A DNA stretch of 64,000 nucleotides, taken from positions 1 through 64,000 of IMG/VR virus record IMGVR_UViG_3300044701_002172; one strand, given 5' to 3'. The notes beneath the pieces are model-generated. The model ran no database searches, was not told where the DNA came from, and was given only the letters and a program-made list of their open reading frames with translations. The translations under genes were made by a program, and so were the position numbers. Position 1 is the stretch's first letter; every line of letters begins with the position of its first letter. This document shows positions 1 through 64,000 of this stretch, one piece after another. The stretch is from a virus.

Positions 1-571
1 TGTGTTCTGCCTGGAAAACAAGCATGTAGTTGAAAGTTCCCGAAATCCCAAGAGGCATTGCGTCACTGAAGGATCCTTGACCAAAGGGATAGACCAGGAA
101 CACTGCAGAAGCAGCAGCAACGGGTGCTGAGTAGGCAACACAAATCCAAGGACGCATGCCCAATCGGTAAGACAGTTCCCATTCACGACCCATGTAGGCA
201 TAGATACCAATCAGAAAGTGGAAGACGACCAGTTGAAATGGTCCACCATTATATAGCCATTCATCAAGTGAATTGGCTTCCCAGATAGGATAGAAGTGAA
301 GTCCGATAGCATTGGAACTAGGAACAACAGCACCAGAGATGATGTTGTTGCCATACATGAGTGAACCAGCAACTGGTTCACGGATACCGTCGATGTCAAC
401 GGGGGGAGCAGCGATAAAAGCAACGATGAAACAAATAGTAGCGGCGAGAAGGGTAGGGATCATCAGGGTTCCAAACCAACCTACGTAGAGGCGGTTATCG
501 GTAGATGTTACCCACTCACAGAATTGTTCCCAAGTATTGCTTTGTCGCTGTTGGGCGATAGTAGCAGTCAT
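1..571 (-). CDS. psbA: Photosystem II D1 protein, 3' part outside window
   Basis: Reaction-centre protein D1, which sits in the host thylakoid membrane and replaces photodamaged D1 so that photosynthesis continues during infection. Only the first 190 codons are inside the window; the gene runs off the left edge. The start gives the standard MTATIAQRQQ beginning. The stretch with the redox tyrosine ([15 protein letters not shown], Tyr161 and Asp170 in D1 numbering) is intact, and the last whole codon is His190 of QAEH. No clear ribosome site precedes the ATG. The gene diverges from the tail-fibre gene at 783 and has its own promoter region. Family identity is certain; the C-terminal processing region cannot be seen. 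Confidence 0.98.
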
Positions 572-633
572 AATTTTATTAGTCCGTAAGGTTTGTGAAA
601 GTATGTGAAGAAATGTTTCCATTCCTTAACACT

Positions 634-667
634 TATTTATAATACAACCTTTTATTTAGGATGTCAA
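634..667 (-). promoter_or_regulatory. Dual early/late promoter of psbA
   Basis: On the minus strand, TTGACA (662-667) is followed after 17 nt by TATTAT (639-644), a near-consensus host sigma-70 promoter. The late-type octamer TATAAATA (634-641) overlaps the -10. The predicted start lies about 55-60 nt before psbA. This suggests expression by host polymerase early and by gp55-polymerase late. Confidence 0.7.
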
Positions 668-672
668 TAGGT

Positions 673-704
673 GTTAGTACCTACTTATGTCATGAGGTGC
701 TAAC
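673..704. other. Inverted repeat upstream of psbA promoter
   Basis: A 10-nt stem (673-682 with 695-704, one G-T pair) with a 12-nt loop lies 6 nt upstream of the psbA -35 element, between two divergent promoters. It could be an operator or a weak insulating hairpin. Function is inferred only. Confidence 0.4.
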
Positions 705-737
705 ATTAAAATCCTTTATGGGTCGAGTCTTCACAGG

Positions 738-761
738 CATAAATAACTTTAAGAATAAATA
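738..761 (+). promoter_or_regulatory. Tandem late promoter octamers
   Basis: CATAAATA (738-745) and AATAAATA (754-761) both fit the NATAAATA late signal of T4-like cyanophages and point toward the gene at 783. The second lies only 21 nt before the ATG. No strong Shine-Dalgarno is seen before that ATG. Confidence 0.6.
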
Positions 762-782
762 TGCCCTTCTGTAGTTAGTGTA

Positions 783-3700
783 ATGGCAAATCGCTTTCCT
801 TTAATTGTAAACCCAGATACAAAAAAAATCGAAGAATTAGCTTCGGGTGATAATATTGATTTAACAAGCAATAGTATATACGCTGGGGGTAGTATTGGAA
901 CGTTTGGGCAATACTTAAAGTCAACTGGCACTGGATTGGTATGGGATACTCCAGGAGATGTATTTTTATCTGCTTCTCAGACACTGATAAACAAAACATT
1001 TGCTAATGCTGTCATTTCTGGATTGAATAATAACATTTATGATATTCCAAATTCTTCTTTAGTAAATTCTTCCATTACACTTAACGGTCAAGAAGTAGAA
1101 TTAGGTGGTTCATTTACATTTCCAATTGACACTAACACAACTTACAGCATTTCATTAACTGATGGCGCTGATGCCACCAGAAAAATTTTAAGATTAACTG
1201 GAACTAATCCATCTTCTACAGATGATATTACATTTAAAGCAGGGCAAAATGTAACCATTTCAAGAACTAACGACGAAATTACTTTCAATAGTTCATACGT
1301 AGATACTATTACTAGAGTACAAGGTGAAGCGGGAGGCACACCTGTTTCTGGTGATGTAGTTATTGTTGGTACTGGGTCAACTGATGTATCACAAGCTGGA
1401 CAAACAATTACAATCAATTCGTTTTACATCGATACAATTACAAGATTAAAAGGAGAAGCAGCAGGAACATTTAGAAGTGGTGACGTTACTATACTTCAAG
1501 GTGGAGCAACTACAGTTACACAGGCTGATAATAATATCACAATTTCTTCTCAAGATACTATCACCAGATTAAAAGGTGGTGCTGGTGGTGTATTCCTTTT
1601 TGGTGATATTACTTTTACTGGATCTAACGCCACTAGTGTTACCCAAACAGGAGATGTAATTACAATCGATTCTACCAATACTGTTACCAGAGTATCAGGT
1701 GGGTTGTCTGGTACTCCAGTAACTGGAGATGTTAGAATTTTAACGGGTGGAGCTTCTAGCGTTACTCAATCTGGAAACGACGTTACTATTTCTTCTGTAG
1801 ATACTATTACTAGATTAAGAGGTGGTACAGGAGAACAGCTTGCTTCTGGTGACTTTACAATCATCGGAGCTGGTGCCGCTGCTGTAACTCAATCTGGCAA
1901 TACGATTACTGTTACTGGAACAGATACAAATACAGTTACTAGAGTACAAGGATCTCCTGCTAATGGAGGCAATTTACTTTCAGGTGACATCACAATTACT
2001 GGTGCTGGAGCCGCTACCGTATCACAATCTGGTTCAACAATCACAGTAACAGCAACTGATACAGACACAACATATTCTGCTGGCATTGGATTAGCATTAA
2101 ACGGCACTATTTTTAGTTTAAAGAACCAAGATTCATTAACTAATAATAGATTAGTAAAATGGAATGCTTCTAATGGTCAATTAGTTAACTCCAACATTGC
2201 CGACGATGGTTCTACAGTAACTATTACTGGAAACCTAAACGTTGCTGGTACTACAACTACTGTTAACACGGCAACTCTTGTTGTTAATGATGCCGAAATT
2301 GAATTAAGAACAGGAGCTAACATAACTCCTTCCAATGGCGGCATTCAAATCAACAGAACTACAGATGGTACTGGAGCAGTAACAGCATATCAATCACTTC
2401 AATGGTTTGAATCTGGTGGATTCTGGAGATCATTTAACGGTACAGTATCAAACAGATTTGTAACCGAAAACGAAACTCAAACCTTAACTAACAAAACTTT
2501 AACTTCACCAATTCTAACTTCACCTCAGTTAGGTATTGCCACTGTAACTACCATCAATAAAGTTTCAGTTACTCAACCAGCAACAGGTGCTACGTTAACA
2601 ATCAACGAAGGCAAAGCATTAACTGTAAGCAATAGTGTATCATTCTCTGGCACAGATAACTCCACAGTAAACTTTGGTGGTGGTGGTTCTGTTGCCTACG
2701 TATCAAACAAATTAAGTTTATTTGCTGCCACAACTTCAGATGAATTTAGAGGTGTTATTTCTGATGAAACTGGAACTGGTAGACTTGTATTTGCTACCAG
2801 TCCAGAATTTGTCACCTCTATAACAACAGCAAGCACTACATTTAGCGTATTTAATACTAACGTTTCAGCAATTAATGCTTTTGGTTCTGCTACTTCTATC
2901 ACAATCGGTGCTACAAGTGGCGAAACAACAATTAGAAATAGCTTAACAGTCAATGGTAATATTACATTAGGAAATGATATTGCTGACACAGCAACCATCA
3001 ATGCTACAACCACATTTAACAACGAAGATGTAACAGTTCGTGGTATTCGTGTTGGTAGAGGTGCTTCTGGTGTTGATACAAACACTGCTTTTGGTAAAGA
3101 AGCACTAAGACTTGTTGTTGGTATTGGAGCAGGTAATCAAAACACTGCTCTTGGTTACGAAACTCTATTCTCAAACAACACTGGTAGCAGAAACGTTGTT
3201 GTTGGATTTAGAGCAGGTAGAACAATTACCAATGGTGCCGATAACGTGGCAATGGGTAATGATGCCCTTTACACAACTACAGTTGGTACTAAAAATATTG
3301 CTATTGGTACAGAAACTTTATTCAGTAACGTAGCAGGCGAGCATAACGTTGTTATTGGTTATAAAGCGGGATGGGGCATTAGTGGTAGCGGTAACGTTGT
3401 CATTGGTCCTGCTCAAAATGGTAACACAAGCGATGTCACATATCAACTACCTAACCCAACAGGAAGCAATCAATTAGTTATTGGTTCTGGTGCTGGTGCT
3501 TGGATTAGAGGAGATAATAATTTTGATATTACAGTTCCAAATAACTTAGGTGTCTCTGGAAATCTTACCATTGCTGGTTCTACAACTAATTTAAACAGCA
3601 GAATTCTAACAGTAAGAGCATCTAATGTAACCTTTGTTGATAAAGAATTAACTCTTGGTAATGTAACTACAACTACATTCAGTGCTATCGTTCAGCAAGG

Positions 3701-5411
3701 GCAAACATCAATTACTTTAACTTCATTTGGTACTGGTATTATTCCAGGAATGATTGTTGTATCTCAGACTGATGGTATCACAGTTCCTGCCAACACAACT
3801 ATTGTTTCGATTGATGAAGTTAATTCCCTTGCTGTTCTTTCGGCAGCACCAAACCTTGGAACTGGTAGTGTAACATTCCAGGCAACAGGTCCATCAAATA
3901 CTTCTGCTGACGGTGGTGGTATCCGTGTTAAAGGAACCACAGATAAGACTTTCGTTTGGGATAACACAAACACTTCATGGACAAGCAACCAAAACCTAAA
4001 CCTTGTTGCTGGTCTAAGTTATAGAATTAATGGTACTTCAGTTCTAAACGCTACCACACTAGGAGCAAACGTAGTTAATTCTTCGCTGACTTCAGTTGGA
4101 ACTTTAAATGCTCTCTCCATTGCTAATAGTGGCACTGCTGTTGGATTAACAATTACCAACACTGGTACTGGAGATTGCTTAGTTGTTAACGATGAAGCAA
4201 GTGATACCACACCCTTTAAGATTGGTAATGACGGCACAGTTTATATCACTGGAAACATTTCTGATTTCACTGCTAGCACTGGAACAACTAACCAAGTTCT
4301 TGCTAGAAAAGCAGGTGGTGGTATTGAATGGAAAGGTCTCAATACACTTGCCGATCCTAACACAGTAACCAACGCTGGCACTTCTACCGATAATGCTATT
4401 GCTAGATTTGATTTAGCAACTGGTAAAATTGTTCAAAACTCTGGTGTTACTATTGATGATAATGGTGTTGTTGATATTGGAACTGCTGGCAATCTTACAG
4501 GAAATGGATCTCCAGCAAAACTTAAAATCAATTCTTCTGCTCAATACGATGGTATTGCTTTAGGAAACGGTGCTTCTTATAGCACAATATCCCGTGGAGC
4601 AACAAATCCTGGTCTAGTGTTTACGGCCAACGCTGCTCCAGCAAACTTAGGGGGATCAGAAACTACTGTATTTGAATGGCATTCTGGCAGTGCTGGTGGA
4701 GGAGGACCAAGTAGATTAGCAGATCTTTCTACATCACAGAATTTTAGATTAGGAAATGTTGATTCAAATCCAAATATAATTTTACATTCAGTAAATAATG
4801 GAACGGCAAGAATTAGATTTAGAGAAGGTGGATCACTAACTACTGGATTTAATGAATACTCTTTAGGAATGGCGGGTAATGCCAATAGAATGACATTTGA
4901 AATGCAGGGTCAGGGTGAAGTAGCTTATGTAACTGAAACTGGTATTGCCTTCCCATCTGGCAAAGGTATTGACTTCTCTGCTGCTGACAACGCCGCTGGA
5001 ATGACTAGTGAGTTATTGAATGATTATGAAGAGGGAACATGGACACCAGCAGTAGCAGGAAGCACTTTAGCGGGAACAGCATCATACGTAGTACAACAAG
5101 GAAGATACACAAAAGTAGGAAGACAAGTGTTTGTGGAAATGTATATAAGCTGGTCATCTGGAACTGGAACAGGAAATCTATTAGTTAGTGGATTGCCATT
5201 TACATCAGCAAATGTAGCAATATATCCTTCTCTAGCGATTGGTTTTGTAAATGAAGTGTCAATGGGTTCAAATGCTTATCTGACAGCATATGTAGGTATT
5301 AATTCCACAACTATAAATATTGATTCTGCTCAAGTTGGTGGTACAACAAGAGCTGCTACGGCATATAGTGCTAGTGGGGGAATACAAATTTCTGGTTGCT
5401 ACACCGTTTGA
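783..5411 (+). CDS. Large tail-fibre-like virion protein
   Basis: A 1542-aa fibrous structural protein, probably a tail fibre or related adsorption appendage. The N-terminus (MANRFPLIVN...GDNIDLTSN) is an attachment-type module I recognise from cyanophage fibre genes. Residues about 174-430 hold six tandem ~40-aa repeats of the type DTITRLKG...SGDVTI...VTQ.GN.ITI. Residues about 765-885 carry NTALGYETL / NVVIGYKAG repeats like those of trimeric adhesin heads. The C-terminus contains DYEEGTWTPAV, a common fibre-tip motif. A late promoter pair precedes it and a small gene follows. It is one of few plus-strand genes here. Identity as fibre is strong by composition; receptor and exact position in the virion are unknown. 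Confidence 0.8.
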   Translation: MANRFPLIVNPDTKKIEELASGDNIDLTSNSIYAGGSIGTFGQYLKSTGTGLVWDTPGDVFLSASQTLINKTFANAVISGLNNNIYDIPNSSLVNSSITLNGQEVELGGSFTFPIDTNTTYSISLTDGADATRKILRLTGTNPSSTDDITFKAGQNVTISRTNDEITFNSSYVDTITRVQGEAGGTPVSGDVVIVGTGSTDVSQAGQTITINSFYIDTITRLKGEAAGTFRSGDVTILQGGATTVTQADNNITISSQDTITRLKGGAGGVFLFGDITFTGSNATSVTQTGDVITIDSTNTVTRVSGGLSGTPVTGDVRILTGGASSVTQSGNDVTISSVDTITRLRGGTGEQLASGDFTIIGAGAAAVTQSGNTITVTGTDTNTVTRVQGSPANGGNLLSGDITITGAGAATVSQSGSTITVTATDTDTTYSAGIGLALNGTIFSLKNQDSLTNNRLVKWNASNGQLVNSNIADDGSTVTITGNLNVAGTTTTVNTATLVVNDAEIELRTGANITPSNGGIQINRTTDGTGAVTAYQSLQWFESGGFWRSFNGTVSNRFVTENETQTLTNKTLTSPILTSPQLGIATVTTINKVSVTQPATGATLTINEGKALTVSNSVSFSGTDNSTVNFGGGGSVAYVSNKLSLFAATTSDEFRGVISDETGTGRLVFATSPEFVTSITTASTTFSVFNTNVSAINAFGSATSITIGATSGETTIRNSLTVNGNITLGNDIADTATINATTTFNNEDVTVRGIRVGRGASGVDTNTAFGKEALRLVVGIGAGNQNTALGYETLFSNNTGSRNVVVGFRAGRTITNGADNVAMGNDALYTTTVGTKNIAIGTETLFSNVAGEHNVVIGYKAGWGISGSGNVVIGPAQNGNTSDVTYQLPNPTGSNQLVIGSGAGAWIRGDNNFDITVPNNLGVSGNLTIAGSTTNLNSRILTVRASNVTFVDKELTLGNVTTTTFSAIVQQGQTSITLTSFGTGIIPGMIVVSQTDGITVPANTTIVSIDEVNSLAVLSAAPNLGTGSVTFQATGPSNTSADGGGIRVKGTTDKTFVWDNTNTSWTSNQNLNLVAGLSYRINGTSVLNATTLGANVVNSSLTSVGTLNALSIANSGTAVGLTITNTGTGDCLVVNDEASDTTPFKIGNDGTVYITGNISDFTASTGTTNQVLARKAGGGIEWKGLNTLADPNTVTNAGTSTDNAIARFDLATGKIVQNSGVTIDDNGVVDIGTAGNLTGNGSPAKLKINSSAQYDGIALGNGASYSTISRGATNPGLVFTANAAPANLGGSETTVFEWHSGSAGGGGPSRLADLSTSQNFRLGNVDSNPNIILHSVNNGTARIRFREGGSLTTGFNEYSLGMAGNANRMTFEMQGQGEVAYVTETGIAFPSGKGIDFSAADNAAGMTSELLNDYEEGTWTPAVAGSTLAGTASYVVQQGRYTKVGRQVFVEMYISWSSGTGTGNLLVSGLPFTSANVAIYPSLAIGFVNEVSMGSNAYLTAYVGINSTTINIDSAQVGGTTRAATAYSASGGIQISGCYTV
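1303..2070 (+). repeat. Six tandem ~120-nt coding repeats
   Basis: In-frame repeats inside the fibre gene, each encoding about 40 residues that start (D)T(I/V)TR(L/V)xG and end VTQxGNxITI. The copies have diverged at DNA level, so this is an old duplication of a beta-structured unit rather than a recent tandem repeat. Confidence 0.7.
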
Positions 5412-5417
5412 TAAATA
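5410..5417 (+). promoter_or_regulatory. Late promoter octamer
   Basis: GATAAATA overlaps the TGA stop of the fibre gene and lies 38 nt before the ATG of the 84-aa gene. It would give that gene a separate late transcript. Confidence 0.55.
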
Positions 5418-5455
5418 ACTCTGCCTAACCCTGTTTTATTCGGAGAATAACCCTA

Positions 5456-5710
5456 ATGGCATTAGAAGAAGTATCAGTAGTAGATAAGATTGAAGTTCTA
5501 CTCAACGGATCTATTCAAGTAAGAAGAAGAGATCAAATCCTCAAAGATGGTGTAGAAGTTGCTGCTACCTATCATCGTCACGTTATCAATCCTGGTGACG
5601 ACCCAGCAAACGAAGATCCTAGAGTTGCTGCTATCGCTGCTGCTACGTGGACTGAAGAAGTAATTGCTGCTTACCAAGCATCTCTACCACAACCAGAAGT
5701 AACTGAATAA
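5456..5710 (+). CDS. Small protein downstream of tail fibre, 84 aa
   Basis: An 84-aa acidic soluble protein starting MALEEVSVVDKIEVLLNG, with a predicted beta-rich first half and an Ala-rich helix near residues 60-75. It follows the fibre gene on the same strand after a late promoter and is closed by a strong terminator. Small genes of this type commonly follow cyanophage fibre genes, where they may be fibre assembly factors or minor tail proteins. I do not recognise a named domain. The role is inferred from position only. Confidence 0.7.
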   Translation: MALEEVSVVDKIEVLLNGSIQVRRRDQILKDGVEVAATYHRHVINPGDDPANEDPRVAAIAAATWTEEVIAAYQASLPQPEVTE

Positions 5711-5715
5711 TAAAA

Positions 5716-5739
5716 AAAGGGGGTCGAAAGACCCCCTTT
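5716..5739. terminator. Bidirectional terminator
   Basis: Ten-base-pair stem AAAGGGGGTC / GACCCCCTTT closed by a GAAA tetraloop. It has A/T tracts on both sides and lies between the convergent 84-aa gene and the hli/petF operon, so it can stop transcription from both directions. Confidence 0.9.
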
Positions 5740-5743
5740 AATT

Positions 5744-6034
5744 TTATTCGTTTGCTTTTATAATTTCATTAAGATTAATTTCTTCACATGTTAAATGCTC
5801 AGCAAATCCAGGCATATTATTGTATTTGGGATTGCCATGAGAAGTGAAAACATCTCGTTCGACGTAATTGTTTGTTAAAGGATCTTTATCAAACATTTCA
5901 ATCTGAATGACATTTGTTCCTCCCATTCTATAAACAATAATTTTCATATCTGTGTCATCTATTTCACAGATATTACACCATCCACCACTGTTTCTATATT
6001 TAATTTTACAAAAAAGATTTTGAAAAAATTTCAT
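5744..6034 (-). CDS. Hypothetical protein, last gene of hli/petF operon
   Basis: A 96-aa protein with no family I can name. It has a basic N-terminus (MKFFQNLFCKIKYR), a CNIC pair near residue 20 and an acidic C-terminus. The ATG has AAAGGA about 6 nt upstream and lies 9 nt after the hli stop, so it is co-transcribed with hli and petF and ends at the shared terminator. A photosynthesis-related role would be guilt by association only. Confidence 0.65.
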   Translation of the reverse strand: MKFFQNLFCKIKYRNSGGWCNICEIDDTDMKIIVYRMGGTNVIQIEMFDKDPLTNNYVERDVFTSHGNPKYNNMPGFAEHLTCEEINLNEIIKANE

Positions 6035-6043
6035 AATCCTTTA

Positions 6044-6163
6044 TCACCACACGCCAGGGATGATCTGCCCAGTGGTCATATAAGTGCCAACAGCAATGAC
6101 GAAACCGAGCATAGCTAGACGAGCGTTGAGGATCTCTGCCTCAGGTGTAAATCCGAATTTCAT
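6044..6163 (-). CDS. hli: High-light-inducible protein, short (39 aa)
   Basis: Single-helix chlorophyll a/b-binding-like protein, thought to protect photosystems or bind chlorophyll in the thylakoid. Its 39 codons contain the HLIP core EILNARLAMLGFVIAVGTYM and end TGQIIPGVW. It is nearly only the membrane helix, shorter than most host HLIPs. Its ATG overlaps the TGA of the upstream gene (ATGA), and AAGGAG stands about 6 nt before the start. This is the second hli of the operon. The helix motif makes the family call secure despite the length. Confidence 0.92.
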   Translation of the reverse strand: MKFGFTPEAEILNARLAMLGFVIAVGTYMTTGQIIPGVW

Positions 6164-6357
6164 TTTGTTTCTCCTTTATAAATGTGTTGTTGTTTGAGAT
6201 CAGGGTTTGGTTCAGAACAAACCACTTGTTTGACAGGTTTAATAACAATAAATTTGTCATTTTTTAGAGTGCCTGCCACTTTCACTTCAAGTTCTAGATT
6301 ATTCCAATCTAGACTTTGGAGAGCAACTCCAAGTTGCCCAAGCATTCCAGCACTCAC
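6160..6357 (-). CDS. Hypothetical protein between petF and hli, 65 aa
   Basis: A 65-aa protein, [10 protein letters not shown]..., predicted soluble, with a short beta-rich middle ([11 protein letters not shown]) and a basic C-terminus. It overlaps petF by 4 nt upstream and hli by 4 nt downstream, so translation of all three is probably coupled. I do not recognise the family. The tight packing in a photosynthetic electron-transport operon suggests an accessory role, but nothing in the sequence shows one. Confidence 0.7.
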
Positions 6358-6647
6358 AGGTTCTCTTCCTGCTCAGTGAGAATCACACAATCGCTGGTAG
6401 GGTATGCTACACAAGTCAACACCCAACCATCTTCAAGTTGATCATCATCAAGGAATGATTGCTCTTCATTATCTACGGTGCCGCTAATCAGTTTGCCAGC
6501 ACAAGCAGAACAAGCACCAGCACGGCAAGAGGAAGGAAGATCTACGCCTGCCTCTTCAGCAGCTTCAAGAATGTATTGATCATCAGGACACTGAATAGTT
6601 TGCTCGGTTCCATCAGGGGATTGGAGAGTAACAGAATAGGTAGCCAT
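6354..6647 (-). CDS. petF: Plant-type [2Fe-2S] ferredoxin
   Basis: Soluble one-electron carrier that accepts electrons from photosystem I and passes them to reductases such as those of bilin synthesis. The 97-aa protein has the full cluster motif: Cys41, Cys46, Cys49 ([10 protein letters not shown]) and Cys79 (VLTC), as in chloroplast ferredoxins. Length matches the family. The ATG overlaps the stop of a 28-aa membrane peptide by one base (TAATG), and the 3' end overlaps the 65-aa gene. The flanking hli genes and nearby psbA and cpeT fit a photosynthesis-support cassette. Confidence 0.97.
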
Positions 6648-6733
6648 TAGTAAGTTTCAGATAGTTGATTAATGGAATGTGCCAACAAAACGAGGAAGGC
6701 AACTGAGGTCATTGTAAACAAAAGTTCAGTCAT
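6647..6733 (-). CDS. 28-aa membrane peptide between hli and petF
   Basis: A very short reading frame beginning [20 protein letters not shown]. It encodes one predicted membrane helix (about residues 4-19) and a polar tail. Its TAA overlaps the petF ATG (TAATG), and it starts 13 nt after the hli stop. No clear ribosome site is visible, so it may depend on coupling with hli. Size and shape resemble the tiny subunits of photosystem II or cytochrome b6f, but I cannot match it to a named one. Conservation would decide whether it is real. Confidence 0.5.
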
Positions 6734-6746
6734 TGTCAATCAATTG

Positions 6747-6956
6747 TCAGAGAATGCCAAAAAAGAGTTTGCCAGTGGCAACGTAAGACACGATGCCTGC
6801 TACGAATCCTAGCATAGCCCAACGTCCGTTGGCAAGCTCAGCACGTTCGTTATGGGTCATCATGCCATACTTAATGGCATCCTCATCCGAGATATACATC
6901 ACGGGTTCTTTGGCAAACATGTTTTGCTGCCCACGGTCATTAGTCGTTACGGTCAT
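6747..6956 (-). CDS. hli: High-light-inducible protein (69 aa)
   Basis: Single-helix HLIP of the thylakoid. The C-terminal half ERAELANGRWAMLGFVAGIV matches the chlorophyll-binding helix (ExxNGRWAMLGF), followed by GKLFFGIL. The N-terminal 35 residues are a soluble extension typical of cyanophage HLIPs. It is the first gene after an early promoter at 6983-7011 and heads the operon with petF and a second hli. The family call is certain. Confidence 0.97.
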   Translation of the reverse strand: MTVTTNDRGQQNMFAKEPVMYISDEDAIKYGMMTHNERAELANGRWAMLGFVAGIVSYVATGKLFFGIL

Positions 6957-6982
6957 TTCAATTTGTTACGATTTGTTACGAT

Positions 6983-7011
6983 ATTATATAGGAAAAAAGG
7001 AGGGGTGTCAA
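6983..7011 (-). promoter_or_regulatory. Early promoter of hli/petF operon, -35 in hairpin loop
   Basis: Perfect TTGACA (7006-7011), 17-nt spacer and perfect TATAAT (6983-6988) on the minus strand. The -35 hexamer lies mostly in the loop of the porin terminator (6998-7019). A tandem 10-nt direct repeat (6961-6980) sits near the expected start point, between the -10 and the hli ATG at 6956. Confidence 0.85.
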
Positions 7012-7019
7012 CCCCTCCT
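6998..7019 (-). terminator. Terminator of porin gene
   Basis: Nine-base-pair stem AGGAGGGGT / ACCCCTCCT with a 4-nt loop, followed on the minus strand by T6. It ends the porin transcript and contains the -35 of the next operon. Confidence 0.88.
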
Positions 7020-7028
7020 GTCAGAAAA

Positions 7029-8510
7029 TCAGAACGTAAACTTGGTTTGGATTACGCCACCCCAGTTAGAGGAAGCACCTTGGAATGCTTGATTGTTAGC
7101 AACATAGATTACAGCAGGAGTAATGCTGATGTTGTCACTCACACGATACTTGTAGAAGATCTCAAGCAAACCAGCCTTATCACTAAGACCAGAAGCATTG
7201 CCAGGTTGTCCATAAGCAATACCAGCACCATTGCCCCTACCAAATACATCGCTCCACTGAAGACCAGCAAACCATGTAGAAGTGTTGGTAGCACCGTTAG
7301 GAGTAGAAGGACCACTTACAGTGTTCCAACCATAACCACCACTCACAGAAGGAACGATACCAGAAGTCTTGGGTTGCCAGTAAGCGTTGATGGCATAACC
7401 ATTAGATGCTTGATTGGCAGCAAGAGCACCAGAAGCACCCAGAACACCGTTGTAAGTACGAACACGAGTGCCTTGAGTACCATAACGATAACCAAAGGCA
7501 GCACCCCACTGAGGAGCACGATAACCGATCTGAGCAAGAGTGTTCAGAGCACCTGCTGAGTTGAATACGCCAGTATCACTATTGTCACCTTGTTGAGCAA
7601 CATAGTTCAGACCAGCAACAAATCCACCTTTCTTGCCAGGTTGAACATACTGAACACCAAAACCAGAACCAGTTGCCTTGTTATATACACCAGGAACGCC
7701 AGCAGTGGTAAAGAAGTCAAGGATTTCAGAACGATATGCCGTAGGAACCCATGCCATCTCAGTGTTACGAACCAGAGCACCAGCGGTAAGAGTCATACCT
7801 TTGGTGAGAGCAGGGAAACTATAATAGAGACGATCAATCTGAACCGAGTTCTCATAAGTTTCCGCTTTATCCAGCTTCAGAACAGACGAGGAAGAACCAA
7901 AAGGTTGTGCTGAGAAGTTGCCCGAACGAAGACGGGTACGAAGCAGATCCTTACCAGTGAACGATGTATCAAAGTTCAGACGAAGATCGTAGTTGAAAGT
8001 AGTGTTTCCAACATTAGCACCAGCAGTAGTTTTGGCACCAGGAACACCACCAAGAATGAAGTTTACTTCACCCTTCAGTTTGGTTGTGGTTGAGAACTGA
8101 GTTGCTTCAAGTTCACCAACCTTTGCTTCAAGACCATCTACACGACCACGAAGAACAGCAAGTTCCTGAGCAAATTCTGCTTGGAGTTTACGAAGTTCAT
8201 CGGTAACTTCAGTTACACGATCCAGGCAAGCATTCAACAATGCTGCTGCTTCATAACGGGTCATTGCCTTGCCGCCACCATAGGTGCCGTTAGGATAACC
8301 AGCAACACAACCATAACGCTCAACTAGATTGTTGAGTGCCTGATATGCCCAGTCAGTAGGTTGAACATCAGAAAATTGAGTGATAGAAGTGACCTGTTCT
8401 GCCGAAGCATACTTATTAACCTCACTCATATTTACTTCAAAAGCTGATACAGGAGAAACCACCGAAGTAGTAACTACAGCACCAGCAGCAATAAATGAAC
8501 GAATCATCAT
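7029..8510 (-). CDS. SLH-domain outer-membrane porin (cyanobacterial SomA-like)
   Basis: A 493-aa protein built like the major porins of marine cyanobacteria. It has a signal peptide (cleavage likely after SPVSA, about residue 23), then an S-layer-homology domain (about 45-98, FSDVQPTDWAYQALNNLVE...PNGTYGG...MTRYEAAALLN) that binds the cell-wall polymer. A short coiled coil (about 100-140) and a long beta-barrel region ending in Phe, as outer-membrane barrels do, complete it. A late promoter lies 27 nt upstream and a strong terminator follows. It probably inserts in the host outer membrane late in infection. It could change nutrient entry or mask receptors; both are inference. Family assignment is strong. 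Confidence 0.9.
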   Translation of the reverse strand: MMIRSFIAAGAVVTTSVVSPVSAFEVNMSEVNKYASAEQVTSITQFSDVQPTDWAYQALNNLVERYGCVAGYPNGTYGGGKAMTRYEAAALLNACLDRVTEVTDELRKLQAEFAQELAVLRGRVDGLEAKVGELEATQFSTTTKLKGEVNFILGGVPGAKTTAGANVGNTTFNYDLRLNFDTSFTGKDLLRTRLRSGNFSAQPFGSSSSVLKLDKAETYENSVQIDRLYYSFPALTKGMTLTAGALVRNTEMAWVPTAYRSEILDFFTTAGVPGVYNKATGSGFGVQYVQPGKKGGFVAGLNYVAQQGDNSDTGVFNSAGALNTLAQIGYRAPQWGAAFGYRYGTQGTRVRTYNGVLGASGALAANQASNGYAINAYWQPKTSGIVPSVSGGYGWNTVSGPSTPNGATNTSTWFAGLQWSDVFGRGNGAGIAYGQPGNASGLSDKAGLLEIFYKYRVSDNISITPAVIYVANNQAFQGASSNWGGVIQTKFTF

Positions 8511-8537
8511 AGTATTATTTAAATTAACTACAAGGTT

Positions 8538-8545
8538 TATTTATT
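8538..8545 (-). promoter_or_regulatory. Late promoter octamer of porin gene
   Basis: AATAAATA on the minus strand, 27 nt before the porin ATG and just downstream of tRNA-Gly. It implies late expression of the porin. Confidence 0.6.
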
Positions 8546-8579
8546 CCCTATTTGTAAAGTTTTACAACTTTAAAGGGAA

Positions 8580-8651
8580 AGCGGGGTATCGGAATCGAAC
8601 CGACGACATCTAACTTGGAAGGATAGCGTTCTACCGCTGAACTAACCCCGC
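8580..8651 (-). tRNA. tRNA-Gly (TCC)
   Basis: Cloverleaf with 7-bp acceptor stem (GCGGGGT / ACCCCGC), D-arm TTCAGCGGTAGAA, anticodon loop CTTCCAA with TCC, and T-arm TCGGTTCGATTCCGA. CCA is not encoded. It reads GGA and GGG Gly codons, frequent in the glycine-rich virion proteins here. Confidence 0.95.
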
Positions 8652-8665
8652 AAAAAAGTGGGTAA

Positions 8666-9109
8666 TTAAATTACCCGATCAAATTCAAATAATCCAGAAT
8701 CTTTTCCCCAAACAAGTTTGCCACTTTCATCATAGCCAGCGTCTCTAGAAAAACATTTTTCTCGGTTGAATTTAAATTCACTTTCGATTCTAATATCTTT
8801 TACGATACACTCACCACAGGTTTTAGCAACCCAGAAAGCACCATTCCAATAAATGTTATGGTCACAAGTTGGGTTCCAGTCCATATCGAAACTCCGAAGA
8901 AGAACTTCTTCATCTGTAATCATTTCATAAGTATGATATGATTGTCGATATGGATCTGTTTTAGGATAATCGTATTCATAAAAGCTTTGAGATTGTAATT
9001 TGTTTTCACCCAAATCTTTCCAAACTAAACGTATCATAGCATAATTGCATGGATACATAAAAGCTTGGTTTTTATTAGAATACTCGCCTACAATTTCTTT
9101 AAACTCCAT
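8666..9109 (-). CDS. cpeT: CpeT-like phycobiliprotein lyase
   Basis: Member of the CpeT/CpcT family, which in the host binds bilins and attaches or delivers them to phycobiliproteins. The 147-aa protein shows the family pattern: GEYSNKNQA near the N-terminus, WKDLG, then QSFYEYDYP, DPYRQSYH, conserved Cys residues in CDHN and CGEC, RDAGYDESGKLVWGKDSG and a final FEF. I start it at the ATG with GGAGGT 9 nt upstream. An in-frame ATG 84 nt earlier would add 28 Gly/Pro-rich residues that look like untranslated structured leader. It lies between tRNA-Gly and small genes. Confidence 0.92.
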   Translation of the reverse strand: MEFKEIVGEYSNKNQAFMYPCNYAMIRLVWKDLGENKLQSQSFYEYDYPKTDPYRQSYHTYEMITDEEVLLRSFDMDWNPTCDHNIYWNGAFWVAKTCGECIVKDIRIESEFKFNREKCFSRDAGYDESGKLVWGKDSGLFEFDRVI

Positions 9110-9242
9110 AAACACATTACCTCCAGGCTCGCCACCTGCCCTTTGACCAGAGGCAGGAAACTGGGCGGGAGAGAGTCCCATCCGCACCACCAATTTTTTA
9201 GAGAAATTGGAAACTCATCGAGGGGGTTCCCGACCAGTGCTG
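9110..9242 (-). promoter_or_regulatory. GC-rich structured 5' leader of cpeT
   Basis: On the minus strand this 133-nt leader has a perfect 7-bp hairpin (CCAATTT / AAATTGG, 9192-9212), then a markedly GC-rich block with paired segments (GGGA..TCCC; CCTGCC / GGCAGG enclosed by CTC..GCC / GGC..GAG) ending at the cpeT ribosome site. GC content is far above the surrounding AT-rich DNA. The layout suggests a cis-regulatory RNA. I could not assign it to a known class. Confidence 0.55.
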
Positions 9243-9467
9243 TTATAGTCCATCCGTGACTGTTTGAAGAATTAGATCTTCATACGCTGCTTCCACAGCA
9301 TCGTCAAAGTCCTCGTAAGGACCGTGATTGACATCATTATACACGTAGTAGAATTTTTTGTCAATCATTTTTACGCTGTAATACGTGATCACTTTGTCAT
9401 CATTGTCGAGTTCTTCGACAAATCTCATGTTAGTTTCAAGCATAGCATTTAGGGTAATTGGCTCCAC
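9243..9467 (-). CDS. Hypothetical acidic protein, 74 aa
   Basis: A 74-aa acidic protein with no family I can name. The frame opens with GTG at 9467; an in-frame ATG at 9443 (MLETNMRF) is a plausible alternative. Neither has a good ribosome site. The middle (KMIDKKFYYVYNDVNHGPYEDFDDAVEAAY) looks like two beta strands plus a helix and is well formed. It lies in a run of small minus-strand genes upstream of the cpeT leader. Confidence 0.6.
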   Translation of the reverse strand: MEPITLNAMLETNMRFVEELDNDDKVITYYSVKMIDKKFYYVYNDVNHGPYEDFDDAVEAAYEDLILQTVTDGL

Positions 9468-9483
9468 CAGAGTAAGTTAAGGT

Positions 9484-9723
9484 CTAACCCAGACCATTAA
9501 ACGAAATAACATCATCACTCATAGAACCACCATAATAACTAGTGGGGATATTATTCCCGATACAAAATACATTTTTATTTGTTTCAGTAATTTGTATACT
9601 TACAAGTTTATTATAAGAATCAAACAAATCACTGATAGCAGTTTCATTTTTATCTTGAAGTGCTGTAATAAGTGCTTTGCTTACAGCATCTTTTGCTGTT
9701 TCAATCTGTGATTTCAGGGACAT
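9484..9723 (-). CDS. Hypothetical protein, 79 aa
   Basis: A 79-aa protein beginning MSLKSQIETAKDAVSKALI, with an amphipathic N-terminal half and a hydroxyl- and glycine-rich C-terminus (TSYYGGSMSDD). The start is chosen at 9723 because GAGGAA stands about 5 nt upstream; the frame extends further up but overlaps the preceding gene heavily. With this start the overlap with the 64-aa gene is 23 nt. Function unknown; it pairs with the upstream gene by position. Confidence 0.65.
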   Translation of the reverse strand: MSLKSQIETAKDAVSKALITALQDKNETAISDLFDSYNKLVSIQITETNKNVFCIGNNIPTSYYGGSMSDDVISFNGLG

Positions 9724-9895
9724 AATTTTCCTCAATAACATTATCGAAAAGATCTTTAAGATCATCACCAACTGGTGTCATTACAACACCTTTACCATCA
9801 GGTAGTCGGATCAAAAATAATTCTTGGTTTTTTTCAACCCGATCCATATAAGCATCGAAGTTGTCTTCAAACTCTTGTTGGGTGATTTCAATCAT
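9701..9895 (-). CDS. Small acidic protein, Phd/YefM-like shape
   Basis: A 64-aa protein, MIEITQQEFEDNFDAYMDRVEKNQE...LIRLPDGKGVVMTPV. The order helix-helix-strand-strand with DRVEKNQELFLIR followed by VVMTPV resembles the N-terminal fold of Phd/YefM antitoxins (DRVExGEEVxITRxGKPVAVLxP). No toxin is evident: the overlapping downstream 79-aa protein does not look like a Doc or YoeB toxin. It may be a DNA-binding regulator. The resemblance is by eye and moderate. Confidence 0.6.
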   Translation of the reverse strand: MIEITQQEFEDNFDAYMDRVEKNQELFLIRLPDGKGVVMTPVGDDLKDLFDNVIEENYVPEITD

Positions 9896-9913
9896 AGTTT
9901 GTCATGTAGACAA

Positions 9914-9988
9914 TCGGGGTGATAGGACTCGAACCTACGACTTCCGCTTCCCAAAAGCGGCGCTCTAGCCAAACTGAGCTACACCCCG
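9914..9988 (-). tRNA. tRNA-Pro (TGG)
   Basis: Acceptor stem CGGGGTG / CACCCCG, anticodon stem CCGCT / AGCGG with loop TTTGGGA (TGG), and T-arm TAGGTTCGAGTCCTA. Discriminator A; CCA is not encoded. It reads CCA, the common Pro codon of this phage. Confidence 0.95.
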
Positions 9989-10101
9989 TTGGTTTTCCGA
10001 TGTATGATCATGATACCACAGATCGGAGGAATAATCAAGAGAGAACCCATTAGAGAAACTAATAATGGATTCTCCATAATCGAAACAATTAAATGTCTCA
10101 T
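9979..10101 (-). CDS. Small membrane protein, 40 aa
   Basis: Short frame whose ATG overlaps the stop of the upstream zinc-ribbon gene (ATGA). It encodes two hydrophobic stretches (LLVSLMGSLLIIPPICGIMII) and a basic tail. Its stop codon falls 10 nt inside tRNA-Pro. A second in-frame ATG at 10077 (MENPLLVSLM) is an equally good start. Likely a one- or two-helix membrane peptide of unknown role. Confidence 0.45.
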   Translation of the reverse strand: MRHLIVSIMENPLLVSLMGSLLIIPPICGIMIIHRKTNGV

Positions 10102-10352
10102 CTTACTTCATAATCTAATTTACGAACTTTACGCTGCTTCCTTTGCTCCTGAAACTCCAGATCCTGTCTCGTCAAGATCGATTGATCCTGACGCTTGGAC
10201 TTGGCCCCCGAGATTATTTCTACAAGGGTAAGATCCAAGGCGCTGATATTCCCACCACGGATGCTGGTAAGGTTGGGACACTGACAGCATCTGAGTTGTG
10301 ACGGGTGCTCCTCTAATACTTTCCCGCAATTTTTGCATCTGATTATTAACAT
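10098..10352 (-). CDS. Zinc-ribbon-like small protein, 84 aa
   Basis: An 84-aa protein with Cys pairs RCKNCGK (about residues 6-9) and CCQCPN (22-25), which could bind one zinc. A hydrophobic segment (ISALDLTLVEIIS) and a strongly charged basic tail follow. Similar small proteins occur in T4-like cyanophages; I know no function. AAAGGA lies about 10 nt before the ATG. A late promoter octamer at 10456-10463 is correctly placed to make it the first gene of a late transcript. It shares about 220 nt with the frame at 10129-10452. Confidence 0.65.
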   Translation of the reverse strand: MLIIRCKNCGKVLEEHPSQLRCCQCPNLTSIRGGNISALDLTLVEIISGAKSKRQDQSILTRQDLEFQEQRKQRKVRKLDYEVR

Positions 10353-10452
10353 CTCTAAGCATTCCTTTTATCGCTTCAAGTTCTTCATGAATATCTTGAT
10401 GATGAAACCTAAGTGGTTTCTGAATCAACTCATTAAACTTTTTCTTTTTCAT
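10129..10452 (-). CDS. Overlapping frame, 107 aa, coiled-coil N-terminus
   Basis: This frame overlaps the zinc-ribbon gene for 224 nt in another phase. Residues 1-45 (MKKKKFNELI...HQDIHEELEAIKGMLRDVNNQMQKLRES) form a convincing amphipathic helix or coiled coil. The rest (QPYQHPWWEYQRLGSYP, then Gly/Ser-rich) is unusual but not random-looking. The ATG follows the late octamer by only 3 nt, so that promoter cannot supply its start codon; upstream tRNA transcripts could. Either both frames are expressed or only the 84-aa one is. Confidence 0.4.
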   Translation of the reverse strand: MKKKKFNELIQKPLRFHHQDIHEELEAIKGMLRDVNNQMQKLRESIRGAPVTTQMLSVSQPYQHPWWEYQRLGSYPCRNNLGGQVQASGSIDLDETGSGVSGAKEAA

Positions 10453-10455
10453 GAT

Positions 10456-10463
10456 TATTTATG
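10456..10463 (-). promoter_or_regulatory. Late promoter octamer
   Basis: CATAAATA on the minus strand, just after tRNA-Val and about 100 nt before the 84-aa zinc-ribbon gene. Confidence 0.5.
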
Positions 10464-10470
10464 AGTGTAA

Positions 10471-10542
10471 TGGGCGATACTGGATTCGAACCAGTGACCA
10501 TCTCCGTGTAAAGGAGGCACTCTACCGCTGAGTTAATCGCCC
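10471..10542 (-). tRNA. tRNA-Val (TAC)
   Basis: Acceptor stem GGGCGAT / ATCGCCC, anticodon loop TTTACAC with TAC, and T-arm ACTGGTTCGAATCCAGT. Discriminator A, no encoded CCA. Only 4 nt separate it from tRNA-Arg, so the two are probably cut from one precursor. Confidence 0.95.
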
Positions 10543-10546
10543 TAGG

Positions 10547-10620
10547 CGCTTCAGGTTGGATTCGAACCAACGACTCACGCTTTAGAAGAGCGTTACTCTA
10601 TTCCACTGAGTTACTGAAGC
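10547..10620 (-). tRNA. tRNA-Arg (TCT)
   Basis: Acceptor stem GCTTCAG / CTGAAGC, anticodon stem ACGCT / AGCGT with loop CTTCTAA (TCT), and T-arm TTGGTTCGAATCCAA. Discriminator G. It reads AGA, heavily used in the fibre genes of this phage. Confidence 0.95.
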
Positions 10621-10626
10621 ATGTTT

Positions 10627-11028
10627 TTATTTTACCACACTTGATGGGCAGTTGTCAACCCATGGGGAACACAACCTCATTTCTCCACCCAGTGCTTGAC
10701 ACTCATCAGTATAGCACACAGAGGTGTCAACTGGTTTTTCTGAGTATCTTGGTGACGGCATCCTAACAGTTCCGTCGTCTCCTGTCAAGCGTTCATACTC
10801 GGCAATTGCTTTATCAACATCACGCTTAACTCTATTATCTAAAAGTTTAGGATCTTTGATAATGTATTCATTCAATTCTGTATTCGGAAAATACTTTCTT
10901 TGAATTTCATCAATCAGGTCATAAAGATGTTTCTCATCAATACCTGTACATTCTGAAAAAGATGCTACGATTGTTGTTAACGTAATGCCTATAATGGCAA
11001 ACCTAATTGTTTTTTGTTTGAGGTTCAT
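10627..11028 (-). CDS. Secreted or membrane-anchored protein, 133 aa
   Basis: The N-terminus MNLKQKTIRFAIIGITLTTIVASFS is a membrane anchor or signal peptide. The exported part has an acidic helical segment and a Cys-containing C-terminus (SVCYTDECQALGGEMRLCSPWVDNCPSS) with four cysteines that could form disulfides. I cannot name the family. The ATG directly abuts the T-tract of a terminator and has no ribosome site. It follows the rlpA-like gene and precedes tRNA-Arg. A periplasmic role near lysis is possible but not shown. Confidence 0.65.
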   Translation of the reverse strand: MNLKQKTIRFAIIGITLTTIVASFSECTGIDEKHLYDLIDEIQRKYFPNTELNEYIIKDPKLLDNRVKRDVDKAIAEYERLTGDDGTVRMPSPRYSEKPVDTSVCYTDECQALGGEMRLCSPWVDNCPSSVVK

Positions 11029-11034
11029 AAAAAA

Positions 11035-11063
11035 GGGGAGTGTGGCACTCCCCAGTATTTATC
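11035..11063 (-). terminator. Terminator with late promoter on its upstream flank
   Basis: Stem GGGGAGTG / CACTCCCC (11035-11053) with a 3-nt loop and T6 ends the rlpA-like transcript. The late octamer GATAAATA (11056-11063) lies immediately before it, so late initiation would fall inside the stem and escape termination. Confidence 0.75.
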
Positions 11064-11065
11064 TA

Positions 11066-11428
11066 TTACATACGAGAGTAACAGACACGAACAACCCCTG
11101 ATCCTGGAGAAGCGATTTTAGTAAACGCTCCATAAGATAGATCAAGAGATCGTCCACCCACAAATGGTCCACGATCATTCACACGAACAATGACAGATTT
11201 GCCATTCGATTGGTTAGTCACCCGCAACCTAGTTCCGAAAGGAAGGCTTCTGTGTGCTGTTGAATGACCGTAAGCATTATATCTTTCTCCGTTAGCGGTG
11301 GTTAAACCGTGATATCCATCACCGACTCCATAATGTGAGGCGAGGGAACATCCGCTCGCTGCCTTTGCTTGAAGGGGTGCCAGTCCTACAGTGGCAATGG
11401 CTAGAATTGAAAGTGTTTTAAAAAGCAT
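11066..11428 (-). CDS. RlpA-like double-psi beta-barrel protein, exported
   Basis: A 120-aa exported protein with signal peptide MLFKTLSILAIATVGLAPLQAKA and a compact double-psi beta-barrel. Family marks are SHYGVGDGYHGLTTANGERYNAYG, LPFGTRLRVTN and VRVNDRGPFVGGRSLDLSYGAF, including the conserved Asp-Arg-Gly-Pro of RlpA. Bacterial RlpA acts on stripped peptidoglycan in the periplasm. Here it could help loosen the wall before release, although an early-type promoter lies upstream. It has only the barrel, no SPOR domain. Neighbouring genes include lysozyme and peptidase. Confidence 0.9.
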   Translation of the reverse strand: MLFKTLSILAIATVGLAPLQAKAASGCSLASHYGVGDGYHGLTTANGERYNAYGHSTAHRSLPFGTRLRVTNQSNGKSVIVRVNDRGPFVGGRSLDLSYGAFTKIASPGSGVVRVCYSRM

Positions 11429-11526
11429 TTAGTTAAATAGAATTCTACATCCGTATAGAAAGGGGGTACACCCAACCTCTCGGAGGGCACTTTCCACGGC
11501 TCTAATTGTCACTCACGTTGTCATGA

Positions 11527-11595
11527 TATGAGCTTTACAATTATTACAAACTGTAAAGCACTCATACTATAGCACCTATTTAGTTGTCTTGTCAA
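11527..11595 (-). promoter_or_regulatory. Early promoter with downstream inverted repeat
   Basis: TTGACA (11590-11595), 18-nt spacer and TATAGT (11566-11571) on the minus strand form a sigma-70-type promoter for the rlpA-like gene. Directly after the -10 lies a long inverted repeat (11527-11564: ATGAG + CTTTACA pairing with TGTAAAG + CTCAT, one 2-nt bulge). It spans the expected start point and could be an operator or a 5' RNA hairpin. The rest of 11465-11526 shows nothing definite. Confidence 0.6.
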
Positions 11596-11604
11596 CCCCC
11601 CGTG

Positions 11605-11612
11605 GATAAATA
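11605..11612 (+). promoter_or_regulatory. Late promoter octamer
   Basis: GATAAATA on the plus strand, 23 nt before the ATG at 11636. It serves the two small plus-strand genes. Confidence 0.6.
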
Positions 11613-11635
11613 TATTTGGTGGGGAACCCGAACGT

Positions 11636-11827
11636 ATGCCGAGAGAGTGGAACACTCCGATTAGAGAGCCATGGAATGCTCCTATTCATAACACATTAAA
11701 AGCAATAGATAACCACACTCAAGAATACTTTAAGAGTGGCGATAAATGGCATCTACAAAAAGCAGATCAACTTAGGCAATATTTACACGAGTTAAAAACC
11801 TGGATACATCATCAAGAAGGAAGATGA
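11636..11827 (+). CDS. Hypothetical protein, 63 aa
   Basis: A 63-aa protein starting MPREWNTPIREPWNAPIHNT, with a helical basic C-terminal half (DNHTQEYF...ADQLRQYLHELKTWIHHQ). No named family is recognised. A late promoter is 23 nt upstream, and the stop overlaps the next ATG by 4 nt, so it is coupled to a membrane protein gene. The position opposite the lysis block makes a lysis accessory role possible, by location only. Confidence 0.7.
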   Translation: MPREWNTPIREPWNAPIHNTLKAIDNHTQEYFKSGDKWHLQKADQLRQYLHELKTWIHHQEGR

Positions 11828-12063
11828 AATTTAATTTAACCAAACTTATTTTTATAGTTTGTTTTTCTACTGTTGGATTTGTTGGGTTAAATTTCATTGC
11901 CTGTAATTTCATGTTACCAGGATCAATCATTAGTGCTAATGTTCTTGGGGGATTAAAAAACCCCCCTCCTTTAGATTGTAAGGAATCTGAAAGAAGAGGG
12001 TATGAAACTTTATTAACTATTCTCACTACAGTAATTGCTCTACGAGCTAAGGTAGAAGATTAA
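11824..12063 (+). CDS. Small membrane protein, 79 aa
   Basis: A 79-aa protein with one strong N-terminal membrane segment (LIFIVCFSTVGFVGLNFIA) followed by Cys27. This could be a lipoprotein-type site, although the -3 residue is Phe. The C-terminal part (DCKESERRGYETLLTILTTVIALRAKVED) is helical. The topology resembles a small spanin or other envelope protein, but I cannot assign it. It is coupled to the 63-aa gene and ends tail to tail with the lysozyme frame (4-nt overlap of stops). Confidence 0.65.
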   Translation: MKFNLTKLIFIVCFSTVGFVGLNFIACNFMLPGSIISANVLGGLKNPPPLDCKESERRGYETLLTILTTVIALRAKVED

Positions 12064-12530
12064 GAAACCCAGAGTTTACCCTCTGCCTTTCTTCTTCTAA
12101 GTAGTCCTGCCTCTACATTACTACCAGGATTACGATACATCTCTAGAACTTTAGGAACGTCGTTCCATTTTTGATCTTTTAAGATACGAGTGATAGTATT
12201 AAAATTCCCAGAACCATAGAAATTAGCGCCGAGATTATAAGCAAAAGATAATAATGCTCCACGTTGATTGTCATTCATCTCACTCCAATAAGGAATTTTT
12301 TGTAGGGCAGGTAAGAATCTATGCTCAACATCATACATCAGATATTCATCTGCTTGCTGTTGAGTAATAAACTGACCTAACATAAAGGTAGATCCATCTG
12401 GTCTACGAGTGCTTCCCCATCCTATTGTAATAGGAGCAGCACCTGTTTTGGGATCTGGGTATGCTTTTAAATGACAACCTTCAAACTCTTTGATTAGTTC
12501 TAGCCCTCGATGAGGAATAGAACTTACTAC
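12060..12530 (-). CDS. GH24 phage lysozyme domain, reached by -1 frameshift
   Basis: T4-type lysozyme that cuts peptidoglycan. The frame has 156 codons: EFEGCHLKAYPDPKTGAAPITIGWGS holds the catalytic Glu17, Asp26 and Thr35 (same Glu-Asp spacing as T4 lysozyme), and the C-terminal lobe (NQRGALLSFAYNLG...LLRRRKAEGKLW) is complete. The only ATG (12383) lies 49 codons in, after the catalytic site. Upstream there is no ATG, GTG or TTG before a stop. The frame joins the C39-like peptidase gene by -1 slip at A_AAA_AAG (12530-12536). Alternatives are an ATT start at about 12518 or a one-base sequence error in the A6 run. Confidence 0.85.
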   Translation of the reverse strand, partial: VVSSIPHRGLELIKEFEGCHLKAYPDPKTGAAPITIGWGSTRRPDGSTFMLGQFITQQQADEYLMYDVEHRFLPALQKIPYWSEMNDNQRGALLSFAYNLGANFYGSGNFNTITRILKDQKWNDVPKVLEMYRNPGSNVEAGLLRRRKAEGKLWVS

Positions 12531-12536
12531 TTTTTT
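12496..12536 (-). promoter_or_regulatory. Probable -1 ribosomal frameshift signal
   Basis: On the minus strand the peptidase frame reads GTA AAA AAG TAG, giving the heptamer A_AAA_AAG (12530-12536) as in E. coli dnaX. After a 5-nt spacer comes a stem-loop (12496-12524): AGTTCTA pairs with TAGAACT and the inner CCTC pairs with GAGG around a 3-nt loop. A slip of -1 avoids the TAG and enters the lysozyme frame exactly. Confidence 0.7.
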
Positions 12537-13231
12537 ACGGCGTCAAAAACTCTACCCCAACCATCATTGCCTTTTGGGCACCATCTACGTGCCAACTCAG
12601 ATCGTTTGTATACCGCTCCTCTACCATTGGTAACAGGACCCGTATAGCCATCGTTAAGGCTTCCATACGGGTCATGAACGATGTAGTCTCCAGCGGGGGT
12701 CTTCCCAATCACAACACACATGTGGCCTCCTGTAGGAGCACTGAGAGGTCCCCTGTGAAGGATGCCAATTACCATTGGACGATTTGCTGCTAATTCTTTA
12801 TCGAGATCAGCAAATGACAAATCATATTTGAATGCAGATTTAATACCATACCCCATCAAGACACGAGTTTGTACAGTATGATCGGTTGTATCCCCAGCAG
12901 CAAATACTTTCTGAACATAAGCATCGTCACCTTTAGGACCTTTCAGTGTGCCTGGTTTAAAATATTCAAGACACATAGCACAAGCAGAACTATTACAAGT
13001 TCGTTGAGCATCACGATAATTATCTGTTTGAGGGAACCAAGGGAAGTTTTCAAGAATATTAGTTGCTTGTTTTTGAACTGATGTTCTGTATGTTTTAACC
13101 CAACCAGAAGTATCTTCTAATTCTTCTGGGGCTGATTTTTCCAAAGCATGAAAAAACATTTCAACTGCTTTTACGTGATTGGGATTCTTCTCATCAAAAT
13201 GTTTAAAGAAGTTATGTAAATTAATTTTCAT
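12527..13231 (-). CDS. C39-like cysteine peptidase, N-terminal part of lysin
   Basis: A 234-aa protein with a papain-like peptidase_C39_2-type domain. Cys79 (AQRTCNSSACAMCL), His170 (TGGHMCVVIG) and Asp187 (YIVHDPYGSL) form the likely triad. In a lysis locus the natural substrate is peptide cross-links of the cell wall. Residues 1-50 are helical and charged. The ATG overlaps the nuclease stop (ATGA). The gene ends at a TAG inside a frameshift signal; if ribosomes slip, the product is a roughly 390-aa peptidase-lysozyme fusion. A late promoter upstream of the nuclease would cover the operon. Confidence 0.85.
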   Translation of the reverse strand: MKINLHNFFKHFDEKNPNHVKAVEMFFHALEKSAPEELEDTSGWVKTYRTSVQKQATNILENFPWFPQTDNYRDAQRTCNSSACAMCLEYFKPGTLKGPKGDDAYVQKVFAAGDTTDHTVQTRVLMGYGIKSAFKYDLSFADLDKELAANRPMVIGILHRGPLSAPTGGHMCVVIGKTPAGDYIVHDPYGSLNDGYTGPVTNGRGAVYKRSELARRWCPKGNDGWGRVFDAVKK

Positions 13232-13566
13232 TGTTTTTCTCTGTGAAGTTGAATGTAATACTCGGCATCTACTACGACTAATGGTTTCTTGCCATTCTTT
13301 TTCATGACAAGGACTGGTTCATAATCACCTGAGTTTGCTTGAGCTTGTTCGTAAGCATCCCAAACATTTAACTTTTCTACATTCTTACATTCAATGCTGT
13401 GGGGAAACTTTTGTCTGGCAGCTCGTGCCATGATTAAATCTTCTCCACCAGCGCCCATCGATCTAGATTCAATATCTTCAGGATGAACGTCAAGCATTTC
13501 AATAAGTTTGTCACGTACCCATTGCTGAAGACGACGACCTTTCGCTTTCGCTGACTGAACTTTCAT
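13228..13566 (-). CDS. PD-(D/E)XK nuclease, resolvase-like
   Basis: A 112-aa endonuclease-fold protein. The residues expected for this superfamily are visible: basic N-terminal helix AKGRRLQQWVRDKL, Asp43 in MGAGGEDLIMA, and Glu59-Cys-Lys61 (SIECKN). The GxEDL..IECK spacing resembles Holliday-junction resolvase-type or VRR-like nucleases. It might resolve branched DNA during packaging or degrade host DNA. It is the first gene after a late promoter and overlaps the peptidase gene by 4 nt. Fold call is good; exact activity is inferred. Confidence 0.75.
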   Translation of the reverse strand: MKVQSAKAKGRRLQQWVRDKLIEMLDVHPEDIESRSMGAGGEDLIMARAARQKFPHSIECKNVEKLNVWDAYEQAQANSGDYEPVLVMKKNGKKPLVVVDAEYYIQLHREKQ

Positions 13567-13574
13567 AATAAAAA

Positions 13575-13598
13575 ACCCCCATATAGGAGGTATTTATC
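13575..13598 (-). terminator. nrdB terminator overlapping a late promoter
   Basis: Stem ACCTCC / GGGGGT (13575-13591, one T-G pair) with T6 ends the nrd transcript. The late octamer GATAAATA (13591-13598) shares its last base with the hairpin and is 24 nt before the nuclease ATG. Confidence 0.7.
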
Positions 13599-13605
13599 TA
13601 TTCAA

Positions 13606-14790
13606 TTAAAGTTGGAACCCAACAAATGTATCTTTAGTTACGTCTTGTTTGAGACCACCAATAACATAACTTTCAACTTCTGTTTCTTGTGGTGCTACTT
13701 GCATAGACTTAGAATTTAACCAGTGCTCAGTCCAAGGAAGTGGATTGTTATTAAGAGGAGCATCAAAGATTGGATTAAATCCAATTGCTTTTAGACGACG
13801 ATTAGCAGTCCACTCAACATACTTCTGAAGTAGTTTAGCATTCAAACCAATCATAGAACCATCTTTAAACAGATAGTCAGCCCAAAGTTTTTCTTCTTCT
13901 ACACATTGTTTGAACATGTTATAAACAGTCTGCTCTTCTTCTTTAGCAATTTTAATCATATCAGAATCATCACCCTGATTCCATTTATTAATAATGTTCT
14001 GGGTAATAACAAGATGCTGTGACTCATCACGGGCGATTAAACCAATGATCTTAGCATTACCTTCCATGAGTTTGAGTTCACCGAAAGCAAACGAGCAAGC
14101 AAAAGAAACGTAGAAACGAATACCCTCAAGAATATTTACGTTCATGACAGCAAGATACAATTTACGTTTCAGATCATAAAGAGTTTCTTTGGCAGCAGGA
14201 ACACCTTCAAGTTGATGCTGCCATTGATTACCAGAAGAATAATCTTGAGCAGCCTGAATAAAATCATCGTATGCTTTAGTTACACTTTGAGCACGTTGTA
14301 AAATTTGCTCATCGTGAATGATTGTATTAAACACCTCAGTTGGATCTGGATAGACATTCTTAATAATGTAAGTATAAGAACGACTATGTACCATTTCCAT
14401 AAACTCCCACACTTTCATACATGCTTCCAGTTCAGGAAGAGAACAGTGGGGAGCGAACGCCATACTAGGACCACGACCCTGAACAGAATCTAGAAGAATC
14501 TGATACTTAAGATTAGCAGTGAAGATATGCTTTTGCTCTGGACGAAGTGATTGAAAATCAGCACGATCCTTTTGAAGGGAGACCTCCTCAGGTCTCCAAA
14601 AGTATCCAAGTTGAGTTTGAGTAAGTTTATCAAACACAGGATATTTAAACTGATCGTATCTTTGGACCCCCAAGGGGGCACCAAAGAACATCGGTTGTTT
14701 TAAAGTATTGACATCTGCTGTGTTGAATACAGTCATGCCGTCGATCTTGCTCATGGGTTCTTCGGTAAGTTTAAATTTTACAACTGTCAC
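13606..14790 (-). CDS. nrdB: Ribonucleotide reductase class Ia, beta subunit
   Basis: Carries the diiron-tyrosyl radical centre that activates NrdA to make deoxynucleotides from ribonucleotides. The 394-aa protein has KQPMFFG, YFWRPEE, LLDSVQGRG (Asp ligand), WEFMEMVHSRSYTYII (Glu and His ligands plus the radical Tyr) and later His/Glu ligands near ARDESQH. I start it at GTG 14790, which has GGAGG 9 nt upstream and overlaps nrdA by 20 nt. An in-frame ATG at 14754 (MSKIDG) is an alternative. Supplies dNTPs for phage replication together with NrdA. Confidence 0.97.
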   Translation of the reverse strand: MTVVKFKLTEEPMSKIDGMTVFNTADVNTLKQPMFFGAPLGVQRYDQFKYPVFDKLTQTQLGYFWRPEEVSLQKDRADFQSLRPEQKHIFTANLKYQILLDSVQGRGPSMAFAPHCSLPELEACMKVWEFMEMVHSRSYTYIIKNVYPDPTEVFNTIIHDEQILQRAQSVTKAYDDFIQAAQDYSSGNQWQHQLEGVPAAKETLYDLKRKLYLAVMNVNILEGIRFYVSFACSFAFGELKLMEGNAKIIGLIARDESQHLVITQNIINKWNQGDDSDMIKIAKEEEQTVYNMFKQCVEEEKLWADYLFKDGSMIGLNAKLLQKYVEWTANRRLKAIGFNPIFDAPLNNNPLPWTEHWLNSKSMQVAPQETEVESYVIGGLKQDVTKDTFVGFQL

Positions 14791-17080
14791 AATCTTCTTC
14801 CTCCAAAGTCAATAGGTCATGAATGAAATTATCTGTTTCTTGAGGCTTTTCAATAATTACCTCATCTTTCTTAGCATCGTATGTGTTTTGATAGTAAGAA
14901 GTTTTCCAACCGTATTTGTAAGTGTTCAAGAAATCTTGAGCCATTACACTTACTGGTACTTCATTGTCGGAATAGTTTTCTGGATTGTATGACCAGTTCC
15001 CCGAAATCGCTTGGTCAAAGAACTTTTGCATAACAGCAACAATATTGATATACCCAGTATTGTTAGGCATATCCCAGAGAAGCGTATAATTGTTCTTAAG
15101 AGATTGATAACTGGGGACAATCTGCTTGAGAGGTCCCTTCTTCGATTTCTTAACGGACAAGTAATCTCTAGGTGGCTCGATTCCATTTGTGGCATTTGAC
15201 ACAACGGAACTGCTCTCCGAAGGCATCTGTGCGGACAGTGTTGAGTGCCTGAGACCGTGAGCCAAGATGGATGCTCTAAGTTCTTCCCAATCATAATTGA
15301 GGTTGTTTGGTACGATTTCGTCTACGTCTTTTTTGTAAGTGTCGATTGGGAGAATACCGTCAGAGTATTTTGTTCTATTAAAATATCCACAGGCTCCTTT
15401 TTCCTTGGCGATTTCGTTGGAAGATTTGAGCAGATAGAACTGGAAAGCTTCAGTAAGGTCGTGGACGAGTTGCCATGATCTTGAATCGTCATAATGTTCT
15501 CCATGTTTAGCTAGATAGTGAGCAAGACCAATATAACCAATACCAAGAGAACGACGGTTGATCGTAGAAACCTCAGCAGCCTTGACTGGATAATTCTGGT
15601 AATCAATTAACTCTTCAAGACCACGAACAGAAAGATCACAAAGTTCTTCCAGTTCATCTAGATTTTTTAATTTCCCTACGTTAATAGCAGAGAGAATACA
15701 AAGGGCAATTTCTCCTTCTCCATCAATGTGCTCAATGGGATCAGTTGGAAGTGTAATCTCCTGACAGAGATTAGACATATAAACTTTATCTTTAAAGGAA
15801 GAATGAGTATTACAATGATCGATATTCATAATGTAAATACGACCAGTTTCTGCTCTTTCTTTTAGAAGATCAAGAATCAATTCTTGAGCGCCAACTGTTT
15901 TCTTTTTGATGTTTGGATCCTTTTCGTACTTTACGTAGAGTTCATCAAACTCAGGATAACCAAATGCTTTATAAAGACCAGGAACGTCATGTGGCGAGAA
16001 CAATGTAATGTCTTCGTTCTTGATAAACCTTTCATAGAAAAGTTTACTAGTTTGAATTGAGTAATCAAGTTTACGAACTCGATTATCTTCAGTTCCTTTA
16101 TTGTTTTTGAGAACTAGAATATCTTCTATTTCTTGGTGCCAGATTGGAAAGTGGACAGTAGCACTTCCACCACGAATCCCGTTTTGTGTACAGCATCTGA
16201 CAGTCGATTCAAACTTTTTGAGGAATGGGATAACCCCTGTATGAGCAACTTCTCCGCCTCGGATCTTACTGTTGACTCCACGGATTCTGCCAGCGTTGAT
16301 GCCAATACCCGCCCTTTGAGCAACATACTTCCCGATAGCCATATCAGAACTAAAGATGCTATTGAGGGTGTCATCAGAATCAATAAGAACACAACTAGCA
16401 AATTGTCTAAGTGGTGTTCTGACTCCCGCCATGATTGGTGTTGGGATGTTGATCTTGTGCTTGGAGATGGCATTGTAGTAACGGCGAACGTAATCCAATC
16501 GTACTGAAAGTGGATACTCAGCAAACAATGTCAGAGCAATCATCATATACATGTATTGGGGAGTTTCATATACCTCACCACTACTTCTATCCTGGACAAG
16601 ATACTTGTCAACTACTTGACGTAGACCAGCATAAGAAAATAGATAGTCACGTTGATGATCAACCCAACCATTAATTTTTGCCCAATCCTCATCAGAATAC
16701 TTGTCTAGGATTTCTTCATCATATACTTTCAGAACTGTTGAATTATATAGGGCAACATCATAGATGCTAGGCATACCCTCTTTCCAAATATTCTTGTGGA
16801 ACACTTGTTTACGAAGAGCAAACAAAAGGAGGCGAGCTGCTACAAATTGATAGTTAGGATTCTCTAAAGAAATTAAATCACTGGCAGAACGAATAAGAAT
16901 TTCTTGAATATTTTCAGTCGTAATACCGTCATAGAATTGAAGACCAGAATTCATTTCTACTTGAGAGGCTGAAACCCCAGCAAGACCATCACAAGCTTCA
17001 TCGACCATACGATGAATCTTATCCAAATTTAAAGCTTCAATGGTGCCATCACGTTTTTGAACTTTAATGCCGTTGCTCAT
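14771..17080 (-). CDS. nrdA: Ribonucleotide reductase class Ia, alpha subunit
   Basis: Catalytic subunit that reduces ribonucleoside diphosphates. The N-terminal ATP-cone (VQKRDGTIEALNLDKIHRMV) is followed by the barrel with the Cys pair (FASCVLIDS and ALCILSAINVG), the radical site SNLCQEITLPT (Cys and Glu) and a C-terminal CDSC used for re-reduction by thioredoxin-like proteins. I start at ATG 17080, which overlaps the primase stop as ATGA and has GGAAGA upstream; a frame start 12 nt earlier exists. Length (769 aa) is normal. Confidence 0.97.
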   Translation of the reverse strand: MSNGIKVQKRDGTIEALNLDKIHRMVDEACDGLAGVSASQVEMNSGLQFYDGITTENIQEILIRSASDLISLENPNYQFVAARLLLFALRKQVFHKNIWKEGMPSIYDVALYNSTVLKVYDEEILDKYSDEDWAKINGWVDHQRDYLFSYAGLRQVVDKYLVQDRSSGEVYETPQYMYMMIALTLFAEYPLSVRLDYVRRYYNAISKHKINIPTPIMAGVRTPLRQFASCVLIDSDDTLNSIFSSDMAIGKYVAQRAGIGINAGRIRGVNSKIRGGEVAHTGVIPFLKKFESTVRCCTQNGIRGGSATVHFPIWHQEIEDILVLKNNKGTEDNRVRKLDYSIQTSKLFYERFIKNEDITLFSPHDVPGLYKAFGYPEFDELYVKYEKDPNIKKKTVGAQELILDLLKERAETGRIYIMNIDHCNTHSSFKDKVYMSNLCQEITLPTDPIEHIDGEGEIALCILSAINVGKLKNLDELEELCDLSVRGLEELIDYQNYPVKAAEVSTINRRSLGIGYIGLAHYLAKHGEHYDDSRSWQLVHDLTEAFQFYLLKSSNEIAKEKGACGYFNRTKYSDGILPIDTYKKDVDEIVPNNLNYDWEELRASILAHGLRHSTLSAQMPSESSSVVSNATNGIEPPRDYLSVKKSKKGPLKQIVPSYQSLKNNYTLLWDMPNNTGYINIVAVMQKFFDQAISGNWSYNPENYSDNEVPVSVMAQDFLNTYKYGWKTSYYQNTYDAKKDEVIIEKPQETDNFIHDLLTLEEEDCDSCKI

Positions 17081-18069
17081 ACTTTCTTCCATTCGGTTAA
17101 CTTAAGTTTTGCTTCTAAACCTTGATAGGTGTTTGATTCTACCACACTTTGAACGTTGTGTCCAGTCATCACCATATCATTGATATCTTTTTCAATAATA
17201 GTGGATGGCCAAATAACTACACGTTCTCCATTATCAATTGCTTTTGTGTATTTGGAAACGATTTCTTTATTTCTAGGTTCGTTATCAAAAACATAAACTA
17301 GTTTGTATTCGCTACCATTGAGATTAACATCGCTGCCACACATGGCAATACTATTGGAAAGGAACATGCTGTCAAACGGTCCTTCGGTAACGTAGATTGT
17401 TTCATTTTCATCTACTCTATCCATCCCAAATATCTTGGTCTTTGAATCATCTAACATGATTGTAATGTATCTGATCTTGGCTTTAGGAGCCATTGAACGA
17501 CCCTGATATCCAAACATGTTACCTTCTTTATCCCTGAGTGGTATGATAATTCTGGGACCATCTTGCTTCAAGTTTGGGAAAACTTTTTGCTGAGAGTTCG
17601 TCCATTCTTTAAATTTGGGACAGTAGTAAAAGTAATCTAAATCTTTAATTTTTCTTTCTTCTAGGTACACCCGAGCTGGGTGTGTAATATTTAGTTCTGA
17701 AATCTTCTCAAGATCAATTCCTGTTTTCCTTTTCTGAAACTCAGGTTTTGTAAAATTGAAGTCTGGATTTTTGGTCTGTGTATTTTTTCCTGTAAGACCC
17801 TCTCGATAACGCTCCATCACATACTGATTGTGTAGATGAGCACAGTTATCTTTTAGGAAATTCGTGAACGTTCTTCCCACGCCACAGTTGTGGCACTTAA
17901 ACACAAAGTCATTTTTTATCTTAAAAAGATACCCTCTAGTCTTGTTCTGATGTTTCTTACTATCACCACAGTAAGGGCATCGGAAGTTGTAGAGGGAATC
18001 TTTTTTCTTGGCGAATTTTTGAAGCTGAGGGGAAACTAGACCAATGTACTTGACATCAATGTAACTCAT
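17077..18069 (-). CDS. gp61: DNA primase
   Basis: T4 gp61-type primase that makes RNA primers with the gp41 helicase at the fork. The 330-aa protein has an N-terminal zinc ribbon (FRCPYCGDS...FKCHNCGVG) and a TOPRIM region (ETIYVTEGPFDSMFL, then VYVFDNEPRNKE) with the acidic metal-binding residues. It overlaps nrdA and the upstream coiled-coil gene by 4 nt each, forming one operon. Call is firm by motif order and length. Confidence 0.95.
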   Translation of the reverse strand: MSYIDVKYIGLVSPQLQKFAKKKDSLYNFRCPYCGDSKKHQNKTRGYLFKIKNDFVFKCHNCGVGRTFTNFLKDNCAHLHNQYVMERYREGLTGKNTQTKNPDFNFTKPEFQKRKTGIDLEKISELNITHPARVYLEERKIKDLDYFYYCPKFKEWTNSQQKVFPNLKQDGPRIIIPLRDKEGNMFGYQGRSMAPKAKIRYITIMLDDSKTKIFGMDRVDENETIYVTEGPFDSMFLSNSIAMCGSDVNLNGSEYKLVYVFDNEPRNKEIVSKYTKAIDNGERVVIWPSTIIEKDINDMVMTGHNVQSVVESNTYQGLEAKLKLTEWKKV

Positions 18070-18497
18070 CGTGTAGTGGTTTGTTCAGTCCTCCCATCAT
18101 AGCGCAACGGAAGCATGTTGTCAACAAATGGGACTACGAATCCGACCAGCAAAATGGCGGCACCCACGAGAGCCGCCGCCTGCCATTTGAATTTTGATAA
18201 TTCGTTTACGTTTGCTTCTACTGTTTCTAATCTTTTGATGACAGCTTTATGCTCTTCAGAATTTGAATGCTTGACATCTTCAATCATTCTAATCATAAGC
18301 TCATCTGTTTTGAGACTTTGCTCAATTCGTTCATCATGCTTAGCTAAAATTGTAGCAATACGTGAATTGCCTTCTGAAATTTTATCTACAGCATTCTCCA
18401 ACTTGTCTAGCATCTCTCTTGATAGGGACTCATAGATGTTTAATTTAGATTCCAATACATCCAATTTAGCGAGGTCTTTTGAAAAATTGTTAAACAT
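18066..18497 (-). CDS. Coiled-coil protein with C-terminal membrane helix
   Basis: A 143-aa protein: residues 1-100 are a long charged coiled coil (ESKLNIYESLSREMLDKLENAVDK...KRLETVEANVNELSKF), then one membrane helix (about 104-127, AAALVGAAILLVGFVVPFVDNML) and a short polar tail. Topology resembles XhlA-like or gp-type membrane-anchored coiled-coil proteins of phages, some of which assist lysis. No function is established here. The start overlaps nothing upstream (gap of 11 nt); the stop overlaps primase by 4 nt. Confidence 0.75.
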   Translation of the reverse strand: MFNNFSKDLAKLDVLESKLNIYESLSREMLDKLENAVDKISEGNSRIATILAKHDERIEQSLKTDELMIRMIEDVKHSNSEEHKAVIKRLETVEANVNELSKFKWQAAALVGAAILLVGFVVPFVDNMLPLRYDGRTEQTTTR

Positions 18498-18508
18498 CTA
18501 CTTATCCC

Positions 18509-19234
18509 TCAGATATTTCTTACGGCGAAATCAAGGGCACTTTGGTATGTCGAAGCATCTTTATTAAGCATGTATCTAAATTGCTGTTGATTCTCTGGGG
18601 AGAGGGAAGCATAAGTAGCAGCAATTTTCTTAGCAGAAAAATTATCTAAGTTTTGAACACTACCATCATCAAATTGAATTTTGGCGAATTGTGTTTCACC
18701 GTGAGTTAGTTCTGAAGTAGCTACTTCTAAAGCTACTTCCACAGCATCAAGTTGTCTTGTAGATTCCATAATTAAACCTCCATCATGTTCATAAGAATTT
18801 TTTAACGAAACTTTTTTTTGTTGTTCAGAAGCTCTTTTTTTAAAGTCTGAAAGACGAGCTTTCATTAATGTATCCATTTCTTTAGTTTTAGTCATCATTT
18901 TAGCTTTCGCTTCATCACGTTTCTTTTGTAAATCTTTTTGACGATTTAATTTTTTTTGCTGACCAATCTGTTTCTGGGCTCTCTCGGTTTCGGAGGGCAC
19001 CGCTTCAGAAATTAATTGTTGTAATTCTTCTTTCATTTGCTTTCTTCTTGAAATACGAGAGAGTAGATTTTTAGCACCCTTTGTTCTGCCATCAATTTTA
19101 TCGGCATTATTTTTTTTATATTTTCTATGCTGTTTTGGATTGACTAAAACAAACGCTGGTGGTAGTTGAAGACCACTACCATCTCCAGCAGAATTAATCA
19201 TTTCGTTTATATTAGGTTCAATTGTTTTAGACAT
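18509..19234 (-). CDS. Conserved T4-like marine phage protein, 241 aa
   Basis: A 241-aa basic protein with an unstructured N-terminus (LPPAFVLVNPKQHRKYKK), a long Lys/Gln-rich coiled coil (about residues 50-130) and a mixed C-terminal domain ending LSPENQQQFRYMLNKD...ALDFAVRNI. It overlaps the 118-aa gene by 28 nt. Position beside that gene and a structural gene suggests a virion assembly factor, for example in baseplate-hub assembly where T4 has genes 26 and 51. I cannot show homology by eye. Confidence 0.7.
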   Translation of the reverse strand: MSKTIEPNINEMINSAGDGSGLQLPPAFVLVNPKQHRKYKKNNADKIDGRTKGAKNLLSRISRRKQMKEELQQLISEAVPSETERAQKQIGQQKKLNRQKDLQKKRDEAKAKMMTKTKEMDTLMKARLSDFKKRASEQQKKVSLKNSYEHDGGLIMESTRQLDAVEVALEVATSELTHGETQFAKIQFDDGSVQNLDNFSAKKIAATYASLSPENQQQFRYMLNKDASTYQSALDFAVRNI

Positions 19235-19563
19235 TCTTCGTCAACGTCTTTATTAAGGGTCTCTGGTAATCTATTTAGGAATAACAAAAATGCCTTAAGT
19301 ATTGGCCAATATATTGTTTCAATTTTAAAAAATAATAAAGGGGTAGCAGCATCATCAAATACATTATACATTAATATAATATGGTTTAGAATAAGGTGAG
19401 TTTTCAATTCGCCTGTCATTTCATAACGTTTAAGCAATCTTTTGATGTACTTAAAACGATTCAAATCTTCTTCAAAGTCTTCGTATGTAACTGAAGAAGG
19501 ATTGTCATAATGTTTAATAGCAAAGATAACCCAGTTATCTTTTGTCAACTCACCAAAGTTCAT
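19207..19563 (-). CDS. Conserved phage protein, 118 aa, possible baseplate-hub assembly factor
   Basis: A 118-aa helical protein: FGELTKDNWVIFAIKHYDNP, EDLNRFKYIKRLLKRYEMTGELKTHLILNHIILMYNVF, LLFFKIETIYWPILKAFLLFLNRLP. This pattern is familiar from many T4-like marine phages as a conserved small protein. It lies between a structural gene and the 241-aa gene. A link to the T4 gene 26/51 region is only positional. Soluble despite its hydrophobic patches. Confidence 0.75.
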   Translation of the reverse strand: MNFGELTKDNWVIFAIKHYDNPSSVTYEDFEEDLNRFKYIKRLLKRYEMTGELKTHLILNHIILMYNVFDDAATPLLFFKIETIYWPILKAFLLFLNRLPETLNKDVDEECLKQLNLI

Positions 19564-19569
19564 GTATTA

Positions 19570-20508
19570 TCAAGCAAAAATATTATTGTCAACTGTTAGG
19601 GTTGCTGTATTAGAAATGACTTCTTCAGCACCAGCAGATGATGTGAGCTTGACACGATACTGATAACCGTTAGAAGCAGTGGTAAGTGCTGTAAGAGCTA
19701 GCGAAGAGCTAGTAGCACCAGAAACATTGGTCCACTTAGCAGTAGAACTAGTTCTACGCTGCCACTGATAAACAAGTGATCCAGTAGAAGCAGCGGCAGT
19801 TACCGAGAAGGTAGCAGCAGCAGTTCCAACTGTATCAACAGTGATTACGAGGTCATCAGTTGTATCTACACCACCAATAGTTGAACCAAGAATAGTAATT
19901 GTTTCGGCAGCAGCGAATCCAGTGCCAACAGCAGTGATAGCAACCGAAGCAATCGCTCCACCAGCACCTCTGGTTACAGTAAACGCTGCTCCAGTTCCAG
20001 CAGCAGATCCAGCAAGACCAGTTAGAGTATAAACTTCATCTGCTTCTCCAGCTAGAGTTGTTCCAGCACCAGCAGTATAAGCGGTGATTGAACCAGCAGG
20101 TGTGTAAGCAGTAGCGTTAGCAGGTTGACCAGAAATAGTGATAGCAGATGCTACGTCAGCAGCAACGTTGTCATCGAGGTCAGCAGTGTTAGCAGGGGCA
20201 TCTTTGAATGCTACGAGATGCTGAGCCTTATGGCGAGTAGCACCAGAAGCATCAGTGTATGTGAAATATTCCCACCAACCAGGAGCAGTCAATCCACGCT
20301 CTCTGTTTTCTGGGAGTGTTGCTTCGACATCATCAATATAAACTGTTCTACGAGCAGCAGTAGCATAACCTTGGGCACCAGGAACAGTGCTTGGACCATT
20401 AACGATTAGAGTATTATCCCAATCATACTTGTCTACAGAGTTCTTCTCTGTGGTATTCAATACTTTTAAACTTTGTGCGTTATTTTCAGAACGACTGTAG
20501 AGAGCCAT
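19570..20508 (-). CDS. Virion structural protein with Ig-like C-terminal domain
   Basis: A 312-aa Thr/Ala/Gly-rich protein. The N-terminal 110 residues form a virion-attachment-type domain (MALYSRSENNAQSLKVL...GWWEYFTYTDASGATRHKAQHLVAFK). Residues about 165-230 contain a Gly-rich beta module (VTRGAGGAIASVAITAVGTG.., ETITILGSTIGG) that resembles one in the tail sheath gene at 49005. The C-terminus (about 235-308) is an Ig-like domain (LVYQWQRRTSSTAKWTNVSG...YQYRVKLTSSAG), typical of surface decorations on phage capsids or tails. A late promoter is 34 nt upstream. Confidence 0.82.
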   Translation of the reverse strand: MALYSRSENNAQSLKVLNTTEKNSVDKYDWDNTLIVNGPSTVPGAQGYATAARRTVYIDDVEATLPENRERGLTAPGWWEYFTYTDASGATRHKAQHLVAFKDAPANTADLDDNVAADVASAITISGQPANATAYTPAGSITAYTAGAGTTLAGEADEVYTLTGLAGSAAGTGAAFTVTRGAGGAIASVAITAVGTGFAAAETITILGSTIGGVDTTDDLVITVDTVGTAAATFSVTAAASTGSLVYQWQRRTSSTAKWTNVSGATSSSLALTALTTASNGYQYRVKLTSSAGAEEVISNTATLTVDNNIFA

Positions 20509-20542
20509 TTATTTTCCCCAACGTGAACTTTATATCTACAGA

Positions 20543-20550
20543 TATTTATA
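20543..20550 (-). promoter_or_regulatory. Late promoter octamer
   Basis: TATAAATA on the minus strand directly after the T-tract of the 20556-20574 terminator and 34 nt before the Ig-domain structural gene. Confidence 0.7.
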
Positions 20551-20555
20551 AAAAA

Positions 20556-20574
20556 AGGGGAGTTACCCTCCCCT
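20556..20574 (-). terminator. Terminator containing a stop codon
   Basis: Stem AGGGGAG / CTCCCCT with a 5-nt loop and T7 on the minus strand. The TAA of the 50-aa gene lies in the loop. It ends the operon that begins at 22136. Confidence 0.88.
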
Positions 20575-20715
20575 AGTAATGTTTTTTAATTTGTTATGTA
20601 TCCAATCATATACACTATTTTCTTTAATTTTTTTGTTATGTCCCATCCACTCTGAGATGGCAAATAATAAAAGAAAAAATATATCAGCTAAAATGTTTCC
20701 TAAAAAACATTCCAT
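20563..20715 (-). CDS. Small membrane protein, 50 aa
   Basis: A 50-codon frame, MECFLGNILADIFFLLLFAISEWMGHNKK, with one membrane helix (about residues 5-20) and a basic C-terminus. Its ATG overlaps the stop of the 55-aa gene (TGATG), and its stop codon sits in a terminator loop. Tight packing supports a real gene. Function unknown; membrane location likely. Confidence 0.65.
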   Translation of the reverse strand: MECFLGNILADIFFLLLFAISEWMGHNKKIKENSVYDWIHNKLKNITRGG

Positions 20716-20882
20716 CACTCACGAAGGAGTGCTTTTCTTACCATAACAACAATCATGTCATCGATATCATTGTCTGTCGATTTAGCATAACGCTCAAGAA
20801 GATGAATAACAAATTCTTTTACTTCACGACTATTCATGAAGTGCTCAACAACCTTCTCGGCTACTCCTAGAAATACTTTCAT
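20715..20882 (-). CDS. Small helical protein, 55 aa
   Basis: A 55-aa protein starting MKVFLGVAEKVVEHFMNSREVKEFVIHLLERYAK, predicted to be all helical, with an acidic segment (TDNDIDDM). GGAG stands 9 nt before the ATG. It is followed by the 50-aa membrane gene with overlapping stop and start. The pattern recurs as a small conserved gene in cyanophages as far as I recall. No function known. Confidence 0.7.
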   Translation of the reverse strand: MKVFLGVAEKVVEHFMNSREVKEFVIHLLERYAKSTDNDIDDMIVVMVRKALLRE

Positions 20883-20916
20883 GGTTTCAGCTCCGTAGAA
20901 TATTTGGGTTCCCTTT

Positions 20917-21066
20917 TTATTTAGCGTCGTTTGGCTTTGGATCGCTTGATTGACTTTTCAAAGCACGATTAACATATTTGTTATGTTTTTTCTTTTGCTG
21001 TTTATACTCAGGGGAATTTTCATCTGGCAAGTTAGGCATTACCTCTACAGTGGGCAGTGCCTTCAC
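20917..21066 (-). CDS. Small basic protein, 49 aa, GTG start
   Basis: A 49-aa Lys-rich protein, (M)KALPTVEVMPNLPDENSPEYK. The GTG start overlaps the TGA of the 357-aa gene (GTGA), which explains a weak ribosome site. An internal ATG at 21039 would remove nine residues that read as natural protein. Basic, probably unstructured; unknown role, possibly packaged or DNA-associated. Confidence 0.6.
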   Translation of the reverse strand: MKALPTVEVMPNLPDENSPEYKQQKKKHNKYVNRALKSQSSDPKPNDAK

Positions 21067-22136
21067 TGCTTTTTTTCGTTAATCATCTCCTGACGAATAG
21101 CAATCATTTCATCAACTTTTTTCTTAGCAGCAAGAATTTTGCCAACTTTTTTACGACGATTTAGTAGATACTTATCTGACTTATCATGATCACCATCATT
21201 GTCAATATCTTTATCTTCTTTACCAACAGCATCAAGTTTTTTCTCGGTTAGTTCAAACTCTTCTTTCTGAGCTTTCTTCTCAGGAAGACCTTTGTGCTTA
21301 GTAGAAGCAAACTTTTCAGCTTCTTTGCTAGTTAAAGAAGCAGCAGCCTTGTCAACTTTTTCAGAACCATCGGTCATTTCACCTTTCTTCTTAGCATGAA
21401 CCATGCCCATGAATTTTTGCTGAGACTTACTAACAGCTTTCTCAACAATATCTTGAAGAGAAACTTCTTCTTTCATTTTCTTTTCATCTGGGCTCTTGCC
21501 AAATGTCTTATGAACAAGTTTATCTAATTTGGTGTGGAATTTAGTTTCAGACTTTTTATCTGCCCCTTCCTTCTCTTCTTTCATTTCAGCTTTTTTTTCT
21601 GCTTTATCTTCTGCCTTCTCATGCTTTTCTTTAGCAGACTTGCTCATCTTCTTTTCTTTTTCTTCTTCCGCTTTGCTCTCATCTTCTTCTTTTACACAGT
21701 TGTCAACTGTCTTACCACCTTTCTTTTTGGTTCCTGCTAGCTTATAACCTTTCCAGCAAGCTTTACCATCAAGTCCTTTTTCTTTTTCAAGAATAATGGT
21801 TTCGCCAGTTTCTAATACTGCTTCGTAAGTTGTGCCAACCAATTCTCCTGGCATCAACTCAGCTTCTTCACGCTGAACGTTTTTAGATCTCACTGTTGTA
21901 TACTCAATCTCAGCGCCGTGAGACTGTTTTGTTCCAGTTCCACCAGCAATATTGATAGCTGGATCAGCTGGAGCAGCTTTTGCTTTAGGATCTTTCTTTG
22001 AGAAATCATCCTCATTACCTTTCTTTTGTAATGAAGGGATTCCTTCTTCACCAAGATGTCTCACTGCCGACTCAATCAATGCTTTCGAAAAGTCGTCATA
22101 ATGTGCTACTTGGGTCGTTGCTCGTTGTCTTTCCAT
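21063..22136 (-). CDS. Charged protein with DUF3008-like domain
   Basis: A 357-aa Lys/Glu-rich protein. Residues about 120-200 are low-complexity charged helices. Residues about 235-290 match the DUF3008 pattern (QQKFMGMVHAKKKGEM..., AAASLTSKEAEKFASTKHKGLPEK). Near the C-terminus DKDIDNDGDHDKSDKYLLNRR looks like a calcium-binding DxDxDG loop. Composition resembles proteins packed inside the head or core of T4-like phages, but that is inference. A late promoter is 27 nt upstream. It starts an operon of four genes ending at the 20556 terminator. Confidence 0.75.
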   Translation of the reverse strand: MERQRATTQVAHYDDFSKALIESAVRHLGEEGIPSLQKKGNEDDFSKKDPKAKAAPADPAINIAGGTGTKQSHGAEIEYTTVRSKNVQREEAELMPGELVGTTYEAVLETGETIILEKEKGLDGKACWKGYKLAGTKKKGGKTVDNCVKEEDESKAEEEKEKKMSKSAKEKHEKAEDKAEKKAEMKEEKEGADKKSETKFHTKLDKLVHKTFGKSPDEKKMKEEVSLQDIVEKAVSKSQQKFMGMVHAKKKGEMTDGSEKVDKAAASLTSKEAEKFASTKHKGLPEKKAQKEEFELTEKKLDAVGKEDKDIDNDGDHDKSDKYLLNRRKKVGKILAAKKKVDEMIAIRQEMINEKKQ

Positions 22137-22163
22137 CTGTAAAGCGTTATAATTTCCTTGTAT

Positions 22164-22171
22164 TATTTATG
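22164..22171 (-). promoter_or_regulatory. Late promoter octamer
   Basis: CATAAATA on the minus strand, 27 nt before the 357-aa gene. Confidence 0.65.
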
Positions 22172-22172
22172 T

Positions 22173-22385
22173 TTAGGAAATATTTACTTCACGAATATCT
22201 TTAACCCAAGCACGGAACATTTGATTATCTTCCGTAACAGCAATCACATAGTTAACACCTGGACGAATTATTTTGCCTTTCTGTCCAGTGTTAACATTCA
22301 TAATATAATCACCTTCCTGAAAAATTTCTTTTTGAAGATAAAACTCTTGAGTTACTTCTTGTTTTAGTTGTTTGAAACTTTTCAT
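22173..22385 (-). CDS. Small protein with KOW-like fold and capsid-targeting-like start
   Basis: A 70-aa protein. It begins MKSFKQLKQEVTQEF, similar to T4 capsid-targeting sequences (MKTYQEFIAEA) and to the gene at 53197. The remainder (FQEGDYIMNVNTGQKGKIIRPGVNYVIAVTEDNQMFRAWVKDIREV) has the alternating strands and G-x-x-G-K-I of a small SH3/KOW barrel. It lies between tRNA-Ser and a late promoter. Role unknown. Confidence 0.7.
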   Translation of the reverse strand: MKSFKQLKQEVTQEFYLQKEIFQEGDYIMNVNTGQKGKIIRPGVNYVIAVTEDNQMFRAWVKDIREVNIS

Positions 22386-22402
22386 TTTTGGGTTGTTTTA
22401 AA

Positions 22403-22489
22403 CGGAGGGTGGGCGAGTCGAACGCCCAAGGGCTTTAACACCTCAACTGTTTTCAAGACAGGTTCCGTCGCCAATCGGATTGACCCTCC
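22403..22489 (-). tRNA. tRNA-Ser (TGA)
   Basis: Class II tRNA with acceptor stem GGAGGGT / ACCCTCC, anticodon stem CTGT / ACAG with loop CTTGAAA (TGA), a long variable arm and T-arm GGGCGTTCGACTCGCCC. Discriminator G. It reads UCA, the preferred Ser codon here. Confidence 0.95.
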
Positions 22490-22497
22490 AGTATTAA

Positions 22498-22525
22498 TGG
22501 GGCATTTGCCCCAATATTATTTATC
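22498..22525 (-). promoter_or_regulatory. Late promoter plus tight hairpin before tRNA-Ser
   Basis: GATAAATA (22518-22525) overlaps the mazG stop codon and points to tRNA-Ser and the 70-aa gene. A perfect 7-bp hairpin TGGGGCA / TGCCCCA (22498-22513) follows with a very short loop and no T-tract. It may be an RNA-processing signal. Confidence 0.5.
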
Positions 22526-22931
22526 GATCATCTTCTGCTCGGTGTTCCGAATAGTAGATATCGAAGTTACCACCAGGATAACGCTTCTCAAGCTTTTTCA
22601 CATTACGCTCAATTACTTCATTAAAAGAAACTCCTAGAGCTTGAGTTGCTTGAGCAACATACCACATAATATCGCCCAACTCAATAATAAGATGTTCTCT
22701 ATTATCGTCGTTCCAAGGTTTACCCTGGAACACCATCTTCTTAACAATCTCAAGAAACTCACCGCCTTCAGCATTAATACCAACGCCAGCAGTAAGCAGT
22801 CGTTCAATATTGGCACCTTTAGAATCAAGTTCAACAAGGCGATCAGCCAATGAACAAAAATCTTTAGAAGCATCACTGGTAACGGCATCAACGAATTCCT
22901 CGTAACGCTTAAACACAATAGTATCAGTCAT
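22521..22931 (-). CDS. mazG: MazG nucleotide pyrophosphohydrolase
   Basis: Hydrolyses nucleoside triphosphates or alarmone-like nucleotides; cyanophages carry it with replication genes, perhaps to tune nucleotide pools. The 136-aa protein has the all-helical MazG metal site E55xxE58xxE61 (EGGEFLEI) and E84LGD87 (IIELGDIMWYVA). It is a single-domain form. It lies 3 nt after gp41 and ends in a late promoter. Substrate cannot be read from sequence. Confidence 0.93.
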   Translation of the reverse strand: MTDTIVFKRYEEFVDAVTSDASKDFCSLADRLVELDSKGANIERLLTAGVGINAEGGEFLEIVKKMVFQGKPWNDDNREHLIIELGDIMWYVAQATQALGVSFNEVIERNVKKLEKRYPGGNFDIYYSEHRAEDDR

Positions 22932-22934
22932 AAA

Positions 22935-24323
22935 TTAAATTACAAATTGAGAAAATTTATTAGTACGTTTTTGTTTAAAAGATGTATCTTCTAAAGGCTC
23001 AAAGGATTCTTCTTCCGCTTCAGAAACAAGATCTCCGTCTGAGTCCTCTACATTATACAACTTCATCTTCGCTCTGTCAATACCCACGGTAAACTTACGA
23101 TAGTAGGTGGGGTCGTTGTATCGGTTCTTGAGTTGCTTAACCATGAGCCTACCAGATTGTTCAAGCTCTTCAGTGCTAATAAGAGCAAACATAAAATCAG
23201 CTGTGGCAGGAAGACCAAAGGATTCAGAAGTGTCGGTGAGATCAATGTCACTATTCCCAAAACCAGAACGAGTGGTCTGAGTTGCTGTGACAAGTGGTAC
23301 GTCATTTTCAACAGCCAAACCCCTAAGCTCCTCAGCAATAGCTTTAACATATGTGTAAGAGTTTACGATATGTCCTTTATATCTAGCAGAGGCACAGATA
23401 TTAAGGTAATCAATAAAGATAATGTCTGGACGAAAATCTTTCTTGAGTGACAAATCGCTAAGCAATGCTTTGAAATGTCCAGCGTGAGCAGATGCTGTAG
23501 GGTATTCTTTAATAATAAGTTTGCCTTGTGTCTTTCTACCGATCTCCTGAACTCTAGAAGTAAAGATAGATTCGGGAAGTGCTCCAATATCTTTAATGTT
23601 TACATTTAAGAGATTAGCGTCAATCCTTTCAGCAATCTTTTCCTCTGCCATTTCAAGAGTGATGTATAGCACATTCTTCCCCTGGGAAAGGCAAGCAGCA
23701 GCAACATGACACATAAACAAAGATTTACCAACACCAGTTCCAGCAAGAGCAACGTTAAGTGTTTTATTTGGTAGACCACCTTTGGTGATAAGATTAAACT
23801 TCTCCAAATCGAAAGCAATTTTAGCTTCGTCTTTGTGGTAGTAATCATATCTTTGTTCGGCATTGTCTACGTAATCGTGTCCGATGTATTCATCAAACGA
23901 TACTGCCAAGGCTTCTTGAAGGATGGACGGGATAGCATCTCTTGATAACTTTTGATCTCCCCCGTCAGCAATTTTGATTGAAGCGAGTAGGGCGTTGTAT
24001 ATGGCCCTATCTTTACACCACTTTTCCGTGGAGTTGATGAGCCAATCTTTGTCAACCCACTCTTCACTGTATCCGTTGATCTTCGTAACGCTTTCTTTAT
24101 AAGTGTCTTCAGTGAGATCATTTCTATTCTGTAAGTTAATAATTACAACTTCCTTGGTAGGAATTTTATCATACTTAGTAGAGAAATCTTGAATCTCTTC
24201 AAAGATAACTCTTTCATCAATTTCCTGAAAATAATCTGCCTTGAGGAAGGGCACTACCTTTCGGTAATACTCTTCATTACAAAGCAGATTACGTAATATA
24301 GATTGTTCAATCTTCTCCGTCAT
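22935..24323 (-). CDS. gp41: Replicative DNA helicase
   Basis: DnaB-like hexameric 5'-3' helicase that unwinds the fork and works with primase gp61. The 462-aa protein has a helical N-domain, Walker A GTGVGKS (195-201), ALAGTG context, [21 protein letters not shown], Walker B-like [11 protein letters not shown] and a C-terminal RecA-fold end with [19 protein letters not shown]. It overlaps uvsX by 17 nt. Length and motif order match T4-like gp41. Confidence 0.97.
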
Positions 24324-25338
24324 CGCTTACCCCATAAAGAAATTCTACTGATGCCTGTTCCTCAAGCTTAGCCATTACTTCCTCAGTAAAATACAGCTCA
24401 GGATTTCGTAAAATTTCTTTACCGTAAACTTTTTTTCCATTGACTTCATAACGACCAGCTGAGTTCTTCCATATACTAGCACGTTCTCCGAGTTCTAGCA
24501 ACCCGTAATGACGCTCCAAGCCACGCTCATCAAAGAACAGGCGAGTCTCGACCTTTGATCCTTCACGGGTCAGACGGGACTTCTTCGCCTCACATTTAAT
24601 AATGTTTCCGATGAGATCGGTTCCGTCTTTTTCTTTTTTCTTTGAGAGATAAATGATTGTGCTAGCAGAATACTTAAGACCACTACCACCGCCCATTTCT
24701 TTCGTAGGAACGTAAGCGCCAACAACGTCATAGGTATGATTAGTAACGAGCATAGGGATGTTTGCTTTGCCAAGTTTCAGTGTAAGAATTCTAAACACTG
24801 ATTTGGTAAGCTGTGCCTTGGTCATGTCACGAACATTTTTGTCGTTGGAAGCATCCTCGACTTCTTTGTTGGTGGCAAGCATTCCAAGGGAATCAAGAAC
24901 AAACATGAGGGGCTTACGCTCCTCTTTAGGTTGCTCCATGTATTTATCAATGATCCTAACGGCCTGGGTTCTAAACTCTTCGATTGTATCCACTGGGAAA
25001 ATAACCATTCGCTTAGAATCGATCCCTCTGCTTTCGATCATCTGCTTACTAATGGCAGACTCAGTTTCAAAGTAAATAACACCAGCATCAGGATTAATAT
25101 CGAGGAAATTACGAACGACACTAAGACAAAAGAAAGTCTTGCCTGTGCCTGATTCTCCAGCGATAGCTGTGATTTTATTTGAGGGAATGCCCCCAAACAA
25201 AGATCCAGAAACCAAGGCATTAAACACGTAGCTACCAGTGTCAACAAAAGATTCAACGTCGCCAGCAGCAATGCCATCAGAAACAAGAGCGGCGTATTCA
25301 TTTTTACTATCTTTAATTACCTGTTGTAAAAAATCCAT
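24307..25338 (-). CDS. uvsX: RecA-like recombinase
   Basis: Strand-exchange protein for recombination-dependent replication. The 343-aa protein has Walker A GESGTGKT (61-68), Walker [13 protein letters not shown] and the L2-like region [21 protein letters not shown]. It lies between DNA polymerase and helicase in an operon. The acidic C-terminal tail (SDDGED) is as expected for UvsX. Firm call. Confidence 0.97.
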
Positions 25339-25345
25339 AAAACTC

Positions 25346-27841
25346 CTAATTAAAAAAACTCATGAGCGAAATTTTTCGCTCGGCATTCCATCCGATACAT
25401 TCTAGCACATTTTTAAGAGGATCGTAAAATGACTTCTCAAATTGTGTTCTATAGTCCACATACTTATCCAAATTAAATTCTTCGGGCAATTTGCCAAAAA
25501 ATGAAATCACATTTTCTTGGATGGGGTTTGGCATCTTGAGGTAGAGAAACTTGATCTTCTCTCCTTCCTGGATAAGAGGGTACTTGTGAGTAAGATCATT
25601 ACTTCGTACATAGTGATTATACAGTAATGCACCTCTGACCTGAATAGGCGTCCTCTCTCTATAAATCGATCCTTTAGATCCATATTTTTGTAATCCATTA
25701 CAACCTCGTGGAAAAGCAATATCGAGATAATTTTGTTTTCGAGTATCCTCTTTTATCTGCTCAATGAAATCAATAAGATCTTCATTAGTTTGATTAATAA
25801 TAATTGTGTAAGCTTTGTACAACTTGTCTCGAAAGTATGCTGGGGTAGATGATCTAGCAGTTTCCATACCACAGATTTTCATCTTTGGTTCTTTGTATCG
25901 AACACCTTCACTATCCCATACGTTAAGAACATAACGTTTCTTGGCAGTCCAGAATCCACGATTAGCAATATTTTCTCGTTTCATTACCATTTTTTGATCG
26001 TATGCTCTCACATAGTCCGCCAGTTCTTGGTAAGAATTTTCAATATACTTTTCAAGTTCCATCGAACAGATCTTATCAAGGAACGAGACAATGCCTTCAT
26101 TAGTTTTCTCTCTTCCTTGGTATACACGATCAACCAAAGGACCCAGATTAAGGTACATAGAATCAGTATCACAAGCAATGACATAATCAACATTCTTAGT
26201 TTTTAGAACTTTATTAAGATACTGATTCATTTTTTGCTCAATCCATCGGATAGAAAGTTGACCCGACATTGTAATAGCTTCAGCAATCTCAAGTTTGTAA
26301 TAACGAAAATGCTCGTTACCGATAGCACCATAAGCAGAGTTAAGTTGAATCTTACGTGCCATCTGAATATTATTACAGCGGGCAATCTCTTTCTTCAATT
26401 CAACCGTTGGATTGTTTTCATACTCTTGCTTGGCAGCCAGCATTTTCTTTTTGTAAATAGTACGTTCCTCATAGATTTTTTCCATGAGTTTTGGCAGGAA
26501 TCCTTGATACTCAGTTGTATAAAAAGTGCCATTAGCACAGAGAGTTTTTCCTGACAAGTCACTCAGATCAATCTCCTGGTTCAAAAGTCTATCTACGTTG
26601 GCATGGGGATGTCTTTCACTCAGAAGTGTTTCGGGCGAAAGATTATATTGCATAATTAAATGAGGATACAGACTGTTAAGGTCAAAGTTTACAACCCAGT
26701 CATACATTCCAGGTATGGGTTCTTTCACAAAAGCGCCAGCATACTTATTATCTTTACTGCTTTCTTTTTTGGGAGGAATAGTAATTTTTTGTTTAGCCAA
26801 GTATACGTATATGATGTTATCCCACATCCGAACCTGAGAATATACATCCTCAAAATTTACCTTGGCATCATATGCCATAGTAAAAGCAAGTTCAAGTAGT
26901 TTCATTTTATCGTCTAGTTTATCAACGAGTCGAACGTCAATGATGTTATACTTGACAAACTTATCCCAATCTTTAGTATAGAACTCTTTAAAAGTATCAA
27001 ACTCAGAGTGGTCAAGTTTTTTCTGATCAAGTTCCACAAAAGCAATATGATCGAGACGGTATGATTCCTGGTTAGTATAAGTAAATTTCTTATAGAGTTC
27101 CAAGTAATCAAGAGTAGCAATCCCCATGAGATCGTAAGCAAAATTCTTACGACCTTTAATAAAGATCTCTCGTGACATAGTATTCTTCCATGGAGAAAGA
27201 AGACGAGCTTCTGCTTCTCCAATCATTCGTTCAATACGACGATAAATGTATGGGATATCAAACAGTTGAACGTTCCATCCAGTAATTACATCTGGATAGT
27301 TTTCCATCCACCAATGAAGAAATCCCTTTAGCAATCCAACTTCAGAATCAAAGTGAAGATAATTAACTTCCTTATCTTCATTTACATATGGGCGGGATCC
27401 AAATACAGTAATCCTGCCCATGTCACTATCTTTAATACTGATCAAAAGAATCTCTTGGTCAGCAGATTCGATATCAGGAAATCCATTCTCGGCACCAGTT
27501 TCAATGTCCAAAGTAAAGACACGAATTTTACTGGTGTCGTATTTCATTTCATCTTCAGGATACTCCTCAAAGATGTATTGGTTTAGAAAACGTGTTTGAC
27601 CATAGATTTTAAAATCATCAATATCTTTATGATCCTCAATAAATTGTTTGGCATCACGAATGCTACCCTGTTTAACAGGACGAACATTTTTACCATCTAG
27701 TGTTTTCCATTCTTCCTGTTTAGCGGAAGGCAAATATAGTGTTGGATTAAATTGTACTTTGTCTTGAAATTTTTTACCATTTTCATAACCACGAACGAGA
27801 ATAGAATTTCCCGATTGTTCAACACTGGTGTAAAATTTCAT
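25346..27841 (-). CDS. gp43: DNA polymerase, family B
   Basis: Replicative polymerase with proofreading. The 831-aa protein has Exo I ([18 protein letters not shown]), Exo II ([16 protein letters not shown]), polymerase motif A ([11 protein letters not shown]), motif B region ([19 protein letters not shown]) and motif C ([10 protein letters not shown]). It ends in MSFFN, a short C-terminal peptide that could contact the gp45 clamp. The gene is uninterrupted; no intron or homing endonuclease is seen. It overlaps the Sm-like gene upstream by 4 nt. Confidence 0.98.
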
Positions 27842-28125
27842 TCTTCAGATTCTTCAACAGTAGGTACAGGTTTTTCAATGTCAACCGAAGCACGGTATTG
27901 ATTGTATAGAAAATCTGATGGATCAGCAATCAAACTGATTTCAGATGATCTCACAATAAACTCACGGTCTCTGGCGTGGAGAGGGAAGGCACCCAAACAG
28001 GTGCCGTCAACTTCATACGGGTATCTTAGCACACAATCAGGATCTCCGAACTCCACATCAGGAATTTCTTCAACTTCCGAAACAATCCAGACACCAGCAA
28101 ATCTAATCAATTTAATATCATTCAT
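27838..28125 (-). CDS. Sm-like small protein, 95 aa
   Basis: A 95-aa acidic protein, predicted small beta barrel: IKLIRFAGVWIVSEVEEI, CVLRYPYEV, FIVRSSEISLIADPSDFLYNQY. The strand pattern and the end 'I..I..P...LY..Y' resemble the two neighbouring genes, and I read all three as relatives of the Sm/LSm-like proteins reported from cyanophages. Its ATG overlaps the upstream gene by 8 nt and its stop overlaps gp43. RNA binding is possible but not shown. Confidence 0.65.
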   Translation of the reverse strand: MNDIKLIRFAGVWIVSEVEEIPDVEFGDPDCVLRYPYEVDGTCLGAFPLHARDREFIVRSSEISLIADPSDFLYNQYRASVDIEKPVPTVEESEE

Positions 28126-28516
28126 TTGGCATCACTTCTGGATTAATAACTTTTTCAATTTCTTCTTGCTGAAGTTTAGCATTTTCAGTTTGTTCAAGTA
28201 TTTTTTCTACTTGTTCAACTTTTGCTTGATATGCCATAGCTAGTCCAGGATCTGGTTGACCAATAGCAAGAATTCCGTCATAAGGAATTCTAAATTGAAC
28301 ATCGGTAGAATAAGGACACCACTTACTAAATTTAACTTGTAAATCTTGTTCAGGATTTTCTATGTTACCTACTTCAATAAGTTTTAATTCATAAGGATGA
28401 TTCATTACTAAGCAAATTCCTTTTCGATTTTCGCCTTCACCTTCAAAAACTTCTTGAAGAAAAGTAATTAATTTTTCTCCTGTTTTTAAAATTGCAATAG
28501 ATGGAGTATTATTCAT
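28118..28516 (-). CDS. Sm-like small protein with helical tail, 132 aa
   Basis: A 132-aa protein starting MNNTPSIAILKTGEKLITFLQEV, chosen because GAGGAA is about 9 nt upstream and the upstream stop ends just before. Residues 1-90 show the Sm-like pattern (LKTGEKLI, CLVMNHPYELKLI, FRIPYDGILAIGQPD). Residues 95-132 form a charged helix. It is paralogous to the next gene upstream: both share KFSKWCPYS / FQQWSPFS and QFRIPYD / QFRVPFD. Confidence 0.7.
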   Translation of the reverse strand: MNNTPSIAILKTGEKLITFLQEVFEGEGENRKGICLVMNHPYELKLIEVGNIENPEQDLQVKFSKWCPYSTDVQFRIPYDGILAIGQPDPGLAMAYQAKVEQVEKILEQTENAKLQQEEIEKVINPEVMPNE

Positions 28517-28517
28517 T

Positions 28518-28871
28518 TTAAGATTCCTCATTAAACATTTCAGGGTTGTTAATTATACTGTAATATGGTTCTACAGTTTCAATATATTTTTCCAGTATTT
28601 GATCTTTTGGTTCTCCTATAGTCACAACGTAATCAAAGGGAACTCTAAATTGTAAATTTTTAGAAAACGGGGACCATTGTTGAAAAATAATTTTTACTTC
28701 GTTATCGTCTACAGTATCTTTTGGGTATGTGTAAGAGATTACCATAGGAACTTCAAATAAGAAACACAATGGTTCATCCGTTTCTTCGACCATTAATTCT
28801 GTCAATTTACAAATGATATGCTGCTTATTTTTCAGCATAACAATTTTAATGTTTTCCATAAGCACAGCCAT
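28518..28871 (-). CDS. Sm-like small protein, 117 aa
   Basis: First gene of the operon leading into gp43. The 117-aa protein has NKQHIICKLTELM, CFLFEVPMVISY, IFQQWSPFSKNLQFRVPFDYVVTIGEPKDQILEKY, matching its downstream neighbour. The start could be ATG 28871 or the in-frame ATG at 28859 (MENIKIVM); neither has a ribosome site, and the early promoter lies so close (28881-28909) that the mRNA leader would be almost absent with the first start. Possible post-transcriptional regulator. Confidence 0.7.
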   Translation of the reverse strand: MAVLMENIKIVMLKNKQHIICKLTELMVEETDEPLCFLFEVPMVISYTYPKDTVDDNEVKIIFQQWSPFSKNLQFRVPFDYVVTIGEPKDQILEKYIETVEPYYSIINNPEMFNEES

Positions 28872-28880
28872 GATTTTTCA

Positions 28881-28909
28881 ATTATACCATAAAAAGAAAT
28901 GGGGGTCAA
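28881..28909 (-). promoter_or_regulatory. Early promoter with -35 inside terminator stem
   Basis: TTGACC (28904-28909), 17-nt spacer and TATAAT (28881-28886) on the minus strand. The -35 is part of the hsp20 terminator stem. It drives the Sm-like genes and probably gp43, uvsX and gp41. Confidence 0.8.
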
Positions 28910-28934
28910 GGTTGGATTTTGCCAACCAGACCCC
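28902..28934 (-). terminator. hsp20 terminator, two-part stem
   Basis: Outer stem GGGGTC / GACCCC and inner stem GGTTGG / CCAACC, followed on the minus strand by a T-rich run. It overlaps the early promoter of the next operon. Confidence 0.75.
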
Positions 28935-28954
28935 AGCGCCGACGATATTCGATA

Positions 28955-29449
28955 CTATTTATTAATCATATTTTCGCCAGGAAAATTAGAATTTCTATCT
29001 TCTGTTAAAAATTGTGGGGTAGGAATATTTTTAATTCCTTCGATTGTATAAACTGTTTTCTTTTGATGCTCTGGCACAATTTTTTCTAATGAAATTGTTA
29101 ACAGACCATCTTGAAATTCTACAGAGGATACTCGTACATCATCCGAGAGTTGCCAGGAATTATTGAAGGAACGTTTGGAGAGACCTTTGTGTAGGTAGAT
29201 TCGTTCAGTATCTCGTTTTTCAACTTTTGAGGTAACTCGGAGAATGTTCTGTTCTGTAGAGACCTCGATCTCATCTGCTTTAAATCCAGCAAGAGCGATT
29301 TCAATTTCGTAGTTATGGGCATCGTGTTTGATTAAATTGTAGGGTGGATAACTGGTGTTATGTCCAGACATTGCCTCTAGACGATTGAATACGTCGTCTA
29401 GACCTACTGAAAATGGGGAATAGATATCCCAAGTATATTTAGTTGCCAT
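28955..29449 (-). CDS. hsp20: Small heat-shock protein Hsp20
   Basis: Alpha-crystallin-type chaperone that holds unfolding proteins, common in T4-like cyanophages. With the start at 29449 (AAGGAG 6 nt upstream) it has 164 aa. The crystallin domain runs about residues 35-130: NLIKHDAHNYEIEIALAGFKADEIEVSTEQNIL and the closing GLLTISLEKIVPE, which contains the I/L-x-I/L-like groove motif region. It has its own promoter and terminators on both sides. May protect phage or photosystem proteins. Confidence 0.95.
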   Translation of the reverse strand: MATKYTWDIYSPFSVGLDDVFNRLEAMSGHNTSYPPYNLIKHDAHNYEIEIALAGFKADEIEVSTEQNILRVTSKVEKRDTERIYLHKGLSKRSFNNSWQLSDDVRVSSVEFQDGLLTISLEKIVPEHQKKTVYTIEGIKNIPTPQFLTEDRNSNFPGENMINK

Positions 29450-29506
29450 GTGTTTCTCCTTAAGTAAGCGAGTTTTATTTGAACCCCATGTGGGCATTCA
29501 TTATTA

Positions 29507-29515
29507 ATTATAACA
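29507..29515 (-). promoter_or_regulatory. Extended -10 promoter of hsp20
   Basis: TATAAT (29507-29512) preceded by TG with one base between (TGTTATAAT) on the minus strand, an extended -10 without a recognisable -35. It starts right after the upstream terminator and about 60 nt before hsp20. Confidence 0.5.
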
Positions 29516-29525
29516 CGAGACAAAA

Positions 29526-29552
29526 AAAGTGGGGTGTCGAAAACCCCACTTT
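29526..29552 (-). terminator. Terminator of the clamp-loader/regA operon
   Basis: Ten-base-pair stem AAAGTGGGGT / ACCCCACTTT with a 7-nt loop and T7 on the minus strand, after the 41-aa gene. Confidence 0.9.
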
Positions 29553-29553
29553 A

Positions 29554-29679
29554 TTATACGGTCATTAGGATAATATATCCTTGTTTTCTATACCAATCAA
29601 GATGACTTTTCCCCCATGGTACGGTTAACCACTTAACTTGTTTGTCAGGTGTCATCACCATAAGGGTCATCATCCTCAT
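29554..29679 (-). CDS. Small protein, 41 aa, coupled to regA
   Basis: A 41-codon frame whose ATG overlaps the regA stop (ATGA). The body DKQVKWLTVPWGKSHLDWYRKQGYIILM is well formed, with many Trp and basic residues. Several Met codons at the start make the exact start uncertain. It is the last gene of the operon before a strong terminator. Function unknown. Confidence 0.6.
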   Translation of the reverse strand: MRMMTLMVMTPDKQVKWLTVPWGKSHLDWYRKQGYIILMTV

Positions 29680-30098
29680 GATTCAGTTTTCTTTCTTCCA
29701 ATATTGTACTTGCTTTCAAGAGTCCACTCATCCTTTTCTTTAAATGAAAGAACTTTGATTTGATTGAGAGGAGCAACATCTTCAATCTTTCCAGGTTCAA
29801 CTACAGTGATGAGTCCCCAGTCAGATAAAAGTTGAATAATACGATTACGACGTTGAACATCATTCAACGAAAGGTTCGTATGCTTCCCATCAAGAGCAAA
29901 TAGTTCTTTGAAATGTACAATATAATATCTACCTTGCTTGTGTAGAATATGGCAAGATTGGTAGATCTTTTTTTCTTTACGTGAAGCAACACCGATTCTC
30001 GTAAGGGTTTCACGAACTTTCAAAAAGTCGTCTGGCTCTGCCAGAGAAACCTCTACCATATCAGATTGTTGCCACTGGATTTCAATATCAGTTGTCAT
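29676..30098 (-). CDS. regA: Translational repressor RegA
   Basis: Binds the start region of early mRNAs and blocks their translation, including replication genes. The 140-aa protein shows the RegA pattern: DDFLKVRETLTRIGVASRKEKKIYQSCHILHKQGRYYIVHFKELFALDGK and LNDVQRRNRIIQLLSDWGL. Place beside genes 62 and 44 as in T4. The C-terminal tail after residue 120 is charged. Firm call. Confidence 0.96.
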   Translation of the reverse strand: MTTDIEIQWQQSDMVEVSLAEPDDFLKVRETLTRIGVASRKEKKIYQSCHILHKQGRYYIVHFKELFALDGKHTNLSLNDVQRRNRIIQLLSDWGLITVVEPGKIEDVAPLNQIKVLSFKEKDEWTLESKYNIGRKKTES

Positions 30099-30481
30099 TT
30101 TGTTCCACCCTTATACAATGCTTTTTTTATAGCTTCAAGTTGATCTGTCGTAAGAATCTGTAATGCTTCGAGAGCTTTATTATGACTGTAACCATAATAC
30201 TCTTTCACCAATTCAAGATGCTCTAGAGTTTGTTTTTTAACCCAGGGACTAAATCGTTTCCTTGGTTTCAAAGTATTTATATAAAAGTCAAACTGAAGCT
30301 TCTTGTCTAGATGAGCATTCTTATTCATCTCATTAGCATACAGAATAGTATCTGTAAATGAAGACAAGCATTTGTTCACAATAAAAGGAGGATAACCTTT
30401 TACTGCTTCAGGGTCATCGTCAAGTATTTTCTTTTTTGTCTGATTGATTGAATTAAGATAATCTTTTAATTCGTACTTCAT
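30095..30481 (-). CDS. gp62: Clamp loader small subunit
   Basis: Partner of gp44 in loading the gp45 sliding clamp. The 128-aa helical protein starts MKYELKDYLNSINQTKK and has GYPPFIVNKCLSSF and KPRKRFSPWVKK, both recognisable in T4-like gp62. It overlaps regA by 4 nt and the 47-aa gene by 4 nt. Position between regA and gp44 confirms the call. Confidence 0.93.
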   Translation of the reverse strand: MKYELKDYLNSINQTKKKILDDDPEAVKGYPPFIVNKCLSSFTDTILYANEMNKNAHLDKKLQFDFYINTLKPRKRFSPWVKKQTLEHLELVKEYYGYSHNKALEALQILTTDQLEAIKKALYKGGTK

Positions 30482-30621
30482 TGAAATACAGCAGTTACAC
30501 CCATTACTTTAGCATTAGGATTACGAGCAAGAGCTACCTCACGAGCTTCTTGGTAATCTCTAGCTTCCACTTCCTCGTTAAAAACTTTACCAGCGACATA
30601 GAGTTGAACACGGCAGCGCAT
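30478..30621 (-). CDS. Small protein between gp44 and gp62, 47 aa
   Basis: A 47-aa protein, MRCRVQLYVAGKVFNEEVEARDYQEAREVALARNP, predicted strand-strand-helix-strand. GGAGG stands about 9 nt before the ATG, and its stop overlaps the gp62 ATG (ATGA). Good ribosome site and natural composition support it as real. Function unknown; possibly part of the replisome regulation by location. Confidence 0.75.
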   Translation of the reverse strand: MRCRVQLYVAGKVFNEEVEARDYQEAREVALARNPNAKVMGVTAVFQ

Positions 30622-30623
30622 AA

Positions 30624-30869
30624 TTAAAATCCTCCTTGGGTTTCATCAATAATAGCAAGCAGAGAGATGTCGTCAAAGACCACGGGGACAGATTTGGAAG
30701 TGTCCCAATCTGGATGATGGTATTTCAAAAATTCACGAAAAGTCATTTTCATTTCTTTCTGAGTCATACCACAGTGAGCTGCCGCTGCTGGCAGATTCAT
30801 TGTGGAACGAAACAATCCCCAGTTTGCTTCAGCAACATTTTCTGGTGTGGTTTTCACTTTCAAATTCAT
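30624..30869 (-). CDS. Hypothetical protein, 81 aa
   Basis: An 81-aa protein, mostly helical (NLPAAAAHCGMTQKEMKMTFREFLKYHHPDWD), with a helix-turn-helix-like stretch at AAAAHCGMTQKEMKMTF that could bind DNA. It overlaps gp44 by 4 nt and sits before the 47-aa gene in the clamp-loader operon. No family name recognised. Confidence 0.7.
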   Translation of the reverse strand: MNLKVKTTPENVAEANWGLFRSTMNLPAAAAHCGMTQKEMKMTFREFLKYHHPDWDTSKSVPVVFDDISLLAIIDETQGGF

Positions 30870-31813
30870 TTGAATTCACATCCCATCATAATTTCAGTAA
30901 GACATGCCAGAAGATTAATCTCTTGATCAGCAACCACAGTAATGTCTTTCATGTATTTGGCGATAATCAATACAGCTTCGGGAATATAAGGACCTTTGAG
31001 AGTGTCGTAAAGACAGTCATAAAGTTTCCTCATTACAATAGCTGGATCATTATCAACATTATCCACCACCCATTTTTTTACAGTAGTGAACTCTTTATTT
31101 TTCAACGATTTGATAAGATCATCCAGATTAATGTCGGCAATGTCAACAAGAATAGAAGAATCAATCCGTCCGTTGGCACTGTGTCTCTGTGTTTCATTAA
31201 TGAGTCTCCTCCAATCTGGATAATACCTCTTAATCAGTTTGATTAGAACTTTATCTTGATACTCAATTTGATTATCATCAAGAATATTTTTTAGTCGAAC
31301 ATAGAACTTTGCTTGTAACTTATCTTCTTCTGATTTCTTGATCTTGAAATCAACTACAGTACAACGAGAGTGTAGAGGTTCAATGATCTTGTTGGGAAAG
31401 TTACAAGTAAAGATGAATCGACAGTTGGTGTGGAACTCTTCCACGGCGGTCCTAAGCGAGAGCTGAACGTCCTGTGTGGTGTTGTCTGCCTCGTCAATAA
31501 TGACGACCTTGTGGGCGGCACCAGAGGTCAATGAGACAGTTGTGGCGAATTGCCTGACCTTGTTTCGAACCGTATCCAGGAAGCGTCCTTCGTCAGAACC
31601 ATTGATCACAATATAAGAAGCATCAATCTCATCACAGATTGCTTTAGCAACAGTGGTTTTGCCAATGCCAGCAGAACCACAAAAAAGGAGATTTGGGATC
31701 TCCTTCTGTTCGATAAAGCCTTTCAGTGAATCTTTAATGTTTACTGGAAGAATACAATCCTCAATAGTATGAGGACGATATTCTTCGACCCACAAAAATT
31801 TTTTATTCATCAA
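30866..31813 (-). CDS. gp44: Clamp loader large subunit, AAA+ ATPase
   Basis: Uses ATP to open and load gp45 on DNA. The 315-aa protein has Walker A GSAGIGKT (46-53), Walker B VVIIDEAD and the sensor/SRC region PLHSRCTVVDFK. Domain order and length match T4 gp44. It overlaps gp45 by 4 nt. Firm call. Confidence 0.97.
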   Translation of the reverse strand: MMNKKFLWVEEYRPHTIEDCILPVNIKDSLKGFIEQKEIPNLLFCGSAGIGKTTVAKAICDEIDASYIVINGSDEGRFLDTVRNKVRQFATTVSLTSGAAHKVVIIDEADNTTQDVQLSLRTAVEEFHTNCRFIFTCNFPNKIIEPLHSRCTVVDFKIKKSEEDKLQAKFYVRLKNILDDNQIEYQDKVLIKLIKRYYPDWRRLINETQRHSANGRIDSSILVDIADINLDDLIKSLKNKEFTTVKKWVVDNVDNDPAIVMRKLYDCLYDTLKGPYIPEAVLIIAKYMKDITVVADQEINLLACLTEIMMGCEFK

Positions 31814-32478
31814 GGTTCAAGAGCAATGTAATACACAAGGGGAAGCGAACTATGTTTCCATTCAGTAATCAACTTACTGGAGATTTTTACATCATAGTTG
31901 CCAGGAACAAGATTAACATGCTCCATTTTCATTGTCAACTCATACTCGCCAGTGTTGTCTCCCAGGATTTCTTGAGCATACACGTTACTGGTTTCGTTTT
32001 CCCGATCACATAGGTTCAGTGATACCGTACCACCAGCAGATGATTTAAACACTAGATCAGGAATGCCGTAAACATTAGCTGCTTTACGGAGTGCTTCAAG
32101 TTCACTACTAGTAATAGAAAACTCGATGTCGGCACCAGGGAAGTTTACCTTACGATCGGGGGCAGTTTTGAGAGTGATCTCAGGATCGGAGAAGTAATAC
32201 TTGGCACTACGACCATCACCTCGAATTGTCAGATACTCAGCATTATTGAATTCAAGAACTGGATTCTGGAACAAAGACAGACCAGCAAGGAATTGATTCA
32301 AGTCATAGATAGCAAAGGTCTGAGGGAAAACTTCAGAACAATCATATTGAGAAATCAGATTCTCTCCAACATTAATTGTTTTGAGTTGAGATCCTTCACG
32401 AATTAGAATAGATCCATTGATAGTTGAATAGTTTTTCAGAACTTCTTTAGTTTGATTAGAAAGTGTTACTTTATTCAT
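31810..32478 (-). CDS. gp45: Sliding clamp
   Basis: Trimeric ring that tethers gp43 and, in T4, also activates late transcription with gp55. The 222-aa protein begins MNKVTLSNQTKEVLKNYSTINGSI and shows the two-domain clamp pattern (ISQYDCSEVFPQTFAIYDLNQFL, YEFS-type strands, final ALEP). Late octamers across this genome fit a gp45/gp55-dependent system. Firm call by sequence and place. Confidence 0.95.
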   Translation of the reverse strand: MNKVTLSNQTKEVLKNYSTINGSILIREGSQLKTINVGENLISQYDCSEVFPQTFAIYDLNQFLAGLSLFQNPVLEFNNAEYLTIRGDGRSAKYYFSDPEITLKTAPDRKVNFPGADIEFSITSSELEALRKAANVYGIPDLVFKSSAGGTVSLNLCDRENETSNVYAQEILGDNTGEYELTMKMEHVNLVPGNYDVKISSKLITEWKHSSLPLVYYIALEP

Positions 32479-32783
32479 TTAAACTCCTGGAGACCGTTTT
32501 CAGTGCGAGAATAGTGCCGATCAAAGTGAAGCAGCAGCATGGCATAATGAATAACTTTAAGAAGGTCTCGTTTGTTAAGCCCATCCTTGTCGCCATATCG
32601 GCTGCCATACTTAAGGATGTTTGCTTGACAAAAGGAGGCAGCAAGACCTTTAGCTGCCATCAAGTCAATCGTTTGTATATCAGCATATCCTTGTTCGTCA
32701 CCACAGTAGTGACCGTGATATGTACTCAACACATAATCTTCAATGTCTTTGAGGATTCTCTCCTCGTTGTATTTCCACTGCAT
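32475..32783 (-). CDS. DUF3310-like protein, 102 aa
   Basis: A 102-aa helical protein. I start it at MQWKYNEERILKDIED (GGAGG 7 nt upstream, just after the previous stop). The segment ANILKYGSRYGDKDGLNKRDLLKVIHYAMLLLHF resembles the DUF3310 pattern NxxKYxxRxxxKxGxxDLxKAxxYL, found in many phage nucleotide-metabolism neighbourhoods. It overlaps gp45 by 4 nt. Function unknown. Confidence 0.72.
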   Translation of the reverse strand: MQWKYNEERILKDIEDYVLSTYHGHYCGDEQGYADIQTIDLMAAKGLAASFCQANILKYGSRYGDKDGLNKRDLLKVIHYAMLLLHFDRHYSRTENGLQEFK

Positions 32784-32784
32784 T

Positions 32785-32952
32785 TCATTCCTCCATAACA
32801 TACTGTAGATCTTCATGATAGCATTCTTTAAGTGTTCCGTCAAGTGTCTTCACAAATAGTTTGAATTCATGACCACCCAAAATCTTGACGGAATTGCCGT
32901 CCCGAAGAACGGCAATGTTGCCAATGTAACCGTGAAACTCAGACTTCTTCAT
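32785..32952 (-). CDS. Small beta-rich protein, 55 aa
   Basis: A 55-aa protein, MKKSEFHGYIGNIAVLRDGNSVKILGGHEFKLFVKTLDG, with predicted small-barrel strands. I start at 32952, inside the last 14 nt of cobS, because the longer frame upstream is only a shadow of cobS. The stop is one base before the next ATG. Function unknown. Confidence 0.65.
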   Translation of the reverse strand: MKKSEFHGYIGNIAVLRDGNSVKILGGHEFKLFVKTLDGTLKECYHEDLQYVMEE

Positions 32953-34075
32953 TCTCAGTTTCTTGTTGAATTTGAGAATCCTGTTCGGCACCAACACTGG
33001 CATCAATTTTGTCATACAGTTCCATGAAACTAGTCTTGGTTTCATCATCAAAGCGATTCACACAAACTTGAATTGCTTTCATACGCTTACCAAAAATACT
33101 GTAAGCACGAACGATGTGAGTCAGGCGACGAGTAGAGATTACTTCATCTACACCACCATCCTTAAAAGTTTTACGGATGATATCTGCCCAAGCAGCAAGC
33201 TTCCCACAGAACTCTTCATCAAGACAACCAAGCTTAGCAGAAAGCTTTTCAAGAATCTTCTGCTCAGTCTTGGGAGCAGGATAATCCTGCTCAAAGGTGA
33301 GAGCAAATCGCTCAAGGAATGCTTCGTTCAGAACGTTAGTGCCGATAAAGCGACCATCATCAGAACCCTTTCCCTTTGTGTTGGCAGTGGCAACGATAGT
33401 GAAACCAGCAGCAGGCTTCACGTAACGACCAGTTTTTTTCAGGAACACACCCTTGCCTTCGAGGATGGATTGGAGACACAAGATCTTGTTGGAAGCAAGA
33501 TCAACTTCATCAAGAAGAAGAACAGCTCCACGCTCAAGTGCTTCAATCACAGGACCATTGTGCCACACAGTTTCTCCGTTGATCAGGCGGAAACCACCAA
33601 TCAAATCGTCTTCATCAGTTTCAATAGTGATGTTGACACGAATCAATTCACGCTTCAGCTGAGCACAAGCTTGCTCTACGCCGAAAGTTTTGCCGTTGCC
33701 AGACATACCAGTGATAAAGATAGGGTAAAACAACCCAGAAGAAATAATTTTCTTAACATCACTAAAATTACCAAAGCTGACGAAGTTAGCATCTTTATCA
33801 GGAATCAGGTTTTCACGGTGAATCACAACATGCTCTACCGCCTGCTCAGCAGGTTCAGCAGCAGGAGCATGATAAGTATTTTCAATATCTTGAGCAGTCA
33901 GGTTCCAACGACCATGACCAGTTTTAAAAGTTTCTAGACGCTTGGCAATAGTGGGATAAGAACTACCAAATTCAGCAGCAGCAGCAATTACAGCGTTGCT
34001 ACCAAAGTCTTCCCCAAAATGAGTAGAAATATAAGCGATAAGAGCTTCTTGTTCAATGTTTGCTTTACGAGCCAT
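32939..34075 (-). CDS. cobS: CobS-like AAA+ ATPase
   Basis: MoxR/CobS-class ATPase. In the aerobic B12 pathway CobS powers cobalt insertion with CobT and CobN; in cyanophages its role is unproven. The 378-aa protein has a helical N-domain with a winged-helix-like part, Walker A GMSGNGKT (123-130), ETDEDDLIGGFRL, Walker B AVLLLDEVDLA, sensor TIVATANTKGKG and arginine-finger area LNEAFLERFAL. The VWA gene directly upstream is the natural partner type. No CobN is in the window. A TATAAT without -35 lies upstream (34105-34110). Confidence 0.92.
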   Translation of the reverse strand: MARKANIEQEALIAYISTHFGEDFGSNAVIAAAAEFGSSYPTIAKRLETFKTGHGRWNLTAQDIENTYHAPAAEPAEQAVEHVVIHRENLIPDKDANFVSFGNFSDVKKIISSGLFYPIFITGMSGNGKTFGVEQACAQLKRELIRVNITIETDEDDLIGGFRLINGETVWHNGPVIEALERGAVLLLDEVDLASNKILCLQSILEGKGVFLKKTGRYVKPAAGFTIVATANTKGKGSDDGRFIGTNVLNEAFLERFALTFEQDYPAPKTEQKILEKLSAKLGCLDEEFCGKLAAWADIIRKTFKDGGVDEVISTRRLTHIVRAYSIFGKRMKAIQVCVNRFDDETKTSFMELYDKIDASVGAEQDSQIQQETENEEV

Positions 34076-34117
34076 GATAAGTAATCTCCGTTGTGGATGA
34101 AGTAATTATAGCAGAGG

Positions 34118-34139
34118 TGGGGCACTGGGGTGTGCCCCA
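34118..34139. other. GC-rich hairpin between VWA gene and cobS
   Basis: Perfect 8-bp stem TGGGGCAC / GTGCCCCA with a 6-nt loop, but no T-tract on the minus strand, so it is not a classic terminator. A TATAAT follows at 34105-34110. It may separate the two cistrons by RNA processing. Confidence 0.5.
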
Positions 34140-34158
34140 TGGACGGTTTGGGAACTGG

Positions 34159-36390
34159 TTAGGAAACCAGAGTGGTGAAAGAAGACAGAAGCTTTTTGTT
34201 TGTCGTCTTCTTCTTAAGCATAGTACGGAATGCTCGTCCGATGTCAGCTGTAGTGGCCTCCTCCTCAACTGTCATAGCGACAGTGCCAGCAGATAGGTTG
34301 TTAGAAGCTACCACGTAAAGAGCATCATATCCAATACCATTAATTTCACATGAACGCTCTTTCTTCCAAATTTTCATGAGATCGGAAGAATCTTGTCCGT
34401 GCTCATCTTTGTTAAAGTTTTTAGTCAATTGATAAAAACTACCACCACCCATGATTCGAAAACCAATCAAATTAACTTCAGGAAAATTATCTTTAAGGTT
34501 TTCCAAAAGAATGGCAGTCATATCGCTACTCGAATTACCAAAATCAAAGTTACGATAAACGTGACCAATCTTACGATCACGAAGAGCATTAATGCTACTC
34601 ACGTAATTGTGACCAAGATAGTTGTAGTTAGAACCATGACGATTTTTTAGATTGACATTGTAGTTCAGGTTGTTACCTTCGCCATCAGTCAAAATAACAA
34701 CATTAACTTTCTGAAGTTTGTTGTTTGTTTTAAACTGAGGAATGATCTGATGAAGAGCAATGATAGATTCATTAAGCGGAGTGCCACTAAGATCCATACC
34801 CGCTGGAATGCTAAAAGAATTATTCATGTGGTAATGAGAATCCTCCCGACAAGCAAGACGCCACAGGTTAAGGATACACTGATCCAGAACTTTGGTATTG
34901 GCACGAGAGCTGAGGAAGTTCATCAAACGGAATCGGTTATGAACATCAATAATACCATCATCCTGTTTATGGAGTTTTTTAGGAGCGGCGTAGCTACTAT
35001 CAACATAAGCATTAGACCACTCGTAAGTAAATCCATATACTTCAAAAGGAATTTGAACTTTTTTACAGAACCACACAAGGTTCAACAGTTGCTTGACAGT
35101 ATCCAGCAGATAGTCGGACATAGAACCAGACCAATCAAGAATAAAAACCAGACCATGATTCTTTCCATCAGCAACCACAGAAATCTTACGGAAGATATCT
35201 TCGTTATACTTGTAAGTATGAAGCTTACTGGTGTCAAGAGTTCCAGTACGAGCCGTGGACATACGCTGATAAGCGTCTGCTGACTTCTTCATTTCAAACT
35301 CTTTAACCAGATAGTTCACTTCTTTCTGAGATTCAGTTTTATATTTACGATAATCAGCATCCACTTTAGTGAAAATACTTTTATCAGGACCATAGGTAAA
35401 AGAGTATTTTCGATCAGATTCTTCAAAGCAATCGTTCATATAGGCCATGAGCATTTTGTAATCAGCAATTACGTGATTCAAATTAAGTTCTGGACGTTCA
35501 ACATAATAAGTTTCTTGACCAGAATACCCAGACAGGTTTTGAGCTTTTTCATCAAAAGCTTGTTGAGTTTTAGAAATTTGCTCGTCAGTAGATTCAGTAG
35601 GACCACCGCCTTCATTACTGTCAGCAGTGTTGTCGTTAGGACCACTGCCTTTGCTACCAGAATTGTTATCGTTTTTTTCTTGATTTTCGGATTCGTTAGA
35701 ACCACTGCCACCTTGTCCACCTTCGATCTGAGTGCCTTCACCACTAACCTGAACCTGTTGATCAGATTCACCTTGATTAGATTGACTATCGCCAGCTACA
35801 ATCTCGCTGTTAGCAGGAAGATTTGCAGAATCCTGAGCTTCTTGTTTAATGTAACGCTGAAGCTCTTCACAAATGTAAAGAACCTGATCAAAAGTTTCTG
35901 CCTGCTCAATCATTTCAATGAAAGCAGATTCACGCTCATTGAAAGGCATCCGAGCATAAGCACCAACCTTAAAATGAAGATTGATTCGATCAATCAAAGA
36001 TAGATCATTAAGATCTTCATCAGCAATGCTGAAGAAATCATCATCGTTCAGTTCTTTATACCCGTTGTAGAAAGTACGAGCAAGACCAGGAAACTTACGC
36101 TTCATGAGTTTCTCGATACGAGCATCTTCCACAACGTTCACAAAATCTTTAGGAACATCATCGGGAACTTTAGTAGTCCAATCTTCATTTGGAGTATAGA
36201 TAGCATGTCCCACTTCATGACCCACCAGAAGGTCGTAGACGACGCTAGAAGCCCTGTTCCAGATCGGAAGGGTCAGTACACGCCGAAGCACATCAAAGGA
36301 CGCTGTAGGGACCCTCTTGTGCTCAATGATGAGGTTTTCGGTAGCCAGCAGTTTGGCAAGAGTGCCTTTGACTTCGTGGTTAACGGACAT
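34159..36390 (-). CDS. CobT-like VWA protein with HExxH motif
   Basis: A 743-aa protein. N-terminal third: GHEVGHAIY gives HExxH at 58-62, and NVVEDARIEKLMKRKFPGL resembles the CobT N-domain. Residues about 195-275 are a low-complexity Gly/Asn/Glu/Ser linker. The C-terminal third is a von Willebrand A domain with MIDAS DWSGSMSD (about 417), then VILTDGEGN. Such VWA proteins act with MoxR/CobS ATPases to remodel targets or insert metals, so it probably works with the adjacent cobS. An early-type promoter embedded in the gp46 terminator precedes it. Target unknown; the peptidase motif is unusual for CobT. Confidence 0.85.
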   Translation of the reverse strand: MSVNHEVKGTLAKLLATENLIIEHKRVPTASFDVLRRVLTLPIWNRASSVVYDLLVGHEVGHAIYTPNEDWTTKVPDDVPKDFVNVVEDARIEKLMKRKFPGLARTFYNGYKELNDDDFFSIADEDLNDLSLIDRINLHFKVGAYARMPFNERESAFIEMIEQAETFDQVLYICEELQRYIKQEAQDSANLPANSEIVAGDSQSNQGESDQQVQVSGEGTQIEGGQGGSGSNESENQEKNDNNSGSKGSGPNDNTADSNEGGGPTESTDEQISKTQQAFDEKAQNLSGYSGQETYYVERPELNLNHVIADYKMLMAYMNDCFEESDRKYSFTYGPDKSIFTKVDADYRKYKTESQKEVNYLVKEFEMKKSADAYQRMSTARTGTLDTSKLHTYKYNEDIFRKISVVADGKNHGLVFILDWSGSMSDYLLDTVKQLLNLVWFCKKVQIPFEVYGFTYEWSNAYVDSSYAAPKKLHKQDDGIIDVHNRFRLMNFLSSRANTKVLDQCILNLWRLACREDSHYHMNNSFSIPAGMDLSGTPLNESIIALHQIIPQFKTNNKLQKVNVVILTDGEGNNLNYNVNLKNRHGSNYNYLGHNYVSSINALRDRKIGHVYRNFDFGNSSSDMTAILLENLKDNFPEVNLIGFRIMGGGSFYQLTKNFNKDEHGQDSSDLMKIWKKERSCEINGIGYDALYVVASNNLSAGTVAMTVEEEATTADIGRAFRTMLKKKTTNKKLLSSFTTLVS

Positions 36391-36412
36391 TGGTTTCGTT
36401 TGAACTGACGTT

Positions 36413-36441
36413 ATTGTAGTACAAAAAAAGGAGGGTGTTAC
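36413..36441 (-). promoter_or_regulatory. Early-type promoter in gp46 terminator
   Basis: Minus strand GTAACA (36436-36441, 4 of 6 match to TTGACA) with 17-nt spacer to TACAAT (36413-36418, 5 of 6). The -35 is in the terminator loop, the same design as at 6983 and 28881. Weaker match than those. Confidence 0.5.
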
Positions 36442-36448
36442 CCCTCCT
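36429..36448 (-). terminator. gp46 terminator with stop codon in loop
   Basis: Stem AGGAGGG / CCCTCCT with T7 on the minus strand; the TAA of gp46 lies in the loop. Confidence 0.88.
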
Positions 36449-38177
36449 GTGCCACTTCATTAACTGTCTCTCGGACAGTGCTAAAGTTTTTAATTTTTTC
36501 ACACTTCCAAGTTTTATCAAACTTCTCTTCCATGCCTTCCTTGTGAGAGATTACAAACACGTTCGTGTTCTCATCAAAGTTTTTCAGAATCCATCCTAGC
36601 TCACTAGTGCCTGATTGGTCAAGCGATCCATCAAAGATTTCATCTAGGATCAAGAGGTTAGTATCCACGCTACTCTTAAGCTTAGCAATAGCTCTCCAAG
36701 TAAGCAGAAGAGCGATATCAATACGAGCTTTTTCTCCTTCAGAAAATGATTCATACGAAAATGAGTCCCTATAACGTGATTTAATTGTCTCTTCAAAACT
36801 CTCGTTCAATGTAAAATTTACATAAAAATCCATGTTCTGAAGATACTCATTAATGAGTTTATTCATTACAGGAAGATAACGTTTGATGATTCTGGTTTTG
36901 ATGCCGTTGTCTTTAAGTAGTTGACTAGCAGCCAGAAGACAATCACGTTCTTCCTTAACAGCAATCATTTGATTTTTGGATTCATGTAAAGCTTTTTCTA
37001 AACCCTGAAGTTTAGAATCTTCTTCATTTCGATTGGAGTTGTTGTTCTGTAGATCAGAAATTTCTCGCTGAAGATCTTGAATCTGTGACTGGTATGAACT
37101 GATTTGAAACTGATGGATTTGAATGTCGTTAAAAAGACTCGTCCACTTTTTACTCAATTCGGTGAAATTAGATTCTCGTTCTTCCTCAAGTTTGATAGCT
37201 AGTTCCATTTCTTCCATACCCTGCTTGAGTTCTTTAATAGAATTCATAATCTCAGCTACTTTAGTATCACGAAGTTCTTCGTGAATATGCTGAGTACATG
37301 TGGGGCAAGTAGTGTTCTCTGTAAAGAACTGATGTTCTTTTTTATGAGACGTGAACTTCTGCTGAATTTTACCACGAAGGTTTCCGAGCTTTTTTAGTTT
37401 AGTAGTAGCGTTAGAAAACTCTTCCATTTCTTGCTTGATAGATCCAGATTCTTGATTAAGTTGATCAAGTTTAACGGATACATCTTTCTCAAGTTTAGTA
37501 AAATGAAATACTTTATTGTTCTTTTCTTGAATATCGTTTTGATTTTGAAGATCAAGATTAGCAATAAAGTTCTTCTGCATCGTAACCTTTTCTTGAAGAA
37601 GATCTATCTGATAGTCACGATCTTTAATATCATCATTGGCAAACTTAAGCTTCTCTTTCAAGTTAACATTCATCACCGAAAAAATTTGAATGTCGAGAAT
37701 GTCTTCGATAATTTCCCTTCGTGATGCCAGTGGCAATCTCATAAATGGAACAAAAGTAGAAGAACCAAGAACGACAATCTGAGTGAATGATTTGTAGTTC
37801 ATCTTAAGAATGTTCTTCTCAAGATAGTTTTGATAATCTGCCGTAGAAGATGATTGATCAAGCAACACACCGTTCTGCCAAACTTCGAAAATGGCTGGCT
37901 TAATCCCACGTACAATTTTGAATTGATTTTTTCCCGACTCAAACTCAATCTCTGTAACAAGATCAGAACCATTGACACTGTTCAGAAGCATCGGCTTGTT
38001 GATCTTTCGGAATGGTTTCCCGAATAGAGAAAACGTTAGAGCATCTAGGATGGTGCTTTTACCAGCTCCATTGGTTCCTACAATCAGATTAGTTTTTGCT
38101 CCATTCAAATTAAATTCTGTAAAGGTGTTACCCGTAGAAAGAAAATTCTTCCATTTCAATTTTTTAAAAACAATCAT
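36438..38177 (-). CDS. gp46: Recombination endonuclease subunit, SbcC/Rad50-like
   Basis: ATPase half of the gp46-gp47 nuclease that resects DNA ends for recombination and degrades host DNA. The 579-aa protein has Walker A GTNGAGKST (34-42), a long coiled coil with zinc hook CPTC near its middle, signature-like SEGEKARIDIALLL and Walker B NLLILDEIFDGSLD. Length and order match the family. Overlaps the DUF3110-like gene by 4 nt. Confidence 0.97.
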   Translation of the reverse strand: MIVFKKLKWKNFLSTGNTFTEFNLNGAKTNLIVGTNGAGKSTILDALTFSLFGKPFRKINKPMLLNSVNGSDLVTEIEFESGKNQFKIVRGIKPAIFEVWQNGVLLDQSSSTADYQNYLEKNILKMNYKSFTQIVVLGSSTFVPFMRLPLASRREIIEDILDIQIFSVMNVNLKEKLKFANDDIKDRDYQIDLLQEKVTMQKNFIANLDLQNQNDIQEKNNKVFHFTKLEKDVSVKLDQLNQESGSIKQEMEEFSNATTKLKKLGNLRGKIQQKFTSHKKEHQFFTENTTCPTCTQHIHEELRDTKVAEIMNSIKELKQGMEEMELAIKLEEERESNFTELSKKWTSLFNDIQIHQFQISSYQSQIQDLQREISDLQNNNSNRNEEDSKLQGLEKALHESKNQMIAVKEERDCLLAASQLLKDNGIKTRIIKRYLPVMNKLINEYLQNMDFYVNFTLNESFEETIKSRYRDSFSYESFSEGEKARIDIALLLTWRAIAKLKSSVDTNLLILDEIFDGSLDQSGTSELGWILKNFDENTNVFVISHKEGMEEKFDKTWKCEKIKNFSTVRETVNEVAQEG

Positions 38178-38443
38178 ACTAACTCAGTAGGAGGAACAAT
38201 AAAATCATCTTCGGTGATTATAGCATATTTTTGATCTCGCTCACGGCAAGCATTTACAATTACGTCTTCTGGAATTTCTACAACTTGTAATTTATATTTT
38301 TCTGTTTGTATTTCAAGTTGCTCTTGATATCGTTCAGCGTCATCTTCACACTCAAAAATAGGAATAATTTGTTCTCCGTTAGTGTCGTCAATAACAGAAA
38401 ATACTCCCTCTGGTTTATTTTTAAGTGTGAGAATAAACATCAT
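38174..38443 (-). CDS. DUF3110-like protein, 89 aa
   Basis: An 89-aa alpha-beta protein between genes 47 and 46. EGVFSVIDDTNGEQIIPIFECEDDAERYQEQLEIQ resembles cyanobacterial DUF3110 proteins (Phe-Glu-x-Glu-Asp-Asp-Ala-x-Arg-Tyr), and the end FIVPPTELV also fits. It overlaps both neighbours by 4 nt. Its conserved place suggests a helper of the nuclease complex; no function is known. Confidence 0.78.
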   Translation of the reverse strand: MMFILTLKNKPEGVFSVIDDTNGEQIIPIFECEDDAERYQEQLEIQTEKYKLQVVEIPEDVIVNACRERDQKYAIITEDDFIVPPTELV

Positions 38444-39489
38444 ACTACTTCACAGCTTTCAATATATAGTGACTTCATAATATTTTTAAGTTGATTTTTA
38501 TTCACAGAAATTTCTACATCATCAATATATTCATTGAGAAGAGAAAGCGTATCCTTGGCTTCGAGATCAGCATCAACGTGTTTGACCGAATCCTTTTCGA
38601 CTAATGTTTCAACTACTTTTAAATCATGAACACCAACATCAAATAATGCTTCAATTGTTTTTTCAAATCTAAAATAATCAGTTTTGTTTTCTACGATAAC
38701 TTTAACAAAAGTGTTTGAATACTCACTGGGATTGATGCTGAAATTAGGATCAGCATCATCATAATAAATTTTTTGGAAAATTTCGTATGGGTTCTTGACG
38801 AAAGATAACTTGTTGGATGTCGGTTCATACAGGTGAAAGCCTCGTGGATCTTTGTAATCATTCCAGAACATCTGGTATGGATTGCCAAGATAAGTGACAT
38901 TACCCTTTCTTGACTTATGGTGAAAGTGTCCAGAAAACACTTGCTTAAATTTGATAAACACATCTGGGTCCATACCACCTTCGTGAACAAGACCAGGAGA
39001 AACTTCAAACCCGTTTAGTTCAAGATGCCCCATTACAACTTTAGCAGTTGTTTGCTTTAGATGTTGATGAACTTCAGCTTCATTCTCAGAATTGATCCAA
39101 GGGAGCATACAGATAGGAACACCTTCAATAACTGTGGTGGTGGGCTTTGAGTAGACGATGATGTTGTCATAGTCAGAAAGAAGTAGATCTGGAGAATTTA
39201 TATCATTTGTGTTCTTATAATAAACATCATGATTTCCCGTAATCATATGAAGGGTGATACCAAGGTCACGGATACGATCAAAATAATAGCGGCGAATACG
39301 ATTCCAAACATTAAAATCAATGCCCTTACGATTATCAAACGTATCTCCGAGATCGATAATGGTAGATATTCCCTGTTGTTGAAGAGTCGGAAAAAATACT
39401 TCATTATAAAATTCCAAAAAGTATTCCCAAAAAATCACACTACCTTTACGACCGTCGAGATGCTGGTCAGTAATAAGAGCTACTGTCAT
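38440..39489 (-). CDS. gp47: Recombination endonuclease subunit, SbcD/Mre11-like
   Basis: Metallophosphoesterase half of the gp46-gp47 nuclease. The 349-aa protein has the metal motifs LITDQHLDGRKG (DxH), IIDLGDTFDNRKG (GDxxD), MITGNHDVYY (GNHD), and HFHHKSRKGNVTYLGNPYQMFW (H-x-H). Coupled to genes around it by 4-nt overlaps. Firm call. Confidence 0.97.
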   Translation of the reverse strand: MTVALITDQHLDGRKGSVIFWEYFLEFYNEVFFPTLQQQGISTIIDLGDTFDNRKGIDFNVWNRIRRYYFDRIRDLGITLHMITGNHDVYYKNTNDINSPDLLLSDYDNIIVYSKPTTTVIEGVPICMLPWINSENEAEVHQHLKQTTAKVVMGHLELNGFEVSPGLVHEGGMDPDVFIKFKQVFSGHFHHKSRKGNVTYLGNPYQMFWNDYKDPRGFHLYEPTSNKLSFVKNPYEIFQKIYYDDADPNFSINPSEYSNTFVKVIVENKTDYFRFEKTIEALFDVGVHDLKVVETLVEKDSVKHVDADLEAKDTLSLLNEYIDDVEISVNKNQLKNIMKSLYIESCEVV

Positions 39490-39977
39490 CGTTTGTTTTT
39501 AATCTCAAGGTTTTCTTTAATCCCAGACATATCAGAATAATTTTGATTAAGTCCTGCCATATCTCCTTCAAAACTTTCTGTATACATTACATGCTCGTAT
39601 CCACTACGCTCAAGTATCTTTGTTTTAATTTCAAGTTGTTTTTTCTCTTTAGCAATTCTACGAAGAAAGGCAAAGTAAATTACCTGAGTAAAATAGGCAA
39701 AAGGATTACTTGATTTTTCTGGATCAAAGTTATGAATGTATTGTAAACAGTTTTCTATGCCATCCGAGATCATTTCATCACGGAACATATAGTTTACAAA
39801 GTTAGGTTTGTATGACAAGTGTGTGGCAATCTTCAGAAAACAGTCACCAATGTAGTTAGGAACACGAGGCTTCGGCAGACCTTTCTCTTTAGCATCAAGA
39901 ACTTTTTTTCTGTAAACGCTTATTGCCTCTAAGAAATCCTTGTTATTGACGTAGTTCTCTGTTTTCTTTTTTGCCAT
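39486..39977 (-). CDS. gp55: Late sigma factor
   Basis: Divergent sigma that directs host RNA polymerase to NATAAATA late promoters, with gp45 as activator in T4. I start at MAKKKTENYVNNKDF (39977), giving 163 aa. FLKIATHLSYKPNFVNYMFRDEMISDGIENCLQYIHNFDPEKSSNPFAYFTQVIYFAFLRRIAKEKKQ is the sigma region 2-like core that reads the -10. The gene is headed by a very good early promoter, as expected for a factor needed before late genes. Confidence 0.96.
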   Translation of the reverse strand: MAKKKTENYVNNKDFLEAISVYRKKVLDAKEKGLPKPRVPNYIGDCFLKIATHLSYKPNFVNYMFRDEMISDGIENCLQYIHNFDPEKSSNPFAYFTQVIYFAFLRRIAKEKKQLEIKTKILERSGYEHVMYTESFEGDMAGLNQNYSDMSGIKENLEIKNKR

Positions 39978-40010
39978 GATACATGTCTCTATCCAAATTG
40001 TTATGGTATC

Positions 40011-40039
40011 AGTATAGACCATATTGGGTTGTTTGTCAA
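40011..40039 (-). promoter_or_regulatory. Early promoter of gp55
   Basis: TTGACA (40034-40039), 17-nt spacer, TATACT (40011-40016) on the minus strand. It shares an inverted repeat, TTGTCAA-ggggg-TTGACAA, with a plus-strand promoter facing away. Confidence 0.82.
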
Positions 40040-40044
40040 GGGGG

Positions 40045-40099
40045 TTGACAAAACCTCAGAAACCCAGTAGAATCACTCTGTTAGGGGTTCAGATAAATA
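40045..40099 (+). promoter_or_regulatory. Divergent plus-strand promoters with no plus-strand gene
   Basis: TTGACA (40045-40050), 17-nt spacer and TAGAAT (40068-40073), then the late octamer GATAAATA (40092-40099), all on the plus strand. Downstream genes lie on the opposite strand, so any transcript would be antisense to the 40124-42482 genes. Confidence 0.45.
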
Positions 40100-40123
40100 A
40101 TATCTTTAAATACTTTAAATTAC

Positions 40124-40546
40124 TTAGGACTTCTTATAGATCTCTTCAAGAAACCTTTTAGTTTCCTTTACAGATCCTAAGTAACCCATTTGTTTACTGA
40201 ATTTATTTGGTTTAACATTTATAGAATTATTTGATTCAGATAATAATTCTTTATTAGAATCATCGTTAAGATTGTTTAGGTAAAATGATTCAATTCTTTT
40301 ATCTAACTCTGTCATAGTGATCACTTGTTCCATTTTAATCACAAACAAAGAATCATAAGTTGAATGTATCCAATCTTTTAGAATAAATCCTTCAACAGGT
40401 TTACCATTCTTTTTTTGTGATAGTTTCTCTACCAATAAAGGATTCTCTACTAATAAAGAATTCTCATCTGGTAAATAACATACTTTAGCTATAATTTCTT
40501 CACCAGATGATAACTTTATGGTAGAGAAGAATTCTTCTTCCATCAT
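40124..40546 (-). CDS. Sm-like-domain protein, 140 aa
   Basis: A 140-aa protein. The first 75 residues have the small-barrel pattern of the 28 kb Sm-like proteins (IKLSSGEEIIAKVCYLPDENSLLVENPLLVE, then SLFVIKMEQVITMTELD). The C-terminal half is Asn/Ser-rich and then helical. It overlaps uvsW by 4 nt and is the last gene before the gp55 promoter region. Possible RNA- or protein-binding role. Confidence 0.65.
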   Translation of the reverse strand: MMEEEFFSTIKLSSGEEIIAKVCYLPDENSLLVENPLLVEKLSQKKNGKPVEGFILKDWIHSTYDSLFVIKMEQVITMTELDKRIESFYLNNLNDDSNKELLSESNNSINVKPNKFSKQMGYLGSVKETKRFLEEIYKKS

Positions 40547-42006
40547 TTTAGGTTTACCTTGATAACTTCATATTTAAAATTTTCTTCTTGATAAATTTTA
40601 ATTCTTTCTTGAAGGTGTCTTAAAGTATAATTTTGTCTTGTTTTAGTAGAGATATCATCAGCGATATCATAGAGTGTAGCTATTTCTTTGCCTTCTCCTT
40701 TTCTAAGAACTCTACCAATTGATTGTAGATTTCTAATACGAGATTTAGACGGAGAAGCAAATATAATGTTATGAAGACGTTTAATGTTAATACCAGTGCT
40801 AAACGTTCCATAGGAAGCAATAATAACGGCATTATCTTCTTTTTCGGCAATACTTCTTACTGCTTCTCGATCTTCAGTGTCGATAGAACCATGAACAAAA
40901 AATACTTTACGATTTTCACCAACTGTATTATTTATGAGTTCGTATAAAGGTTCACCATGCTTTTCCACATAGTTAAACAAAACTAATGTGTTGCCATCAA
41001 TGTCGTTTACGAGATTTTTAATAAGATTATTTCTTTTTTTATTAGTAACAATGTAATCCATCTCTTCATGATAGTCCTCAAAATATTGATACTCATGCTT
41101 ACACAAAAGAATTTTAATACGAAGATTAGATAGATGTCCTTTTTTAATTAGATCATCTGTCTTAGTTACTCTTTCACAATGACCAAACAATCCTTCTAGA
41201 ACCCACTTGTGAGTTTTGGTTCCGTCAAGTGTACCAGTAAATCCAAATCTGTACTTAGCATTATGAAGCTTTTCCATAATACCAGTAAGTGATTTAGATT
41301 TAAACAGGTGTGCTTCGTCACCGATTACACAATCAATGTCATCAAAATATCTTTTAGGGAATTTGTAAATGGATTGCCATGTAGAAATGATAATAGGTTT
41401 GTCAGAATTCTTTTCTTGTCCCGAATAAATTTTGTGAATATGTTCATCGGCATTCCATCCATAATCAATGAAGTCCTTGACCATCTGTTCTACGAGAGAA
41501 GTAGTAGGAACGATGATTAAGATTTTCTTATCTGTGGCGTGATAATATCTCACCAAAGAATAGATCATCAAAGATTTACCTGATCCAGTAGGAGACAAGA
41601 ATAAGCCACGATTATATTTGAGAGCAAGATAGACAGTGTAATACTGATAATCTCTGGCTTGAATGTTAGAAATTTTATCAACAAAAGTTTTTACTCCAGC
41701 AGGAGAAACCATCTCGTTGGTATCTGTTACTTCACCATACCAATCGTTCTTAACTGATTCTATAGAGTATCCTCTTTCCTTAGCCCACAGAAGAAACTGC
41801 TGGTACAAACCAACATACATTTCCCCTGTGCCAGGAGAGTATAGACGAATAGTTCCATCCCAGTATCTAAATTTGGGATTTCTTTTTAGAAATTTTGCTT
41901 CTGGAACTTCAAAGGTAAAGTAGTCAGATAATTCTTGATGTACGTAAGGCTCTGCTTGAATTTGATAAAATACTTCGTTCTTTTTCTTAACAATAATTCT
42001 TGTCAT
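40543..42006 (-). CDS. uvsW: RNA-DNA and DNA-DNA helicase
   Basis: SF2 helicase that branch-migrates recombination intermediates and removes R-loops, shifting replication to the recombination mode. The 487-aa protein has an N-terminal DNA-binding domain, Q-motif-like IQARDYQ, Walker A SPTGSGKS (138-145), GDEAHLF, GFTGTLDG, and C-terminal motifs ASYGTFSTGINIKRLH and QSIGRVLRKGEGK. Overlaps uvsY by one base. Firm call. Confidence 0.97.
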   Translation of the reverse strand: MTRIIVKKKNEVFYQIQAEPYVHQELSDYFTFEVPEAKFLKRNPKFRYWDGTIRLYSPGTGEMYVGLYQQFLLWAKERGYSIESVKNDWYGEVTDTNEMVSPAGVKTFVDKISNIQARDYQYYTVYLALKYNRGLFLSPTGSGKSLMIYSLVRYYHATDKKILIIVPTTSLVEQMVKDFIDYGWNADEHIHKIYSGQEKNSDKPIIISTWQSIYKFPKRYFDDIDCVIGDEAHLFKSKSLTGIMEKLHNAKYRFGFTGTLDGTKTHKWVLEGLFGHCERVTKTDDLIKKGHLSNLRIKILLCKHEYQYFEDYHEEMDYIVTNKKRNNLIKNLVNDIDGNTLVLFNYVEKHGEPLYELINNTVGENRKVFFVHGSIDTEDREAVRSIAEKEDNAVIIASYGTFSTGINIKRLHNIIFASPSKSRIRNLQSIGRVLRKGEGKEIATLYDIADDISTKTRQNYTLRHLQERIKIYQEENFKYEVIKVNLK

Positions 42007-42482
42007 TAAGTAGTACCATTAATAAACTTTTCCCAGTCAATAGCCGATTTGATTTGAAATCCACGATTGGAAATCATTTTCATTACACTGTCCAGGAAAT
42101 AAAGAGCCTGTTCAACGTATTTAATTTTTGCTTCTATGTTGATGATGTCCTCATCTGATTCCAGATAAGTCTTCATCTTCTCTGCTGTTTTAATACTTGA
42201 GCCGAAAGGTTTCTCGGCATACACTTTGGCGTCTGCTTCGCCAGAATAATATTCTCTTTTTTCTCTTACTACACGCCTAAGTTCAAACTCTAAAGACGTT
42301 TTAACTTGGCTAAGATCTGTGTAGTAGTTTAAGTATTTATTGTGTTGAAAAGGGATCTCTAATGCTAACTTACCGAGATCTTCTGTATACTGTTTGTTTT
42401 TAAATTGGAAGTCAACTAAACTGTCTTCATTCCATTCTTCTTTAATACGATCAAATAATTTAACGATGTTCTCAAATTTCAT
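42006..42482 (-). CDS. uvsY: Recombination mediator
   Basis: UvsY loads UvsX on gp32-coated single-stranded DNA. The 158-aa helical protein lies directly before uvsW, the standard place in T4-like cyanophages. The segment VKTSLEFELRRVVREKREYYSGEADAKVYAEKPFG is characteristic in my reading. Charged, with no membrane segment. It overlaps the tail-completion-like gene by 4 nt. Assignment rests on place and composition as much as on motifs. Confidence 0.85.
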   Translation of the reverse strand: MKFENIVKLFDRIKEEWNEDSLVDFQFKNKQYTEDLGKLALEIPFQHNKYLNYYTDLSQVKTSLEFELRRVVREKREYYSGEADAKVYAEKPFGSSIKTAEKMKTYLESDEDIINIEAKIKYVEQALYFLDSVMKMISNRGFQIKSAIDWEKFINGTT

Positions 42483-42991
42483 AGTAATTTAAAGTTTTTA
42501 TCACGAAGAGTAAAATTAGTATACTTAAATGTTACCTGTGCTGTAAAATATTCAATGTCATCTACTGTGGCATCAAAGTCAATTGGCGTTAAACTAATTG
42601 GAAATAGATTTTCAAAGTCAACAAAAAATGCCGAATTAAAGTTGGAAGTTACTACCATTAGTTGACCTTTGGAGTATTCAACTTGATCTGCCGAATGTTG
42701 ATCAGCTCCTCCGTTTTTACGAATCCATTGTAATATTGAATTGTAATTAATTAAATTTTCATCAATAATAAAGCTAAGTGAAAAATCATCATACGAAATT
42801 CCTCCACCTGGAGCGATAGGAAAATTCCTAAATCGTGTCGGAACTTCTGTAAACGGCATGTTTACCCCAGGTAGATTTGCTCTTTGGCAGAAAAAATCAA
42901 CCCCTTCAAATAATTCTAATTTCATTTTAAAACCAATAGGAGCAAGAAAGTTCCTATTCCTAGGTTGCTCCTTATACCATTCAGCAGTCAT
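42479..42991 (-). CDS. Tail-tube-fold protein, likely gp3-type tail completion protein
   Basis: A 170-aa virion protein with the tail-tube fold. FCQRANLPGVNMPFTEVPTRFRNF, YDDFSLSFIIDENLINYNSILQWIRKNG and FDATVDDIEYFTAQVTFKYTNF run parallel to the gp19 tube protein at 48336 (LCKSAALPASNLGVIEVPFRG..., SEFSVEFQYSYW). Position after gp23 is where I recall cyanophage gp3, which caps the tail tube. A late promoter is 22 nt upstream. The fold is well supported; gp3 versus another tube-like subunit is less sure. Confidence 0.78.
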   Translation of the reverse strand: MTAEWYKEQPRNRNFLAPIGFKMKLELFEGVDFFCQRANLPGVNMPFTEVPTRFRNFPIAPGGGISYDDFSLSFIIDENLINYNSILQWIRKNGGADQHSADQVEYSKGQLMVVTSNFNSAFFVDFENLFPISLTPIDFDATVDDIEYFTAQVTFKYTNFTLRDKNFKLL

Positions 42992-43013
42992 GTCAACTTC
43001 CCAAGCTAGTAAC

Positions 43014-43021
43014 TATTTATT
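43014..43021 (-). promoter_or_regulatory. Late promoter octamer
   Basis: AATAAATA on the minus strand, 22 nt before the tail-tube-fold gene and 11 nt after the gp23 terminator. Confidence 0.65.
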
Positions 43022-43032
43022 TCCATAAAAAA

Positions 43033-43054
43033 AAGAGCCCCCGAAGGGACTCTT
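43033..43054 (-). terminator. gp23 terminator
   Basis: Stem AAGAGTCCC / GGGGCTCTT (one T-G pair) with a TTCG-type loop and T8 on the minus strand, just after the major capsid gene. Confidence 0.9.
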
Positions 43055-43072
43055 GAGATCTTGGAGTATGAC

Positions 43073-44512
43073 TCACATGAGGTTCTTGATACGAACTCTT
43101 CTGTAGTACATGTTCTTGGAAGCGGTGAGAGCTTCAGCATCGGGAACAGGTACACCATCGCCATCAACACCGTTGAATACGAATGGGTTAGCAACCATAC
43201 CGTAACGGGTCTTGAAGCCGATCTTAGGCTGGAAGGTGTTAGGATCAATCGAACGTAGCATCTGGAGAGGTACGTATGGGCAATAGAAGAGACCAGCATC
43301 GTAAGGATTGGTGCCCTTATAACCCATGACGTAGTAGTGATCGTTTGAAAGGTTAGCTGAATAAGGATCAACGAAGACCTTGATACGACCGTTGATGGTG
43401 CCAACCATGAGGTTGCCAGTGTCATCAACCTGACCGATGGAAGGACCACCAGCACCGTTTAGACCAGAAGTGTAATCAAGTACACCAGCCATTGCTAGAG
43501 CCGAAGCTACGTCAGCAGAGCAGATGACGAAGTTACCCTTGCCTCTACGAGTTTCCTGAGCGATAGCATTAGCATCACGCTCAACTTGGAATAGAAGACC
43601 CTTGAACTTCTCAACAGACCAACGACCATTTGAATCAACGTCGAGGTCAAATACACCAGCGGTAGCAACGTTGTTCTGAGCACCAGGCTTAGCGATGGTG
43701 TATACAGTACGAACAACTTCACGGTTGATTTCAGCAAGGATCTCCGAGCTGAGGATGTTGGCAAGTTCTTGCTCAGCGTCAAGACCGTGAACAGCCTTAA
43801 GATCCTGAGCTAGCTCTAGAGTGTACTCCGAACGTAGGGCTCTGGTTCTGGCGGTTACAGCAGTCTTCTCGATGCTGAAGCTCATTTCGTTGAATAGGGT
43901 CGAACCTGATCCAAGAACTTCAGCAGTCTCACGAGCAATAGGACGTACACCACGCTCATAAGTGCCAGCACCCGAACCGTCATCGTTAAGAAGACCAGGG
44001 TTGGCTTCGGTGTATGAAGGATCGTTAGCAACGCCAAGGGGAACAGCTGGATCGTTGTAAGCAGCAGGACCCTGAGTGTTGGCTGAGAAGTTTACATCAG
44101 GCTCGTTGAAGAGAGCTTCACGACCCTTACGTAGACCAGCAGCACCGTTGTGCTGATAGTGAGCCTTCATAGCGAAGATAAGTCCAGTAGGACCGCTCAT
44201 TGGCTGAACGCCACAGATGTCATATGCCATTAGGTTAGGCATGGCACGACGGACTAGGCTGATCATGATAGGATCGAAACCAGCTAGACCACCAGTTTTG
44301 GTGTCAAGACCTGAACCTGAAAGGGCGTTACCACCAATAGCACCAACAGTGTTAGGACCTTCGGTGAGCATTCTGTCCTCACGGAGAGCACGCTCTTGGT
44401 TTTCTAGGATTACAGCGGTTACAGCCTGCTTGTGACGATCTGTGATGGATGGAGCATCAGGAGCGTTGAGAACAGGTGCCCACTTTTCTGTAAGATGGGA
44501 AGCGTTGAACAT
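43073..44512 (-). CDS. gp23: Major capsid protein
   Basis: HK97-fold shell protein. The 479-aa precursor has an N-terminal delta segment; RMLTE at about residues 47-51 fits the (L/I)xE cleavage site of prohead protease gp21, so mature protein should start near GPNTVGAIGG. MPNLMAYDICGVQPMSGPTGLIFAMKAHY and the C-terminal KIGFKTRYGMVANPFV are standard for the family. It has its own late promoter and strong terminator, as suits the most abundant virion protein. Confidence 0.98.
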   Translation of the reverse strand: MFNASHLTEKWAPVLNAPDAPSITDRHKQAVTAVILENQERALREDRMLTEGPNTVGAIGGNALSGSGLDTKTGGLAGFDPIMISLVRRAMPNLMAYDICGVQPMSGPTGLIFAMKAHYQHNGAAGLRKGREALFNEPDVNFSANTQGPAAYNDPAVPLGVANDPSYTEANPGLLNDDGSGAGTYERGVRPIARETAEVLGSGSTLFNEMSFSIEKTAVTARTRALRSEYTLELAQDLKAVHGLDAEQELANILSSEILAEINREVVRTVYTIAKPGAQNNVATAGVFDLDVDSNGRWSVEKFKGLLFQVERDANAIAQETRRGKGNFVICSADVASALAMAGVLDYTSGLNGAGGPSIGQVDDTGNLMVGTINGRIKVFVDPYSANLSNDHYYVMGYKGTNPYDAGLFYCPYVPLQMLRSIDPNTFQPKIGFKTRYGMVANPFVFNGVDGDGVPVPDAEALTASKNMYYRRVRIKNLM

Positions 44513-44548
44513 TTTTACCTCTTAAAACGTATTGTTGTCGTTTGATAA

Positions 44549-44556
44549 TATTTATG
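44549..44556 (-). promoter_or_regulatory. Late promoter octamer of gp23
   Basis: CATAAATA on the minus strand, 36 nt before the gp23 ATG, just after the gp22 stop. An AAGAGGT ribosome site lies about 5 nt before the ATG. Confidence 0.75.
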
Positions 44557-44563
44557 ATTTAAA

Positions 44564-45718
44564 TTATTTCCAGCGTGAGAGAGCATGAACGTAAGCAGCC
44601 ATTGCTGGCGATACATCCTCGCTTAGTGCTACTGGGGTGTCATCACTTACTTCAGCTTTAGAAACTGATTCTGGGAAGTATGATTTACGGAGAGTTTTTA
44701 CAGATTCTGTAAATTGCTCTACACTTTCATATCTAACACCTTCAGATAATGAAGCAAGTTTTTCTTTTTGAGTATCGGCAAGTCCTTCCGAAACTTGGTT
44801 TAAGATTACGACTTTGCTTGACTCAGCAAGACGATTATTAAGATCCACATTACGCTCAATTTGTTCGTTGAGGCGCTCTTCCATCTCACGAAGTTCGTCA
44901 GCCATTTCGTCAACAACACTGGTCTTATCCTCGGGGATAGAAATCCAATGTTCTTTACAAAGATTCATGAAACCAGCAATGAAATCTTCAGTGATTTCAT
45001 TACGGATGCCACGATCAATAGCGACTTGATTTTCTTCAATCCATTGACCGATACCATACTTGACAGTACCGAGAACTTCTTCAGAGAGTTCTTCTTTGAT
45101 AGCTTCTACTTGCTCAACAAGCTTGGCTTCAAACTGTTCTTCAAGTTTGGTATACTCTTCTTGAAGCTTAGCCTTAACAGCAGCTTCAAAAATTGTTTTT
45201 GCTTTTGTTTTGTAATCTTCTGTTAACTCTTCGCCTTCGGTCAAAGCGGCGACATCAGAAGAAAGGTCAAGCTCTTCAAAAGAAGGCTTGATTGGATAAG
45301 TTACGTTAGGACCAGTTGTAGTTCCATAGGCAACTTGTGTGCCCACTGTAGGAGTAGCAGCCATATCACCAGGACTCTTTTGATGAGCCTGCTGAGCGTC
45401 ACCCGAAATTTGAGAAATAGGAGCCGCTGCTTTAGCACCAGGATTCTCTTCGCCATCATCATCGTGTGGATGTGGAAGAGTGGCAGTACCACCAAGATCA
45501 GTAGCAGGCTTTTGACCAATAGCTACTGATGGTGGAACTGAAGGCTGTGGATCTTTTCCACCAGCTCCTGATGTTTGAGCATCTGAAATTTGAGTGGGCT
45601 CTTTACCTGTAGCAGGAATTACCGAAGCAGAAACTGTAGGCATTGGATCACCAGCTTCGAGAACAAGATTCTGTCCTTTTACAAGCTCCTCAAACTTTTC
45701 GTTTAACATATCTGACAT
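44564..45718 (-). CDS. gp22: Prohead core scaffolding protein
   Basis: Internal scaffold around which the gp23 shell assembles; later degraded by gp21. The 384-aa protein is acidic, with a Pro/Ala-rich N-terminal third and long coiled-coil helices from about residue 145 to 330 (LTEGEELTEDYKTKAKTIFEAAVKAKLQEEYTKLEEQ). Several (L/I)xE sites suit proteolysis. Place between gp23 and gp21 confirms it. Own late promoter. Confidence 0.95.
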   Translation of the reverse strand: MSDMLNEKFEELVKGQNLVLEAGDPMPTVSASVIPATGKEPTQISDAQTSGAGGKDPQPSVPPSVAIGQKPATDLGGTATLPHPHDDDGEENPGAKAAAPISQISGDAQQAHQKSPGDMAATPTVGTQVAYGTTTGPNVTYPIKPSFEELDLSSDVAALTEGEELTEDYKTKAKTIFEAAVKAKLQEEYTKLEEQFEAKLVEQVEAIKEELSEEVLGTVKYGIGQWIEENQVAIDRGIRNEITEDFIAGFMNLCKEHWISIPEDKTSVVDEMADELREMEERLNEQIERNVDLNNRLAESSKVVILNQVSEGLADTQKEKLASLSEGVRYESVEQFTESVKTLRKSYFPESVSKAEVSDDTPVALSEDVSPAMAAYVHALSRWK

Positions 45719-45755
45719 TTGAGTTTCCTCGTACTTCTAACAATTATTCTAAGAT

Positions 45756-45763
45756 TATTTATG
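45756..45763 (-). promoter_or_regulatory. Late promoter octamer of gp22
   Basis: CATAAATA on the minus strand, 37 nt before the gp22 ATG; it precedes an ACGAGGAAAC ribosome site. Confidence 0.72.
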
Positions 45764-45766
45764 AAA

Positions 45767-46411
45767 TTACAGATTTGAAAGGAAATTCTCAAATGCTTTG
45801 AGCTTCCTTTCTTCCAGATTTTTCCTAGTTGATTCGGAAATATATCTGTGATATTTAGCAATTTGCTGTTCACGGAGAATTCCGTTTTCCCAAATCCACT
45901 CTTTACCTTCCATGATTCCGTTAACAAAAGCATCGGGAGCTGATGGATCTGCTACGATATCGGCAGCGGTTGCCAACATAAAATCATCACGAACATAATT
46001 GGCACCATTACGCTCTTCAAGTGAACCCATACCTCTAGAAGATACGCCGAGTTTTACACCTTCATCTAAAAGTGACTTAGCAATTTTACCCATAGGAGTA
46101 TCAAGAATTCTAGCCTTTCCGTAGAAGTTAGCACCTTCCGCACGAAGTTCAACAATTCTGTGAGACACCCTATCAAGGTTTACAGTAGGACCATCGGGAT
46201 GACCAAGTTCGCCTAGAGCACGACCAGATTGTACATACTGTTCGTTGTATCTTTGAACTTCTCTGTTCAAAACATTGAAAGGATATACTCTACCATTTCT
46301 ATTTTTGATTTCGGATTGTAAAAAAATACCTTCAATGTAAAGGTTTTTTTTGCCTTCTGTTTCTTCTATGAGGACGCTAATCTCCTCAATATTTTCTGTG
46401 ATGAGTTTCAT
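45767..46411 (-). CDS. gp21: Prohead protease
   Basis: Serine protease that cleaves capsid and core proteins at (L/I)xE sites during head maturation. The 214-aa protein has the catalytic His in GELGHPDG and Ser in VSSRGMGS, the herpes-assemblin-type arrangement. IKNRNGRVYPFNVLNREVQRY is standard in T4-like gp21. The ATG overlaps the gene 67 stop (ATGA). Confidence 0.96.
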   Translation of the reverse strand: MKLITENIEEISVLIEETEGKKNLYIEGIFLQSEIKNRNGRVYPFNVLNREVQRYNEQYVQSGRALGELGHPDGPTVNLDRVSHRIVELRAEGANFYGKARILDTPMGKIAKSLLDEGVKLGVSSRGMGSLEERNGANYVRDDFMLATAADIVADPSAPDAFVNGIMEGKEWIWENGILREQQIAKYHRYISESTRKNLEERKLKAFENFLSNL

Positions 46412-46584
46412 TCTTCTGTTTCTAGTGGTTCTACTGGTTCATCAAAATATGTGGAAGCAACAGATTTTTTGTACATACCAAGAGCTTCCCCAGCGGTTGA
46501 TTTCATGACATCTTTAATCATGTCAAGAGCATCTGCTTTTTGCTTTCCAGCAATAGCATTGACAATATCCAAAGTGTTAGACAT
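46408..46584 (-). CDS. gp67: Prohead core protein, 58 aa
   Basis: Small acidic core protein: MSNTLDIVNAIAGKQKADALDMIKDVMKSTAGEALGMYKKSVASTYFDEP. The helical 'ALDMIKDVMKS' core and the acidic end fit T4 gp67, and the place between gp20 and gp21 is the T4 order. The gene is below common length cut-offs. It overlaps gp21 by 4 nt. No late octamer is seen immediately upstream; read-through from gp20 would express it. Confidence 0.85.
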   Translation of the reverse strand: MSNTLDIVNAIAGKQKADALDMIKDVMKSTAGEALGMYKKSVASTYFDEPVEPLETEE

Positions 46585-46609
46585 AGTAATATAATTTTAA
46601 CTTATAATT

Positions 46610-48298
46610 TTATTTAGCAGAACCTTTATTTGATGAAGCTTTTGGAGCTGGTTTTGGTTTTGCTTTTTCTAAATCAATCTTTCGTTGGGTTTCAGCATCC
46701 GCTTCAGCATTAGAAATTTCTGGGGCATAAGCGTCATTTTCTAATGATTTTTGAGTAAGAATATTTGTATCAACTGGATTTAAAGCAAGACCAGAATCAA
46801 TATCTTTTTTCATCTGCTTATCCATTTCCTTGTATTCTTTCTCTGTCTGCATCAGAACTTGCTTACGAATAAACTCAGAAGAAATGTACTTACCAACAAA
46901 TGGATCCATCTGTGTGACAAGACCAATACGTTCCTTCATTAATTCCATTTGCTTGAGTTCATTGAAATGATTATCAAACAGGAAGTCATACTGAATATGC
47001 TCTTCCATATCATCCCAATCTTCTGGAGCAATAATGCCCTTGAGAATGAGTTGAGTCTTAAGCATATCACTGAAGATTTCACTAAATCTTTTACGAAGAC
47101 GACCAATAAACTTAGCAAACTTAAGTTCGTCTCTAAGAATTTCAGTTGTTTTTCCGAGATTAAATGCCTTGTTATCGTCTGTTAAACGAGACGGTGGCAG
47201 GTTAAGCGAGTTGTATAGTTTCTTTTTAAAATATTCAACGTCCTTAAGTTCACCAAGATTCTGACCACCAGGAAGTGTAGTGATCTCAGTTCCTCTACCA
47301 CCTTCACGGCGAGGGAGCCAGAAATCTTCCAGCATAGACATATGCTTTTTATCATCACGAATTTCGCCAGTGGCTGAATCGTATACAAGTTTGTTACGAT
47401 AGCGAGCCATAACATCACGAAGATATTGCTCGGCTTTTACTTTAGGAAGATTGCCTACATCAATGTAGAAAATTCTACGCTCTGGAGCACGAGACAATCT
47501 GTAGATAACCAACGAATCCTCAATCATTCTAAGCTGATTAAGAGCTTTGATTGATTTGTGGAGGAAACTAATTGTCATCTTTTTGTTTGGATCTTTCAAT
47601 CCAGAATCACATGAAGCTACTGAATCAACTGAAATTCTAATACCCTGATTGTTTGAGTAATCAAAAGCTCCCGCTGTATTAGGAACACCAGCTGGAGTAA
47701 ATCCTCTTGGGTTATAAATGTAATACTCGATATATTCACCCCAGTCAAACTCTAAAGCAGAACCTTTCTCCTTCATCTTTTCTGCTTCAGTTCGCTGAAT
47801 CTTGTGACGAACTTTTTTAATCTTCAGTGGGTCAATATATCTAAGTTCTAAAATACCTTTTTTGGGGTTGTCAAGATCTACTACTTTATGATAGTATAGT
47901 CTACCGTCAATATACCAATTACGAATAATCTGATGGCAATGCTTATCAAATTGTAGTAATCTTAAAATATGGTTAAACTCGTTTCTGATTTTATTTTTGA
48001 TGTTTGTTCCTATGTCTAGGTTAGACAATTCAATTTCTACTGGAGCATCATCAGCATCAGAAACTACAAACTCGTTAATAATTTCGTCGATAGCTGAGTC
48101 ACATTCTGGGTGAAGTGACATACTACGATATCTTTGAATCAATTCATATTCATTTCGGGAGGCACCTTCTACATCTACATACGTGCCAAAATAGCCACCT
48201 GCTACGGTGGCTACGTTATCATCTTGGTTGGGCGGAATTGGGGATTGCCCCTGAAGTTCCGCCCTCTTGTTGATTTTAAATCCAAACAGTTGACTCAT
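46610..48298 (-). CDS. gp20: Portal vertex protein
   Basis: Dodecameric ring through which DNA enters the head, and the site where gp17 docks. The 562-aa protein includes YELIQRYRSMSLHPECDSAIDEIINEFVV, the clip/stem region LKDPNKKMTISFLHKSIKALNQLRMIEDSLVIYRLSRAPERRIFYIDVGNLPK and the conserved tunnel area EDFWLPRREGGRGTEITTLPGGQN. The C-terminus is Ala/Lys-rich. This is the usual cyanophage marker gene. Confidence 0.98.
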   Translation of the reverse strand: MSQLFGFKINKRAELQGQSPIPPNQDDNVATVAGGYFGTYVDVEGASRNEYELIQRYRSMSLHPECDSAIDEIINEFVVSDADDAPVEIELSNLDIGTNIKNKIRNEFNHILRLLQFDKHCHQIIRNWYIDGRLYYHKVVDLDNPKKGILELRYIDPLKIKKVRHKIQRTEAEKMKEKGSALEFDWGEYIEYYIYNPRGFTPAGVPNTAGAFDYSNNQGIRISVDSVASCDSGLKDPNKKMTISFLHKSIKALNQLRMIEDSLVIYRLSRAPERRIFYIDVGNLPKVKAEQYLRDVMARYRNKLVYDSATGEIRDDKKHMSMLEDFWLPRREGGRGTEITTLPGGQNLGELKDVEYFKKKLYNSLNLPPSRLTDDNKAFNLGKTTEILRDELKFAKFIGRLRKRFSEIFSDMLKTQLILKGIIAPEDWDDMEEHIQYDFLFDNHFNELKQMELMKERIGLVTQMDPFVGKYISSEFIRKQVLMQTEKEYKEMDKQMKKDIDSGLALNPVDTNILTQKSLENDAYAPEISNAEADAETQRKIDLEKAKPKPAPKASSNKGSAK

Positions 48299-48323
48299 AT
48301 TAAATTAAATAGATTCGATGATC

Positions 48324-48331
48324 TATTTATT
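48324..48331 (-). promoter_or_regulatory. Late promoter octamer of gp20
   Basis: AATAAATA on the minus strand, 25 nt before the gp20 ATG and just after the gp19 stop. Confidence 0.65.
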
Positions 48332-48335
48332 TAAT

Positions 48336-48971
48336 TCACTTATTGACAAGTTTGGTTACGCCAGCAATGCCAGTAGCAGCAGCATCAGTAATAGATGTAG
48401 CTGTTGGAGTTTCAACAGTCCAGTATGAATATTGGAACTCTACGGAGAACTCAGAAATCTGATCATTGCTATCATAACCAAGATCAATTTGAGATACGTT
48501 GGTTGGGAAAGCGTGATGTAAAGTATACTCTCTAAGGATAGTACCTTTTTCGGTAGAATTCTTTTCAAGTTGCTTCACTCTAACTGCTGCTGCCATATAA
48601 CCGTCAGAATTATTTGGTCTGAACTTAGGAGCATTATTGCCATTATGTGTGTTCATTGATTCCAACCATTGCTCAAAATAAGCACGGATTGCCATGTCCT
48701 TATCATTGAAGAATGTTGGGGACCAAGTATCAAATGTTCTGTCGCCAGCAATTTTAACTGTTCTTCCTCTAAAAGGAACTTCAATAACACCTAAGTTAGA
48801 AGCAGGAAGTGCTGCTGATTTACAGAGAAGATCTACCAAATTTTTATCTTCTCCAGTAGCACCTGGATTACCTGTTCCTAAATCACTTGGCCATACGATA
48901 TCGATGGCGAACATGTTAGGCTTAGTGCCTTGTCCAATTCTTTGAATAAAATCGTTAATTTTTGTTGCCAT
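48336..48971 (-). CDS. gp19: Tail tube protein
   Basis: Forms the inner tube of the contractile tail. The 211-aa protein starts MATKINDFIQRIGQGTKPNMFAIDI and has the tube-fold strands around RGRTVKIAGDRTFDTWSPTFFND and IDLGYDSNDQISEFSVEFQYSYWTVE. A GAGGT ribosome site precedes it; no late octamer lies in the 33-nt gap to gp18, so it is co-transcribed with the sheath gene. Firm call by sequence and order. Confidence 0.95.
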   Translation of the reverse strand: MATKINDFIQRIGQGTKPNMFAIDIVWPSDLGTGNPGATGEDKNLVDLLCKSAALPASNLGVIEVPFRGRTVKIAGDRTFDTWSPTFFNDKDMAIRAYFEQWLESMNTHNGNNAPKFRPNNSDGYMAAAVRVKQLEKNSTEKGTILREYTLHHAFPTNVSQIDLGYDSNDQISEFSVEFQYSYWTVETPTATSITDAAATGIAGVTKLVNK

Positions 48972-49004
48972 TGTTTTTTACCTCGTTGTTTTGTTTGTGA
49001 TTAA

Positions 49005-51182
49005 TCAGCGACCAACTACTTCAGCAAACGAAACACCAGTCTTAGTAGCCGTTAAGGTTACGGTAATGTAGTTGATAGAACGGGTTGGCTTGATATAAAT
49101 TTCAGCAACAAATTCGTTTCTATCAATAACATCTGGAGTATTGTTTGAGTCATCACAAACAACCAGGAAGTCGGTTACACCTCTTCTTGCTTGAACTTCA
49201 CTCATATAGGAGTTTAGAGCACTAGCAAAAGATGCTCTTGTTGTCTCATCATTCTGTTCGAATAAAACTTGCTTGGCAAGTCCTTCGGCTCTCTTTTGTA
49301 CATTTAGGAATAAACGACGAACGTTAATTCTGTCAAAAGCAGATGGAGAAGCGAGAGCAGTCTTGTCTCCAAATAGAGTTACGCCAGCACCAGGGAAAGA
49401 AACAATAGGATTGACTCTTGCCTGATATAGCTCATCTCTATCAGCTTTATTTGGGTTGTAAGCAAGTTTAACAGCGTTTCTTAGTGAACCTCTGTTAACA
49501 CCAGCAGGTGAATACCAATCATCGAGAGTAGATGAAGTAGCTACACATAGACCAGCAATATCTCCATTACATGGAATGTAGCGATACTTGTCGTTGAAAC
49601 GATCATAGAAATACTTATAACCGCTATCAAATACACCATATGATGTAGAAGCTAAACCATTAAAGAAATTAATCGTGTTGGTTTTTTGTTGTGATGTTGA
49701 AAGAGCACCACCTGTGCCAACTTGATTTCCTTTGTGTGGAGATACAAATGCTACACAATCTTTTCTTGAAGAAGCAATAGAAAGAACTTTAGCAGCTTTA
49801 GCTTTAGTTTCTGACTCAAGCCCCATTGATCCTCCCATGAGAACGAAATCAATTACGGATTCTTCGGTATCTAAGAATAAATCGTAGGCGTTTCCGATTT
49901 CTCCATTATCATAAACGTAATCATCAGTACCACCAGAAAGATCGACTGTTGAAAGACCATCACGGGTAAAAGCAGTATTTGCCATTTCAATTGAATCATC
50001 ACCCCAATCAATGCCTACGGCAATTCCAGTGTAAGCATAAGATGATTGTTCGTTTAGAACTTCTTTGTAATATGTTTTTGCTCCTTCTGTGCTTCTACCA
50101 TCGGAAAGTTTTGAAAGATATGTAAATCTTTCTACGATAGTATTAGCAGCACCCGAAATAGCCCCAGTAGTATCAATAATAACTACGTGAAGTTCGTCGT
50201 TAGAAATACCTCTGTCGGAAGCAAATTGTGAAGTACCTGGACGAGGACCAATTGCTCCTAAAGTTAATCCAGTAGCTCCAATTTCAGCTGTAGAATACCA
50301 ATCTTTAACAGCACTTACTCCTGTTTCATCATCTAAAATTGTAGCAACCGTTACAATAATATCAGAACCACCGCCAGTAGCAGCACCAGCAAGAGTAATT
50401 GTATCTCCAATTTCGTATCCATTTCCAGCAGTTAACAGAGTTACTGTTACAGCGCCACCTACGCCAGCACCAGCATCAGCAACAACAACCTGGAAAGAAG
50501 CACCGCCAGCATGAGCAGCAGGAGTATAAGTTCCAGGAGTTCTACCAGCTTCGGTTACTCCATCATGAGTAAATGTAGCAATTGGATCTTCTGTTTCAGT
50601 GATGCTATCACCAGCATTGATCAAACCACCCAATACGTTGTTAACTGTTACTTCTCTAGTTACCGAATTGTATAAACCTACTAAAGCGGTTTTTCCAGAA
50701 GCAAAAGTTAAAGTAGATCCTAAAACAGGAGTAACATCAGGAGCTTTATCAAAAGTAAGAACTTGATCGTAACCTCTATCGACTAAAACTACTTTAACCG
50801 AATTGCCCCATGTACCAGCTGTCTTAGCAACAAAAGTTTCTGATGAACCTGTGCCAGCTTCCCAATCAAGATCGTTTCTTACTAGAACTCCAGTACCACT
50901 AGCAGAAGCATTTTTAACATTGGTAGCAGCACGAGCTACAGCTAGTCTGCCGCCATAACCAAGAAACTCAGAAGCTACGTACCAATCTTCAGCATTGGCA
51001 TCAGCAGGCTTTCCGAAAACATCAATTAGTTGTTTTTGGCTGCTGACATTTACAATTTGATTAATAGGTCCTTTTTGGAATGTCGAAGCAAATGCGGCGG
51101 TAATCTGCTGAGCACCAGTGATTACAGCATTTGATAAATCACGCTCCTTAATTACAATACCAGGCGAGACTTGACTTGCCAT
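49005..51182 (-). CDS. gp18: Tail sheath protein
   Basis: Contractile sheath. The 725-aa protein starts MASQVSPGIVIKERDLSNAVITG and ends in the conserved sheath core (GVTLFGDKTALASPSAFDRINVRRLFLNVQKRAEGLAKQVLFEQNDE...YIKPTRSINYITVTLTAT). Residues about 220-290 hold an inserted Gly/Ala-rich beta module (VTVTLLTAGNGYEIGDTITLAGAATGGGSD) that also appears in divergent form in the 19570 structural protein, and would decorate the outside of the sheath. Late promoter 39 nt upstream. Confidence 0.97.
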   Translation of the reverse strand: MASQVSPGIVIKERDLSNAVITGAQQITAAFASTFQKGPINQIVNVSSQKQLIDVFGKPADANAEDWYVASEFLGYGGRLAVARAATNVKNASASGTGVLVRNDLDWEAGTGSSETFVAKTAGTWGNSVKVVLVDRGYDQVLTFDKAPDVTPVLGSTLTFASGKTALVGLYNSVTREVTVNNVLGGLINAGDSITETEDPIATFTHDGVTEAGRTPGTYTPAAHAGGASFQVVVADAGAGVGGAVTVTLLTAGNGYEIGDTITLAGAATGGGSDIIVTVATILDDETGVSAVKDWYSTAEIGATGLTLGAIGPRPGTSQFASDRGISNDELHVVIIDTTGAISGAANTIVERFTYLSKLSDGRSTEGAKTYYKEVLNEQSSYAYTGIAVGIDWGDDSIEMANTAFTRDGLSTVDLSGGTDDYVYDNGEIGNAYDLFLDTEESVIDFVLMGGSMGLESETKAKAAKVLSIASSRKDCVAFVSPHKGNQVGTGGALSTSQQKTNTINFFNGLASTSYGVFDSGYKYFYDRFNDKYRYIPCNGDIAGLCVATSSTLDDWYSPAGVNRGSLRNAVKLAYNPNKADRDELYQARVNPIVSFPGAGVTLFGDKTALASPSAFDRINVRRLFLNVQKRAEGLAKQVLFEQNDETTRASFASALNSYMSEVQARRGVTDFLVVCDDSNNTPDVIDRNEFVAEIYIKPTRSINYITVTLTATKTGVSFAEVVGR

Positions 51183-51221
51183 TTTATTCTCCTCTCGGTG
51201 TTAACCATTTAAATCTAAAAT

Positions 51222-51229
51222 TATTTATA
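51222..51229 (-). promoter_or_regulatory. Late promoter octamer of gp18
   Basis: TATAAATA on the minus strand, 39 nt before the gp18 ATG, with GAGAGGAG as ribosome site. Confidence 0.78.
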
Positions 51230-51233
51230 GAAA

Positions 51234-52880
51234 TCAATAGTTCCACATGTATGAAACATCTTCTTGAGTTTCTCCATACCACACACTACCATCCTCTACA
51301 AAACCTTCATCCCCTTCCAAACCAGTTGTGATAAATCCAAATGGTGCCATATCTTGTTCAATCTGATTTTTTTGCTCCTCGTAGATTCTTTTACGAACAT
51401 CATTGTCCGTCATCTCTTTAAAATAATCTTGAACAGCCAACCAAGAAAAGATAACTAAACACATTACGAGGTCATCATGAAATCCATCGTCAGCTTCAAA
51501 CGATTGCTTTTTCTGAATAAATGTGGTAAGCTCAGATATGATTTCGTAATCTCTAAACAAGAGTTTATCATCTTCGATCATCTGCTTCAGGTTTTGACAA
51601 CCAACTTTTTTCACAGTGATTGACATCTTAATACCAAGTTGAGTTTTGTTGCCAGAAAAACCTTGACCAACAATCTGTCCAGCACGACCTCTCATTGAAC
51701 ACATTAATACGTTAGGATATTCTAGATCGTAATTAAGAATAGAAGCAACCTGATCACCAACGTCATTTACTTCACACAACACATAGGCATTATTATATGC
51801 TCGGGCAACGTCGTTAATAACGTTGGGAAATAGCATAGGCTTGATTTCGTTGTTTCTATATTTTCCTACGATTTTGTATGGGACTGTTGTAATATCAAAT
51901 ATAATAAAAGCAGAATAATCGCCTCCAATACCTCGGCTAACGTCTGCTGTAATAATGTATTCAGATTTTGAATTTGGAGTTTCATAAATGTCAAGACCTT
52001 TATTAGAACTAATTGGTGTGTCAAATACAAGTGTTCTTAATTTAGAAGCAGCAATAAGAGTATCAACCGATCCTAAAAATTCACACTCAAATTCCTGAGT
52101 GAACTGTCGTTGAGAAGTATTTTTAATTGTTTCTTCTTTCCACTTAGCATCACGACCAGGAACTTCAGACCAATGAACCTCAGTCCAGATATAATTATTC
52201 CTTTGGTTTTGAGCGTCTACCCACAACTTATAGAAGTGGTTCATACCATATGGGGTAGAAATAATAATAACTTTAGTTTTTTGTCCCGATGAAATGGTAG
52301 GATATACAGACGAGAAGAAATCTTCGGCAATGTGATTTGGAACGAAAGCAAATTCGTCCAAGAAAATAATGTTAAATGACATTCCTCGTACAGCAGATGC
52401 TGACGTTGAGGCAGCCATAATCTTAGAACCATTCTCTAGTTCCATAGAACCTTTGTTCCACGAGAGAACACCCTGTTGTAACCACTTAGGAAGATTCTCG
52501 TATGCTGTCTGTAATCTTCCTAGTAGGTCACGAGCAGTGGATGCTTTGTTTGCTAGAATACCAATGTTGGAACTATCATTAAACAAAGCATAGTGAAGCA
52601 GATAGGAAACCACAACAGTAGATTTCCCTGTCTGTCTTGGAAGTTTAGCAATGTTGAATCTGTTTTCGTGAAACTTTTTGACTAATTCTTTCTGGAAGTC
52701 ATACATCCTAAAAGGAATCAAACCCTCGTCAACCTGAACAATTTTGACATAATTCAGGGCAAAGTATACGGGATCTTCTTTACATTTTAAATATTCTTTA
52801 ATTTCTTCTTTAGTCCACTGGTGGGCAACGTTCGCTTTCTTTAAAAGCGGATTGCCCAAATAAATCTGATCACTACTCAT
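51234..52880 (-). CDS. gp17: Terminase large subunit
   Basis: ATP-driven DNA packaging motor and headful nuclease. The 548-aa protein has Walker A RQTGKST (82-88), Walker B SFNIIFLDEFAF, coupling motif VIIISTPYG, and a C-terminal RNase H-fold nuclease with ITADVSRGIGGDYSAF and the acidic cluster FEADDGFHDDLVM. Length is typical for cyanophages. It overlaps the zinc-ribbon-like gene by 8 nt. Confidence 0.98.
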   Translation of the reverse strand: MSSDQIYLGNPLLKKANVAHQWTKEEIKEYLKCKEDPVYFALNYVKIVQVDEGLIPFRMYDFQKELVKKFHENRFNIAKLPRQTGKSTVVVSYLLHYALFNDSSNIGILANKASTARDLLGRLQTAYENLPKWLQQGVLSWNKGSMELENGSKIMAASTSASAVRGMSFNIIFLDEFAFVPNHIAEDFFSSVYPTISSGQKTKVIIISTPYGMNHFYKLWVDAQNQRNNYIWTEVHWSEVPGRDAKWKEETIKNTSQRQFTQEFECEFLGSVDTLIAASKLRTLVFDTPISSNKGLDIYETPNSKSEYIITADVSRGIGGDYSAFIIFDITTVPYKIVGKYRNNEIKPMLFPNVINDVARAYNNAYVLCEVNDVGDQVASILNYDLEYPNVLMCSMRGRAGQIVGQGFSGNKTQLGIKMSITVKKVGCQNLKQMIEDDKLLFRDYEIISELTTFIQKKQSFEADDGFHDDLVMCLVIFSWLAVQDYFKEMTDNDVRKRIYEEQKNQIEQDMAPFGFITTGLEGDEGFVEDGSVWYGETQEDVSYMWNY

Positions 52881-53109
52881 TCAAACCCCTTTGTATATCT
52901 TTATCAATAGCATCCATATTATTTAACCTGTTCTCCCATCCTTTACCATCAGTGGTTCCTTTACGAGGATTGATACAAGTATCATCGCCAAACTTGTCAC
53001 AAACAAGAGATGCTAATTCTGATTCATCGCCTTTTTTGTTTGTGCCAGTCCAGAAATGTTGCCCGCCGATCCACTGAGCCCCACACTTGGGACATGCTTT
53101 GGTATCCAT
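52873..53109 (-). CDS. Small Cys-containing protein upstream of terminase, 78 aa
   Basis: A 78-aa protein with CPKCGAQWIGGQHFWTGTNKKG and two further cysteines (VCDKFGDDTC), enough for one zinc site. I start at MDTKACPKC because AAGGTG precedes it by about 6 nt. It overlaps gp17 by 8 nt, so it is likely made with terminase. It may be a virion-assembly or packaging accessory; not shown. Confidence 0.7.
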   Translation of the reverse strand: MDTKACPKCGAQWIGGQHFWTGTNKKGDESELASLVCDKFGDDTCINPRKGTTDGKGWENRLNNMDAIDKDIQRGLNE

Positions 53110-53196
53110 GAGTATCACCTTAAGACGGTTAATATTATATTTAGAATACAGTGTTCACGCTGTAACAATAGTTACTGAAGTTATGTTAAGAAATCC

Positions 53197-53451
53197 TCAC
53201 CCTTCGTGCTTGTTATCCATGTAGGAAGCAACAGAATCCATGTAGTCAGCTGCTAAAGTTACCTTTGATTGAACCCAACCAGGAACCTGCATGGTTGGTG
53301 ATTGAATAGATGCTTTGAGACGATCACAGCAATGCTTGATCTCTTCAATTTGATTCATGATCATTGCTCCTTCATCATCAAGCTCTTTTCCCATTGCCAC
53401 ATCAATGTGGTTTTCTGTTAATGATTCTTTGAGTTGTTTAAAAGTTTTCAT
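53197..53451 (-). CDS. Small protein with capsid-targeting-like N-terminus, 84 aa
   Basis: An 84-aa helical protein beginning MKTFKQLKESLTENHIDVAM. GGAGG lies 5 nt before the ATG. The first 14 residues resemble T4 capsid-targeting sequences and include LKE and LTE, which fit the gp21 cleavage rule (L/I)xE. The rest is an amphipathic helical bundle (MNQIEEIKHCCDRLKASI...LAADYMDSVASYMDN). It could be an internal head protein. The 77-nt gap downstream (53119-53196) holds no clear signal. Confidence 0.68.
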   Translation of the reverse strand: MKTFKQLKESLTENHIDVAMGKELDDEGAMIMNQIEEIKHCCDRLKASIQSPTMQVPGWVQSKVTLAADYMDSVASYMDNKHEG

Positions 53452-53452
53452 T

Positions 53453-54172
53453 TTAATCCTCCAGTAAAAGTAAATCGAATGCTGCTGTGTAACGACCATT
53501 ATTTGATCTAGTAGTTATACGAACATCAATATCAGATTTTTCGGGAATACGAATTGGGAATGAAAATTCATAATCATATTCTCCTCCAGTGGATACTTCA
53601 AACGAGTGACCTATCCTAAATGATGCTTGACCGAAATAACGAACAAACATATGACCGCTGCCATCAGCAGATGCTTGTGCTGTAGCAACTCCTTTATATA
53701 AGTAAGCGGTCTTGCCAGCAGGCACGGTGTAGATTGCCATAAGAGTTTGTGCTTTTGTAGCAGTAATTCTCAATACATCTGTACCATTCTTTGTAAAGTT
53801 TATGTCGCCCACATTATTTGTGGAACCATTTACGAGATACGCTCTAAACACACGCTTGAATGAAACCGTTCCAGCAACAGTAGCGGTGCTTGATAGCGTA
53901 AATGTTTCCGATATTTCGTTGTAGTTAGCATCTAGTCCAAGTACAGTAACTTGCTTTCCATTATCGGAAGCGTTGGCAATAGAAGCAGTAATAATTCCAG
54001 CAGTATCAAAAGCACTCCATGGATAAATGGTGTCGTTTTTATCCCACACAGTTCCTGTAGTGCTTTGAGATAGTGCGGGGACAGCGCCAAACTTATGAAT
54101 GGTTGATGCTCCACGGACTTTGCCCCTTGATACATTTAATCTAAAATTTTCGTCCCAATTAAAATTAGCCAT
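53453..54172 (-). CDS. Virion structural protein, 239 aa
   Basis: A 239-aa beta-rich protein, MANFNWDENFRLNVSRGKVRGASTIHKFG, rich in Thr, Ser, Gly and Asn. The pattern (VFRAYLVNGSTNNVGDINFT, LMAIYTVPAGKTAYLYKG, FPIRIPEKSDIDVRITT) resembles cyanophage structural proteins encoded next to terminase. Its stop lies one base before the next ATG region and its ATG overlaps the 83-aa gene by one base. Location in the virion is unknown. Confidence 0.8.
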   Translation of the reverse strand: MANFNWDENFRLNVSRGKVRGASTIHKFGAVPALSQSTTGTVWDKNDTIYPWSAFDTAGIITASIANASDNGKQVTVLGLDANYNEISETFTLSSTATVAGTVSFKRVFRAYLVNGSTNNVGDINFTKNGTDVLRITATKAQTLMAIYTVPAGKTAYLYKGVATAQASADGSGHMFVRYFGQASFRIGHSFEVSTGGEYDYEFSFPIRIPEKSDIDVRITTRSNNGRYTAAFDLLLLED

Positions 54173-54423
54173 TAGTTTTTATAAGCGACTTTAACAGCTT
54201 TAATACCAGAGCCACCCTCAATAGTGTCTGTGGGATCTTTTTCTACATAGGCAACTTCGCCACCAGCCAAAGTAAAAGTTCCTAAAGTAACAGGAGTATC
54301 ATCAGCATTTTTTAAAGTAACTAAAGCGGCAGAGCCAGTGTTATAAAGCCTTACAACAGTTGCTTTGCCAACATCAGTAGCAGCTGCAAGAGTAGTTTCC
54401 GATCCCAATAATTTGACTAACAT
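54172..54423 (-). CDS. Small beta-rich structural protein, 83 aa
   Basis: An 83-aa protein, MLVKLLGSETTLAAATDVGKATVVRLYN, made mostly of predicted strands ending in KAVKVAYKN. It resembles small jelly-roll or Ig-like decoration proteins of phage heads. It is headed by a late promoter 19 nt upstream and overlaps the 239-aa gene by one base, so the two probably function together. Exact role not known. Confidence 0.75.
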   Translation of the reverse strand: MLVKLLGSETTLAAATDVGKATVVRLYNTGSAALVTLKNADDTPVTLGTFTLAGGEVAYVEKDPTDTIEGGSGIKAVKVAYKN

Positions 54424-54442
54424 TGCTTTATCTTTTATTGAC

Positions 54443-54450
54443 TATTTATC
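54443..54450 (-). promoter_or_regulatory. Late promoter octamer within gp16 3' end
   Basis: GATAAATA on the minus strand overlaps the gp16 stop codon (54446-54448) and stands 19 nt before the 83-aa gene. Confidence 0.65.
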
Positions 54451-54868
54451 CTTCGGGTAAATTTTTGCCCATTTCTTTAATCATCTTTTGAAGATCAGCA
54501 GTGCTACCAACAAACATTGTATTGTTAACTGTAGTTGGTCCAGCACCTTTCATTGGAGCATCGAGGTCTTTCATTTTCTTCTGAAGATCAATTAATTTAT
54601 CAGTCATGTCTGAGACCTGCTTCATAGCGTTCACAGCGACTTCAAACGCTCGGGGGTGCCCAGACTCCTGAGCAACCTCTAAAGCCCCTTGTACAGCCTC
54701 CTGGCCCTTCTCTATGAGGTCGTAGAGTTGACCACGAGTATATTCGTAATCTTTTTCTGGATCATCTTTTTTGGCAGGAGGTATTTTTTCTGATTTAACA
54801 ATTTCTGTTGTTTCAGTTTCAACTTCAATATCAAATATTTGTTCCATATTTTTTTCAAATTCGTTCAT
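54446..54868 (-). CDS. gp16: Terminase small subunit
   Basis: Recognises phage DNA and stimulates gp17 for packaging. The 140-aa acidic helical protein contains YEYTRGQLYDLIEKGQEAVQGALEVAQESGHPRAFEVAVNAMKQVSDMTDKLIDLQKKMKDLD, a coiled-coil oligomerisation region typical of T4-like gp16, and a C-terminal NNTMFVGSTADLQKMIKEM. Here it is separated from gp17 by four small genes, the cyanophage arrangement. Overlaps gp15 by 4 nt. Confidence 0.93.
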   Translation of the reverse strand: MNEFEKNMEQIFDIEVETETTEIVKSEKIPPAKKDDPEKDYEYTRGQLYDLIEKGQEAVQGALEVAQESGHPRAFEVAVNAMKQVSDMTDKLIDLQKKMKDLDAPMKGAGPTTVNNTMFVGSTADLQKMIKEMGKNLPEG

Positions 54869-55677
54869 AGTAGATCAATAGTTCCATTAAATCCAAAGTC
54901 ATCGTCTGGCATCACAAAAGCATCATCTGCTGAAGTAATTACTCCATCTTCATTATAATCTTCTAATGCTTTTGGACTATACGAGAATCTAGCATTACGC
55001 TTACTTTCTTGTAGATCGCCAACAGTTTCGTAAATAATAGCCTTACGGATGATGTCAGCCTGATTGAAAGGACCATAGATATATGACTTGGCAGTAAATT
55101 GAAAAGTCCAAGTAATTGATCTACGGTTAGCGTACTCACCATCCCATGAATCATCAAGATCAATATTGTTTAATACTATAGCAACGTCTTTCTTTTCATC
55201 CATGTCTGGAATGAAATTAATTGTGACATTGAAATTTGGTTGGAAGTATGGTAGAATCTGTTCGACAATCTGTAGTCCATCATCCTGTGACTTCACTAGA
55301 ACTCCTAGTTCAAAATCAATATTGTAAGGAACAGGAACATACTGAACTCTTACTTCATTGCCATTATCAGCAACAACAGTTCTGTATTTTTGAATAGGAC
55401 TTACTTTTCTGGCACTATCATAATTAATATTAGTCATCTCGAAATACATACGAGGTAATCTCATATACTCGTATGGTGCTCCTGGAGTAGGATCTGGGTT
55501 CTGCTCGATACGAGCCAAGAACTTATCCTTTGGACCATAAGCAAGAGGAACTTTCTGGACCTCAAGAACTTCTTTGGTTTGAGGATCTTTTCTTTGAACC
55601 TCGATATTGTTGAATAGTGTTCCGAAGCCAACTACAGTTTTTCGTATTGCTTCGTTATAAAAATGAGTTCCTAACAT
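54865..55677 (-). CDS. gp15: Tail terminator / sheath stabiliser
   Basis: Caps the tail end and joins it to the head. The 270-aa protein has MLGTHFYNEAIRKTVVGFGTLFNNI, LPRMYFEMTNINYDSARKVSPIQKYR and PYNIDFELGVLVKSQDDGLQIVEQILPYF, all standard in T4-like gp15. Stop and start overlap gp14 by one base. Firm call. Confidence 0.95.
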   Translation of the reverse strand: MLGTHFYNEAIRKTVVGFGTLFNNIEVQRKDPQTKEVLEVQKVPLAYGPKDKFLARIEQNPDPTPGAPYEYMRLPRMYFEMTNINYDSARKVSPIQKYRTVVADNGNEVRVQYVPVPYNIDFELGVLVKSQDDGLQIVEQILPYFQPNFNVTINFIPDMDEKKDVAIVLNNIDLDDSWDGEYANRRSITWTFQFTAKSYIYGPFNQADIIRKAIIYETVGDLQESKRNARFSYSPKALEDYNEDGVITSADDAFVMPDDDFGFNGTIDLL

Positions 55678-56555
55678 TAAAAGCTATCCATAAAATTGCC
55701 ATACTCTCCAAATGGATTCTTTTCACTAAAATCAAGAATGCCATCTGACTCGTCTTGAATATATTTATTTTGATCGTAATCAGTATTAGGATCTTCTTGA
55801 GTTCTGAACGATTCTACAACCCAATCAGCTTCAGATTCTGAGCCAACTAACATTTCATCTTCAACAAATGTTCCATCTCTAGTAATAACACGAAGAGTAT
55901 TTGTTTCGGAATTCCAACTAGAAACTTTAGCAGTAACACCAGATACACTTCCAGTTACAATTTCGCCAACTTCATAAGGAACAATACCACTACCAGAAAC
56001 CATCACAATATCAATAGCAGGAGTAAGAATATTTTCAATGAGATCAATATCAGCAATTCCAGTATCAATAGATTCATTGCCCATCTCATAGATCTCGGCA
56101 GTGATCTGATAAAACTGTAGTTTACCAAATTGATGGAATACAGCTTCTACTTCCACGAATTTAATTTCGTAAAGATCTTTGGTGAGAGGGAAGAATAATA
56201 AGTCACCTTCCAGTGGTCTTATAATACTCTTATAATCGTTAGCTGTTGCTTCTTGAATCCATCTTCTCTGGGATACAATAAATTTAATCTCATCAGTTAC
56301 CTTGAGACCAAATTTACTAATAAATTCTGATTGTCCAAATCCTTCTACATTTTGAAGATACATTTCAATCTTGAATTGCTCTTCAAATTTTGAGTAGATA
56401 ATATCGTCTAGTGTATTTTCATTCAGTAACGTTCTTGGTAGATAATAGATATCCGTTCCAAACAGTTTAATCTGTTCGTCAACAAGATCTTGAACGAGAC
56501 TTTGCTCGCCCGAATATCCACTATAGTATTCTGGAAAGTAAGGACTAGTAGGCAT
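55677..56555 (-). CDS. gp14: Neck protein
   Basis: Part of the head-tail connector. The 292-aa protein begins MPTSPYFPEYYSGYSGEQSLVQDLVDEQIKLFG, typical for gp14, with the LPRTLLNENTLDDIIYSKFEEQFKIEMYL segment. It lies one base after gp13. Firm by order and sequence. Confidence 0.95.
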   Translation of the reverse strand: MPTSPYFPEYYSGYSGEQSLVQDLVDEQIKLFGTDIYYLPRTLLNENTLDDIIYSKFEEQFKIEMYLQNVEGFGQSEFISKFGLKVTDEIKFIVSQRRWIQEATANDYKSIIRPLEGDLLFFPLTKDLYEIKFVEVEAVFHQFGKLQFYQITAEIYEMGNESIDTGIADIDLIENILTPAIDIVMVSGSGIVPYEVGEIVTGSVSGVTAKVSSWNSETNTLRVITRDGTFVEDEMLVGSESEADWVVESFRTQEDPNTDYDQNKYIQDESDGILDFSEKNPFGEYGNFMDSF

Positions 56556-56556
56556 C

Positions 56557-57387
56557 TTATCCGATCATATCCATTGGAGGTAGGGAGTAATCTGTGAGCA
56601 TTCTTGCTTCTAGATCTTTAACTTCATTGTCGCCATCCTCCCAGATCTGACGACCATTTAATGTAATGCCACCAGGCAATTGAACGTTATTATATTTGAT
56701 GAGGTTCTGACCCCACTGACGCTTCATTAAGGCAGTGGCGTAACGCTTAACAAAACTATCATTCCATACCTGACCCCATTCTGCTGGATCTAAAGCACGA
56801 TAGCAATCAATAACCAGATAGTTGCCCTCAGTAATTCTATCAACATCAATGTCAAGATATAATCTATCTTGTCTCTTGTTGAAACGAAACTCAACGAGAG
56901 CACCAGTGTTAATGACCATATCGATATCTTCAAAATATCTTTTGATCATGTAGTAGTTTGCTAGGTCAAAGTGACCAAAAGTATAACCAGCAGAAAATGA
57001 AAAGATATCCATGAGGAAATACTGATTACTAAATCCCCACATGTCATTACGAGCAAAGTTAGAGGTAACACCAAATACCTTTTGTATACCAATTACATGA
57101 TCTGGTACTTCAATGAAATTTTTTCTATTAATCCATTCTGATCCATCTGGATCTGCTGTGTTAGTAAGTTCGTCTGTTTCTTTAAATCTTGTTACATCAT
57201 CGGCAGTAATTTGATGCTTGAGATACATTCTCTCGATGCCATCAAAGTGATACTCTTGGTAATATTGGATAGCAGTATCAATAATATCATCAACTTGATC
57301 ATCATCAATATTAATTTGTAGCACAGGAGCACCTAACTGTCTCTTACAGTAATTAACTAGTTCCTGTCTTGATGATGGCTTTGCCAT
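56557..57387 (-). CDS. gp13: Neck protein
   Basis: Part of the head-tail connector with gp14 and gp15. The 276-aa protein contains KRQLGAPVLQINIDDDQVDDIIDTAIQYYQEYHFDGIE and FGHFDLANYYMIKRYFEDIDMVINTGALVEFRFNKRQDRLYLDID, both hallmarks of gp13. First gene of the 13-14-15-16 run, after a late promoter and a hairpin in its leader. Confidence 0.95.
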   Translation of the reverse strand: MAKPSSRQELVNYCKRQLGAPVLQINIDDDQVDDIIDTAIQYYQEYHFDGIERMYLKHQITADDVTRFKETDELTNTADPDGSEWINRKNFIEVPDHVIGIQKVFGVTSNFARNDMWGFSNQYFLMDIFSFSAGYTFGHFDLANYYMIKRYFEDIDMVINTGALVEFRFNKRQDRLYLDIDVDRITEGNYLVIDCYRALDPAEWGQVWNDSFVKRYATALMKRQWGQNLIKYNNVQLPGGITLNGRQIWEDGDNEVKDLEARMLTDYSLPPMDMIG

Positions 57388-57404
57388 TTAATTAGATACA
57401 AAAA

Positions 57405-57433
57405 ATCCCTACCTGTATTTAGCAGATAGGGAT
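57405..57433 (-). terminator. Terminator-like hairpin in gp13 leader
   Basis: Stem ATCCCTA / TAGGGAT with inner CTG / CAG and T6 on the minus strand. It ends the 61-aa gene transcript, yet also lies downstream of the late promoter of gp13 (57443-57450). Confidence 0.75.
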
Positions 57434-57442
57434 ATTGGGTTA

Positions 57443-57450
57443 TATTTATT
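57443..57450 (-). promoter_or_regulatory. Late promoter octamer of gp13
   Basis: AATAAATA on the minus strand, just before the 57405-57433 hairpin and 55 nt before the gp13 ATG. Confidence 0.6.
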
Positions 57451-57453
57451 TAA

Positions 57454-57639
57454 TTATTCTGCTGAAGCTTCTTCTGTCTCTTCTGCTGGAGGATTGAGAA
57501 GAGCTAGGGTTTCAAGACCACCCTGAAGTTTCAGTTTATATTCTTTTGCTTTTTCGAGGTTTGCTTCGAGTTCGAAAATTTGCTTTTCTGCTGTAGCAAG
57601 TTGCTCTTCGAAGTTCTTTTTGAGTTGTTCAGTGTCCAT
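57454..57639 (-). CDS. Coiled-coil protein, 61 aa
   Basis: A 61-aa protein, MDTEQLKKNFEEQLATAEKQIFELEANLEKAKEYKLKLQGGLETLALL, almost entirely one coiled coil with an acidic Glu-rich end. A late promoter lies 29 nt upstream, which decides for the start at 57639 over longer frames. Such small coiled-coil proteins recur near gp13 in cyanophages as far as I recall; role unknown. Confidence 0.72.
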   Translation of the reverse strand: MDTEQLKKNFEEQLATAEKQIFELEANLEKAKEYKLKLQGGLETLALLNPPAEETEEASAE

Positions 57640-57667
57640 GTCGTTAATGTAAAATGATGTGACTAAT

Positions 57668-58345
57668 TTATTTATATACCTCCATAAAGTAAACCATAGT
57701 GTGCCTAACATCAGTTGCCCATCTGGGACCTATTGTTGAAGCATGATGAACATTACCATCGTATATAATTAATCTATTATATTTTGCTGGCAAAAATCCA
57801 ATTTTATTTACATCAGAATGCTCTACCCATGATTGTGATGTTTTATGTAATCCATGTTTATTAAATATTGCTGTTCCATCAGTATCGTCATATTCTTTAT
57901 TAAAATATGTAATACTTGCTATAGTATTTGGACCATCTTGATGAGGACCGTAGTAACAATTTTTGTATTTTAAATACGCTTCTGGCGTTATATTAAATAA
58001 ATTATTTGACAACAAAAATGTTTTTTCCGTTGATATATCTACAGGAATTAAATTAAAACATTTGTTTACTATATCTTCTAAAACAGATATAAACAATTCT
58101 TTTTTGTAAAAAACAAATTGTGACCTACCATCATAATACTCCGTTCCATTGGCAGGAACATCATACGCTCCCGCTAATTTTACAGTTGGTATTTTTAAAG
58201 CTAACTCATGTATTTTATCAGGATACGTCCAAAAATCATCAATAACTAAGTAATCTCCCCACGTATCACTATAAACTTTAACGTCAAAATTATTTACGGA
58301 AAAAATATCCGAAGTAATTAAATCAGGTAAATTAATATTATTCAT
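57668..58345 (-). CDS. 2OG-Fe(II) oxygenase-like protein 1
   Basis: A 225-aa protein of the 2-oxoglutarate/Fe(II) dioxygenase type. The iron triad is visible as H135-x-D137 (YYGPHQDGPN) and a distal His (VHHAST, 200-201) in KYNRLIIYDGNVHHAST. A basic residue for 2-oxoglutarate may be Arg in the following TDVRHT. It is the last of four such genes in a row downstream of a collagen-like fibre gene. The DNA is very AT-rich compared with the neighbouring neck genes. A late octamer for the next gene overlaps its stop. Substrate unknown; fibre protein is the natural suspect. Confidence 0.82.
   Translation of the reverse strand: MNNINLPDLITSDIFSVNNFDVKVYSDTWGDYLVIDDFWTYPDKIHELALKIPTVKLAGAYDVPANGTEYYDGRSQFVFYKKELFISVLEDIVNKCFNLIPVDISTEKTFLLSNNLFNITPEAYLKYKNCYYGPHQDGPNTIASITYFNKEYDDTDGTAIFNKHGLHKTSQSWVEHSDVNKIGFLPAKYNRLIIYDGNVHHASTIGPRWATDVRHTMVYFMEVYK
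57669..57676 (-). promoter_or_regulatory. Late promoter octamer
   Basis: TATAAATA on the minus strand, at the stop codon of oxygenase 1 and 29 nt before the 61-aa coiled-coil gene. Confidence 0.68.
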
Positions 58346-58932
58346 ACAAATCTAGGACCTAATATCCATCCAACCAAAGATTTTCTATTACCTTTTTTTA
58401 CTTTTAAAACTCTATGTTTTAATGAGCTATCAAATACAGCAATAACTCCTCGTTCTTTTGGCACAGTAAATAATTCATTAGTAGATGAAGACATTATTTG
58501 AACATCACCACCTTCATATTCAGATGGATCCGATAATTGTAATGTAAAAGATAATTTTCTTACATCTCCATTTTGATATGGATTGATAGAATCTGTGTGC
58601 CAATTATAAAATTCTCCTTCGGAATATGTAGTATATTGAATTTGATTTTGATCGAAAGAATGAATATTATAATTAAAATTTTCTTTATTTGCTATTTTTA
58701 TAAAATAATCACACATAGCCCCAACCCACGTAGAAGAATTAATAAATTGAATTTTACTTTTTCTTATATTTAAATTTACTCCCTCTCCCGTCATTCCGTA
58801 ATCTAATTCATCTTCATTCACATTAAAATTATTTTTTAATTCCTTTTCAATAATATCAACTATATCTTTGGGCAATCCAGTGCTAACCCAATACATATCA
58901 AATTTTTCTGACGGCGAATTAAATTTAAGCAT
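58342..58932 (-). CDS. 2OG-Fe(II) oxygenase 2, prolyl-4-hydroxylase type
   Basis: A 196-aa protein closest to the PKHD/prolyl-4-hydroxylase type. YNWHTDS gives H112-x-D114, then RKLSFTLQLSDPSEYEGGDVQI, ERGVIAVFDSSLKHRVLKVKKGNRKSLVGWILGP with distal His173 and 2-oxoglutarate-binding Arg183. All catalytic residues are present. Overlaps its neighbours by 4 and 8 nt, so the four oxygenases are one operon. Predicted to hydroxylate a protein side chain, perhaps Pro or Asn of the fibre. Confidence 0.93.
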   Translation of the reverse strand: MLKFNSPSEKFDMYWVSTGLPKDIVDIIEKELKNNFNVNEDELDYGMTGEGVNLNIRKSKIQFINSSTWVGAMCDYFIKIANKENFNYNIHSFDQNQIQYTTYSEGEFYNWHTDSINPYQNGDVRKLSFTLQLSDPSEYEGGDVQIMSSSTNELFTVPKERGVIAVFDSSLKHRVLKVKKGNRKSLVGWILGPRFV

Positions 58933-59509
58933 TACTGTCCTCCATAAAAGATTTTAATATATCCTGAATATAAATATTACCCTCACCGCCATCATATTGA
59001 AATACCATAGTCAATCTTCCGTTAGATTCAGATAAACATGTAGATGGTCTAGATCCGTGATGTAAAGATGTTGGAGCAATAACAACTCTACCTGGCTTGG
59101 GTAAAACCGAAATTGTAAAATCTGGGTTTTCTGATTTCGAAAAATATGTATCACCTCCCCAATGTTGCTCCCATTTAGTGTTTAGATATACTATAAAACT
59201 AATTCCGTATGGGGTATCATAGCAATCTCGATGAGTGTCACAAAAATCTAATTGTTTAAATAAATTAATCAATACTCTATTAAAATTTGGGATATCAAAA
59301 GAAAAATTTTGTTTTAATTTTTCCAAAACCAAATTTACTACAAAATCATCTTTTTCTGGAAAGGCAGTAAAACTAGAAATTCTGTTTGTTATATCGTTAG
59401 TTAATCTATAAATTTGTAATCCATACGCCCACTTTTCTAAATCTTCAATTTCTTCTGGTAAAAAAATGTCATCAACAATAATGACATCTTCAATGTAATT
59501 AATTTTCAC
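58925..59509 (-). CDS. 2OG-Fe(II) oxygenase 3
   Basis: A 194-aa protein with FCDTHRDCYDTPYGISFIVYLN (H93-x-D95), HWGGDTYF and RVVIAPTSLHHGSRPS (distal His150/151), followed by Arg165 in NGRLTMVFQ for 2-oxoglutarate. The double-stranded beta-helix order is complete. It overlaps the upstream gene by 11 nt. It differs clearly from oxygenases 1, 2 and 4, so the four are not recent duplicates. Confidence 0.88.
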   Translation of the reverse strand: MKINYIEDVIIVDDIFLPEEIEDLEKWAYGLQIYRLTNDITNRISSFTAFPEKDDFVVNLVLEKLKQNFSFDIPNFNRVLINLFKQLDFCDTHRDCYDTPYGISFIVYLNTKWEQHWGGDTYFSKSENPDFTISVLPKPGRVVIAPTSLHHGSRPSTCLSESNGRLTMVFQYDGGEGNIYIQDILKSFMEDSNA

Positions 59510-60125
59510 GACTATAAATGCTCCGAAACCATCCAGTTAAAATATATTTGTTTTTTGTAAATACTGTATTGCCTCTATGTAAATGAGTATAAGCAGCGGG
59601 CCAAATGAGAGTAGTACCAGCGGTAGGTTTAACTCTTAATTTTTGATGAAAAAATTCTGTTTCAGCTTCTCCATCAGGCATATCATTTAAATAAATCATC
59701 CATGCTACATGCCTACTATTAAAAAATTGAGATGATCCCACACGTTCAGTGTGCCAAACATGATAACCTCCCCCAGGCGGGGTTCGCTGCATTTTAATTT
59801 CCGTACAGGCTAAAGCAGTTGTATTTAAATCTGGATATTCTTTAGAATATTTGTCGTATGCTATTTGTAAATATTCGTAACAAGTATCAGATAATCCATT
59901 ATCTAAAATATTTAAAAATATTGAAATATCATTTCTTCCAGTTATACCCAAATTAAATTGTTTATCACCTGAAGATATTACGGTGTCATCTTCTGTAGTG
60001 TAATTTACATCTCCAAAATTCATTAATTTTTTGTTTGTTGTAAATTCAAACCATTCAATATATTCTTCACATAATTGTTTAGGCAAAAGATTTTCAAAAA
60101 TTCCAATATGATCAATTATTTTCAT
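59499..60125 (-). CDS. 2OG-Fe(II) oxygenase 4, HxE variant
   Basis: A 208-aa protein with GGGYHVWHTERVG, giving H125-x-E127 in place of H-x-D, then RHVAWMIYLNDMPDGEAETEFFHQ, and PTAGTTLIWPAAYTHLHRGN with distal His181 or 183. Some enzymes of this superfamily use Glu as iron ligand, so it is probably active. First of the four oxygenases after the collagen-like gene (23-nt gap). Strong fold call; substrate unknown. Confidence 0.87.
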   Translation of the reverse strand: MKIIDHIGIFENLLPKQLCEEYIEWFEFTTNKKLMNFGDVNYTTEDDTVISSGDKQFNLGITGRNDISIFLNILDNGLSDTCYEYLQIAYDKYSKEYPDLNTTALACTEIKMQRTPPGGGYHVWHTERVGSSQFFNSRHVAWMIYLNDMPDGEAETEFFHQKLRVKPTAGTTLIWPAAYTHLHRGNTVFTKNKYILTGWFRSIYSREN

Positions 60126-60148
60126 AGTTAATTTTTATCTACTAGTAT

Positions 60149-61729
60149 TTAGGTTGTCCCAGAAACAGTTCCTGTGTATGAATATGTATATGCTTGATTT
60201 GCTCTGACTGCTCTTCCAGCAGCTCCCCCTGTTCCTCCACCTGCTGCACCCCAATCACCTCCAGACGCTCCTGGATTTCCAGCACCACCAGTATTTCCTG
60301 TTGCTCCAGTATTTCCTCGTGCTCCAGAATTTCCTGAAGCACCTCTACTTCCTGCATTTCCTGCCGCTCCAGCAGCACCATTGTTTCCAGGATTACCGTT
60401 ATTCCCTCTTCCTCCAGCATTACCAGTGGCTCTTACCGTTTCTGAACTATTCGAACAGTTAGTGTTCCTCCGACTAGTTACTTGTCTTGTCCAAGAACCA
60501 GGAGCTGTATTTGTTCTTCCAGCGTTACCAGGCGCACCAGCACCACCAGCACCAGCACCAGATCCAGCAGTTCCAGCAATACCTGCGCTTCTTGTCCATG
60601 TTGTTGGTGAGGCAAGACCAGCGTTTCCTGGAGTGCCAGCAGTGCCAGCAGAACCAGTGCTGCCAGATAACCCAGCATTACCTGTTATTGGTCCTGTTAA
60701 ATTATTATATCCTCTTCCAGCGCCTCCAGTTCCACCAGCACCGCCTGCTCCACCAGCACCGCCTGCTCCACCAGCGCCACCAGTTCCACCAGCGCCACCT
60801 GGACCACCTAATCCATTTTGACCAGGATTTCCTGAATTACCTGGATTACCTCTAGCACCACCAGCACCACCAGTACCAGCTCCACCTGTTGTAGATCTAG
60901 AACCAGAATTAACAGGTCCACCAAGACGCCTGTTACACTGGGTGGGGAAACTAAAGGGAGACCATCTTTGTGTTGTTCTGTCTGGTCTTGTTACTGTAAC
61001 ATTATTTCCATTTGCTCCAGTATTTCCAGGATTTCCAAATGCTCCAGCCGTTCCAGCAGTTGCTCCATTACCAGCAGCTCCAGTATTTCCAGTATTTCCA
61101 TTGGCTCCAGTATTTCCTGCTGCTCCAGTATTGCCAGGAGTGCCACTATTACCCCCTGTACCACCACCACCACCGCCTCTAATGGAACCAGTAGAACCAC
61201 TTACTGTGTAACCAACTACCGAAATCAGAACAGCATCTCCTCCAGGATTTCCTGCTACTCCAGCAGCACCTCCTGTACCTCCCCCACCATAAATGTTTCC
61301 GCCAGAAACTTGAATATTTACATTTCCAGCAACAGTTCCCGTACCAGATGATAGTGCTGTATTTCCAGCTGAAGTAGCTCCAACTGTACCTGTAATTACC
61401 ACACGTTTAGGAATTACTTTATTGTAGTTACTATTCCATTGAGTTAATGTAGAAATAGTAACATTTGTATCAGTTCCAGATTGTGTTACTACAGATTCTT
61501 TTATTGTATTTCTGTATTTACTAGCAGATATTAGAGCATTGGTTGTAGGAACGGCAGCATTTTCAGTAGCATCATAAATGTATGGTGCTACTGTAGTATT
61601 AGTTGTTTTTCTTTTTAATTCACTATATGAAATTGAACCTGATGTTGTTCCTTTGTAAGTGTTTCTTAAAGCACTTAAGGAAATAGCACCAGATCCAAAA
61701 TTAGTTGTGGTACTGGACGTAATAGCCAT
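60149..61729 (-). CDS. Collagen-like glycine-rich tail fibre protein
   Basis: A 526-aa protein. Residues 1-60 (TTTNFGSGAISLSALRNTY..., GSISYSELKRKT) are a fibre adaptor motif. From about residue 135 the chain is dominated by Gly-X-Y triplets such as GNT, GAA, GNP, GAN and GAG, interrupted by short Trp/Arg loops (RPDRTTQRWSPF, PTTWTRSAG, SWTRQVTSRRNTNCSN). This is a collagen-like triple-helix or polyglycine-helix bundle. Prolines in the repeats are followed by Gly (GTPG, GNPG, GAPG), the Y position. Located between the S74-type fibre and four 2OG oxygenases. Probably an adsorption-tip fibre. Confidence 0.88.
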   Translation of the reverse strand: MAITSSTTTNFGSGAISLSALRNTYKGTTSGSISYSELKRKTTNTTVAPYIYDATENAAVPTTNALISASKYRNTIKESVVTQSGTDTNVTISTLTQWNSNYNKVIPKRVVITGTVGATSAGNTALSSGTGTVAGNVNIQVSGGNIYGGGGTGGAAGVAGNPGGDAVLISVVGYTVSGSTGSIRGGGGGGTGGNSGTPGNTGAAGNTGANGNTGNTGAAGNGATAGTAGAFGNPGNTGANGNNVTVTRPDRTTQRWSPFSFPTQCNRRLGGPVNSGSRSTTGGAGTGGAGGARGNPGNSGNPGQNGLGGPGGAGGTGGAGGAGGAGGAGGAGGTGGAGRGYNNLTGPITGNAGLSGSTGSAGTAGTPGNAGLASPTTWTRSAGIAGTAGSGAGAGGAGAPGNAGRTNTAPGSWTRQVTSRRNTNCSNSSETVRATGNAGGRGNNGNPGNNGAAGAAGNAGSRGASGNSGARGNTGATGNTGGAGNPGASGGDWGAAGGGTGGAAGRAVRANQAYTYSYTGTVSGTT

Positions 61730-61730
61730 A

Positions 61731-64000
61731 TTACTTATTCTTTAATGACTGTACTTCTTCTTTGAGTTCTTTAATAGCTTCAATTAGTAGTGGAACTAAT
61801 CTTTCATACTGAACGGCAAGATAACCATTATCTCTTTCAATTACTGCTTCTGGGAGAACTTCTTTGATCTCTTGAGCAATAACACCAGCTTCACGCTTAG
61901 TTGTATCCTTGCCTTCCGCTAATTCATTCCAATTATATTTAACACCAGAAATCTGTGTTACTTTATCTAGAGCATTATCAATCGTTTCGATATTTGTCTT
62001 TAATCTTCTGTCAGATGAAGCAAACGCTGTAATATCACCTGTACAAGACAAATCACCTGTATTGCTAATCCAAGCTACGTCAGAACTACCTCTACGGAAT
62101 CTTACAACTTCAGTTGAACTTGCTCCAGCATTAATATACCATCTGTTTGAATGGTACTCAAGCTTACCTTCGCTAGCACCAGCATCGCCAGTCCAAGTAG
62201 CAACGTTATCTTGACGGAAAGAGCTAGCTCCTCCTAGACGAAGAACACTGTTAGTTCCGCTAGTAAATGTGAATTGAGCACTACCAGCAAGAGCACCATT
62301 GTTATTATATTGAACCTGAGTATTAGATCCACCAATATCAAATGTTGCCCATTCAATACCAGAAGCAGTTGATTTAATAAATTTACCAGCTCCACTATTA
62401 GCTAAGAAAATAGTTGCTCCGTCTCCAGATTGATAAGGAACACTGCCAGCAGCACCGCCAGCAAGATTAGTGGCGGTTGTTGCTGTTGTAGCGTTACCAC
62501 TCAAGGCAGCAGTAATAGTACCAGCAGAGAAGTTACCCGAAGCATCTCTGGCAACAAGATTTGTATTACCAGAGGTTGAAGCAGTAACATTAATTGTTCT
62601 TGCTGTGCCACCATTAAATGTAGTGCCAGCGTCATAAGTTAGATATGTTCCAAGTGATAAAGCAGCAGCAGTTGAAGCAGTGATTGTAATGTTAGCACTG
62701 CCATTAAAGGATACTCCGTTTATTGTTCTGGCAGTTTGTAGTGTCGTGGCAGTAGAAGCGTTACCACTTAAGGTGGCAGTGATAGTACCAGCAGCAAAGT
62801 TGCCAGAACCATCTCTCTTAACCAGCGTGTTATTCGTATTTAATGAAGAAACTGGGTTATTGCCTGTGTGTAAAATAGTGTACTTAGTTGAAGTACCAAC
62901 GGACCATCCACCCCAGAATAAATCGTTAGTAGCACCATCAAGACCAAAGTAACCAGCGTAATCTCCAGATACGTGGAACGTTAAGAAAGCATCTCTTCCA
63001 GCAGTATCATTGAAAATAGTTAATGTTTTATTACCAGAACCAGAACCTTGATCACCAGAAGTAGTGTTAATAAGTACTTGATTGCCAGCCAAGAAAGTTA
63101 AACTTCCTGACATAGTATCACCAGACTTCAATACGTTTAGAGAAGCAGCTCCAGTCAAGGAAGCGGTAATTGTCCCAGCAGCAAAGTTACCAGAACCATC
63201 TCTTTGAACAGCAGTGCTAGCATTGTTTAATGAGGAGAACGTAATATTACCAGCATTCCAAATTACGTTGCTGTTTAATGTAAGAGCATTAGCGTTTCCT
63301 GCTAAAATATTTAATGATCCACTACCATTGGCTGAGTTTCCGCCAGAAACAGCAAGACGTACATTATAAAGACCAGCAGGAGAACTACTAGATCTAAAAT
63401 CAATTACTGGAACAGAAGCAGTTCCATCAGTTCTTCCAAGTGATAATCTAGCAGTGCCAGAAACAGATTCTAGTTTAGCAACATCAAATGTTCCAGCAAA
63501 ATCACTGATATTGTAATCATTAATAATTTCATTTGTTTGTGTATTACCAATTCGGAAAGCAGCAGCAATATTACCAGATAATAATCTACCAGTTAAGATA
63601 GTATAATCTAGAGTGTCATCAATATTATTTGAAGTTGATACATTAAGAAGTTCAAAATCACCAACTTTAATACCAATCGAATCAAATAAATCAATCGTTA
63701 ATCCAGATACAAATGGTGCTTCCGAAAGAATCTTACCAGAAATATAAACATCAAAGAATGTTTGAGCAACATAAGATTTTACAGTTAATGAATTATCAAC
63801 TGATGTAGATCCCAAGAAAGAAGAAATGTGGGAAGGACCAATGATACCAGAATTAATATTATAAGCATTTTGATAGAAAGTACCTTGTCTGCCATCAAGT
63901 AGGTCGGCATCCATTCCAGTGCCAACACCATCATTAATAGAAGTCCAAACTTTAGCCCAGGTGCTGAATGAAGCAACACCAGAACCAGAACCACGAATCC
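61731..64000 (-). CDS. Tail fibre with C-terminal S74 intramolecular chaperone, 5' part outside window
   Basis: Open to the right edge, so at least 756 codons. The visible part has repeated beta modules (LSLGRTDGTASVP, KRDGSGNFAAGTITA x several copies, WNAGNITFS) typical of cyanophage fibres. The C-terminus SSDRRLKTNIETIDNALDKVTQISGVKYNWNE...REAGVIAQEIKEVLPEAV is the peptidase S74 chaperone, which trimerises the fibre and cuts itself off before the Ser of SSDRRLK. It ends in a coiled coil (EAIKELKEEVQSLKNK). Late structural gene; receptor unknown. Confidence 0.93.
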   Translation of the reverse strand, partial: IRGSGSGVASFSTWAKVWTSINDGVGTGMDADLLDGRQGTFYQNAYNINSGIIGPSHISSFLGSTSVDNSLTVKSYVAQTFFDVYISGKILSEAPFVSGLTIDLFDSIGIKVGDFELLNVSTSNNIDDTLDYTILTGRLLSGNIAAAFRIGNTQTNEIINDYNISDFAGTFDVAKLESVSGTARLSLGRTDGTASVPVIDFRSSSSPAGLYNVRLAVSGGNSANGSGSLNILAGNANALTLNSNVIWNAGNITFSSLNNASTAVQRDGSGNFAAGTITASLTGAASLNVLKSGDTMSGSLTFLAGNQVLINTTSGDQGSGSGNKTLTIFNDTAGRDAFLTFHVSGDYAGYFGLDGATNDLFWGGWSVGTSTKYTILHTGNNPVSSLNTNNTLVKRDGSGNFAAGTITATLSGNASTATTLQTARTINGVSFNGSANITITASTAAALSLGTYLTYDAGTTFNGGTARTINVTASTSGNTNLVARDASGNFSAGTITAALSGNATTATTATNLAGGAAGSVPYQSGDGATIFLANSGAGKFIKSTASGIEWATFDIGGSNTQVQYNNNGALAGSAQFTFTSGTNSVLRLGGASSFRQDNVATWTGDAGASEGKLEYHSNRWYINAGASSTEVVRFRRGSSDVAWISNTGDLSCTGDITAFASSDRRLKTNIETIDNALDKVTQISGVKYNWNELAEGKDTTKREAGVIAQEIKEVLPEAVIERDNGYLAVQYERLVPLLIEAIKELKEEVQSLKNK

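Follow-up and report, generated by a model that had tools for sequence, protein, structure and literature searches.

The locus raises the question of how the GH24 lysozyme on the minus strand of virus record IMGVR_UViG_3300044701_002172 can be translated. In the window, i.e. the whole stretch of 64,000 nt that was analysed, a peptidase ORF ends in GTA AAA AAG TAG and the lysozyme lies in the -1 frame relative to it (Table 1). This open frame spans 12542-12060 (160 codons). The earliest ATG, GTG or TTG in it is found at codon 54 (ATG at 12383), and the codons for the catalytic Glu21, Asp30 and Thr39 all precede it, so that a start at this position would give an inactive lysozyme fragment. The original prediction had described a peptidase ending in AAA AAG TAG on the heptamer A_AAA_AAG, a stem-loop 5 nt further on and a complete GH24 domain without any such start before Glu, Asp and Thr, and the window sequence confirmed these points. 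The hairpin has 12 of 13 positions paired and a loop of 3 nt. Because a TGA shuts the -1 frame just upstream, a slip would be possible only in the last few peptidase codons. The slipped product would read KK and then VVSSIPHRGLELIKEFEG..., continuing for 156 codons to a TAA to make up a fusion of 390 aa. For the 66 nt 3' of the heptamer we calculated a folding energy of -14.5 kcal/mol with a z-score of -1.9, values for a single sequence that indicate a moderately stable stem only. It is from the relatives rather than from the window by itself that the junction appears to be more than a chance arrangement. A further AAAAAAGTAA elsewhere in the record (124529) was considered and set aside, as it lies at no evident gene junction.

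Table 1. Coordinates of the features at the peptidase-lysozyme junction in the window.
Feature	Position	Strand	Remarks
C39-like (papain-fold) cysteine peptidase, 234 aa, 0-frame product	12527..13231	-	PF13529, E 1.5e-10
Slippery heptamer A_AAA_AAG (putative)	12530..12536	-	in phase with peptidase ORF 13231-12527
0-frame UAG stop, immediately 3' of heptamer	12527..12529	-	
Stem-loop	12496..12524	-	5' arm 12524-12512, loop 12511-12509, 3' arm 12508-12496
TGA shutting the -1 frame just 5' of heptamer	12543..12545	-	sequence
-1-frame GH24 lysozyme	12060..12530	-	PF00959, E 2.3e-23; post-slip part 156 codons to TAA
First ATG of lysozyme frame, 3' of active-site codons	12381..12383	-	

Both proteins are predicted cell-wall enzymes. 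The lysozyme matched the GH24 profile above the cut-off with the Glu-Asp-Thr catalytic set present, and its E21, D30 and T39 are invariant in 37 relatives, as are Q68, C79, H170 and D187 of the peptidase. The C39-like assignment of the latter comes from the profile search; a PDB sequence search with the peptidase gave no match, but a fold search did, the predicted fold (pLDDT 84.6) resembling PDB structures of C39-like and papain-like peptidases (E 5.9e-5 and TM 0.46 for the best). The median dN/dS was 0.18 for the peptidase and 0.22 for the -1-frame lysozyme, which is thus under purifying selection. Adjoining the lysin pair on the minus strand (11066-11428) is a small protein of the DPBB_1 (RlpA-like) type whose N-terminus resembles a signal peptide, possibly another cell-wall enzyme.

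To compare junctions we scanned IMG/VR with the lysozyme, the peptidase and the ACG-2014f peptidase, and included isolate genomes, which together gave several hundred loci; the three scans without selection on the junction comprise 136 distinct junctions. As a set selected by pattern would make heptamer conservation circular, conservation counts were taken only from scans unselected on the junction. In these, A_AAA_AAG is present in 62 of 62 overlaps that offer no start at the stop of the peptidase, compared to 4 of 53 junctions at which a slip is unnecessary, the ATG overlapping the stop, the genes being separate or the lysozyme missing (Fisher 3e-28 with sequences counted as independent, a figure that kinship among them weakens). 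On the peptidase tree the junction type is scattered and has changed at least 29 times. Loci with the peptidase only had no heptamer (0/19), and among the other Lys-Lys pairs of the same genes none is encoded as A_AAA_AAG (0/73). All scans taken together yielded 109 distinct heptamer junctions from IMG/VR and the isolate S-PM2, forming 76 clusters at 90% nucleotide identity. The -1 frame runs on without a stop in all 109, and TAG, TAA or TGA abuts the 3' end of the heptamer in 100 of them. In 59 of the 76 cluster representatives a -1-frame stop is found three codons before the slip codon. The putative slip signal is a conserved feature of numerous viruses infecting marine and freshwater cyanobacteria.

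This conservation bears on the possibility that the frame break is an assembly or sequencing error, or that the lysozyme has decayed. The window stems from a metagenome virus record and rare A7 variants do occur, but over 100 independent junctions have this A6 run, as do both genome records of S-PM2, the lysozyme has a dN/dS of 0.22 and its active site is invariant. Sequencing error and pseudogene are therefore ruled out for practical purposes, their probability being negligible, and with them falls the indel that the original prediction had kept as a way out.

Regarding the stem-loop, its onset lies about 5 nt past the heptamer in nearly all heptamer junctions, with most helices starting 2-8 nt past it. 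The mean folding z-score of the 66 nt 3' of the heptamer is -2.8, as opposed to -0.2 in 13 control junctions in which the lysozyme has its own start. The 5' arm is located in a variable linker, while the 3' arm falls into the coding sequence of xGVxLIKEFEG, the conserved motif with which the lysozyme begins. Exchanging the 3' arms between loci lowered the mean helix score from 25.3 to 15.5; the pairing sum of the loci's own arms was not attained in any of 20,000 arm permutations. In one stem register 93.7% of cells are paired, compared to 37-52% when the partner was slid; for the same register, 500 shuffles never attained the covariation score, and GC/AU and UA/CG are among its double changes. 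In the two remaining registers, AU/GC, CG/UA and CG/GC exchanges occur. Such a hairpin at the end of a gene might have another role, as transcription terminator, RNase site or protein binding site, with the heptamer being incidental. However, at 12496-12524 we found neither a terminator-like site nor an Rfam match, and the presence of the hairpin is tied to that of the heptamer and to the absence of a start, which leaves this explanation only a very slim chance. No internal Shine-Dalgarno-like stimulator stands out clearly; a GGGG about 15-20 nt 5' of the heptamer is conserved, but is part of a conserved Trp-Gly protein motif common to loci without frameshift.

Where the heptamer is missing, the lysozyme ATG overlaps the stop, both domains are fused in a single ORF, the two genes are apart, or there is no lysozyme. 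Thirteen such loci use an ATG that overlaps the stop, which makes it conceivable that a free lysozyme is also made in the window, by termination-reinitiation or from a rare start codon such as AUU at 12518. Against this, in all 62 start-less junctions the stretch from the peptidase stop to the catalytic Glu is devoid of ATG, and in 38 of them it contains no GTG or TTG either, so that a start codon inside the lysozyme frame was discarded; the alternative start that the original prediction had left as an escape is not borne out. A free start would moreover leave the invariant heptamer and the covarying stem unexplained, and the stem is gone in three loci in which the heptamer is accompanied by an ATG overlapping the stop (L072, L083, L132). 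Two loci with an ATG a few nt past the stop retain it (L055, L269). Overall, we regard independent initiation as highly improbable.

A single reading frame can also arise from the homopolymer itself. Two loci (L310, L316) have A7 instead of A6, which puts peptidase and lysozyme into one frame, and stem sequences remain. These natural single-ORF forms, together with the position of the A run right at the junction, speak for transcriptional slippage, in which RNA polymerase would add or drop an A in the A6 run and give rise to mRNAs with both domains in frame. This is the main rival, although a less likely one, because phase, final G and RNA stem are all conserved. Polymerase slippage usually needs runs of 8-9 or more, and A6 is short by this measure; the expected signature of tandem tRNA slippage is the one seen here, with a fixed G, an in-phase wobble-type heptamer, a spacer of 5 nt and an mRNA stem with covariation. 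We thus give polymerase slippage a small chance, the largest among the competing explanations.

Among isolates, S-PM2 carries GCA AAA AAG TAA followed by a stem; the sequence is the same in both of its genome records, of which the second comes from a spontaneous deletion mutant. The S-PM2 annotation lists a hypothetical protein and a 'putative lysin' that starts past the active site. In three isolates of S-CAM7 (L086, L360, L361) the junction reads GTT TTT TTT CCA CAG TAG, i.e. T_TTT_TTT, 5 nt and a strong stem; the frame offset is likewise -1, the protein junction is the same as in the window, and the annotated 'lysin' is again a fragment beginning 3' of the active site. In S-SRM01 the heptamer is followed by CAATGA and thus by an overlapping ATG start. 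ACG-2014f has a single ORF of 405 aa, yet A_AAA_AAG TCTGA and a GGAGGG...CCCTCC-type stem are present. Such a fused 0-frame ORF with A_AAA_AAG was found throughout the ACG-2014f group (L085, L090, L283-L285, L362, L363) and in L064, with the stem about 5 nt past the heptamer and a -1-frame UGA two codons on. Related fused contigs (L287-L292) are without the heptamer, so the heptamer of ACG-2014f may have been retained by chance in a Lys-rich linker.

The original prediction had counted a single uninterrupted ORF or a clear lysozyme start in relatives against frameshifting. Such relatives do exist (ACG-2014f, L287-L292, the A7 loci, and those with an overlapping ATG), but in the scans unselected on the junction every start-less overlap keeps the slip site. 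The single-ORF and overlapping-ATG forms are alternative solutions, scattered over the peptidase tree, and as some relatives have one fused ORF or a lysozyme ATG of their own, frameshifting is dispensable. Two further arrangements were noted. In S-CREM1 (L084) and L033 the domain order is reversed with GH24 5' of the C39-like peptidase, in S-CREM1 within one annotated ORF. Peptidase-only loci (L095-L142) carry a conserved element ATAAGTTTTATAAATATCCC...CTTGACAAC...GTGTTAAGATT just past the peptidase stop, which includes TATAAATA, similar in appearance to a T4-like late promoter and followed by sigma70-like -35/-10 sequences.

Taken together, dnaX-type programmed -1 ribosomal frameshifting yielding a peptidase and a peptidase-lysozyme is the best explanation and very probably the correct one, in line with the original prediction, which is strongly supported by related cyanophages, since these conserve the heptamer, the stem and the frame offset. 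What carries this reading are features of the sequences: heptamer, stem, spacing, frame, the missing lysozyme start, conservation and selection. Ribosomes on the peptidase mRNA would meet A_AAA_AAG with the stem-loop a few nt ahead. The majority would terminate at the adjacent UAG and release the 26-kDa peptidase, while in a fraction both Lys-tRNAs would re-pair one base back (AAA AAA) and then read GUA GUA AGU..., giving the peptidase-GH24 fusion of about 44 kDa. Slippage at this site and its efficiency are what we infer from the signal; the lysozyme would be made only as the minority fusion partner of the peptidase, both products presumably serving lysis, and the ratio between them may tune it. 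Slippage on A_AAA_AAG is favoured where only tRNA-Lys(UUU) is present; the window contains no tRNA-Lys gene. In E. coli A_AAA_AAG ranks among the most slip-prone heptamers and stimulators usually start 5-8 nt downstream, rules that the heptamer and the spacing of the structure in the window fit (PMC4066793, PMC5009743). It is also possible, though we hold it to be rather doubtful, that the phages keep the product pair while the frame giving each product flips, the ratio being held by one signal used in two opposite ways and, in S-CAM7, by T_TTT_TTT as a second heptamer. ACG-2014f and L064 would then make the fusion in frame, and a -1 slip would lead straight to the UGA and yield the peptidase alone.

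If it works, the signal would determine how much of a lysis enzyme abundant cyanophages make. It would explain the truncated 'lysins' without active site in S-PM2, S-CAM7 and protein-family libraries and supply the missing full-length lysin sequence for many genomes. PHROG 3617 (405 aa, 'unknown function') corresponds to the fused form, and PHROG 10457 and 7910 match the truncated lysozyme tail only; these two families and the S-PM2 and S-CAM7 fragments probably lack the active site because the frameshift was left unannotated. In addition, the loci with heptamer and stem, with heptamer and ATG, with a fused ORF and with the swapped arrangement form natural contrasts in which the value of a frameshift ratio could be probed.

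In the literature surveyed, programmed frameshifts of phages concern mainly tail and capsid genes, and our search of this literature found no report of a frameshift in a cyanophage lysin. While dnaX-type frameshifting is known, its use on a peptidase-lysozyme pair is apparently unreported. Two products or frames per lysin are likewise seen in several phages: slippage was proposed for the lysin of Lactobacillus phage Sabazios, in which a slippery site was not found (PMC7260188), CD27L/CTP1L are cited in a passage of the same paper as the subunit pair of a dimeric lysin, and an L. lactis phage lysin lies in two overlapping genes (Shearman 1994, according to a passage in PMC10885494). In the lambda-type G/GT tail chaperones and the T7/T3/A2/PSA capsid frameshifts a -1 slip also adds a C-terminal domain to a fraction of the protein, but these are virion and tail assembly genes, whereas the cyanophage pair consists of predicted cell-wall enzymes. 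IS3-family OrfA-OrfB, with A_AAA_AAG and a stem-loop or pseudoknot, joins two separately encoded domains as well and has the same heptamer class and spacing; it belongs to a transposon, unlike the cyanophage junction, and host and function differ. The closest likeness in the signal is to E. coli dnaX (tau/gamma), with the same A_AAA_AAG, a stem a few nt 3' and two products with a common N-terminus. In dnaX, however, the slip shortens the product, a polarity that ACG-2014f and L064 resemble with their in-frame fusion and slip to UGA, whereas in the window it is reversed and the cyanophage slip would add a whole enzyme domain.
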